Of a DNA stretch of 37,161 bases, positions 1-37,161 are shown piece by piece. The notes under the pieces were generated by a model that worked only from the letters and a program-made list of their open reading frames with translations, had not been told where the DNA came from and searched no databases. Each line of letters opens with the position of its first letter. Position 1 is the first letter of the stretch. The stretch spans positions 1 to 37,161 of the forward strand of contig CALIUY010000038.1 in assembly GCA_938048455.1 (NCBI GenBank). The letters run 5' to 3'. Source of the stretch: an uncultured Desulfobacterales bacterium (GTDB lineage Bacteria; Desulfobacterota; Desulfobacteria; Desulfobacterales; SpSt-501). The position numbers were made by a program, and so were the translations under genes.

Positions 1-24
1 AAAAAAGCTGGTCGGAGGACCGAG
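1..24 (-). terminator. Possible intrinsic terminator at the window edge
   Basis: Read on the minus strand, a short stem (GGTC, loop CTCC, GACC, extended by CT/AG across a one-base bulge) is followed by C and at least six T. The T run reaches the window edge and may be longer. It lies about 360 bases beyond the dctM stop, so it could end the hutU-dctPQM transcript or an unseen gene. The stem is short, so confidence is moderate. Confidence 0.4.
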
Positions 25-382
25 GGCCGTTCGGCTTAATGATAGTCTGCCGCTTGCCACACGCCGGCGAAGCCAGGGAAGGCTCTCATCCCGACTCTCC
101 AAGAGGCCGGAGTCGCTTCTTTTCGAGACGGGAAGAAATGGCTCGAGACGGTAAGAAATGGCGGTCCGGCCGGCATCCGCAAAGGCGTATCAGGCGCTGC
201 CGGCAGGGTTTCCGTTACGCCGACCGAACGGCCGCGCATAAGGCGTTTTTACTGCCTCCGGCGTCCCTCGAGAAAAGCCTCGTTAGGTCCCGGCTGCTGC
301 TCGGACGAAAGCCTCGAGGCGCGAAAAAGCCGCTCAAAGGCACCCCGGATTTTGGTCTTGGTAAGGATGTAGTCGGAGGGCT
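25..382. other. Non-coding stretch downstream of dctM
   Basis: No convincing gene is seen in the roughly 360 bases after the dctM stop. The open frames here are short, arginine-rich or proline-rich, and lack a Shine-Dalgarno sequence or a recognisable family. The stretch holds a 20-bp tandem duplication (123-162) and a 10-bp perfect palindrome GCCTCGAGGC at 311-320. It may be an untranslated trailer or decayed sequence. Confidence 0.5.
123..162. repeat. Tandem 20-bp direct repeat, two copies
   Basis: The unit TCGAGACGGGAAGAAATGGC (123-142) is followed at once by a second copy at 143-162 that differs at one position (G to T). It lies in non-coding DNA. It could be a simple slippage duplication or a pair of binding half-sites; nothing nearby decides which. 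Confidence 0.8.
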
Positions 383-1936
383 TTAGAAAAGCAGCCGGGG
401 CAACCAGGTGGCCACCCGGGGAAAGACCCAGACGATTCCGATACCGATCAGGTTGAGGGCGATGAAGGGAGCGACTCCCCGATAGATCTGCCCGGTACTC
501 ACCTCGGCCGGAGCCACCCCGCGCAGATAGAACAGGGAAAAGCCAAAGGGCGGCGTCAGAAACGAGGTCTGGAGGTTCAGCGCAAAGAGAATGGAAAGCC
601 ACAGCGGGTCGTGGCCCATCAGAATCAGGATCGGGGTGACGAGCGGCAGCAGAATGATCGTGATCTCGACGAAGTCGAGGACGAAGCCCAGCAGAAACAC
701 AATCCCCATACAGAAAAGCAGCGCTCCCGTCGCTCCGCCGGGCATGTTGGAGACGATCCAGGCGATCCGCTCTTCCGCTCCCAGTCCGATGAACACCAGA
801 GCGAAAAAGCCGGCGGTGAGGATGGTGGCGAAAATCATGGCCGAAATGGTCATGGTCGCCGTAAGGATCGGTTGGAGAATCTTCTCCCGGGCCGCAAGCC
901 GCACGGCCTTGAACAGCGCGACACCGCCCACCGCTACGAGCGCCAAACACATCCCTCCGGCCAGCCAGCCGATCCAGCCGATGTCGGAGCGCTGCAGGCG
1001 AACCGGGGAAATGCCGGCGACCACCGCGAGGATCAGCAGGGCGAGCGCCCCGGCGATCATCGCGCGCTTGGATTTCCCGAGACGCGCGCCGGCCAGAAAC
1101 AGTGCGCCGACCGCGCCGACGGAAGCCGCCTCGCTCGGAGTGGCGACTCCGGCCAGAATCGATCCTAATACGGAAACGATCAGAACGAGCGGCGGGAGGA
1201 CGGCTCCGGCCACCTCCGCGACCGAGACCGGCGGAACATCCTCGCCGCGGATCGCCGGAGCCACGTGGGGAAAAAGGCCGCTGCGGATGATCAGGTAGAG
1301 GATGTAGAGGGCCACCAACAACAGCCCCGGCATCATGGCCGCGGCGAACAACTGGCCGACCGAGAGCGTCTCGATGGAGAACTGGCCGCGGGATTGCTGC
1401 ACCTGCTGGTAGGCGTTGGACATGACATCGGCGAGGATGATCAGCAGGGTCGAAGGGGGGATGATCTGGCCGAGCGTTCCTGCGGTGCAGACCACGCCGC
1501 TCGCCAAAGCCGGCTGATAGCGGAAACGAAGCATGGAGGGCAGCGCGATCAGGCCCATGGCCACGACCGTCGCCCCGACGATGCCGGTGGAGGCGGCCAA
1601 CAGCGCTCCCACGACGACGACGGAAATGCCGAGCCCCCCGCGCATCCGGCCGAAAAGGCGTCCCATGGTTTGGAGCAGATCCTCGGCGATCCGGCTCTTC
1701 TCCAGCACGATCCCCATGAAGACGAACAGCGGGATGGCGATCAGGACATCGTTGGTGATCAAGCCGAAAGCCCTCTGCGCGAGCGCTCCGAGAAGCCTCA
1801 GGTCGAAGGCGCCCAGGGCCCATCCGAGAAAGGCGAACACGGTCGCCAGGCCGGCCAGCGTGAAGGAAACCGGATAGCCGATGAGGATTCCGAGGATCAG
1901 GGCCGCGATCAGGATCAGGTCCAGGGGAAGGCTCAT
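383..1936 (-). CDS. dctM: TRAP transporter large permease (DctM family)
   Basis: Twelve-helix-class inner-membrane subunit of a tripartite ATP-independent periplasmic transporter, which drives solute uptake with an ion gradient. The 517-residue product is almost wholly hydrophobic. It has family motifs: GATVVAMGLIALPSML (about 121-136), the PPSTLLIILAD loop (160-170) and TPSEAASVGA (266-275). It is longer than the usual roughly 430 residues because of an extra hydrophobic block at about 285-350, a feature of the large DctM subclass (as in TakM-type systems). The ATG overlaps the dctQ stop by 4 bases (ATGA), indicating translational coupling. The substrate cannot be read from this subunit; the TakP-like binding protein suggests an organic acid. 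Confidence 0.93.
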   Translation of the reverse strand: MSLPLDLILIAALILGILIGYPVSFTLAGLATVFAFLGWALGAFDLRLLGALAQRAFGLITNDVLIAIPLFVFMGIVLEKSRIAEDLLQTMGRLFGRMRGGLGISVVVVGALLAASTGIVGATVVAMGLIALPSMLRFRYQPALASGVVCTAGTLGQIIPPSTLLIILADVMSNAYQQVQQSRGQFSIETLSVGQLFAAAMMPGLLLVALYILYLIIRSGLFPHVAPAIRGEDVPPVSVAEVAGAVLPPLVLIVSVLGSILAGVATPSEAASVGAVGALFLAGARLGKSKRAMIAGALALLILAVVAGISPVRLQRSDIGWIGWLAGGMCLALVAVGGVALFKAVRLAAREKILQPILTATMTISAMIFATILTAGFFALVFIGLGAEERIAWIVSNMPGGATGALLFCMGIVFLLGFVLDFVEITIILLPLVTPILILMGHDPLWLSILFALNLQTSFLTPPFGFSLFYLRGVAPAEVSTGQIYRGVAPFIALNLIGIGIVWVFPRVATWLPRLLF

Positions 1937-2451
1937 GGTCGGTGCTCAAGGCGGATGCCGGTTTTCAGGAAAACGAGGTCCCCGATGGTTCGCGAAACGC
2001 CCTGAAGGATGAGCAAGGCGCAAAAGGCGGGAATGAGCGATTTCAAATAGAACGAGGCGGGGATCCCCCCCACCGAAACGGGCCCTTCCAGGATCTTCCA
2101 AGACGAAAGCACGGTCGGCCAGGAGAACCAGGCCAGCATCAACAGGCTGGGGAAGAGAAAAAAGAGGTGGCCGAGAAGATCCGTGATCGCTTTTCCCCGG
2201 GCCGAACGCCGGGCGTAGAAGATATCGACGCGGACGTGGCCGTCGACGAGGAAGGTGTAACCGGCCCCGAGCATGAAGAGGGTCGCATGAAAGTAGAGCA
2301 CCCCCTCGTTCAGAAAGATGTAGCTGATGCCGAAGACGTAGCGGAGCAGCACGATGATGAACTGCAGCAGCACCATCCAGAGAGCGCACCAGCGGATCAG
2401 GGAGCCGGTCAGCCGATTGATCGTATCCAGAAAGGCTATCAGGAGTCTCAT
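1933..2451 (-). CDS. dctQ: TRAP transporter small permease (DctQ family)
   Basis: Small membrane subunit that pairs with DctM in TRAP transporters. The 172-residue protein has four hydrophobic segments. It carries the typical DctQ stretch with an aromatic motif after the first helices (YIFLNEGVLYFHATLFMLGA, about 43-62) and a central DGHVRVD motif that is diagnostic of the family. It lies between dctP and dctM, is coupled to dctM by a 4-base overlap, and is separated from dctP by a strong hairpin (2466-2493). Order dctP-dctQ-dctM is the standard operon order. Confidence 0.92.
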   Translation of the reverse strand: MRLLIAFLDTINRLTGSLIRWCALWMVLLQFIIVLLRYVFGISYIFLNEGVLYFHATLFMLGAGYTFLVDGHVRVDIFYARRSARGKAITDLLGHLFFLFPSLLMLAWFSWPTVLSSWKILEGPVSVGGIPASFYLKSLIPAFCALLILQGVSRTIGDLVFLKTGIRLEHRP

Positions 2452-2465
2452 CGCCCGGCCAATCG

Positions 2466-2493
2466 CCCGGGCGGAGAGAGCCCTCCGCCCGGG
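2466..2493 (-). promoter_or_regulatory. Intercistronic hairpin between dctP and dctQ
   Basis: CCCGGGCGGAG and CTCCGCCCGGG form a perfect 11-bp stem around a 6-base loop, in the 51-base gap between the dctP stop and the dctQ start. The T-rich run lies before, not after, the stem on the coding strand, so it is not a classic intrinsic terminator. An RNA stability or attenuation element that raises binding protein over permease is the likely role (inference). Confidence 0.7.
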
Positions 2494-2502
2494 AGAAAAA
2501 GA

Positions 2503-3603
2503 TCAATACTTGTACTTCATCGCCCGCGCGTTCATCATGCCGTTGTCCGCGTAGACCATGTATTCCGCGATCGAGCTGCGGTATTTCAGAAAACTCTCGA
2601 CGATCCGACGCACCAGCTCGTCGGAGCTTTCGCGCAACTCCGCGATCACCTGGCCGGCGGCGTTGCCCATGGCCGTGATCACGTCGTCGGGAAGCTTGCG
2701 CACCTGGACCCCCTGCTCGGCCACCATCTGCTTCAAGGCCAGGGCGTGTTTCGTGGTGTATTCCGTCCAGACCTGATCGTAGAGGCTGTAGCAGGCGAAG
2801 GCGACGGCCTGCTGGAGGTCGGCCGGAAGCTTTTCGAAGGTTTTCAAATTGACCGCGCACTCCTCGGCCGAGGAGGGCTCGCCGACGCCCGGCCAGTAGT
2901 AGTATTTCGCCACCTGATAGTATCCCAGCGCGGCATCGCTCCAGGGGCCGATGAACTCCCCGGCGTCGATGGTTCCGGTCTGCAAGGCCTGGAACATCTC
3001 GCGGCCGCTCAGCGCCTGCACGGCCATTCCCAGCTTGGAGCACATCTCGGAGGCCAGCCCCGTGGTGCGAAAGCGCAGTCCCTTGAAGTCGTCGGCGGAC
3101 TTGATTTCCTTGCGGAACCAGCCGGCCCACTGGGCTCCGGAGTTGCCGCAGAGGAAGGGCTTCAGGTTGAAGCGGGCATACATCTCGTCGTAGAGCGCCT
3201 GACCGCCGCCGTGCAGCATCCAGCCCAGTTGCTCGTCGGCGCGCAGTCCGAACGGCTGGGAGCCGAAGAGCAGGATGCCCTTGGATTTGGACCCCCAATA
3301 GGCGGGAACCGCGTGATAGAGATCGGCCGTGCCCTGAGAGACGGCATCGAACACCCCCGGTCCGGGAACCAATTCGCCGGCGGCGAAGAGCTTGACTTCG
3401 ATCCGTCCGCCGGAAAGGGCGGTGATCCGGTCGGCGAGCATCTGAGCGGCGACACCGGGGCCCGGCAGATTTTTGGGCCACGCCGTCACCATCTTCCATT
3501 GGATCTTGTTGCTCGCCCGGGCCGGGGCGGTCAGGGGGCCGGTCAAGGCGGCGGCGGTCAAAGCCGCGGTCCCTGCGGATTTGATGAATTTTCTCCTGTT
3601 CAT
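2503..3603 (-). CDS. dctP: TRAP substrate-binding protein, TakP-like (DctP)
   Basis: Periplasmic solute receptor of the TRAP system, 366 residues. The N-terminus MNRRKFIKSAG followed by an Ala-rich hydrophobic stretch ending near ARA (about 28-30) looks like a Tat-type signal peptide. The mature part has ITALSGGRIEVKLF, the RFRTTG motif and GTIDAGEFIGPWSD. The last closely matches the ligand-pocket region of TakP-type receptors, which bind 2-oxo acids such as pyruvate. The ATG at 3603 follows AAGGAGAG. It lies 118 bases downstream of hutU, so co-transcription is likely. The ligand may be urocanate, another imidazole acid or a 2-oxo acid; sequence alone does not settle this. Confidence 0.9.
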   Translation of the reverse strand: MNRRKFIKSAGTAALTAAALTGPLTAPARASNKIQWKMVTAWPKNLPGPGVAAQMLADRITALSGGRIEVKLFAAGELVPGPGVFDAVSQGTADLYHAVPAYWGSKSKGILLFGSQPFGLRADEQLGWMLHGGGQALYDEMYARFNLKPFLCGNSGAQWAGWFRKEIKSADDFKGLRFRTTGLASEMCSKLGMAVQALSGREMFQALQTGTIDAGEFIGPWSDAALGYYQVAKYYYWPGVGEPSSAEECAVNLKTFEKLPADLQQAVAFACYSLYDQVWTEYTTKHALALKQMVAEQGVQVRKLPDDVITAMGNAAGQVIAELRESSDELVRRIVESFLKYRSSIAEYMVYADNGMMNARAMKYKY

Positions 3604-3721
3604 CCAGCTCTCCTTTTCGATGAGGATTGCGAAACAACGTCCTGACGGGGAGATCCCGATCCGGATGCCGTTTGGAGGGTTTGATCGATTTTTCCCCGCC
3701 GGTCAACCCCGCGGGGGACCT

Positions 3722-5758
3722 TCAGGTCGTTTTCGATCCCCTGAACAGCCGCGCCACCGCCTCCCGGACGGCGGTCGGGTCGGCCTGAAACGGGAGGGTG
3801 ATCCGATCGCCCCGGGGGTTGCGGCGATTGTAGTCCATCGCGACTTCCAGGGCATTCGGGTTTCCGGCCCAGCTGCGTCGCGCCACGCCCACCATCACAT
3901 CCCAGCTCATCGCCGAACGCAGAATCCCGTCCACGCGGCTGCTGCCGTCCAGGACCATTCCGAAACCGCCGTTGATGGCCTTGCCGATTCCGGTTCCGCC
4001 GCCGTTGTGCAGGGCCACCAGAGACATGCCGCGCGCGGCGTTCCCGGCGAAGCACTGCGTGGCCATGTCCGCGCAGACATTGCTTCCGTCGCGGATGTTG
4101 GCGGTTTCGCGGAAGGGGGAATCGGTACCTCCCGGGTCGTGATGATCGCGGCCGAGCATGATCGGTCCTACCTCGCCGGCGCGGACCATGGCGTTGAAGC
4201 GCAGCGCGATCCGCGTCCGCACTTCGGCGTCGGCGTAAAGGATCCGCGCCTGGCTTCCGACCACCAGCCGGTTCGCCTGGGCATCGCGGATCCATTGGTA
4301 GTTATCCCGGTCTTCGGGGCGCCGTGTCGGGTCGATGCAATCCATCGCCGCCCGATCGGTGCGTTCCAGATCGGCCGGATCGCCGCTCAAGCAAATCCAA
4401 CGGAAGGGGCCGTAGCCGTAATCGAAGAGGGGGCCCATCAGATCCTCGAAGTACGACGGGAAGATGAAACCGTCGCGGGTGTCAAGGCCGTTTTTGGAGA
4501 CTTCGCGGACCCCGGCATCGAATACCGCTTTCAGAAAAGCGTTTCCGTAATCGAAGAAAAAGGCGCCCTGCCGGACCAGCTCCCGGATGACCTGAAAATG
4601 ACGCCGCAGACTCGCATCCACGAGCGCGCGGAAAGCGGCGCGATCGGTGGCCAGCAGGCGCGTGCGCTCTTCGAACGTGATTCCCTGGGGGCAATAGCCG
4701 CCGTCATAGACCACATGGCAGGAGGTCTGGTCGGAGAGCAGGTCGATCCGGCAGCGTTGGCTCGCCAGATATTCGAGCAGATCGACGATGTTGCCGTAAA
4801 AGGCGATCGAGGTGGCGGCTCCGGCGGCCCGGGCCTGTTCGGCCAGGCGCATCGCCTCGGCGGGATCCGAGCACACGGTATCCACCCAGCCCTGCCGTCG
4901 GCGGGTTTCGATGCGCGAAACGTCCACTTCGGCGATCAGCGAAACGGCTCCGGCGATCTTGGCCGCCTTGGGCTGAGCGCCGCTCATGCCGCCCAACCCG
5001 GAGGAGACAAACAGAAGGCCGCTCAAATTCCGGTCCTCGGGAACTCCGCACATCTTTCGGCCGGCGCGGAGCAGCGTGTTGTAGGTGCCGTGCACGATCC
5101 CCTGGGGTCCGATATACATCCAGCCGCCGGCGGTCATCTGACCGTAGGAGGAAACCCCCATCTGCGCGGCGATTTCCCAGTCTTCGGGGTTGTCGTACAA
5201 GCCGACCATCAATCCGTTGGTGATGATCACCCGCGGGCTGTCCGGCCGCGAATGGAACAGGCCCAGCGGATGGCCCGACATCACGACCAGGGTCTGCTCT
5301 TCGGTCAGGATTTCCAGATACTTCTTGATCAGCCGCAGCTGCATCCAATTCTGGCAGACGGCCCCGCTTTCTCCGTAGGTGATCAATTCATAGGGATAGA
5401 GCGCGACGTCAAAATCCAGATTGTTGTCGATCATCAATTGGAAGGCTTTGCCGGCAAGGCAGCGACCCTGATAGGCGGAGACCGGTTTGGCCTTGAAGGC
5501 TCCGTGAGGCCGGAACCGGTAGCCGTAGATTCGGCCTCGCGTGCGCAGTTCCTCGAGAAACTCGGGAATCAGAAGATCATGATGCCGTTCCGGAACATAG
5601 CGCAGCGCGTTTTTGAGGGCGATTTCCGTCTGTCCGGGGCTCAGGCGAAAGCCCCGGTCCGGGGCCCTGCGGATTTCGGGCAAGAAAGGTTCCTGCTCGG
5701 GCAGCTCATCATCAAGCCTCACCTGCATCGCCTCTGCAAGTTTCAGGTTGCGCTCCAC
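3722..5758 (-). CDS. hutU: Urocanate hydratase (urocanase)
   Basis: Hydrates urocanate to 4-imidazolone-5-propionate, the second step of histidine degradation, using tightly bound NAD+ as an electrophile. The 678-residue protein is the long form of the family. Key motifs are YGQMTAGGWMYIGPQGIVHG (205-224), the nucleotide-binding GLGGMSGAQPKAAKIAG (254-270), and DQTSCHVVYDGGYCPQG, which corresponds to DQTSAH...GYxP of the classical enzymes. The start used is GTG at 5758 with AAAGG about ten bases upstream. ATG at 5728 (residue 11, preceded by AGAGG) is a plausible alternative. No hutH, hutI or hutG is in the window; the neighbours downstream are TRAP genes. Confidence 0.94.
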   Translation of the reverse strand: MERNLKLAEAMQVRLDDELPEQEPFLPEIRRAPDRGFRLSPGQTEIALKNALRYVPERHHDLLIPEFLEELRTRGRIYGYRFRPHGAFKAKPVSAYQGRCLAGKAFQLMIDNNLDFDVALYPYELITYGESGAVCQNWMQLRLIKKYLEILTEEQTLVVMSGHPLGLFHSRPDSPRVIITNGLMVGLYDNPEDWEIAAQMGVSSYGQMTAGGWMYIGPQGIVHGTYNTLLRAGRKMCGVPEDRNLSGLLFVSSGLGGMSGAQPKAAKIAGAVSLIAEVDVSRIETRRRQGWVDTVCSDPAEAMRLAEQARAAGAATSIAFYGNIVDLLEYLASQRCRIDLLSDQTSCHVVYDGGYCPQGITFEERTRLLATDRAAFRALVDASLRRHFQVIRELVRQGAFFFDYGNAFLKAVFDAGVREVSKNGLDTRDGFIFPSYFEDLMGPLFDYGYGPFRWICLSGDPADLERTDRAAMDCIDPTRRPEDRDNYQWIRDAQANRLVVGSQARILYADAEVRTRIALRFNAMVRAGEVGPIMLGRDHHDPGGTDSPFRETANIRDGSNVCADMATQCFAGNAARGMSLVALHNGGGTGIGKAINGGFGMVLDGSSRVDGILRSAMSWDVMVGVARRSWAGNPNALEVAMDYNRRNPRGDRITLPFQADPTAVREAVARLFRGSKTT

Positions 5759-6132
5759 CGCATCCCGCCTTTCGGCAAACCGTACCGTTTTCGTCGGACC
5801 TCGTCGAAAGTCCTACAAGAGAGGTACCCCGTAGCAGCGGCGGACCGGCGTTGTCAAGCGGAAAAAAACGCGCCTTGTCGAAAAATGCAATGTTTTTTTA
5901 GGCGGTTATCGATTCCGTGTCCCGGGCTGCATGGCTCCGGACTCGAAACTGTCGAACGTCGTCCGCGGGATGGGACGAAGCCTGGGGAAGGCGGCCTGCG
6001 GATCCTGCGCTCGGGTCCGGTTGCGCCTGCCCCACCTGCTGGAGACGGACGAAGAGAGGGTGCGCATCCTTTCGTCCGGGAACAAACAGGGCGGCAATCC
6101 GGAACGGGGTGGACCGGCGGGGCTGCCGACCA
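5759..6132. other. Intergenic region between the Cys mini-protein gene and hutU
   Basis: A 374-base gap without a credible gene. The half next to hutU holds the TTGACA promoter candidate and the AT-rich tracts around 5862-5897. There CGCC, A7, ..., GGCGCG, T7 (read on the minus strand) could also serve as a weak terminator for the flagellar operon above. The half at 5900-6132 shows only short frames of unlikely composition on either strand. Confidence 0.5.
5828..5857 (-). promoter_or_regulatory. Putative sigma70 promoter of hutU-dctPQM
   Basis: On the minus strand a perfect TTGACA (5857-5852) is followed after 18 bases by TACGGG (5833-5828), a poor -10. The DNA just upstream carries A7, A5 and T7 runs at 5862-5897, in a GC-rich background, resembling an UP element. 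The predicted start would be near 5821, about 60 bases before hutU. Confidence 0.45.
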
Positions 6133-6348
6133 TCAACGGCCGGAAGCGGTGCCGCTGCGGAAACCGGAAGGGGGCGGGACCTTGCGCTCAAAGAGCCGGC
6201 AGGGCTCGCCGCCCATGGCCGCGAGCACTTCCTCGGAGGGAAAGCGCGCGCTCTTGAAGCCCATCGCGCGGCAACCGTGGGGAAAGCGCTCGTCCCAGGT
6301 GACGGCGTAATGACGGCAGCGGCGGCAGTCGATCCGCAGGGGCGCCAT
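6133..6348 (-). CDS. Small Cys-rich conserved protein (71 aa), putative metal binding
   Basis: A 71-residue soluble protein with a CxxC pair near the N-terminus (DCRRCRHYAVTWDERFPHGC), a third Cys in PHGC and a fourth in GEPCRLFE, arranged like a small zinc or iron-binding fold. Similar short proteins with TWD...PHGC..GFKS are common beside unrelated genes in Proteobacteria and are sometimes auto-named uracil-DNA glycosylase; this is far too short for that enzyme. ATG at 6348 is chosen because GGAGG lies seven bases upstream; an in-frame TTG two codons earlier is less likely. It follows the PP2C regulator stop by two bases, so it is probably translated with it. Function unknown. Confidence 0.75.
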   Translation of the reverse strand: MAPLRIDCRRCRHYAVTWDERFPHGCRAMGFKSARFPSEEVLAAMGGEPCRLFERKVPPPSGFRSGTASGR

Positions 6349-6350
6349 GG

Positions 6351-7496
6351 TCAAGCCTCCAGGCGGGCGACGAGGAGCGTTGCGTCATCCTGGATCGACA
6401 GCGGCTGCAGAAATCGCTCCAGTTCCTTGAAGACATGCGCGAGGAGGCTTTCGGCGGAATCTCCGGCATGCGACCGGATCAGCCTTTCCAGGTTGTCCTT
6501 GCCGAAGCTCTTCCCCGCGCGGTTCCGAGCCTCCCAGATCCCGTCGGTGGCGATCAGGAGAATGCCCCCCGCGGGATAGCGTTTCCGGTTCTCCACGTAG
6601 TCGGTCTCGGCGATCACCCCCAGCGGCAGCCCCCCCTCCCCGGCGAGGGTTTCGCAACGTCCCGTCGCCGGGTCGCAGAGCCACGCCGGGTCGTGCCCGG
6701 CCCGCACCCAGCCGAGGGTGCGGGTTTCCGGATCGATCTCGGCGTAAAAGAGCGTCATGAAGCGCCCCGAGGTGCGCACATCGCGGCTGAACTGACGGTT
6801 CACCTCGGTGACGACCGCTGCGGCCGATTCGGCATGAGCGGCCGCCTCGCGCAGGAAGGCCCGCGCCCCGGCCATCAGGAGCGCCGAGGGAAGCCCATGG
6901 TCGGAGACGTCGCCTACGGCGAGGCCGATGCGGCGCCGCCCCCCGCGGGCGAGGGCGAAGTAGTCGTAGTAGTCGCCGCCCGTCGCATCGCAAAAAAAAC
7001 TCCGACCGGCGATGTCCAGGCCCGTCTCCTCGACCCCGCGGTTCGGGAAAAACCCCTGCTGCACCTCCATGGCCTCGGCCAGCAAGCGCCGGGTGCGCCG
7101 GCTGAACTTGCGATCCTTGCGCGTGCGCCGGAAGGCCCGCAGCCCCTCCTCGAGGACCTCCTGCAGCGATTCGGGGGGACAGGGCTTGAGAAGGAAGCGG
7201 AAAATGTTGCCCTCGTTCACGGCCCGGACCGCGGCGTTCAAGTCCGCACTGCCCGTAAGCAGGACCCGCACCGTCTCGGGGGCGAGCTGCCGGACCTGTC
7301 GGAGGAACTCGACGCCGTTCATCCGCGGCATGGTATAATCGGTGACGACGACGGCGAAGGGCCCGCGTTCGCGAAGCACCTGCAGCCCTTCCTCGCCGCT
7401 CTCCGCGGTATCGAGTTCGAGGCGCCTTCGGAATTGCCGCCGCAGGGAGGCGAGCAGCAAAGGGTCGTCGTCCACAAAGAGCACCCGCTCAGGCAT
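6351..7496 (-). CDS. Response regulator with PP2C (SpoIIE/RsbU-type) phosphatase output
   Basis: A 381-residue two-domain protein. Residues 1-120 form a receiver (acidic FVDDDP near 7-12, phospho-acceptor D53 in TDYTMP, T81, K104). Residues 145-381 form a PP2C-type Ser/Thr phosphatase: GGDYYDY (173-179, metal D175), VGDVSDHG (D196), RAGHDPAWL, ATDGIWEAR (D318) and QDDAT (D370/D371). Such regulators dephosphorylate anti-sigma antagonists or other phosphoproteins when their receiver is phosphorylated. The start is ATG at 7496, overlapping the HDOD regulator by 8 bases; upstream in-frame codons are shadow sequence. The likely phosphodonor is the kinase two genes upstream. No STAS-domain target is encoded nearby. 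Confidence 0.92.
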   Translation of the reverse strand: MPERVLFVDDDPLLLASLRRQFRRRLELDTAESGEEGLQVLRERGPFAVVVTDYTMPRMNGVEFLRQVRQLAPETVRVLLTGSADLNAAVRAVNEGNIFRFLLKPCPPESLQEVLEEGLRAFRRTRKDRKFSRRTRRLLAEAMEVQQGFFPNRGVEETGLDIAGRSFFCDATGGDYYDYFALARGGRRRIGLAVGDVSDHGLPSALLMAGARAFLREAAAHAESAAAVVTEVNRQFSRDVRTSGRFMTLFYAEIDPETRTLGWVRAGHDPAWLCDPATGRCETLAGEGGLPLGVIAETDYVENRKRYPAGGILLIATDGIWEARNRAGKSFGKDNLERLIRSHAGDSAESLLAHVFKELERFLQPLSIQDDATLLVARLEA

Positions 7497-8715
7497 GGAG
7501 CCGCTCCTCGGCGCTGAGCTTGCGGCAGATCTCCTCCCAGCCGGAAACCCGCCCGGCGATGTTGAGCTGCCGGCAAATCTCGATCCCGAGGGATCCCGCC
7601 GGCAGACTTCCTCCCTCTTCGGCGGCGAGGCGGTGCTCCAGCGCGTTTGCCGCATAGACCACCCCGACCACCCGGCCGGGGGTGCCGGTTTCGGGCGGGC
7701 GGTGATGGTGCGCGAGGGCGGCGACCACCTCCTCGCCGATCCCCCAGAGGCTCAAGAGATAGGCCCCCAGCTCCGCGTGCGAGACGCCGAAGCGGCCGGT
7801 CTCCACCTCCCAGAGCGGCCGCTCCCTCGCCTCCGTCACCATCTCCACGGTGGCGTCCGGGAAGTTTTGGGCGAAGATGAGTTTTCCCACGTCGTGCAGC
7901 AGCCCGGCCGTGAAGGCCTCGTCCAAGGAGCGCCGCGGCAGTTTCTCGTAGGCGGCGATTCCCCGCGCGAACAAGCCGACACGGCTGCTGTGACGCCAGA
8001 GCTCTTCCAGCCAGCGCGCCGGGATGCGGCCGACCTCGAATTGCGAAAAGACCTTGACCGAAAGAACGAGCCCCTTCACCGTGTCGAATCCCAGAAGGGA
8101 GACGGCCTCGGGGATGCTGGCGATGCGCCGCGGCAGACCGAAGAAGGCCGAGTTCACGATCTGCAGCATCTTCGCGCTCAGGCTGACATCGCGGGCGATC
8201 AGCTCGCCCACCCGTTTGAAAGAGGCGTTCGGCGCCTGAATCTCGGAGAGGATCTCGAAGTAGAGGGCGGGCAGGCTGGGAAGCGAAGAAAGCTGCGGCA
8301 GAAGCGACTTGAGGCGGCGGTCCCCCATCATCCGCCTCAGCGCCAGCGCACGCTCGAGCGCCGATCGGAGCGCCTCGGGCTGGCAGGGCTTGGCGAGGTA
8401 CTGGTGGGCGGTCTGGACGGTCTTGAAGATCAGGCTGCGGTCCATCTCGCCCGAGAGCACGATGCGCACGGTCTGGGGCCAGCGTTCCATCACCTGGGCC
8501 AGAAACTGCGCCCCGTCCATGCCGGGCATGCGCAGGTCGCTCACGACGGCGTCGAAGGGGCTCTCGGCCATCAGCCGCAGGCCCTCCTCGGCACTCAAAG
8601 CGAAACGCATCTCCCAGCGGTCCCGTTCGGAACGCAGCAGCCGCTCCAGCCCCTGAAGGACCAGCGGCTCGTCATCCACGAAAAGAACCGCAGCCCGGCC
8701 CGTGCGGTCGTTCAT
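7489..8715 (-). CDS. Response regulator with HDOD output domain
   Basis: A 408-residue protein with an N-terminal receiver (VDDEP at 13-17, D60 in SDLRMPGMDG, K109) and a C-terminal HDOD domain (about 135-340) plus a short tail. The HDOD part has the hallmark VNSAFFGLPRRIASIPEAVS and LLGFDTVK, and keeps an HD pair in GLLHDVGKLI (H274, D275). HDOD proteins mostly lack proven catalysis and act as signalling scaffolds. ATG at 8715 overlaps the kinase stop by 4 bases (ATGA). With the kinase and the PP2C regulator it forms a coupled three-gene signalling set. Confidence 0.92.
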   Translation of the reverse strand: MNDRTGRAAVLFVDDEPLVLQGLERLLRSERDRWEMRFALSAEEGLRLMAESPFDAVVSDLRMPGMDGAQFLAQVMERWPQTVRIVLSGEMDRSLIFKTVQTAHQYLAKPCQPEALRSALERALALRRMMGDRRLKSLLPQLSSLPSLPALYFEILSEIQAPNASFKRVGELIARDVSLSAKMLQIVNSAFFGLPRRIASIPEAVSLLGFDTVKGLVLSVKVFSQFEVGRIPARWLEELWRHSSRVGLFARGIAAYEKLPRRSLDEAFTAGLLHDVGKLIFAQNFPDATVEMVTEARERPLWEVETGRFGVSHAELGAYLLSLWGIGEEVVAALAHHHRPPETGTPGRVVGVVYAANALEHRLAAEEGGSLPAGSLGIEICRQLNIAGRVSGWEEICRKLSAEERLHA

Positions 8716-9998
8716 GGGTCCTCCCCGGCTTTGCCGATCGGCAGTTCGATCGTAAAAGTCGTCCCGCGGCCCACTTCGGTGTCGAAGGAAATCCCGCCTC
8801 CGTGGCGCTCGACGATCGCCGCATGGCACAGGGCGAGTCCCTGTCCCGTCCCCCGACCCACCTCTTTGGTGGTGAAAAAAGGCTCGAAAATCCGCGCCCG
8901 GACGTCGGGAGGAATGCCGGAGCCGTCGTCGGCGATGCGGATCCGCACCCGGTCGCCCGCGGCACGGGTTTCGATGCGGATCCGACCCTTGGCCGCGGCG
9001 GGCTCGCGCCGCAGGCGATCCTCGATCGCGTGCGCGGCGTTGATCAAAAGGTTCAAGATCACCTGGCCGATCTCCGCCGCATCGCAGACCACGGAAGGGA
9101 GCGCCGGATCGAAATCCGTCTCCACCTCGGACACGTATTTCCACTCGTTGCGGGCGACGGTGACCGTGGTGTCGATGATGCGGTTCAGATCGGAGGCCTC
9201 CTTTTCGCGGCGGCCGGGGTGCGCGAAATCCTTCATCGCCCGTACGATGCGCGCAATGCGCTCCACCCCTTCGAGCGTCTGCCGCACGGCGGCGGGAACC
9301 TCCCGGCGAAGGTAATCGAGATCGGCCCGGGTGCGGGCGACGGCCAAGCGCGGCGGAGCCTGACTCCCGGAGACGGCGCAGAGCTCCGCGATCACCTCTT
9401 CCTGTACGCGGAGCAATCCCAGAAGTTCGTTGAAGGCGTCCTGAAGAAAGCGCACGTTGTCGCCCACGAACTGGGTGGGCGTGTTGATTTCATGGGCGAT
9501 CCCGGAGGCCAGCTGACCGAGGGAGCGCAGTTTGAGGGCCTGGTTGAGCTCGCGCTCGAGTCGCTTGCGCTCGGTGACATCGGCCCCGGCGACGAGGAAG
9601 GCGGTTTCGGTCTCCCCCCGGCCGTCCAGCCGGTGGATCGTCAGGCCGAGCAGCCCTTCCTTTCCGTCCGGGCGCCGGCAGGGGATCTCCTCGAGGCGCA
9701 GACTGCCTCCGCGCCGCCGGCACTCTTCCAGCCCGCAGCGCAGTCGGCCGCCATCCTCCCCCAAGCGCACGTCGGCAAAAGGACGGCCGAGGACCCGCTC
9801 GGCCGGTATGCCGAGCAGCTCCGCCGCCGACCGGTTCCAGAGGGTGACCCGCAGATCTTCCGCGAGGCCGATCAGCAGGATCGGCAGATCCTCGATCAGC
9901 CGGTCGTTGGCGCCGGAAGCCGGAGACCTTCCGCTCCCTTCCGGCGGAATTTCGGATTTTCGCGGCACTTGGGCCGCTTCCGTCGTCGATCGGCTCAC
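8712..9998 (-). CDS. PAS-domain sensor histidine kinase, apparently soluble
   Basis: A 428-residue kinase. It has a PAS domain (about 33-145, with LWNRSAAELLGIPAERVLGR and the closing DVTERK), a DHp helix with GIAHEINTPTQFVGDN (phospho-acceptor H169), a long helical stretch, and a HATPase domain with N-box LNLLINAAHAIED, G1 DDGSGIP, F-box FEPFFTTKEVGRGTGQGL. No transmembrane segment is visible, so it likely senses a cytoplasmic cue through PAS. The start is GTG at 9998 with GGGGAGGA upstream. It is first of the coupled kinase/HDOD/PP2C set and follows the repeat-protein gene by 30 bases. Confidence 0.92.
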   Translation of the reverse strand: MSRSTTEAAQVPRKSEIPPEGSGRSPASGANDRLIEDLPILLIGLAEDLRVTLWNRSAAELLGIPAERVLGRPFADVRLGEDGGRLRCGLEECRRRGGSLRLEEIPCRRPDGKEGLLGLTIHRLDGRGETETAFLVAGADVTERKRLERELNQALKLRSLGQLASGIAHEINTPTQFVGDNVRFLQDAFNELLGLLRVQEEVIAELCAVSGSQAPPRLAVARTRADLDYLRREVPAAVRQTLEGVERIARIVRAMKDFAHPGRREKEASDLNRIIDTTVTVARNEWKYVSEVETDFDPALPSVVCDAAEIGQVILNLLINAAHAIEDRLRREPAAAKGRIRIETRAAGDRVRIRIADDGSGIPPDVRARIFEPFFTTKEVGRGTGQGLALCHAAIVERHGGGISFDTEVGRGTTFTIELPIGKAGEDP

Positions 9999-10028
9999 GG
10001 GCGGATCCTCCCCGGAAAAACGGACGGC

Positions 10029-10496
10029 TCATCGCCGGCTATCGATCCGGATCCCCATGCCTTCGAGCAGGCGCAAGGCCTCCTCGCGCTCCCGCGGGTC
10101 GCTCGAGCGGCCGGCCGCAATCACCGCCTGGAGAACCTCGTCGGAAAAGCCGGCCTGCTTGAGCTGCAGCAGATCTTCCACCGTGCTCAGGCGGATCGGC
10201 CTCAGGCCCCGGCCGTAGACGACCGGAGAGCGATCCCGCAAAAAGGAGCCGGCCGCGATCACGGTCTGCAGCGTCTCCTCGCCGACGCCGGCGCTCTTGA
10301 GCGCGATGATTTCCTCGACGGTCAACGCCCCGGTCTCGATCGACTTTTCGCGCGCCAGGCGCTCGAGGGTTTCATCGCTCACGCCGGCCCGCTTGAGGCG
10401 CAGCACCGAGGCCCCGTCCAGCGCCGCGGCCTGCCCGGCCGCGAGAAGCAGAAAAACGATCAGCAGCAGCGGGAAAATCCGATCGCATCCCCTCAT
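10029..10496 (-). CDS. Secreted protein with three LKxAGxSDExLxxxI repeats
   Basis: Not a family I can name. The 155-residue product begins with a clear Sec signal (hydrophobic 9-20, likely cut after the AAA at about 23-25). The mature part contains three copies of a helix-turn-helix-like unit: VLRLKRAGVSDETLERLA (31-48), IIALKSAGVGEETLQTVI (63-80) and LLQLKQAGFSDEVLQAVI (109-126). Similar units occur singly in other exported bacterial proteins; three in a row suggests a small helical repeat that binds a partner. ATG at 10496. It lies 39 bases after flgL and 30 before the kinase, in the same probable operon, so a role in the cell envelope during flagellar assembly or signalling is possible (inference). 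Confidence 0.8.
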   Translation of the reverse strand: MRGCDRIFPLLLIVFLLLAAGQAAALDGASVLRLKRAGVSDETLERLAREKSIETGALTVEEIIALKSAGVGEETLQTVIAAGSFLRDRSPVVYGRGLRPIRLSTVEDLLQLKQAGFSDEVLQAVIAAGRSSDPREREEALRLLEGMGIRIDSRR

Positions 10497-10535
10497 GCCT
10501 TCTTCCCCCTGTCCCGCCGCGCCGCCGTTTTTCGG

Positions 10536-11447
10536 CTACCGCAGGAAGTCGACCAGGCTCGGCCGGAGGATCTGCGAAGCCGCGGCCAGGGTCGACTCAT
10601 AGGCGACTTGCAGACTCTTCAGCTCGACGATCGCCTGGGCGACGTCGGCGTCCTCGTCGCGGCCGATCGCGGCCTGCACGGTCGCGCGCAAGCGTGTGAG
10701 GTGCTCCTCGGTCGCCTGGAGACGGTAGGCCTGGGGTGCGGCCTCGGCGCGTTTGTTGCGCAGCTGGACCTCGGCGCGCTCCAGAGGATCGAGGGTCGCT
10801 CGGATCCAGGCGGTACCCTCCTCGAGGTCCGGGTTCTCGAGCCCGGCAATGAGGTGATCGAGCTCCGCGAACAGGTCCACGCCTCCTGCGGCCTCGTTCT
10901 GGAAATAGTTGCGCCCGTCGGCGTCCACGGCGATTGGTGCGCCGCCGGGAAGCGGGATGAGAAAAGCGCCGCCGGCTCCGCGATAGGTGACACGGCCTTC
11001 GCCGTCCCGGACGAAGGGAGCGACATCCCGACGGTCGCCGCCGAACACGTATTCTCCGTGGAAGCGCGTGTTGGCCAGCTGCAGCACCTGGTCGGCGATC
11101 TCGCGCACCGTCGTCGCGGCCAGGGCCCGCTCCGCGGCGCTGACCCCGCCCGCGCTCTTCTCTTCGGCCGTTCGCCGCGCCTGCCGGACGAGATCGCCGA
11201 GCAGCTTGAGGGTCTCCTCGTTGAACTCGAGGCGGCTTTTCCCCTGCTGAATGCCGGAGGCGTATTTTTCCAAACCGGAGAGCAGCCCTCGGCCGGAGAG
11301 CACCCTGGCCGCCCCCGCCGGGTCGTCGGAGGGGCGGGAGATCCGCTTCTGGGTCGCGATCCGCTCCTGCTGCACGATCATGGCCAGGGTCTGCCGCCGC
11401 AGGACCCCGGTGAACATCCGGGCCATCATGTTGTGCGTGATTCGCAT
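10536..11447 (-). CDS. flgL: Flagellar hook-filament junction protein FlgL (HAP3)
   Basis: Structural protein that joins hook-side FlgK to the flagellin filament; exported through the flagellar type III apparatus. The 303-residue protein has the flagellin-like N-terminus (MRITHNMMARM, then the RISRPSDDPAGAARV motif at about 36-50) and a C-terminal coiled region with SLQVAYESTLAAASQI. Its length is normal. ATG at 11447 is preceded by AAGGAGGC. It sits 20 bases after flgK. Confidence 0.95.
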   Translation of the reverse strand: MRITHNMMARMFTGVLRRQTLAMIVQQERIATQKRISRPSDDPAGAARVLSGRGLLSGLEKYASGIQQGKSRLEFNEETLKLLGDLVRQARRTAEEKSAGGVSAAERALAATTVREIADQVLQLANTRFHGEYVFGGDRRDVAPFVRDGEGRVTYRGAGGAFLIPLPGGAPIAVDADGRNYFQNEAAGGVDLFAELDHLIAGLENPDLEEGTAWIRATLDPLERAEVQLRNKRAEAAPQAYRLQATEEHLTRLRATVQAAIGRDEDADVAQAIVELKSLQVAYESTLAAASQILRPSLVDFLR

Positions 11448-11467
11448 GCCGCCTCCTTGCGGCCCGC

Positions 11468-14415
<2,948 letters not shown>

Positions 14416-14423
<8 letters not shown>

Positions 14424-14805
14424 GGAACACCTCGCTTCCCAGGAGATCCTTCAACGTGTCGCGCAGCTTCTCCGGCGAAAAAGGCTTGTGGATGAAGCGG
14501 ACGCCTGCCTTTTCGAGCCGCTCGATCCGCGTGCGGCTTCCCTCGGTGGAGACGACCACGATCGGGATCGACCGGAAATCCTCGCGCGCGTGCATGGCCG
14601 CGATCATCTCCTCGCCGTTCATCACCGGCATGTTGATGTCGACCAGGACGAGATCGATCCAGGAGGAGTCGAGGACCTCGAGCCCTTCGCGTCCGTTTTC
14701 CGCCTGGTGGACATCGCCCAGGGCCAGTCCGCTCAGCTCGATCGCCTTGCGGATCATGGAACGCATGACGCCGCTGTCATCGACGATGAGAACGTTGACC
14801 GCCAT
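14416..14805 (-). CDS. cheY: CheY-like single-domain response regulator
   Basis: A 129-residue stand-alone receiver. It has all phosphorylation-site residues: acidic pair D9/D10, acceptor D56 in LVDINMPVMNG, T87 in VVSTEG, and K107 in IHKPFS. It presumably carries phosphate from CheA to the FliM switch; FliM in this window keeps the CheY-binding N-terminal ILSQEEIDALL peptide. It is coupled to cheX, whose product should switch it off. Confidence 0.9.
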
Positions 14806-14851
14806 CGGTTCCCCTTCGCCTGATCCTCGTTTCGTGTCCGCCGCACGCCCC

Positions 14852-15691
14852 TTAAGCGGCCAGCGCTTGGGCGAGATCGTTCGCCCATTGAAGCGTCCGG
14901 CTCGCCACCCGCTCCAAATGGCCGGTTCCCACGCCGAGCCGCCGACTCACGGATATCGAGGGCTCGGTCTGCAGTCCCTCCCGGCCCAAGCCGATGCCGA
15001 TCATCCGGCAGAGAACGTTCGCGACGTGGACCACATCGAGCATGGGGTGGCTCGCCGGAGCCCGGTCCGGGTCGTGGTGCCAGCGCACGGCGAAGACGAT
15101 GTCGGCCGGAATCGCCCACCGGGAGAGCAGCTCGGCCCCCACGGAGGCATGGTCGACGCCGAGCGCAGCCGTCTCGGCCTGCTCGAAGGTCAGTCCCCGG
15201 GCAAGCGCGGCCTCGATTCGCGCCAGCTCCTCGCGGACGAAGCGGCCAAGGACGACTTTGCCGACATCGTGCAGCAGGGCCGCGGTGAAAATCTCCTCCC
15301 CCGCCCCGATACCGATCTCTCCCACCAGCCCCTCGGCGGCGACCGAAACGGCAAGCGAATGCCGCCAAAGCTCACCTGCCGGCAGGTCGTAGCCCTCGAC
15401 CGGCCGCTGCAGCACCGCGGCCGCACAGGCGGCGACGACCATCTGCGTCACCCGACGCAACCCGAGCAGGCTCACGGCCTGCCGTACGGAGCCGATCCGC
15501 GCCGGAATGCCGAAATAGGCCGAATTGGCGAGTCGGAGGAGATTGCCCGTAATCCCCGGGTCTTGGCGCAGGGCGGCTTCGATCTGCGAAGCGCTCGCCC
15601 GGGAGTCCTCGATTAGGGCGAGCACCTGCAGCGCCGCCCCGCCCATCGCGGGCAGGGTATCTACCGATCGAAGGATCTCATCGAGCCGCAT
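14852..15691 (-). CDS. HDOD domain protein
   Basis: A 279-residue single HDOD-domain protein with no receiver. Family motifs are LPAMGGAALQVL (13-24), LANSAYFGIPARIGSVRQAV (54-73), SLLGLRRV and LLHDVGKVV with H141 and D142 kept, then a late RWHHDPD. HDOD proteins are signalling partners in chemotaxis and cell-cycle control, usually without shown enzymatic activity. It lies between cheD and cheY. It is distinct from the HDOD regulator at 7489-8715, so the operon holds two HDOD genes. Confidence 0.9.
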   Translation of the reverse strand: MRLDEILRSVDTLPAMGGAALQVLALIEDSRASASQIEAALRQDPGITGNLLRLANSAYFGIPARIGSVRQAVSLLGLRRVTQMVVAACAAAVLQRPVEGYDLPAGELWRHSLAVSVAAEGLVGEIGIGAGEEIFTAALLHDVGKVVLGRFVREELARIEAALARGLTFEQAETAALGVDHASVGAELLSRWAIPADIVFAVRWHHDPDRAPASHPMLDVVHVANVLCRMIGIGLGREGLQTEPSISVSRRLGVGTGHLERVASRTLQWANDLAQALAA

Positions 15692-15721
15692 GGCGGCCTG
15701 CCTGTTCTCCGCGGACCGTGA

Positions 15722-16195
15722 TCACAACGGCCTGCGCCCTCCGTTGCCGGCGACGACGACCTCCCCGGTTTCCAGGTCGAAGTGCAGCGTCCGGCTGTGA
15801 TTTCCGCCCACGTCCTCGGCGGCGAGCAGGATGTTGTTCTTCCACAAGAGCTTTTTCAGCACGGTGTAGTTGCGCTCACCGATCTTGAAGACCTCGTTGC
15901 GGCCCATCGGGGCGCCGCATCCCGCCGCCTTGACTTGGAGACGCGATTTCAAGGCCCCTTGCTCGTAAAGGGTGCGAAACAACAGCGGCACCCCCGTGTC
16001 CACGAACATCGCCGGGTTCGCCTGGGCCTTTTCCGGATTGATGCTGGAGAGCGGCAGCATCGCGTGCAGCAATCCGCCGATCTTGAGCACCGGATCGTAA
16101 ACCACCAGCCCCAGGCAGCTTCCGAGCGCATGGGTTACAATGTGATCTCCCGCCGCGCCCGTCTTCATGTCTCCGACCGTCACGGTCAAGTGCAT
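15722..16195 (-). CDS. cheD: Chemoreceptor glutamine deamidase CheD
   Basis: Deamidates specific receptor glutamines to glutamate, and in many species interacts with CheC-type phosphatases. The 157-residue protein keeps the catalytic set described for Thermotoga CheD at the same positions: T21, C27 (HALGSCLGL) and H44 (LLHAMLP). The C-terminal half has AAGCGAPMGRNEVFKIGERN, a conserved family block. It lies between cheR and the HDOD gene. No CheC is encoded; CheX is the only phosphatase partner candidate here. Confidence 0.95.
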   Translation of the reverse strand: MHLTVTVGDMKTGAAGDHIVTHALGSCLGLVVYDPVLKIGGLLHAMLPLSSINPEKAQANPAMFVDTGVPLLFRTLYEQGALKSRLQVKAAGCGAPMGRNEVFKIGERNYTVLKKLLWKNNILLAAEDVGGNHSRTLHFDLETGEVVVAGNGGRRPL

Positions 16196-16219
16196 CGGCC
16201 CCAGTTCCCCCCGCCCGGC

Positions 16220-17035
16220 TCACTTGCGGTACACGGCGGGCCGGATGTATTGAAAATCGTGCCGAATGGCCGACAAACCCTCCGAGTGCCCCACGAAGAG
16301 GTAGCCCCCCGGCTCGAGGATCTCCCCGAAACGGCGGATGAGCTCCTGCTGGGTCGGACGGTCGAAATAGATCATCACGTTCCGGCAGAAAATGACCTGA
16401 AACGGCCCGCGCATCGGCCACGGCTCCATCAGGTTCAGGTGCGCGAAATGGACGAGGCGGCGGATCTCCTCGGTCACCTCGACCTCGGGCGGCCGGGATC
16501 CCGGGCAAGGCCGGAAATAGCGCCGGCAGGCCGGGTCAGGCATCTCCTCCAGCACGGACGCCGGGTAAACGCCCCTTCGGGCCCGGGAAAGGACGCGGCG
16601 GGAAATGTCGGTCGCCAGCACGCGCACATCCCGCCGCTCGAGGCCGTGCAGATGCTCGCGGAGCACGATCGCCAGCGAGTAGGGCTCCTCGCCCGAGGAG
16701 CAGGCCGCGCTCCAGAACCGGAGCCGTCGGCCGGCAAGCGCCGGCAGCACCGTCTCGCGCAAAAAGTCGAAATGGTCGGCTTCCCGGAAGAACTGCGTCT
16801 TGTTGGTGGTCATCACGTCGACCAGTTCCGGGATCTCGCCCGCCCCGCGCTCGCCTTCGATCAGCTCGAGGTAGTCCTCGATCCGGCCGATCCCCAGCTG
16901 GCGCAGCCGTTTCATGAGCCGCGCGCGCACGAGGGCCTCCTTGCCTTCCTTGAGGTGGATCCCCGCCACCCGCTGGACGACTTCGCTGATCTTCCGGAAA
17001 TGCTGGGGTTTCAGGTCTTCGGCACAAAGCTGCAT
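16220..17035 (-). CDS. cheR: Chemotaxis protein methyltransferase CheR
   Basis: Transfers methyl groups from S-adenosylmethionine to receptor glutamates. The 271-residue protein has the CheR helical N-domain, TTNKTQFFRE (76-85), the SAM-binding SAACSSGEEPYS (109-120), ATDIS (141-145) and FCRNVMIYFD. ATG at 17035 gives the normal family N-terminus (MQLCAEDLKPQHFRKISEVV). An upstream in-frame extension is out-of-family sequence overlapping cheA. It lies 19 bases after cheA. Confidence 0.96.
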   Translation of the reverse strand: MQLCAEDLKPQHFRKISEVVQRVAGIHLKEGKEALVRARLMKRLRQLGIGRIEDYLELIEGERGAGEIPELVDVMTTNKTQFFREADHFDFLRETVLPALAGRRLRFWSAACSSGEEPYSLAIVLREHLHGLERRDVRVLATDISRRVLSRARRGVYPASVLEEMPDPACRRYFRPCPGSRPPEVEVTEEIRRLVHFAHLNLMEPWPMRGPFQVIFCRNVMIYFDRPTQQELIRRFGEILEPGGYLFVGHSEGLSAIRHDFQYIRPAVYRK

Positions 17036-17054
17036 GATGCCACCCCGTCCCCGA

Positions 17055-19607
17055 TCAGGCGGCAAGCGCCGGAATGCGGGCGGCCGACTCCTCACGCAGG
17101 GCTTCCCGTCTTTCGGGGGCCGCAAACCGCAGCAGTCCCCCCACATCGAGGATCAGTCCCACCCGTCCGTTCGGTAAAATCGCCCCCCCGGAGATGCCCG
17201 GAATATTCTTCATCGTCTCGCCCAGGCTCTTGATCACCACCTGCTGCCGTCCAATCAGCTCATCCACCACCAGGCCGGCCTGACGCTCGCCGTCCTCGAC
17301 GACCACCACGATCGCCTCCGCCAGGTCCCGACAGGCCCCCTCCAGACGGTAGACCTCCGAGAGCCGGTAGAGCGGGAGCAGGCGGCCCTGCAGACGAAGC
17401 ATCTCGCCCTGGCCGAATACGGTGTGCAGGTCCGCTGCGGCCGGTTTGACCGAGCGCACGATCGCGATGGTCGGCAGGACATAGGTTTCCTTGGCGACGC
17501 GGATCACCATGCCGTCGATGATCGCCAGCGTGAGCGGCAGGCTCATGCGGAAAACGCTGCCCTTGCCCTTTTCGGAGCGGATCTCCACCGTACCGCGCAG
17601 GAGCTCGATGTTCTTCTTGACCACGTCCATCCCGACCCCCCGGCCGGAGACGTCGGTCACGACCTTGGCCGTGGAAAAGCCCGGCTCGAAGATCAGGTTG
17701 AAGACCTCGCGGTCGCTCGGTTCGGCGTTTTCGGCGACGAGTCCCCGCTCCCGCGCCTTGGCGAGGATCGCCTCGCGGTCGAGCCCCTTGCCGTCGTCGC
17801 TGATTTCGACGACGACGCTGCCCGCCGAGTGAAAGGCCGCGATCTTGACCGTGCCCTGCTCGGGTTTTCCCGCCGCCCGACGTTCCTCGGGGCTTTCGAT
17901 GCCGTGGTCGACCGCGTTGCGCACCATGTGCACGAGGGGGTCGTTCACAACATCGACGAGGTTGCGGTCGATCTCGGTGTCCTCCCCTTCGGTCACGAAG
18001 AGGACGTTCTTGCCGAGTTTGCGGCCCACATCGCGCGCCAGCCGGGCCATCTTGTTGAAGGTCGCCTTGAGCGGCACCATGCGCATGGACATGCTGATGT
18101 CCTGAAGCTCGCGCACGATTTTGGTCGTGTGGGCGACTTTTTTGGCCAGTCCGTGGTGCCCGCCCCCGGTCACGAGGGCGTCCTGGGCCACCATGGAATG
18201 GGCGATCACGAGCTCGCCCACCATGTCGATCAGCCGGTCGAGCCGCTGGGTGCTCACGCGCACCGAGGATTCGACCGCGGCCGCCCCGGCGCGCATCTGC
18301 TTCTGGACGCGCAGCGCCTGGCTGACGTCGGCGAGGCTCGCCGCCTGCGACTTGACGAGCGCCACCCCGGTCTTCTCCCCCGGGAAGCGATCGAGCGCCT
18401 CCTCGAGCGTTTCGCGGTTCACCTTGCCCTGGGCGACCAGGATGTCCCCGATCCGGGGGGCTCCCGCCGCGTCCGGCTCCTCGGAGACGCCGTGCGCCTC
18501 GGGGTTTTTGAGAATCTCGAGCAGCCGGTCGTAGCCCTCGGGCTTGACGAGAGCGCCCCCGGCGAGGGCCTGCTCCACGCCGCCGACCAGCTGCTTGATC
18601 GTATCGAGCGCCTGCAGACACAAATCGGCGTAGCCGCCGCGGTAGCGGATCTCCCCTTCGCGCACGCGGCTGAGCAGGCTCTCGGCGTGATGGCCGAGCT
18701 CGTTGATCAAAGTGAGCTCGAGAAATCCGGCGGTCCCTTTGATCGTGTGAAAGGCCCGGAAGACCCGGCCGACGGCCTCGAGATCCTCGGGGTCATGCTC
18801 GAGGGAGAGCAGGGCCTCTTCGGCGTTCTGAATCAGATCGTTGCTTTCGGTGATGAACTCGGCGAGAAGATCGGCATCGGCCCCGGCGGGCATCCAGTTT
18901 TGCCGCTCCTTTGGAGGCTCCGCTCCGGAAGGGCTTGCGGCGGTTTCGGCCGGCGGGGGTTCGACGGCCGGGGGCGCCTGTCCCTCCGCGGCGGAAAGAG
19001 CTTCTTCGAGAAGCGTGCCGATCCGTGCCGTACGATCTTCGGCCCCGGGGGCGCCCCCCGCCGCCTGCTCCCGGCAGAGCCGTTCGGCCTCGACGACGGA
19101 GGCCTTCACGGAAGGCGCGAGATCCGGCCCGGCGGCGACGGCACCGAGCCGGTCCGCCAGGGCGGACCATCCGGCGCGATCCTCGGCTTCGAGCCCCAGG
19201 AGCCGGGCGAGCGCCTCGTGAAGACCGTCGCCGGGGGGGACCTCTTGCTCCGCGGTCGCCGCGGCACCGGGCTCCGCCAAGGCGCGGAGCTTCTCCTCGA
19301 TCGCGGCCAGGGCGGATTCCTCCCGCTCCCCGGCGATGACCTCCGCCGCCGATTGCAGAGCGGAGGAGACCGCTTCCACCGCGGCCAAAGAGCAGCTGCC
19401 CTCGACACAGCCGAAGCGGCGTACCGCGCCGGCCGCGGTGTTCAAGAGCCTCTTCACGGCGCCATGGCGCGACGGCGCGGCGGCAGCGATCGCCTCGAGT
19501 TGGGTGGCGGCCGCCGCCCAGCCTTCCGCGTCGTCCAGACCGATCTCCTCCAGTCCCTCGAGCAGGGCATTCAGTTTCCGGTGCAGACTGCGCTCGTTAC
19601 GGTTCAT
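17055..19607 (-). CDS. cheA: Chemotaxis histidine kinase CheA with unusual N-terminal extension
   Basis: Central kinase of chemotaxis, 850 residues. In order: a 240-residue Ala-rich helical extension containing two similar units (about 7-65 and 128-180); the HPt (P1) domain with H287 in FHTIKGTAGF; a segment at 385-437 (RIGDILVAQGKVNRETLEEA ... DVSQALRVQKQ) resembling the N-domain of GspE/MshE ATPases and occupying the place of P2; dimerisation helices (453-530); the HATPase domain with N-box HMVRNAVDHG (560-569), DDGKGLD (604-610), FEPGFS and GRGVGMDVV; and the CheW-like P5 domain (690-825). No standard P2 CheY-binding domain is seen. It follows flgN by 36 bases. No cheW gene is in the window. 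Confidence 0.95.
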   Translation of the reverse strand: MNRNERSLHRKLNALLEGLEEIGLDDAEGWAAAATQLEAIAAAAPSRHGAVKRLLNTAAGAVRRFGCVEGSCSLAAVEAVSSALQSAAEVIAGEREESALAAIEEKLRALAEPGAAATAEQEVPPGDGLHEALARLLGLEAEDRAGWSALADRLGAVAAGPDLAPSVKASVVEAERLCREQAAGGAPGAEDRTARIGTLLEEALSAAEGQAPPAVEPPPAETAASPSGAEPPKERQNWMPAGADADLLAEFITESNDLIQNAEEALLSLEHDPEDLEAVGRVFRAFHTIKGTAGFLELTLINELGHHAESLLSRVREGEIRYRGGYADLCLQALDTIKQLVGGVEQALAGGALVKPEGYDRLLEILKNPEAHGVSEEPDAAGAPRIGDILVAQGKVNRETLEEALDRFPGEKTGVALVKSQAASLADVSQALRVQKQMRAGAAAVESSVRVSTQRLDRLIDMVGELVIAHSMVAQDALVTGGGHHGLAKKVAHTTKIVRELQDISMSMRMVPLKATFNKMARLARDVGRKLGKNVLFVTEGEDTEIDRNLVDVVNDPLVHMVRNAVDHGIESPEERRAAGKPEQGTVKIAAFHSAGSVVVEISDDGKGLDREAILAKARERGLVAENAEPSDREVFNLIFEPGFSTAKVVTDVSGRGVGMDVVKKNIELLRGTVEIRSEKGKGSVFRMSLPLTLAIIDGMVIRVAKETYVLPTIAIVRSVKPAAADLHTVFGQGEMLRLQGRLLPLYRLSEVYRLEGACRDLAEAIVVVVEDGERQAGLVVDELIGRQQVVIKSLGETMKNIPGISGGAILPNGRVGLILDVGGLLRFAAPERREALREESAARIPALAA

Positions 19608-19643
19608 GTCCCGATTCCCCCCGCATCCCTTCCAGCGCCGATT

Positions 19644-20144
19644 TCAGATCTGCCGCGAGAGGACGGCCCCGCTCACCGGGTTTTCGTCGACCTTCCCCTC
19701 GCTTCCGTAGCGCACTCCGGCCGAACCCATCTGGCGGGCCGCCTCGAAGAGCTCGCGGGCAAGCTCCGCGACCCGGCGGCAGTCCAAACTCGCCCGTCCC
19801 TGCAGCTGCCGGAGTCTTCCGAGCAGAAGGCCGATTTCCCCGCGCAGATCCAGTAGCCGCCGGCCTTCGAGGGGAGGCGCCAGAAGCGCGATCCGACTCA
19901 CGGTCACCTCGGATACCGGGCAGCCGAGCCGGAAGGCGAGCCGGCCGATCCAGTCGCTGCGACACCGCTCGACCTCCCGCATCCGCTGCTGGAGGATCTG
20001 CATCTGTCCGCTCAGGGCGGCGACGCCAGCGGCGTCGGCGGCGGAAGCGGCCTGGGACAGGCCCTCCAGGGCTCCGATCCACTCGCGGCAGATCTCGGCT
20101 TCCTGCTCCAGCAAAACGATCAGTCGTCGAAAATCGATCTCCAT
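19644..20144 (-). CDS. flgN: Flagellar export chaperone FlgN
   Basis: Cytoplasmic chaperone that delivers FlgK and FlgL to the export gate. The 166-residue protein is mostly long helices with a coiled-coil look (LIVLLEQEAEICREWIGALE; SGQMQILQQRMREVERCRSD). It ends in the short YGSEGKV motif that, with the preceding helix, is typical of FlgN C-termini. It is the first gene behind the sigma28-like promoter, in the operon that also encodes its clients flgK and flgL. FlgN sequences diverge strongly, so the call leans on shape, tail and position. Confidence 0.8.
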   Translation of the reverse strand: MEIDFRRLIVLLEQEAEICREWIGALEGLSQAASAADAAGVAALSGQMQILQQRMREVERCRSDWIGRLAFRLGCPVSEVTVSRIALLAPPLEGRRLLDLRGEIGLLLGRLRQLQGRASLDCRRVAELARELFEAARQMGSAGVRYGSEGKVDENPVSGAVLSRQI

Positions 20145-20180
20145 CGGCTCCCGAGCGGCGGGGCGGACCGCCCATGCTCA

Positions 20181-20208
20181 ATATCGGATGTTCGCCCCGC
20201 TTCCTTTA
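20181..20208 (-). promoter_or_regulatory. Putative sigma28 (FliA) promoter of the flgN-cheA-flgKL operon
   Basis: On the minus strand TAAAGGAA (20208-20201) and TCCGATAT (20188-20181) are separated by 12 bases. They match the flagellar sigma28 pattern TAAAGTTT, 11 bases, GCCGATAA at most conserved positions. It lies between the flgJ terminator and flgN, with the predicted start near 20172, on a GGGCGGACCGCCC dyad (20161-20173). FliA is encoded at 26201-26992. Confidence 0.7.
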
Positions 20209-20233
20209 ATCCCCTCTTTCTTTCCCGCGGCAT

Positions 20234-20256
20234 GAAAAATCCGCCTTTCCCGGCGG
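20234..20256 (-). terminator. Intrinsic terminator after flgJ
   Basis: On the minus strand CCGCC, loop GGGAAA, GGCGG, then ATTTTTC starts nine bases after the flgJ stop codon. The stem is five bp and GC-only, the T tract is five. It separates the rod/ring operon from the sigma28 promoter of the next operon. Confidence 0.65.
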
Positions 20257-20265
20257 CTTGCGGCT

Positions 20266-20610
20266 TCAGCGATCGCCGTCGCGTTCCGAAAGCCTCGGCG
20301 CGAGCTGCTCGTAGAGCAGGCGCGATAGACCGAGGCCCCCGGAAGCCGCCATCGCGCGGGCCCGCTCGGCGTCGAGAAAGGCCGTGTAGAGCTCCTCCGC
20401 CCGCCCGCCGTCGAAAAGGCCTGCGCGATCGATCGTCTTGCGCATCTCGCTCAGCAGCTGGTGGATGAAAAGGGACTCCATCTCCCGGCAGGCGGCTTTA
20501 AGCCGCTCGTTCTCGGCGACGCGGGAGGCGGGGGAAACTTCCGGGGATCCCGCCGGCCGTTCTCGGCGAAGAACGGACGCCAAAGGGACGATGCGGAGCG
20601 GATCGGTCAT
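20266..20610 (-). CDS. flgJ: FlgJ-type rod assembly protein, rod-capping domain only
   Basis: Rod cap/scaffold for flagellar rod assembly. The 114-residue product has the N-terminal FlgJ domain signature: LKAACREMESLFIHQLLSEM (37-56), then MRKTIDRAGLFDGGRAEELY and an ERARAMAASGGLGLSRLLYE segment. It lacks the C-terminal muramidase domain of enterobacterial FlgJ, as in many other phyla where a separate hydrolase opens the wall. ATG at 20610 shares one base with the flgI stop (TGATG). Confidence 0.9.
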   Translation of the reverse strand: MTDPLRIVPLASVLRRERPAGSPEVSPASRVAENERLKAACREMESLFIHQLLSEMRKTIDRAGLFDGGRAEELYTAFLDAERARAMAASGGLGLSRLLYEQLAPRLSERDGDR

Positions 20611-21728
20611 CACATGATCTCCAGCTCGGCCTGCAGGGCGCCGGCGGCGCGGAGCGCTTGCAGGATCGAAATCAGATCGCGCGGCGTAACCCCTAAAGCG
20701 TTCAGGGCGCGCACGACCTCGCCGATGCTCACCCCGGTGGGCACGATTTGCAGCGGTGCACGACCTTCCTGGACCATCGTTTGCGATTCCTGGGTGACCA
20801 CCGTCCTGCCGCCGGAGGCGAAGGGCAGCGCCTGGGAGACCTGGGGCGTCTGCTTGATTTCGACACTCAGGTTCCCATGCGCGATCGCCACGGTGGAAAT
20901 GCGCACGTTCTCGCCCATGATGACCGTTCCCGTACGCTCGTTGATCACCACGCGCGAAATCCCGTCCGGGGCGACCTGAAGGTTTTCGATCTGGGCGATC
21001 AAGGGGGCCACCCGACCCCGGTACTCCGGAGGCACTTGGATTTGGATCGTTCCGGAGTCGATCGCCTGGGCGACCGGGGCGGCCAATCCCTCGTTGATCG
21101 CGCGGGCGACCCGGGAGGCGGTGGTGAAGTCCGGCTTGTGGATGGAGAGGGCGAGCTCTTCTTTCTGGTTCAGCTGGAAGGGGATCTCCCGCTCCACGGT
21201 CGCCCCCTGGACCACCCGGCCCACGGTGGGGAAATTTTTGGCGACCTTGTCTCCCGAGCCCCCGCCCACGAGGAAGCCGCCTGTGGCCACGGGCCCCTGG
21301 GCCACGGCGTAAACCTGTCCGTCCGCCCCCTTGAGCGGGGTCAGGACGAGCGTCCCGCCCTGCAGCGTCTTGGCGTCGCCGATCGAGTTCACGAGGGCAT
21401 CCAGTCTCGTTCCCACGCGGGAAAAAGGCGGCAGATCCGCGGTGACCATGACGGCAGCCACGTTTTTGACCTTGATCTCCTCGGGGGAGATCGTGACCCC
21501 CATCTTTTCCAGCATGGCCGACATCGACTGGAGCGTGAACTGCGTGCTCGCACTGTCGCCGCTTCCGGCAAGCCCGACGACGAGTCCGTAGCCCACCAGC
21601 TGGTTGGGCCGCACCCCGCGGAAGGCGGCGATGTCTTTGATGCGCGCAGCACCCGCTTCCCCCCCCGCCAGGAAGGCCGGCAGGAGGACGAAGAGTGCCA
21701 ACCGGATCCGCATGGAGCTTCGGAGCAT
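20610..21728 (-). CDS. flgI: Flagellar P-ring protein FlgI
   Basis: Periplasmic protein that builds the P ring in the peptidoglycan. The 372-residue precursor has a Sec signal (MRIRLALFVLLPAFLAG then GEAGA). The mature start ARIKDIAAFRGVRPNQLVGY and GLVVGLAGSGDS are family hallmarks, as are VVMGENVRIS-like and GRTVVTQE blocks further on. The start chosen is ATG at 21728, with AGGAGGG just upstream (short spacing); ATG at 21713 is the alternative. Its length is normal. Confidence 0.95.
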   Translation of the reverse strand: MLRSSMRIRLALFVLLPAFLAGGEAGAARIKDIAAFRGVRPNQLVGYGLVVGLAGSGDSASTQFTLQSMSAMLEKMGVTISPEEIKVKNVAAVMVTADLPPFSRVGTRLDALVNSIGDAKTLQGGTLVLTPLKGADGQVYAVAQGPVATGGFLVGGGSGDKVAKNFPTVGRVVQGATVEREIPFQLNQKEELALSIHKPDFTTASRVARAINEGLAAPVAQAIDSGTIQIQVPPEYRGRVAPLIAQIENLQVAPDGISRVVINERTGTVIMGENVRISTVAIAHGNLSVEIKQTPQVSQALPFASGGRTVVTQESQTMVQEGRAPLQIVPTGVSIGEVVRALNALGVTPRDLISILQALRAAGALQAELEIM

Positions 21729-21742
21729 CGGCCCTCCTCGCT

Positions 21743-22498
21743 TCAGAACGGCCAGACGGTTTCCAAAAAGGTCGCCAGCCAGCCGGGCCGCTGGCGGTCG
21801 TCGACGACGCCCGAACCGCTGTAGGCGATCTTCGCATCGGAGACGAAAATCGACTTGATCACGTTGTCGCTGCCGATGTCGCGCGGTCGGATCGTCCCGG
21901 ATAGGACGATGATCTGATTTTCGTGGTTCACGAGCACCTCGCGCGTCCCCACGATGCGCAGGTTCCCGTTCGGCATCACCTCGGTCACGCGGCAGGTGAT
22001 GTAGGCCGTGAGATCGCCGCTGCGCGTGGTCGTACCGTCGCCTTCGAAATCGCTCTTGATCCCGCCTTTGACGGAGACCGCCCCGAAGGGGTTCACTTTG
22101 GGCAGGTCGCTCCCCAGCCAGCGCAACAGCTTGTCCTGCCACCAGGTATCGACGCCCATCGCCGCATCGATTCCGGCCGAAAGGCTCGAGTCGCGCGCCG
22201 TCTTGGTGTTGGCCTTGTTGGTCGCCTTGGAGGATTCCTGCACCTTGACGGTGACGATGTCCCCGACGCGGCGGGCCTTGGTGTCCTGGAAAAGTCCGGT
22301 CATCGCCGAGCCGTCGGTGAAGAGGGAATTTTCCTGATAGGCCGCTTGACGTTCCGCCGCTTGCCGCTCGAAGGCCTCGGCCGGCGGCGGCGGAACCTGG
22401 GGAACGATGAGGGGCTGACGTGCGGCGCAACCGACGACGCACAGAACCCCGGCCAGAAAGGCGGCGATGTTCATCCCGTGCCGAATCACCCGAACCAT
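21743..22498 (-). CDS. flgH: Flagellar L-ring lipoprotein FlgH
   Basis: Outer-membrane lipoprotein that forms the L ring bushing. The 251-residue precursor has a lipobox VVGC with the lipidated Cys at residue 24, then a proline-rich linker. The conserved core includes NSLFTDGSAMTGLFQDTKAR, VGDIVTVKVQESSKATNKAN and the C-terminal VLSGTIRPRDIGSDNVIKS. It shows that the organism has an outer membrane. It lies 14 bases before flgI. Confidence 0.96.
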   Translation of the reverse strand: MVRVIRHGMNIAAFLAGVLCVVGCAARQPLIVPQVPPPPAEAFERQAAERQAAYQENSLFTDGSAMTGLFQDTKARRVGDIVTVKVQESSKATNKANTKTARDSSLSAGIDAAMGVDTWWQDKLLRWLGSDLPKVNPFGAVSVKGGIKSDFEGDGTTTRSGDLTAYITCRVTEVMPNGNLRIVGTREVLVNHENQIIVLSGTIRPRDIGSDNVIKSIFVSDAKIAYSGSGVVDDRQRPGWLATFLETVWPF

Positions 22499-22533
22499 GA
22501 GATTCTTCCTCCGGAGCGCCGCGCGAGCAGCGT

Positions 22534-23517
22534 CTAAAATTCGATGCGCACCGTGCGCTCGTCGACCACCCGCGCGGTGACGGCCTTGTTGGAGTCGAGG
22601 TTCACCACCTGGACGAGATCCCCCGGCGCTCCGCGCTGCCGAACGACGCCGAAGGCCGTGATGCGCAGCCCGGCCGATTCGGCGACGATGCGCACGCGGT
22701 CGCCGTTCTTGACCACCGGTTGCGATTCGAGAAGGTCGGCGCTCAGCACCGCTCCGGCTTCCACGGGCCGTTTCACCCGTTTGCCGATCACCTCGCCGGG
22801 CTGCGTGAGCGCATCGGCGGGAAGCCGGGCGGAATCGAGCGGCCGCCGCTCGACGTCCTCCTCGGAGAGCGGCTTGAAACGTCCGAGCGGCCGCCGGGCG
22901 ACGAGCACCGACACGGGCCGCTCGATCGTCACCGCGGCCGGAAGGCGCCGCTCGGCCTCATCGCCCGCTTTCACCACCAGGGTGAGCGGCACGGTCCCGA
23001 CGAGATCGCCGCTCTTCGGCCCGAAAACGCGAAGTTCCAGGTCTCCGACGGGAACGACGAGCGCCTCGGGAACGCGGATTTCGCGGATGCGAAACGCTCC
23101 CGGCTCCCCTTTTCCCTGAGCGTCCACGTATTGCCGGACGGCCTCCTCCATCGCCCGGCGCTCAAGCACCGCGGCGGCCCGCCGCACCGTGACGTCTCCG
23201 GGGGTCTCCAGATCCAGCCGTTCGACTTCCACCCCGGCCGCACGGATCCGCGAGAAGATCCAGCCCGACTCCAGACGCCGTTCTCTTCCCGGCAGCGGAG
23301 CCCGCCCCAGCGAAACGGCTTCCAGACGCGCACGCTCGGACGGATCGGCGGCGTCGATGCGGGCGATCTCGCCCAGCCGGATCGGATCGGAGACGACCTC
23401 GCTGCCTTCGAACACCACGACCCGCACCCGGCTCTCGGGTCCGGCCCCGAAGGCCGCGGTGGCCCCCAGGACCGCCGCAAGAAGAACCGCCGCCCCAATG
23501 AAGTGGATCCGTCCCAC
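22534..23517 (-). CDS. flgA: Flagellar P-ring assembly chaperone FlgA
   Basis: Periplasmic chaperone for FlgI polymerisation. The 327-residue protein has a signal peptide (FIGAAVLLAAVLGATAAFGA) and a C-terminal SAF-type domain with VEAGAVLSADLLESQPVVKN, GDRVRIVAESAGLRI and a terminal VNLDSNKAVTARVVDERTV. It is longer than minimal FlgA because of an N-terminal region typical of the larger subclass. The start is GTG at 23517, preceded by GGAGGG. It lies 35 bases upstream of flgH. Confidence 0.92.
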   Translation of the reverse strand: MGRIHFIGAAVLLAAVLGATAAFGAGPESRVRVVVFEGSEVVSDPIRLGEIARIDAADPSERARLEAVSLGRAPLPGRERRLESGWIFSRIRAAGVEVERLDLETPGDVTVRRAAAVLERRAMEEAVRQYVDAQGKGEPGAFRIREIRVPEALVVPVGDLELRVFGPKSGDLVGTVPLTLVVKAGDEAERRLPAAVTIERPVSVLVARRPLGRFKPLSEEDVERRPLDSARLPADALTQPGEVIGKRVKRPVEAGAVLSADLLESQPVVKNGDRVRIVAESAGLRITAFGVVRQRGAPGDLVQVVNLDSNKAVTARVVDERTVRIEF

Positions 23518-23540
23518 GGCCCGACGCCCTCCGCTTCCGG

Positions 23541-24329
23541 TTACCGCCTCAGGTTGTTCGCCGTCTGCAGCATGTCGTCGGAAGCCTGGACGATCTTGCT
23601 GTTCGTCTCGTAGGCCCGCTGCGCGGTGATCATGCTCACCATCTCGTCGACGATGCTGACGTTGGACATCTCAAGAAAGCCTTGAGCGATCGTGCCGAAG
23701 CTCTGCTCGCCCGCCGTACCCACGATCACGGAACCCGAAGCCTCGGTCTCGAGGAAGAGGTTCTTGCCCATGCTCTGGAGTCCGGCCGGATTGGGAAAAC
23801 GCGCCAACAGGATCGTTCCGATCTGGCGCGGGGCGGCATCGCCGGCGACCAGGACACTCACGGTCCCGTCCAACCCGACCGACAGCGAGATCGCGTCGGT
23901 CGGCACGGTGATTTCCGGCGTCAACAGAAACCCGTCCGGCGTCACCACCCGCCCCTCGCGGTCGAGCTTGAAGGCCCCGGCGCGCGTGTAGGCCGTGGTC
24001 CCGTTGGGGAGCGTCACCTGGAAGAAGCCGTTGCCCTCGATCGCCAGATCGAGCTCGTTTTTGGTGAGCTGGAGCTCGCCCTCGGCGAAATTGCGGGCCA
24101 CCGCGACCGGTCGGACGCCGTGGCCGATCTGGATCCCGGTGGGAGCCTGGGTGTTCTCCGAGGTCGACCCGCCGGGAGGTTGCATCGTTTCGTAGAGCAA
24201 ATCCTGGAACTCGGCCCGGCTGCGCTTGAAGCCGGTCGTGTTGACGTTGGCCAGGTTGTTGGCGATGACATCGATGTTCAGACTCTGCGCCTGCATTCCG
24301 GATGCGGCGGCCCACATGCTGCGGATCAT
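23541..24329 (-). CDS. flgG: Flagellar distal rod protein FlgG
   Basis: Forms the distal rod. The 262-residue protein is the normal length. It has the axial N-terminus [15 protein letters not shown] with [20 protein letters not shown] (about 22-41), the rod-specific [11 protein letters not shown] segment, [12 protein letters not shown], and the C-terminal [20 protein letters not shown]. It is second in the flgF operon. Confidence 0.97.
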
Positions 24330-24394
24330 GGTTTTTCCTCCCCGGATGTTGTCAAAACCTGCGGTTCGCTCCCGCCGTCCGCCGACGGAAAACC

Positions 24395-25162
24395 TTACGC
24401 GCTGCGGCCGAGCTCGTTCACGCTCTTGGCGTTGATGTCGTCCACCGCGCGCATGAGCCGCTGGTAGGACTCGTAGCCGCGCAGGATTTCGATCATCTCT
24501 ACCATGCCCCGGATGGCCTCCACGTTGGACATCTCCAGAAAGCCCTGGGCGAGATCCACCTCCGCAAGCGGCGTCCCTCCGCCGGGGGGCGGGGCGAAGT
24601 AGCCGTTTTCGGCACGCACGAGCGCGGCGGCCGGAATCTCCTCGATGCGCAGGCGTCCGACGTCGCGCTCGTCCACCCGCACGGTCCCGTCGCGCCCCAC
24701 GCTGATCATCGCTCTTCCGCCCGCGGCGCGCCCGCCCTCGATGCGGATCTCCCCTCCCTCCCCCTGAACCGGCCAGCCCTCCTGGGTCACCAGGACGCCC
24801 TCGGCGTTCAGCGTGAAGTTGCCGCGCCGAGTGAAGCGGAGACCGGCCGGAGACTCGACGGTGAAAAACCCCGGCCCGTTCAGAGCGAGGTCGAGGGGGT
24901 TCCCGGTCTGCCGAAGCGGACCGGGCGCGGGGTCGACCCGCGTTTCCCAGGCGATCCAGAAGCGTCCCGCATCAGCGACGGCGGGATCCGGAAGCAACAC
25001 CTCGCGCGGGCGATTTTCCTCGTCGAGCCGATAGGCCCGGAAAGAAACCGCCTGGCGTTTGAAGCCCGTGGTCTGCAGGTTGGCGAGGTTGTTGGCCGTG
25101 ACTTCCAGCCTCTTTTCGTATGCCAGGGCGGCCGCGGCCGCCATGTAGATCTCACCGCTCAT
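24395..25162 (-). CDS. flgF: Flagellar proximal rod protein FlgF
   Basis: Proximal rod subunit and first gene of the sigma54-driven rod/ring operon. The 255-residue protein starts at ATG 25162 ([20 protein letters not shown]), with GGAGG upstream; the longer in-frame extension has no support. It has [32 protein letters not shown] and the C-terminal [20 protein letters not shown] helix. Ordering flgF then flgG is usual. Confidence 0.95.
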
Positions 25163-25215
25163 CAAGGACCTCCGGATTCTGCCGGCCGGGAAAGGGATTT
25201 CTCCGTCGAAGTGCA

Positions 25216-25231
25216 TGCAAATGCCGTGCCT
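25216..25231 (-). promoter_or_regulatory. Sigma54 promoter of flgFGAHIJ
   Basis: On the minus strand AGGCACGGCATTTGCA matches TGGCACG-N4-TTGCA at all but one base, with the diagnostic GG-N10-GC spacing (GG at 25230-25229, GC at 25218-25217). The predicted start near 25204 lies about 40 bases before the flgF ATG. Confidence 0.85.
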
Positions 25232-25315
25232 TTTCCGACGCCGGCGCGCGGCCTGAGGGCGCGGGCGTCGCCGCGAAGGCGACGGGCTCGGTCTTGCCGA
25301 CCGCCGGCGATCCTT

Positions 25316-25341
25316 TTGCCGGAGAGCGGCAATTTTTGCCG
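25316..25341. repeat. Alternating inverted repeats upstream of the flgF promoter
   Basis: TTGCCG, GAGAG, CGGCAA, TTT, TTGCCG stand in a row, so the middle hexamer can pair with either neighbour. The centre CGGCAATTTTTGCCG is a perfect dyad. It lies 85-110 bases upstream of the -24 element, at a distance suited to an enhancer-binding protein. It is also just after the stop of the membrane gene, so an RNA role is possible. Confidence 0.65.
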
Positions 25342-25358
25342 AGGAGAGAAGGCATCGT

Positions 25359-25853
25359 TCAGACCGACTCCGCCCGCCGCACCTTCAAGGCGAGCTCGGC
25401 TTCCTCCAGGGGCATCCCGCTTCGTTGCGCCGCCTCCTCGAGGGAGCAGCCCGCCGCAGCCTCTTCGACGAGCTGGGCATAGCGGCTCTCCCCGGAGGAT
25501 CGCTCCGCCTTTTCCTCCCCCAGCCGAAACGGGTGCAAGCCCCAGGCCGCCTCCGCGGCGGACTCCCGGGAAGCCGGCCGCCGTTGTTCGACCGCCCGCA
25601 CCATCTCCTCCAGCCGCGCCTGCTCGGCCTCGACGACGGCGCGGATCCGCCACAAGGACCGCTCGGTCTGCTGCCGCAGGCTCTGGAGGAGAATCTCGCC
25701 TTCGAAGCCGAGGCTTCCTTCGACCGCGGTCATGCGGGAAAATCCGTTGCGTCCGCTTGCAGCGCGGTGCAGGCGGGCGAGAATCAGCACGCCCAGCAAA
25801 AGTTGGCATCCGCCGATCCAGAGATCCCAGCGTCCCCCTTCCATCCATTCCAT
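25359..25853 (-). CDS. Membrane-anchored DUF2802-like flagellar operon protein
   Basis: A 164-residue protein with one N-terminal transmembrane helix (WIGGCQLLLGVLILARLH, about 12-29), a long charged coiled coil (about 55-92) and a C-terminal helix-turn-helix-like end (YAQLVEEAAAGCSLEEAAQR followed by SGMPLEEAELAL). This layout fits the DUF2802/DUF6115-type proteins found after fliA in flagellar operons; their role is not established. ATG at 25853 follows GGAGGAGG. It is the last gene of the flhA transcription unit. Confidence 0.75.
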   Translation of the reverse strand: MEWMEGGRWDLWIGGCQLLLGVLILARLHRAASGRNGFSRMTAVEGSLGFEGEILLQSLRQQTERSLWRIRAVVEAEQARLEEMVRAVEQRRPASRESAAEAAWGLHPFRLGEEKAERSSGESRYAQLVEEAAAGCSLEEAAQRSGMPLEEAELALKVRRAESV

Positions 25854-25887
25854 CTTGCGTGTTCCTCCTCCGCCGTTGCTTGCGGCC

Positions 25888-26163
25888 TCAGATGCGGATA
25901 TCGATCCGCCGCCCTCGGCAGGGGTCCTCCGCCGCCTCCGGCTCTCCGGCCGGCTCCGCCGCTGCCGTCTCCTGTCGCTCCCGCTCCGGGGCTTCTGTCT
26001 CCCGGCCCGGTTCCTCTCCGGATCCGGAGTCGCCCTCGCCGTGGCGCTGGAGAAAACGCCGGAAAGCCTGCTCCTTTCCGGCGTCCCGGCGGAACTCGGC
26101 GGGATTGACCCGCTCGGCCCGGCCGGTCGCCGGGATCGGGCGGGGAAAAACGACCGGTTCCAT
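25888..26163 (-). CDS. Small hypothetical protein between fliA and the membrane gene
   Basis: A 91-residue, strongly charged and probably disordered protein with no recognised family. It opens with a Pro/Val-rich motif (MEPVVFPRPIPATGRAERVN), has a FRRFLQRH helix, a long Glu-rich stretch, and ends in the short beta-like tail RIDIRI. Small genes with this kind of IDI/IDV tail occur at the same place in related flagellar operons. Tight spacing (37 bases after fliA, 34 before the next gene) supports a real gene. Function unknown. Confidence 0.6.
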   Translation of the reverse strand: MEPVVFPRPIPATGRAERVNPAEFRRDAGKEQAFRRFLQRHGEGDSGSGEEPGRETEAPERERQETAAAEPAGEPEAAEDPCRGRRIDIRI

Positions 26164-26200
26164 GGGCTGCCCTGCCTTCCGCTGCGGTCCGAATGCGGCT

Positions 26201-26992
26201 TCAGCCGTCCGGGTCCTCGATCAAGCGTTCCTTGCGCAGCTTGTTTCTCAGCCGCAGGATCGCCTGGGAGTGGATCTGCGAAACCCGGGACTCGGTGATG
26301 TTGAGGACCTTGCCGGTCTCCTTCATGGTCAGCTCTTCGAGGTGGTAAAGGGTGATGACGAGCTTTTCCTTTTCCGGCAGCTGCTCGATCGCCCGGGCCA
26401 GCGCCTCTTTCAATTCCTTGAGCCGGGTCCGGCTCAAGGCATCCTCGTCGTTTTGGAGGAGAAATTGGGTGAGCTTGTCCTTTTCCTCGCGCGAGGCGAC
26501 CCCGATCTCCTCGAAGCTGATGAAGGAGATCCCGGCCATCTGCCGCGTGCGGTGCAGCTCCTCGAGATCGACGCCCATCTCCGCGGCGACTTCCACGTCC
26601 TCGGGCTCGCGGCCCAGCCGCTGCTCGAGGCGCTGGCTGGCCATCTCCATCTCCCGCAGCTTGCGGCGCGAGGAGCGCGAGAGGTAATCCCGCGCCCGCA
26701 GCTCGCTCAAAATCGCGCCCTTGATGCGAAAGGCCGCGTAGGTCATGAACTTGTTGTCCCGCCGCGGATCGTAGCGGTCGACGGCCTGGATCAGGCCGAT
26801 CACCCCGACATTCATCAGATCCTCCAGCTCGACCGTGGACGGCAGATGGGCCGCGATCCGCTGGACGATTCGTTTGACGTAGGGCAGATATTCCCGGATC
26901 AGCTGCTCCCGGTAGGCGGAGCGTTTGCGCACCGCAGCCCGCGGCCTTCGTTCCTCCGCGGGCGCCGGCATGCCTGAAGTCGCGTAACGCAA
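26201..26992 (-). CDS. fliA: Flagellar sigma factor FliA (sigma28)
   Basis: Directs RNA polymerase to late flagellar and chemotaxis promoters. The 263-residue protein has region 2 (YLPYVKRIVQRIAAHLPSTV, LEDLMNVGVIGLIQAVDRYD, FMTYAAFRIKGAILSELRA), region 3 and region 4 (LPEKEKLVITLYHLEELTMK, VLNITESRVSQIHSQAI). The start used is TTG at 26992 because GGGGAGG stands five to six bases before it; the ATG at 26971 has no ribosome binding site. A rare start codon may limit FliA. Its expected antagonist FlgM is not found in the window. The predicted target promoter is at 20181-20208. Confidence 0.95.
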   Translation of the reverse strand: MRYATSGMPAPAEERRPRAAVRKRSAYREQLIREYLPYVKRIVQRIAAHLPSTVELEDLMNVGVIGLIQAVDRYDPRRDNKFMTYAAFRIKGAILSELRARDYLSRSSRRKLREMEMASQRLEQRLGREPEDVEVAAEMGVDLEELHRTRQMAGISFISFEEIGVASREEKDKLTQFLLQNDEDALSRTRLKELKEALARAIEQLPEKEKLVITLYHLEELTMKETGKVLNITESRVSQIHSQAILRLRNKLRKERLIEDPDG

Positions 26993-27004
26993 GGTTTCCT
27001 CCCC

Positions 27005-27904
27005 TCAGGGGTGATGGCTGCGCACCAGGTGGTGCCAGAAAAGATGGGTGTCTCCTTTCGGCCGGTGGGCGGGCGGACTGGCGATCAGCCGGCGGGCGAG
27101 ATCGGCGAAACACCTCCCGGCCCGGGAATCGGGGTAGAGTTCGCTGACCAGCCGCTGATGTTTCACGCCGCGGGCGAGCCGGTCGTCGCGCAGAATATGG
27201 CCCCAGTACTCGACACGGATGTCCAGGAAACGGGCGGTGACGAGCTCGAGCTGCCGGAACACCTCGCGGGCTTCCCGGGGGCTCGCCGCCAGATTGACGA
27301 GCAGCTTGCAGGACTTCTCCGCGTACTTGAGCGAAAGCACCTTCATCAGCGCGTAGGCATCGGTGATCGCGGTCGGCTCGGGGGAGACGACCACGACGAT
27401 CTCCTGAGCCATCACGCTGAAATCCATGACGTTCGAGGAGATCCCGGCCGCCGTGTCGATGAGCAGCAGGTCCACCCCGTCGATCAGGCGGTCGAGATCG
27501 GAGAAGAGCTGGAGCTTCTGCTCGGCGTTGAGGCGCGTGAGCTCCTGGATGCCGGAGGCCGCCGGCAGAATCTGCATGCGCCCCGGCCCCTCGGCAAGGA
27601 TGTCGGCGAGCATGCGCTCACCGCGGATGACATGCGAAATGTTCCAGCGCGGGGCGATCCCCAGAAGCACGTCCAGGTTGCCCAGCCCCAGGTCGGCATC
27701 GAGGATCATGACCTTCTTGCCCAGGCGGCTGAGCGTGAAGCCGAGGTTGGCGACGATATTCGTCTTGCCGACCCCCCCCTTGCCGCTGGTGACGGCCAGC
27801 ACCCGCGTGGCCGCACGTTCCCTTCGCGACGGGGGTTCCCCTTCTGCGCCGGTGCCTTCCCGGCGCGGCAGCGGAATCACCTTTCCGGAAACCCTCTGAC
27901 TCAT
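27005..27904 (-). CDS. flhG: Flagellar number regulator FlhG (MinD-like ATPase)
   Basis: MinD-family ATPase that works with FlhF to set flagellar number and place, often by restraining FlhF and the master activator. The 299-residue protein has a deviant Walker A motif GKGGVGKTN (41-49), DADLGLGNLDVLLG, the LLIDTAAG switch, and ends in a basic, His-rich helix that may contact the membrane. ATG at 27904 is chosen over a longer shadow frame. It lies 28 bases after flhF and 12 bases before fliA. Confidence 0.93.
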   Translation of the reverse strand: MSQRVSGKVIPLPRREGTGAEGEPPSRRERAATRVLAVTSGKGGVGKTNIVANLGFTLSRLGKKVMILDADLGLGNLDVLLGIAPRWNISHVIRGERMLADILAEGPGRMQILPAASGIQELTRLNAEQKLQLFSDLDRLIDGVDLLLIDTAAGISSNVMDFSVMAQEIVVVVSPEPTAITDAYALMKVLSLKYAEKSCKLLVNLAASPREAREVFRQLELVTARFLDIRVEYWGHILRDDRLARGVKHQRLVSELYPDSRAGRCFADLARRLIASPPAHRPKGDTHLFWHHLVRSHHP

Positions 27905-27932
27905 GACTTCAGCGGCTCCTCCCCTTTCGCCC

Positions 27933-29303
27933 TCAGAGACGCACGGAGCAGCGCGGTCGCACGGGGGCGGCCGCCTCCTCTTGCCCGTCGGCGGCGACGC
28001 CGGCGGCGCTGATGCAGGTGCGGCAGGGCTGGAAGCCCTCGGCCTCGGCCGCCGCCGCCGATGGGAAACGACGCAGGTGTTCGGCCTTGATCCGCTGCGC
28101 CCACTTGCATCCCCGGCGATGGTAGAGCTCGGAGTTGGCGTTGGCGATGAACCACCCCTCCGCCGCGAACGCCGCATCGACCGCCGTCGCCTCCGGCGTT
28201 TCCCTCCCGACCGGCGAGGGCCAAAGCCTCGCGGTCAACCAGGCAAGGGGATGTTCCGCAAGGTCCTCGGGGATGCGCCTTCCCGTCCCGAGCCAGGAAA
28301 GCGGCAGGCGGCTCGACCGCGCCGCCCCGAGGATCGCTCCGGGAAAAGCGGTCTCATCGAGACGGGTGAAGGCCAGCGCGCGGACCTCCGGCGATGTCCA
28401 GTCGTCGAGCAGCCGGCCGCGATCGGCATCGCGCAACCCCGCCGGCACCACGAGATGAATCTCCCGGCAGTCGAGGGCGGAGAGCCGCCGCAAGGTTTCT
28501 TCCCGTCGTGCCTTCTCCGCGGGTCCGGCCCCGGCGGTGTCGATCAGCACCCAGTCGAGGTGCGACCAGCCTTGCAGCGTGGAAGCGGCTTCCTCCACCG
28601 AGCGCGCGGCGGCGAAGGGCACCCGGAGCGCGGCGGCGAAGGACCGAAGCTCGTCGGCTCCGCAGATGCGTCGGTCGTCCAAGCTGAGGAGCGCAACAAG
28701 CCGGCCCTGTTGCATCACCTCGCGCGCGGCGAGCTTGACCGCAAGCGTGGTCTTTCCCGCTCCGGGTCCGCCGACAAGAGCCGATCGACGCGGGCGGGCG
28801 TCGGCAACGGCGAACTCCGATATGCCCAGGGCCGCGAGGACCGACGCGGCGGATTCCCTCAGGCGCGTCGGGGATGCCTGCGGATCCCGGAGCGGGATCT
28901 GCGCGAGGCGTTCGACCCATTCGCCGGCGATTTCCGGCTCGACCCCACCGGCGATCAGACGGCGGCGGAAATCCTCGCCGAAACCCGCGCGGTCGGGGAC
29001 CGGGGCAGGGGGTTCCTCCGCCGCCTTGCGGCCGGCGAGCGCACGCAGGCGCGAGGACCAGGCGGGAAGCCTCCCCCGACGGGGAGCCTCGGTCGCGGCG
29101 GACACGGGAAGGGTCGACGAGGGCGGCCAGGCGACATCGACCGCGGCGGTCACCTCGACCCGGCTCGAGCGTCCGAAACCCAAGGCCGACCCGAACCGCC
29201 GCAGGCTCCGCGCCGACAGGATGACGGCATCGGGACCGAATTCCTCGCGGATCCGCCGCAAGGCCTCGGTCATCGTCGAAGCTTCAAATCGCTTCATGCG
29301 CAT
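27933..29303 (-). CDS. flhF: FlhF GTPase fused to a C-terminal Ada-like metal-binding module
   Basis: SRP-type GTPase that marks the site of flagellar assembly. The 456-residue protein has the FlhF N-terminus (MRMKRFEASTMTEALRRIRE), a basic linker, and an NG domain at about 110-362: P-loop GGPGAGKTT (178-186), LLSLDDRRICGADELR, LIDTAG (253-258), and FTRLDET (312-318) where FlhF usually has TKLDET. Residues 384-430 (GWFIANANSELYHRRGCKWA ... EGFQPCRTC) form a module like the zinc-binding domain of Ada in its H-C-C-C form: H395, C399, C427, C430. Ordinary FlhF ends before this. The start overlaps flhA by 20 bases. Confidence 0.93.
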   Translation of the reverse strand: MRMKRFEASTMTEALRRIREEFGPDAVILSARSLRRFGSALGFGRSSRVEVTAAVDVAWPPSSTLPVSAATEAPRRGRLPAWSSRLRALAGRKAAEEPPAPVPDRAGFGEDFRRRLIAGGVEPEIAGEWVERLAQIPLRDPQASPTRLRESAASVLAALGISEFAVADARPRRSALVGGPGAGKTTLAVKLAAREVMQQGRLVALLSLDDRRICGADELRSFAAALRVPFAAARSVEEAASTLQGWSHLDWVLIDTAGAGPAEKARREETLRRLSALDCREIHLVVPAGLRDADRGRLLDDWTSPEVRALAFTRLDETAFPGAILGAARSSRLPLSWLGTGRRIPEDLAEHPLAWLTARLWPSPVGRETPEATAVDAAFAAEGWFIANANSELYHRRGCKWAQRIKAEHLRRFPSAAAAEAEGFQPCRTCISAAGVAADGQEEAAAPVRPRCSVRL

Positions 29304-31395
29304 CGCTCAACTCCACCGACCCGATGGAACGGATCTCCACGCTGTTCAAGATCTCCTCGTAGGAGAGGACGGTCAGGTTGGGCATGAACCGGTCGACCAG
29401 GCGTTTGAACGCCAAGCGCACCGCCGCCGAAGCCAGCACGACCGGCTGCAGGTTGCGGGCCGCCGCGCGCTCGATCTGGCGCCCCAGGCTGCCCATCATC
29501 CGCCGGGCCGTTGTCGGGTCGATCGCCAGCACCCGCCCGGCCTCTCCGCGCTGCAGCGCCTCCAGGAGCGTCTGCTCCACATCGGCGCCGAGGGTGATGG
29601 CCGAGATCGTCCCCTCGGCCGAGGCGTGCAGCCGAGTGATCGTCCGCGCCAGCGCGCGGCGCACATGTTCGGTCAGAGCGTCGGTGTCCTTGGTCACGGA
29701 CGCCCAGTCGGCGAGCGCTTCCAGGATCTGCGGCAGATCGCGGATCGGCACCTGCTCGCGCAGCAGGTTTTGCAATACCTTCACCACCGCCCCCAGGGAG
29801 AGAAGATTGGGCATGAGCTCCTCGAGCACCTTGGGGTGGGACTGCCGCAGCGGGTCGAGCATCCGCTGCACTTCCTGGCGTCCGAGCAGCTCATGGGCGT
29901 GGCGCCGGATGGTCTCGGAGAAATGCGTCGTCAGCACCGTCACCGCATCGACGACGGTGAAGCCGCGGGAGACCGCCTCCTCCCGCGCGGATTCGCGGAT
30001 CCAGGTGGCGGGCAGGCCGTAGGTCGGCTCGCGCGTCGGGACCCCTTCGAGATCGCCCTCGGCACCGCCGGGGTTGAGCGCCAGGCAGAACTGCGGCATC
30101 AGCTCGGCGCGGGCAACTTCGTTGCCCTTGAGCAGAATCAGGTACTCGCCGGGGTTGAGCTGCATGTTGTCCTGGATGTGCACCGGAGGCAGCACGATCC
30201 CCAACTCGAGGGCGAGCTGGCGGCGGATCGCCTTGATGCGTTCGAGAAGCTCCCCGTTCTGACGGGCGTCGACGAAGGGGATCAACCCGTAGCCGACCTC
30301 GACCGCAAGCAGGTCGACCGGCGGCGGGGAAACGAAGCTTTCTGCAGCGGCGGAAGGCGCAGCCGCCTCCCGCTCCGCCTGTGCGGTGCGTTGCGCCGCT
30401 TTGCGCGCGGAGGCAAGCTTCCAGGCGAGCAGGCCCGAGACGGCGGAAAGGGCGAGGAAGGGCAGCGTCGGCAGACCCGGAACGAGAGCGAAACCGAAGA
30501 GCACGGCCGAAGCCATGCCGACCGGCCGGGGATGGAAGAGGACCTGCGCGGCCATCTCGCCTCCCAGGCTCGATTCGTTTCCCGCGCGGCTGACGACGAT
30601 GCCCGCCGCGGTGGAAATCACAAGAGCCGGAATCTGAGAGACCAGCCCGTCGCCCACGGTGAGGATGGTGTAGTTCTGGGCCGCCGCCCCGAAGCTCATG
30701 CCCTTCTGGAAGACCCCGATCGCGAGCCCGCCGAAAATGTTGATCAGCGTGATCAGCACTCCGGCCACGGCGTCCCCGCGGACGAACTTGTTGGCGCCGT
30801 CCATGGCCCCGTAGTACTCGGCCTCGCGCGCCAGGCGCTCGCGGCGCTCGCGGGCTTCCTGCTCGCTGATGAAGCCCGCGTTCAGGTCGGCGTCGATGCT
30901 CATTTGCTTGCCGGGCATGGCATCGAGCGTGAAGCGTGCGGCCACCTCGGCGATGCGTCCGGCGCCTTTGGTGATGACGGCGAAGTTGATGATGACGAGA
31001 ATGGCGAACACGATCAGGCCGACGACGGTGTTTCCGCCGACGACGAACCCCCCGAAGGACTTGATGATGTTCCCGGCGGCGGCGATCCCTTCGTTGCCGT
31101 TCAACAGGATCGCCCGCGTGGTGGCGATGTTCAGGGTCAACCGGAAAAGCGTCGCCAAAAGCAGCACCGAGGGAAAGACCGAAAACTCAAGCGGCCGCTG
31201 GACGTACATGGAGACGAGCAGGATCACGAGCGCGAGCGTAATGCTCAAGGCGAGCAGCAGATCGAGCGCCAAAGGCGGAAGGGGGATCACCATGAAGACG
31301 AGGATCCCGACGACGGCCGCACCGAGGGCGAAATCGGAGCCCTGCAGGAGCCGCGGGAAGATCGCGCCGGGGGGGGTCGCCTGAACTGCCGTCAT
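29284..31395 (-). CDS. flhA: Flagellar export gate protein FlhA
   Basis: Large export-gate component of the flagellar type III system that forms a nonameric ring and binds chaperone-cargo complexes. The product is 703 residues from ATG 31395 (MTAVQATPPGAIF), with GGAG about nine bases upstream; a GTG ten codons earlier is less likely. It has about eight transmembrane helices, the FHIPEP-region LATLFRLTLNIATTRAIL, the cytoplasmic loop DAMPGKQMSIDADLNAGFIS, and a large C-terminal cytoplasmic domain from about 330. First gene of its transcription unit. Confidence 0.97.
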   Translation of the reverse strand: MTAVQATPPGAIFPRLLQGSDFALGAAVVGILVFMVIPLPPLALDLLLALSITLALVILLVSMYVQRPLEFSVFPSVLLLATLFRLTLNIATTRAILLNGNEGIAAAGNIIKSFGGFVVGGNTVVGLIVFAILVIINFAVITKGAGRIAEVAARFTLDAMPGKQMSIDADLNAGFISEQEARERRERLAREAEYYGAMDGANKFVRGDAVAGVLITLINIFGGLAIGVFQKGMSFGAAAQNYTILTVGDGLVSQIPALVISTAAGIVVSRAGNESSLGGEMAAQVLFHPRPVGMASAVLFGFALVPGLPTLPFLALSAVSGLLAWKLASARKAAQRTAQAEREAAAPSAAAESFVSPPPVDLLAVEVGYGLIPFVDARQNGELLERIKAIRRQLALELGIVLPPVHIQDNMQLNPGEYLILLKGNEVARAELMPQFCLALNPGGAEGDLEGVPTREPTYGLPATWIRESAREEAVSRGFTVVDAVTVLTTHFSETIRRHAHELLGRQEVQRMLDPLRQSHPKVLEELMPNLLSLGAVVKVLQNLLREQVPIRDLPQILEALADWASVTKDTDALTEHVRRALARTITRLHASAEGTISAITLGADVEQTLLEALQRGEAGRVLAIDPTTARRMMGSLGRQIERAAARNLQPVVLASAAVRLAFKRLVDRFMPNLTVLSYEEILNSVEIRSIGSVELSDAHEAI

Positions 31396-31443
31396 GCACT
31401 CGTCTCCGCTTCGGATCACCGCCACACGTCAGGCCGTGGGTTG

Positions 31444-31459
31444 TGCATTTTCCATGCCG
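31444..31459 (-). promoter_or_regulatory. Sigma54-like promoter of flhA-flhF-flhG-fliA
   Basis: On the minus strand CGGCATGGAAAATGCA has the invariant GG-N10-GC (GG at 31458-31457, GC at 31446-31445) and fair agreement with TGGCACG-N4-TTGCA. The predicted start near 31433 is about 38 bases before the flhA ATG. It is the weakest of the three sigma54 candidates here. Confidence 0.65.
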
Positions 31460-31643
31460 AGGGTCCCCACCCTCCCCGCCTCCGGGGAAACGTCCTCATC
31501 GGGCCGCGGCAGGCTGTATGGAAGTGTCGATCCCGACATGAAGTCCCGGAAAATCCGGCTTGACCGCCACAAGATGTGGGGGATCTTGCCGGGTACGGGC
31601 CGCAAGCGGCGGGGGAAGACGCCTCGACCCGGCATGCGGATCG

Positions 31644-31678
31644 GTCGCCGGGAGGCGCCCGGCGACAAATTTTTGTCG
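31644..31678. repeat. Two overlapping inverted repeats after flhB
   Basis: GTCGCCGGG, AGGCG, CCCGGCGAC (31644-31666) is a perfect 9-bp dyad. Its last four bases begin a second perfect dyad, CGACAAA, TT, TTTGTCG (31663-31678). The two stems cannot form fully at once. On the plus strand the first stem is followed by AAATTTTTG, weakly terminator-like; on the minus (coding) strand no T tract follows. Confidence 0.75.
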
Positions 31679-31735
31679 AGCAGGGCCGCCGGGCTCCTGA
31701 CGAGCCGCTGCCGGCCCGGTTTTCATCGCCCGGCT

Positions 31736-32809
31736 TTACAGACGGCTGCGGCCTCGCAGCCGGTACACGTAGGCCAGCACTTCGGCCACGGCGCGGTATA
31801 GCTCGACCGGGACGGTGTCGCCGACGTCGGTCAGGCGGAAGAGGGACCGGGCGAGCGGAGGATTTTCCACGATGGGGACGCCGTGCTCGGAGGCGATCCG
31901 CCGGATACGCTCGGCGACGTGATCCGCCCCCTTGGCCACAACCTTCGGGGCGGCCATCACCGCCGGGTCGAAGCGCAGGGCGATGGCGAGGTGCGTGGGG
32001 TTGACGACGACGACGTCGGCCCGCGGGACCTCGGCCATCATGCGGCGGTAGGCGACCTGGCGCTGAATGCTGCGGATGCGTGCCTTGACCGCCGGGTCGC
32101 CCTCGGTCTGCCGGCGCTCGTCCTTCACCTCCTGCTTGGTCATCTTGAGGTTTTCTTCGTACTGCCAGCGCTGATAGAGGGTGTCCAGGGCGGCAAGCAG
32201 CGCCATGGCGATGCCGGAGAACAGAAGAATCCGCATCACCCCCTCGAAGGCGAAGCCCCGGATCGCGCCGAGATCCAAACGCACCAGGGTCGGCATCTCG
32301 TGACGCATTCCCCAGACCACGGCGGCCGCCACCGAGCCGACCAGGGCGAGCTTGCAGAGCGACTTGGCAAGTTCGAAGGCGCCGCGCAGGGAAAAGATGC
32401 GCTTCAAGCCCGCCAGCGGGTTGAGCTTCGTCCATTTGGGCTGCAGCGCCTCGGCGTGAAACTCGACACCGATCTGGAGGGCGTTGCCGAGAAATCCCAC
32501 AAGGAGCAGCGGGAGGCAGATGGGGGCGAGGAGCGCCAGCACCTCTTCGGCCAGGCCGGAAAGCAGCGCGGCGGCATCCTCCAAGCGGCCGATGCGCAGG
32601 GTGTGCAGGCGGGCGTAGATGCCGGCGATCAGCCGGGTGCTGCGGTCGAGCAGCGCCTCCCCGCCGAAGACGAGGACGCCGAGCAAGGCGAACAGCAAAA
32701 GCGTCGAGGGGATCTCGCGGCTCAGGGCCACCTGGCCGCGACGGCGGGCCTCCTGGCGGCGCTTGGCGGTCGCGCGTTCGGTTCTCTCCTGCCCCCCCGC
32801 CTCGGCCAT
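31736..32809 (-). CDS. flhB: Flagellar export switch protein FlhB
   Basis: Export-apparatus component that switches substrate class by self-cleavage. The 357-residue protein starts with the typical MAEAGGQERTERATAKRRQE, has four membrane helices, and carries the autocleavage motif N270-P271-T272-H273 (VVVNPTHLAIALRF). ENPPLARSLF and ELYRAVAEVLAYVYRLRG follow in the cleaved C-terminal domain. Last gene of the fliL operon, 10 bases after fliR. Confidence 0.97.
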   Translation of the reverse strand: MAEAGGQERTERATAKRRQEARRRGQVALSREIPSTLLLFALLGVLVFGGEALLDRSTRLIAGIYARLHTLRIGRLEDAAALLSGLAEEVLALLAPICLPLLLVGFLGNALQIGVEFHAEALQPKWTKLNPLAGLKRIFSLRGAFELAKSLCKLALVGSVAAAVVWGMRHEMPTLVRLDLGAIRGFAFEGVMRILLFSGIAMALLAALDTLYQRWQYEENLKMTKQEVKDERRQTEGDPAVKARIRSIQRQVAYRRMMAEVPRADVVVVNPTHLAIALRFDPAVMAAPKVVAKGADHVAERIRRIASEHGVPIVENPPLARSLFRLTDVGDTVPVELYRAVAEVLAYVYRLRGRSRL

Positions 32810-32819
32810 CCCCGCCCCC

Positions 32820-33590
32820 TCAGCGCAGAAGCTGCAGCATCCCCCGCGGTGCGACGGCGAAGAGCCCGCCCAGCCACGAGACCAGATGCGGCAGGCTCAG
32901 GCCGAGGAGAACCAGGCCGAGGGCGATGTTCAACGGCAAGGAGACGACGAAGATGTTCATCTGCGGCACGGTGCGGGCGACCACGGCGAAGGCGACGGTG
33001 ACCAGGACCAGCGCGACGATGACCGGGGCCCCGGCACGCAGTCCGTTTTCGAACACGCCCGCCGTGAGCCGCATCAGGCGCTCGACCGTCGCCGAGCCGG
33101 CCGTGAAGCCGTTCGGAGGCAGAATCGTGAAGCTCTCGGCCAAGGCCCGGAGAACCCCGTGGTGGCCGTCGGCCGCCAGAAAGACCAGGGTGGCCACCAG
33201 GCCGAGGAGTTGCCCGAGGAGCGCGACCTGGTCCTCGGTCGTCGGGTCCATGACCTCGGCGATCGCCAGGCCCATCTGGTAGCCGGCCAGCTCGCCCGCC
33301 AGCTGGACGGCCTCGAAGATCACCCGGATCGCCACCCCGGCCAGCAGGCCGATCAGCACCTCGCCCGCCGCGGCGACCCCCAGGCGCAGGATGTCGGCCT
33401 CGACGGGAAAGGCCCCCGCCCCGACCCGGGCAGCCAGCAGAAAGCTCGCCGCAAGCGCAAAACCGATGCGGAACAGGACGGGCAGCCCGGCGTTGTTCCA
33501 GAACGGCAGAGCGAAGAGAAAGGCTCCCGTGCGCAGGAAGATGAGAAGCAACCCCTGCAACTCCGCCAGGCTGAGGGAAACCGTGAGCAT
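32820..33590 (-). CDS. fliR: Flagellar export protein FliR
   Basis: Core export-gate membrane protein. The 256-residue, highly hydrophobic protein has six or so helices and family blocks: LRTGAFLFALPFWN (about 20-33), AGYQMGLAIAEVMDPTTEDQ and the C-terminal VPQMNIFVVSLPLNIALGLV. It is placed between fliQ and flhB as usual; ATG at 33590. Confidence 0.96.
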   Translation of the reverse strand: MLTVSLSLAELQGLLLIFLRTGAFLFALPFWNNAGLPVLFRIGFALAASFLLAARVGAGAFPVEADILRLGVAAAGEVLIGLLAGVAIRVIFEAVQLAGELAGYQMGLAIAEVMDPTTEDQVALLGQLLGLVATLVFLAADGHHGVLRALAESFTILPPNGFTAGSATVERLMRLTAGVFENGLRAGAPVIVALVLVTVAFAVVARTVPQMNIFVVSLPLNIALGLVLLGLSLPHLVSWLGGLFAVAPRGMLQLLR

Positions 33591-33606
33591 GGTCCGCCCG
33601 TGGGCC

Positions 33607-33876
33607 TCAGCGGATGAACTGGTTCATCCCCAGGAAAATCCGCTCGGTGAACCCGACGAGCGTCTGCATCATCCAGGGGAAGAAAAAGATCAGGGCCACG
33701 GCGACGGCGAGCATCTTGGGGATGAACGTGAGGGTCATCTCGTTGATCGAGGTGGCCGACTGGAAGATGCTCACGGCCAGGCCCACGACGAGTCCGGCAA
33801 TCAGCATCGGGGCGGACAGGAGAATCGTCACCTGGATCGCCTCGTAGAAAAACCCGGTCAGGGTGTCGGCGGTCAT
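33607..33876 (-). CDS. fliQ: Flagellar export protein FliQ
   Basis: Small export-gate subunit with two membrane helices. With ATG at 33876 the product is 89 residues, the normal family length (MTADTLTGFFYEAI at the start, then TILLSAPMLIAGLVVGLAVS and QSATSINEMTLTFIPKM). GAAGGACGAAGG precedes this ATG. An in-frame GTG at 33897 would overlap fliP and add seven unneeded residues. Confidence 0.95.
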   Translation of the reverse strand: MTADTLTGFFYEAIQVTILLSAPMLIAGLVVGLAVSIFQSATSINEMTLTFIPKMLAVAVALIFFFPWMMQTLVGFTERIFLGMNQFIR

Positions 33877-33893
33877 CGCCTTCGTCCTTCGGT

Positions 33894-34649
33894 TCACGCG
33901 AAGCTCTTCACGAGCGAGCCCACCAGGAGGTACCAGCCGTCGGCCAGAACGAAGAGCAGCAGTTTGAAAGGCAGCGAGACCATGACCGGCGGCAGCATCA
34001 TCATCCCCATGGAAAGCAGGACCGCCGCGACCACCATGTCCACGATGAGAAAAGGCACGTAGAGCAGCAGTCCGATCTCGAAAGCGGTCTTCACTTCGCT
34101 GATCACGAAGGCCGGAATGAGGACACCGGTGGGGATGTCGTCGCGGCCGCGCGGCCGCTCCAGCCCGGCGATGTCCACGAAGAGCGCGAGGTCCTTCTCC
34201 CGCGTCTGCCGGAACATGAATTCGCGCAGCGGCACCGCGGCCCGCTCGAGCGCGGCCGCGCCGCTGATCTTCTTCTCGAGGTAGGGTTGCAGGGCCTCCT
34301 GGTTCACCTTCTGCCAGACGGGCGTCATGATGAAGGCCGTGAGAAAAAGCGCCAGCCCGATCACGATCTGGTTGCTGGGGAGCTGCATCGTCCCGAGCGC
34401 GCGGCGGATGAGCGAAAGCACGATCACGATGCGCGTAAAGGACGTGAGCAGAATCAAGAGGGCGGGCGCAAGCGAGAGCACCGTCATCAAGAGGAAGATC
34501 TGCAGGACGACGCTCGTGCGGGCCGGATCGTCGGCCGCACTCAGCCCCAGGCTCAGGGTCGGCGTCGGGATCGCGGCTTCCGCCGCCGCGGCTGCCGCCG
34601 CAAGAAGCAGCAGCGGCAGGGCCGGCAGGACATGGAGGACGGCCCTCAT
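33894..34649 (-). CDS. fliP: Flagellar export protein FliP
   Basis: Forms the core of the export gate with FliQ and FliR. The 251-residue protein has a cleavable-type N-terminal signal (LPALPLLLLAAAAAAAEAAI), LLTSFTRIVIVLSLIRRALG, TMQLPSNQIVIGLALFLTAF and the C-terminal GMMMLPPVMVSLPFKLLLFV, all family hallmarks. ATGA overlap with fliO. Confidence 0.97.
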   Translation of the reverse strand: MRAVLHVLPALPLLLLAAAAAAAEAAIPTPTLSLGLSAADDPARTSVVLQIFLLMTVLSLAPALLILLTSFTRIVIVLSLIRRALGTMQLPSNQIVIGLALFLTAFIMTPVWQKVNQEALQPYLEKKISGAAALERAAVPLREFMFRQTREKDLALFVDIAGLERPRGRDDIPTGVLIPAFVISEVKTAFEIGLLLYVPFLIVDMVVAAVLLSMGMMMLPPVMVSLPFKLLLFVLADGWYLLVGSLVKSFA

Positions 34650-35017
34650 GCTCTCTCCCCTTTCCAGGCCGCCGTGATGCGGGAAAGATGGTCGAAAAAG
34701 GAAACCGCCTCCTCCGGGGTCCGAGCGCGGATGCGCTCGAGATCCTCGGGGCTGTCGAGGCGCGCCAGCAGCGAGACCCGCTCCGGAGACACCCCGACCA
34801 CGAGCGCGCAGCCCGGGGCCTCGAGCAGCACCACGCGGTGCTTCACCCCCAGCGCCAGCGAGGCCGCCACCCGCAAAAGCCCCGCGGAAGCCCCCGCCGG
34901 GCCCCGGCGCGCACGGCGGCGCAGCAGGGAGAGCGCGGCGAGAAGTCCGCCCAGCACGAGGGCGAGGGCGACGAGCATCTTCAGGGCCGAGGGCCAGAAT
35001 TCCGGGCCGGCGCTCAT
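34646..35017 (-). CDS. fliO: Flagellar assembly protein FliO
   Basis: Helps FliP assemble. The 123-residue protein has one N-terminal membrane helix (MLVALALVLGGLLAALSLL), a basic segment RRRARRG, then the FliO core LRVAASLALGVKHRVVLLEA and CALVVGVSPERVSLLARLD. It overlaps both fliN and fliP by 4 bases. Confidence 0.9.
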   Translation of the reverse strand: MSAGPEFWPSALKMLVALALVLGGLLAALSLLRRRARRGPAGASAGLLRVAASLALGVKHRVVLLEAPGCALVVGVSPERVSLLARLDSPEDLERIRARTPEEAVSFFDHLSRITAAWKGERA

Positions 35018-35337
35018 TTCAGCCTCTCGATCCGTTCCATGGGGCTGACGACTTCGGTCAGGCGTACGCCGAACTTCTCGTTCACGACCACCGCCTCACC
35101 GCGGGCGATCAGCTTCTGGTTGGCCAGCACGTCGAGCGTTTCGCCGGCCAGTTTGGTGAGCTCGATCACCGATCCCTGGCCCAGCTTGAGCAGCTCGTGG
35201 ACGAGCAGCTTCGTCCGCCCCAGCTCGACGGTGACCTCGAGCGGGATGTCGAGAATGAACTCCAGGTTCACGGACGCGGCCGAACCGGAGGGCTCAGGCG
35301 CCGGGGGCGCCCCGGCGGGTTCTGGGGTCGGGGTCAT
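35014..35337 (-). CDS. fliN: Flagellar switch protein FliN
   Basis: C-ring subunit that, with FliM and FliG, sets rotation direction. The 107-residue protein has a Pro/Ala-rich start and the SpoA (surface presentation) domain: NLEFILDIPLEVTVELGRTK, HELLKLGQGSVIELTKLAGE and the C-terminal VNEKFGVRLTEVVSPMERI. The length is that of plain FliN, not FliY; no CheC-like phosphatase part is present. ATGA overlap with fliM. Confidence 0.96.
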   Translation of the reverse strand: MTPTPEPAGAPPAPEPSGSAASVNLEFILDIPLEVTVELGRTKLLVHELLKLGQGSVIELTKLAGETLDVLANQKLIARGEAVVVNEKFGVRLTEVVSPMERIERLK

Positions 35338-36320
35338 GGATGCGCCTCGCTTTCGCCCGGGGAAACGATCCGGGATGCGATTTCGACGGCCCGGTTTCCT
35401 TTCATCACCCCGGGGTACGCCAAGTACTTGGGCACATGGTCGATGCTCAGCACGATCGCGTCTTCGGGGCCGGTCGGCAGCATCAGGACGTCCTCCACCT
35501 TGAGGTTGAGGATCGCCCCCAGGGTCGCGCGCGTGCGCCCGAGCTCGGCGACGAGCGTCACCGGCACCTCGCGGATCAAGCGCTCCAGCGGCAGGCTCCA
35601 GGTGTTTTCGATGTCACGCTCGCGCAGGTACTTGTGCGAGAGCTTGTCCTTGATGGGCTCGAGCATCAGGTAGGAAATGCAGAAATGGAGATTTCCCGTG
35701 TACTCCTTGCTCTTGAGGGAAAAGACGATCACGACCATCATGTCGTGCGGCGAGACCAGGTGGACGTATTCGGGCTTCGTCTCCGTCTTTTTGATGCCGA
35801 TCGTCACCGGGTGGACGAGCCGCCAGGCGCTCTGCAGCTGATCGAGGATTTCGCCCGCCAGACGCAGGATCATGCGCTGCTCGAGGGGCGTGAAGTCCCG
35901 TACGCGGTTGAGCGGTTTTCCTTTGCCGCCGAACATCATGTCGATCAGCGAGAAGACGAGGTTCGGCTCGATCGCAAGCAGCGCCGAGCCGATCAACGGC
36001 TCCATGGAAAAGATGACGAAGCTCGTCGGCGCCGAAAAGGCGCTGATGCACTCCTGGTATTTCACCATCTCGGTCGAGACGAACTCCACCTCGACCGAGC
36101 GCTGCAACATGGCGGAAAGCGAGCCGGTGAGCAGGGCCCCGAACTTGTCGTAGACCTCCTCGAGCGCGCTGAACTGGTCGCGCAACATGATGTTCTGGGA
36201 GGTCAGGTTGTAGGGCTTGGCCTCGCTTTCGCCCTTGGGAGGTTCGAGGTCGACGTCCCCGCGGTCCATGGCGGAGAGCAGGGCGTCGATTTCTTCCTGA
36301 CTTAAGATCTGGTCGGGCAT
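35334..36320 (-). CDS. fliM: Flagellar switch protein FliM
   Basis: C-ring subunit that receives CheY phosphate. The 328-residue protein has the N-terminal CheY-binding peptide (QILSQEEIDALLSAM, 4-18), a CheC-like middle domain (SALEEVYDKFGALLTGSLSA, IEPNLVFSLIDMMFGGKGKP) and a C-terminal SpoA domain (EVPVTLVAELGRTRATLGAI). The middle domain has no phosphatase signature. ATG at 36320, 24 bases after fliL. Confidence 0.97.
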   Translation of the reverse strand: MPDQILSQEEIDALLSAMDRGDVDLEPPKGESEAKPYNLTSQNIMLRDQFSALEEVYDKFGALLTGSLSAMLQRSVEVEFVSTEMVKYQECISAFSAPTSFVIFSMEPLIGSALLAIEPNLVFSLIDMMFGGKGKPLNRVRDFTPLEQRMILRLAGEILDQLQSAWRLVHPVTIGIKKTETKPEYVHLVSPHDMMVVIVFSLKSKEYTGNLHFCISYLMLEPIKDKLSHKYLRERDIENTWSLPLERLIREVPVTLVAELGRTRATLGAILNLKVEDVLMLPTGPEDAIVLSIDHVPKYLAYPGVMKGNRAVEIASRIVSPGESEAHP

Positions 36321-36344
36321 GGCCTCGGGGTTTCCGCAGCGCGG

Positions 36345-36809
36345 CTACTGGATGACGAATTCCTTGAAGTAAATCCGGTTCACCCGGGCCTTGGCGAGCA
36401 GCCCGTTCAGGGCCTGGGCGAGTTCTTCGCGCATCGCGGTCTTGCCCTCGGTCGAGCTGATGTCCGCGTACCGCTTGGTCGGCAGAATCATCAGCACCGC
36501 ATCGCGCAAGTGCGGCACGCGGCCGGCGATCTCCTCCTCGGCCGCCTTGCCGCCGGTCACTTCGAGATCCATGGTGACGCGCAGATATCGGTTTCCGCCG
36601 GGATCGGCGAGATTGACGACGAAGGTCTCGAGGGGAACGATCTTGCCGGCCTGCTCGGTCTTCGCCTTTTCCGATTCCGCCGCCTGGGCCGCCTCCCCGG
36701 CCACCGGAAGGGAGCCGAGTTTCTTCCAGATCAGAAACAGCCCCCCGCCCAACCCCAGGACGAAGAGAAAGAGCACGCCCACCAGGATGGTCAACAGCTT
36801 GTTCGACAT
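36345..36809 (-). CDS. fliL: Flagellar basal body-associated protein FliL
   Basis: Inner-membrane protein beside the stator that stabilises torque generation. The 154-residue protein has a single N-terminal helix (LLTILVGVLFLFVLGLGGGL), a short linker, and the periplasmic FliL domain with VPLETFVVNLADPGGNRYLR and the terminal RINRIYFKEFVIQ-type end. GGAGGAG precedes the ATG at 36809. First gene of the switch/export operon. Confidence 0.94.
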   Translation of the reverse strand: MSNKLLTILVGVLFLFVLGLGGGLFLIWKKLGSLPVAGEAAQAAESEKAKTEQAGKIVPLETFVVNLADPGGNRYLRVTMDLEVTGGKAAEEEIAGRVPHLRDAVLMILPTKRYADISSTEGKTAMREELAQALNGLLAKARVNRIYFKEFVIQ

Positions 36810-36895
36810 CGCCTCTCCTCCGCCGCGGAGCTTCTGCCTCCTGAAGGCGCCGGGGCAAGGGACCCGGCCTGCCTGGAAATACCTGAGAAAGGATG

Positions 36896-36911
36896 AGCAA
36901 GGATTGTGCCA
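36896..36911 (-). promoter_or_regulatory. Sigma54 promoter of fliLMNOPQR-flhB
   Basis: On the minus strand TGGCACAATCCTTGCT has the full -24 TGGCAC and the -12 TTGC with exact GG-N10-GC spacing (GG at 36910-36909, GC at 36898-36897). The predicted start near 36885 lies about 75 bases before fliL. The best sigma54 match in the window. Confidence 0.9.
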
Positions 36912-36985
36912 CGGGCAACAAAGGGGCGGGAGCGCATTCCGGGACGGAATTCGCCCTCATTTTCGGGGGATGCAGCGCAAACGGA

Positions 36986-37033
36986 CCGCCCGCCCCGGAC
37001 GCCGGGGAGTCAAGCGCTTGACGGGGCGGGCGG
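36986..37033 (-). terminator. Long hairpin with nested palindrome between the upstream gene and fliL
   Basis: CCGCCCGCCCC (36986-36996) and GGGGCGGGCGG (37023-37033) form a perfect 11-bp stem. The enclosed loop contains the perfect 14-bp palindrome GTCAAGCGCTTGAC (37009-37022). On the minus strand it lies 29 bases after the upstream stop codon, where a terminator is expected, but only TCCGTTTGC follows, so intrinsic termination would be weak. Confidence 0.5.
37009..37022. promoter_or_regulatory. FleQ-box-like palindrome upstream of fliL
   Basis: GTCAAGCGCTTGAC is a perfect dyad of form GTCAA-N4-TTGAC, close to the GTCAAT-NN-ATTGAC box described for Pseudomonas FleQ, a sigma54 enhancer-binding flagellar regulator. 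It is about 100 bases upstream of the sigma54 -24 element, a usual distance for such sites. The functional link is inference. Confidence 0.5.
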
Positions 37034-37061
37034 GAAGCGGACGGCGGCGGAGGCCGCGTTC

Positions 37062-37160
37062 TCAGGCGGCGGAAAGCGGCTCCCGCGGCCCCTCCTCCAA
37101 AACGGCCGCGCCCAGGGCCCGGCGGTAACGCAGAATCCGCCGGCTCACCTCCTCGGCCGG
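37062..37160 (-). CDS. C-terminal fragment of an unidentified protein (cut by window edge)
   Basis: The last 32 residues of a minus-strand frame that runs off the window, ending at TGA (37064-37062). The visible tail has an amphipathic helix (AEEVSRRILRYRRALGAAVL) and ends EGPREPLSAA. It is plausible protein sequence with normal codon choice, and is followed by the long hairpin at 36986-37033. Too short to name. Confidence 0.4.
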   Translation of the reverse strand, partial: PAEEVSRRILRYRRALGAAVLEEGPREPLSAA

Positions 37161-37161
37161 T

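Follow-up and report, generated by a model that had tools for sequence, protein, structure and literature searches.

An Ada-like His-Cys3 module at the C-terminus of FlhF is a conserved trait of one clade of mostly Desulfobacterales

FlhF and FlhG determine the place and number of flagella in many bacteria. FlhF is composed of B, N, and G domains in the part of a review that describes it (PMC12826062), and its N-terminal region is called the FliG-interaction domain in the relevant section of PMC11236974. FlhG carries an N-terminal DQAxxLR motif that stimulates FlhF, with Gln as a co-catalytic residue, according to excerpts of PMC12826062, PMC11236974, and PMC12327844. As far as the excerpted text of PMC12826062 goes, the picture is that of one switch, in which the Gln of the FlhG N-terminal helix stimulates FlhF.

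The FlhF described here is encoded in a window of 37,161 nucleotides, the whole stretch of DNA analyzed, from an uncultured Desulfobacterales bacterium. The flhF gene (27933..29303, minus strand) is located between flhA and flhG; flhB and fliR precede these genes, and fliA follows them. On the same strand, flhA (29284..31425; TIGR01398, 880 bits) overlaps flhF by 20 bases, flhG (27005..27904, start at 27904) encodes a 299 aa MinD-like ATPase, and fliA is found at 26201..26992 (TIGR02479, 245.7 bits). The order flhA-flhF-flhG-fliA is the ordinary flagellar order. The flhF open reading frame (ORF) is uninterrupted from ATG to stop and encodes 456 aa, which Pfam, NCBIfam, and the NG fold identify as an FlhF-type SRP GTPase with a C-terminal Ada-like module. 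The frame is clean to the stop and the tail is in the same ORF as FlhF, as the initial annotation of this DNA had it.

The N-terminal part of the B domain, in the FliG-interaction domain region (residues 1-57; 29133..29303, minus strand), is folded in the structural model and can be aligned with relatives, so the B domain is present. The SRP54-type GTPase domain (residues 175-359; 28227..28781, minus strand) matches Pfam PF00448 with 76.5 bits against a cut-off of 22.7 (E 2.7e-21) and possesses P-loop, DTxG, and TKxD-type motifs. The best PDB structure match of the NG fold is 8r9r (Z 27.5, 3.6 A over 250 residues), and a second FlhF structure, 2px3, gives Z 25.7. The best family is the NCBIfam FlhF model TIGR03499, yet its 140.8 bits are below the curated cut-off of 174.15; this is therefore a divergent FlhF, placed by fold and operon. 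The tailed protein is a variant of FlhF and not a new kind of system.

The Ada-like His-Cys3 module occupies residues 378-430 (28014..28172, minus strand). Its predicted ligands are H395 (28119-28121), C399 (28107-28109), C427 (28023-28025), and C430 (28014-28016), the four residues named in the initial annotation. Pfam Ada_Zn_binding (PF02805) matches residues 378-430 with 25.1 bits (gathering cut-off 23, E 1.8e-5), which puts SRP54 and Ada_Zn_binding in one chain and bears out the claim of a His-first module fused in frame to FlhF. The module alone gives 28.5 bits (E 1.5e-6), and 39 of 40 FlhF tails match PF02805 at E <= 0.01. A profile of the 40 tails, searched against PDB sequences at E up to 1, retrieves four distinct sequences, all of them E. 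coli Ada, with E values from 1.3e-7 to 3.3e-7. The Ada-like match is above chance. The NCBIfam sunset domain NF051437 reaches 20.7 bits on the tail, below its curated cut-off of 27, and 6/40 tails match it at E <= 0.01.

In the tail-profile alignment, the His of the tails falls on the first Cys of Ada FCRPSC (Cys38, the methyl acceptor of Ada), and the other three ligands align. This acceptor Cys is replaced by His in the window FlhF and in 52/52 tails of the order. With His395 in its place, the tail is unable to carry out Ada-type methyl transfer or DNA repair.

The predicted fold agrees with the profiles. In the full-length model, the mean pLDDT per ten residues is 81-94 across 381-430, and the linker at 367-381 and the stretch from 441 to the end are disordered. 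The variable linker is annotated at residues 363-381 (28161..28217, minus strand), with pLDDT <50 at 367-381; across tailed FlhFs, the tether between GTPase and module is 14-47 residues long. Modeled alone, the tail adopts the same fold, and its first four Foldseek matches are entries of the Ada N-terminal domain (N-Ada; probability 1.00, E 0.012-0.057, none <0.001), after which nothing credible follows (E >= 5). VIA-align superposes the tail on 1u8b with Z 7.0 and 2.9 A over 60 residues, a match that is weak taken by itself. Sequence, predicted fold, and ligand pattern agree that the FlhF tail is an Ada-like module. The initial annotation had named a missing profile match and a disordered tail as signs against its reading; PF02805 scores above its cut-off, and the predicted tail is folded and N-Ada-like.

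Conservation is uneven along the protein. Mean pair identity in 39 tailed FlhFs, picked for tail possession, is 0.61 for residues 1-57 (the most conserved part), 0.45 for the module, 0.34 for the G domain, 0.15 for the N domain, 0.09 for the linker, and 0.08 for the C-terminal end. The module exceeds both the G and the N domain in identity, which indicates that it is under selection.

The distribution of the tail was followed across the phylum, with a scan of named records in addition. Each of the six genomes searched from the same genus encodes a tailed FlhF. In the order, 242 genomes were surveyed: the FlhF match extends into the tail in 52, and in another 78 it scores at least 200 bits but stops short of the tail, giving 130 same-order genomes with a clear FlhF. 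The 52 tailed proteins are spread across 15 family codes, and each one, on inspection, carries [YF]HxxxC-27-CxxC with a ligand spacing of 3-27-2. Their tail is in the FlhF frame in 52/52 cases, and a frameshift, an assembly error, or a neighboring gene is ruled out. One tailed FlhF (L012/L172, genome G014) has an in-frame TAG upstream of the tail, which may reflect a pseudogene, a sequencing error, or readthrough. In 297 genomes of the phylum searched with the tail profile, four tailed FlhFs are found outside the order, in two families (G505, G465, G486, and G397).

Of the best 80 of 515 confirmed named loci, 39 are tailed. According to these records, the clade belongs to Desulfobacterales and relatives, with named strains such as Desulfosarcina widdelii PP31 and Desulfatitalea alkaliphila M08but. 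The FlhF alignments A1-A4 are made up of tailed sequences only, chosen by profile and ligand pattern, and ligand invariance inside them is therefore partly by choice. A4 contains all 39 named tailed loci, and A3 contains 38 of them together with the window FlhF (L104 was left out because its trimmed sequence starts late).

Trees of FlhF were built on columns up to residue 350, that is, without the tail, and each places every tailed FlhF in one clade. A tree of 133 rows (duplicates and L104, L172, and L192 dropped) has 62 tailed and 9 tail-less members in this clade with SH-aLRT 99, and a tree of 81 rows has 43 tailed and 9 tail-less members with SH-aLRT 100. In a careful tree of 79 rows, from which L154 (a long branch) and L066 (a copy of L108) were dropped, the clade has 42 tailed and 8 tail-less members with support of 100/99, and it is present in 200/200 examined trees of a bootstrap that had not converged. 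Within the clade, the tail requires 7 changes of state (6-7 across the bootstrap trees), and well-supported branches carry at least 2 of these. This history is read as one gain and several losses, although change counts cannot separate gain from loss. Fusion of an Ada-like module to FlhF is a conserved trait of one clade, mostly Desulfobacterales, and the survey of relatives proposed in the initial annotation thus finds the tail conserved within one clade (52/130 same-order genomes with a clear FlhF).

A separate gene for the tail was not found in the seven tail-less clade genomes searched (G041, G058, G092, G104, G105, G138, and G185), an arrangement that the initial annotation had listed against its own reading. 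Six of the seven have a module match elsewhere, always on a staphylococcal-nuclease-like (SNase-like) ORF, and G185 has no module match at E <= 0.001. SNase-like module ORFs are present in tailed genomes too. Three tail-less clade FlhFs (L183, the same gene as L015, and L194 and L196) share another C-terminal stretch, like PEILAERMQAFEDQLE.

Related modules are found on several other kinds of protein. The occurrence of the His-first module on nucleases, mentioned in the initial annotation, is confirmed by SNase and Ada_Zn_binding in one protein and by more SNase-like ORFs. The genome of the window itself encodes an SNase-like ORF on contig C47 (L212:1052-1837, minus strand) with a degenerate module in which the final CxxC is short of one Cys. 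Small ORFs, 91-136 aa from stop to stop, consist almost entirely of a signal-peptide-like start and one Ada-like module (L069, L071-L074, L080, L081, L084, and L089), with several per genome in G295, G314, and G358. Two ORFs of 416-422 aa (L086:1468-2715 and L091:412-1677) combine what looks like a membrane segment with an Ada-like module at the C-terminus; the L086 ORF has no Pfam match at E <= 1e-4. NCBIfam also describes related sunset domains in variants of ribosomal proteins L17, L20, L4, and S2 (NF051437 and NF051448-NF051451), and no biology article under the name sunset domain was found among the open-licence articles searched.

The FlhG of the clade differs as well, a linked change on which the initial annotation is silent. 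The window FlhG has FleN 5j1j as its best PDB match (E 5.1e-67), and in NCBIfam it matches MinD-type models only, each under its own cut-off. It starts MSQRVSGKVIPLPRREG, without DQAxxLR; residues 8-15 (27860..27883, minus strand) read KVIPLPRR, the clade motif. In de-duplicated loci, a DQA-type motif is absent from all 76 clade FlhGs (0/67 with a tailed FlhF, 0/9 with a tail-less one), and a [VIL][IV]x[LIMF] motif is present in 66/67 and 9/9, respectively. The remaining FlhG, L066, has NVIVF further upstream of the P-loop, so that a VIx-type motif is found in 76/76. The commonest letters of the motif are [KN][VI]IxLxx[RK]xxx[KR]. Outside the clade, a DQA-type motif is present in 60/62 FlhGs, as DQA or, in Desulfobulbaceae-like records, as NQA/TQA; two have neither motif, and three (L023, L201, and L202) have a loose VIx match upstream of an intact DQA motif. 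Since the VIx motif is kept in all nine tail-less members, it is a marker of the clade rather than of the tail. The altered FlhG and the fusion characterize a single clade, and their link therefore rests on one evolutionary event. The FlhG partner of this FlhF is probably rewired. In a search of open-licence articles, no article was found that describes an Ada-like or zinc tail on FlhF, and none on the conserved VIx motif or its pairing with a metal tail, in a search not keyed on the motif itself.

Residues near the FlhF active site are also relaxed in the clade. T180 is kept in 21/62 and Q342 in 22/62 tailed FlhFs, and both are kept in 62/62 FlhFs outside the clade; this comparison set consists of the top matches to the search profile and same-order relatives and is not a random FlhF sample. 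These two are the most relaxed among several positions that are constant outside. Relaxation at T180, Q342, and other positions in the area of the active site fits a changed GTPase cycle in the clade. It is not significantly tied to the tail: at 33 outside-invariant G-domain positions, 0.83 are kept in tailed and 0.87 in tail-less clade members (p 0.17). The residue after DTxG is hydrophobic in 71/71 clade rows and R/Q/K/H in 58/62 outside rows; it was dropped as a clade-specific feature, as Shewanella putrefaciens FlhF has Met there.

We give a probability of about 0.5 to the reading in which FlhF and FlhG form a rewired switch and the FlhF tail is a tethered docking module stabilized by metal. 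An early fusion would have placed an Ada-like His-Cys3 metal-binding module, presumably with zinc as the metal, on the FlhF C-terminus in one Desulfobacterota clade. The module would be a small metal-stabilized domain on a flexible tether, and would most likely serve FlhF as an additional docking site, helping it to retain a partner at the pole or the nascent flagellum. The VIxLxxR segment of FlhG stands in the place of the DQAxxLR enhancer helix, and the FlhF GTPase may be triggered in another way. The modules on nucleases and on ORFs with signal-peptide-like starts suggest a structural role. Tail loss is tolerated within the clade, which counts against this reading, as do the modest Foldseek E values of the N-Ada matches.

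A broader version is put forward tentatively: the clade may have a second design of the FlhF-FlhG switch, with the enhancer helix given up, a VIxLxxR FlhG, a relaxed FlhF active site, and a metal tail that takes over a step. That step could be, e.g., partner capture or dimer control.

Binding of nucleic acid by the tail, in the manner of N-Ada, is an unlikely alternative that would anchor FlhF at the nucleoid or at flagellar promoters. DNA binding is possible because N-Ada binds DNA, having been solved with it (1u8b and 1zgw), and because the same module follows staphylococcal-nuclease domains; the predicted fold of the tail is that of N-Ada, and a CKWxxRIK-like basic strip is common. Against this, the tail core is weakly basic, with a mean net charge of +1.7 and a range of -3 to +6 in 39 tails.

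Two other roles for the tail are each improbable. The initial annotation had raised, beside an extra docking site, a metal- or thiol-sensing tail that responds to redox or metal state. In such a sensor, the His-Cys3 site would be oxidized or lose its metal, and the tail would unfold and switch FlhF, coupling flagellation to oxygen or metal state. His-Cys3 sites acting as redox switches occur in other proteins, and all 52 tailed FlhFs of the order retain the His and the three Cys; the same ligand set would be required by a purely structural site, however, and the module has no additional invariant Cys in the tailed FlhF alignment. The related modules on nucleases and on ORFs judged by eye to start like exported proteins also count against sensing. 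No result supports this part of the initial interpretation, of which the in-frame His-first fusion and its conservation in a clade hold and the extra docking site is retained as an inferred role. Equally doubtful, if elegant, is the idea that the tail binds the VIxLxxR segment of its own FlhG in replacement of the DQAxxLR contact; the two features mark the same clade and their genes are adjacent, but the nine tail-less clade members keep the FlhG motif, so mutual binding of tail and motif is not required.

Least probable is a passenger module gained by chance and retained without an important role, for which the several apparent tail losses and the sunset domains on ribosomal proteins, which imply that such additions are not rare, are outweighed by a module whose conservation exceeds that of the G and N domains and by constant ligand spacing in 52/52 tails.

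The tailed FlhF and its FlhG can be set beside systems already described. The solved FlhF NG structures (2px0/3syn and S. putrefaciens 8r9r) share with the window FlhF the B-N-G layout, the SRP-type GTPase fold, and a gene adjoining flhG. They differ in that the PDB match has no Ada-like tail, and the alignment stops at the end of the GTPase.

The E. coli Ada N-terminal domain (1adn, 1wpk, 1u8b, and 1zgw) shares its fold, ligand spacing, and flanks with the FlhF tail. In Ada, the first ligand is the acceptor Cys and the domain is on a methyltransferase, whereas in FlhF the first ligand is His and the Ada fold has been recruited by a cytoplasmic GTPase. The SNase-like proteins of the same phylum have the C-terminal His-first module as FlhF does, but on a nuclease; many have signal-peptide-like starts (judged by eye), in contrast to the cytoplasmic FlhF.

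Pseudomonas FleN is an FlhG homologue without DQAxxLR in the section of PMC12713375 that treats it. The clade FlhG likewise lacks DQAxxLR; unlike FleN, it carries a conserved motif at that position and is mostly paired with a tailed FlhF. The clade keeps FlhF and FlhG without the enhancer helix and mostly with a metal module, and so offers a natural experiment on which components of the switch are indispensable.
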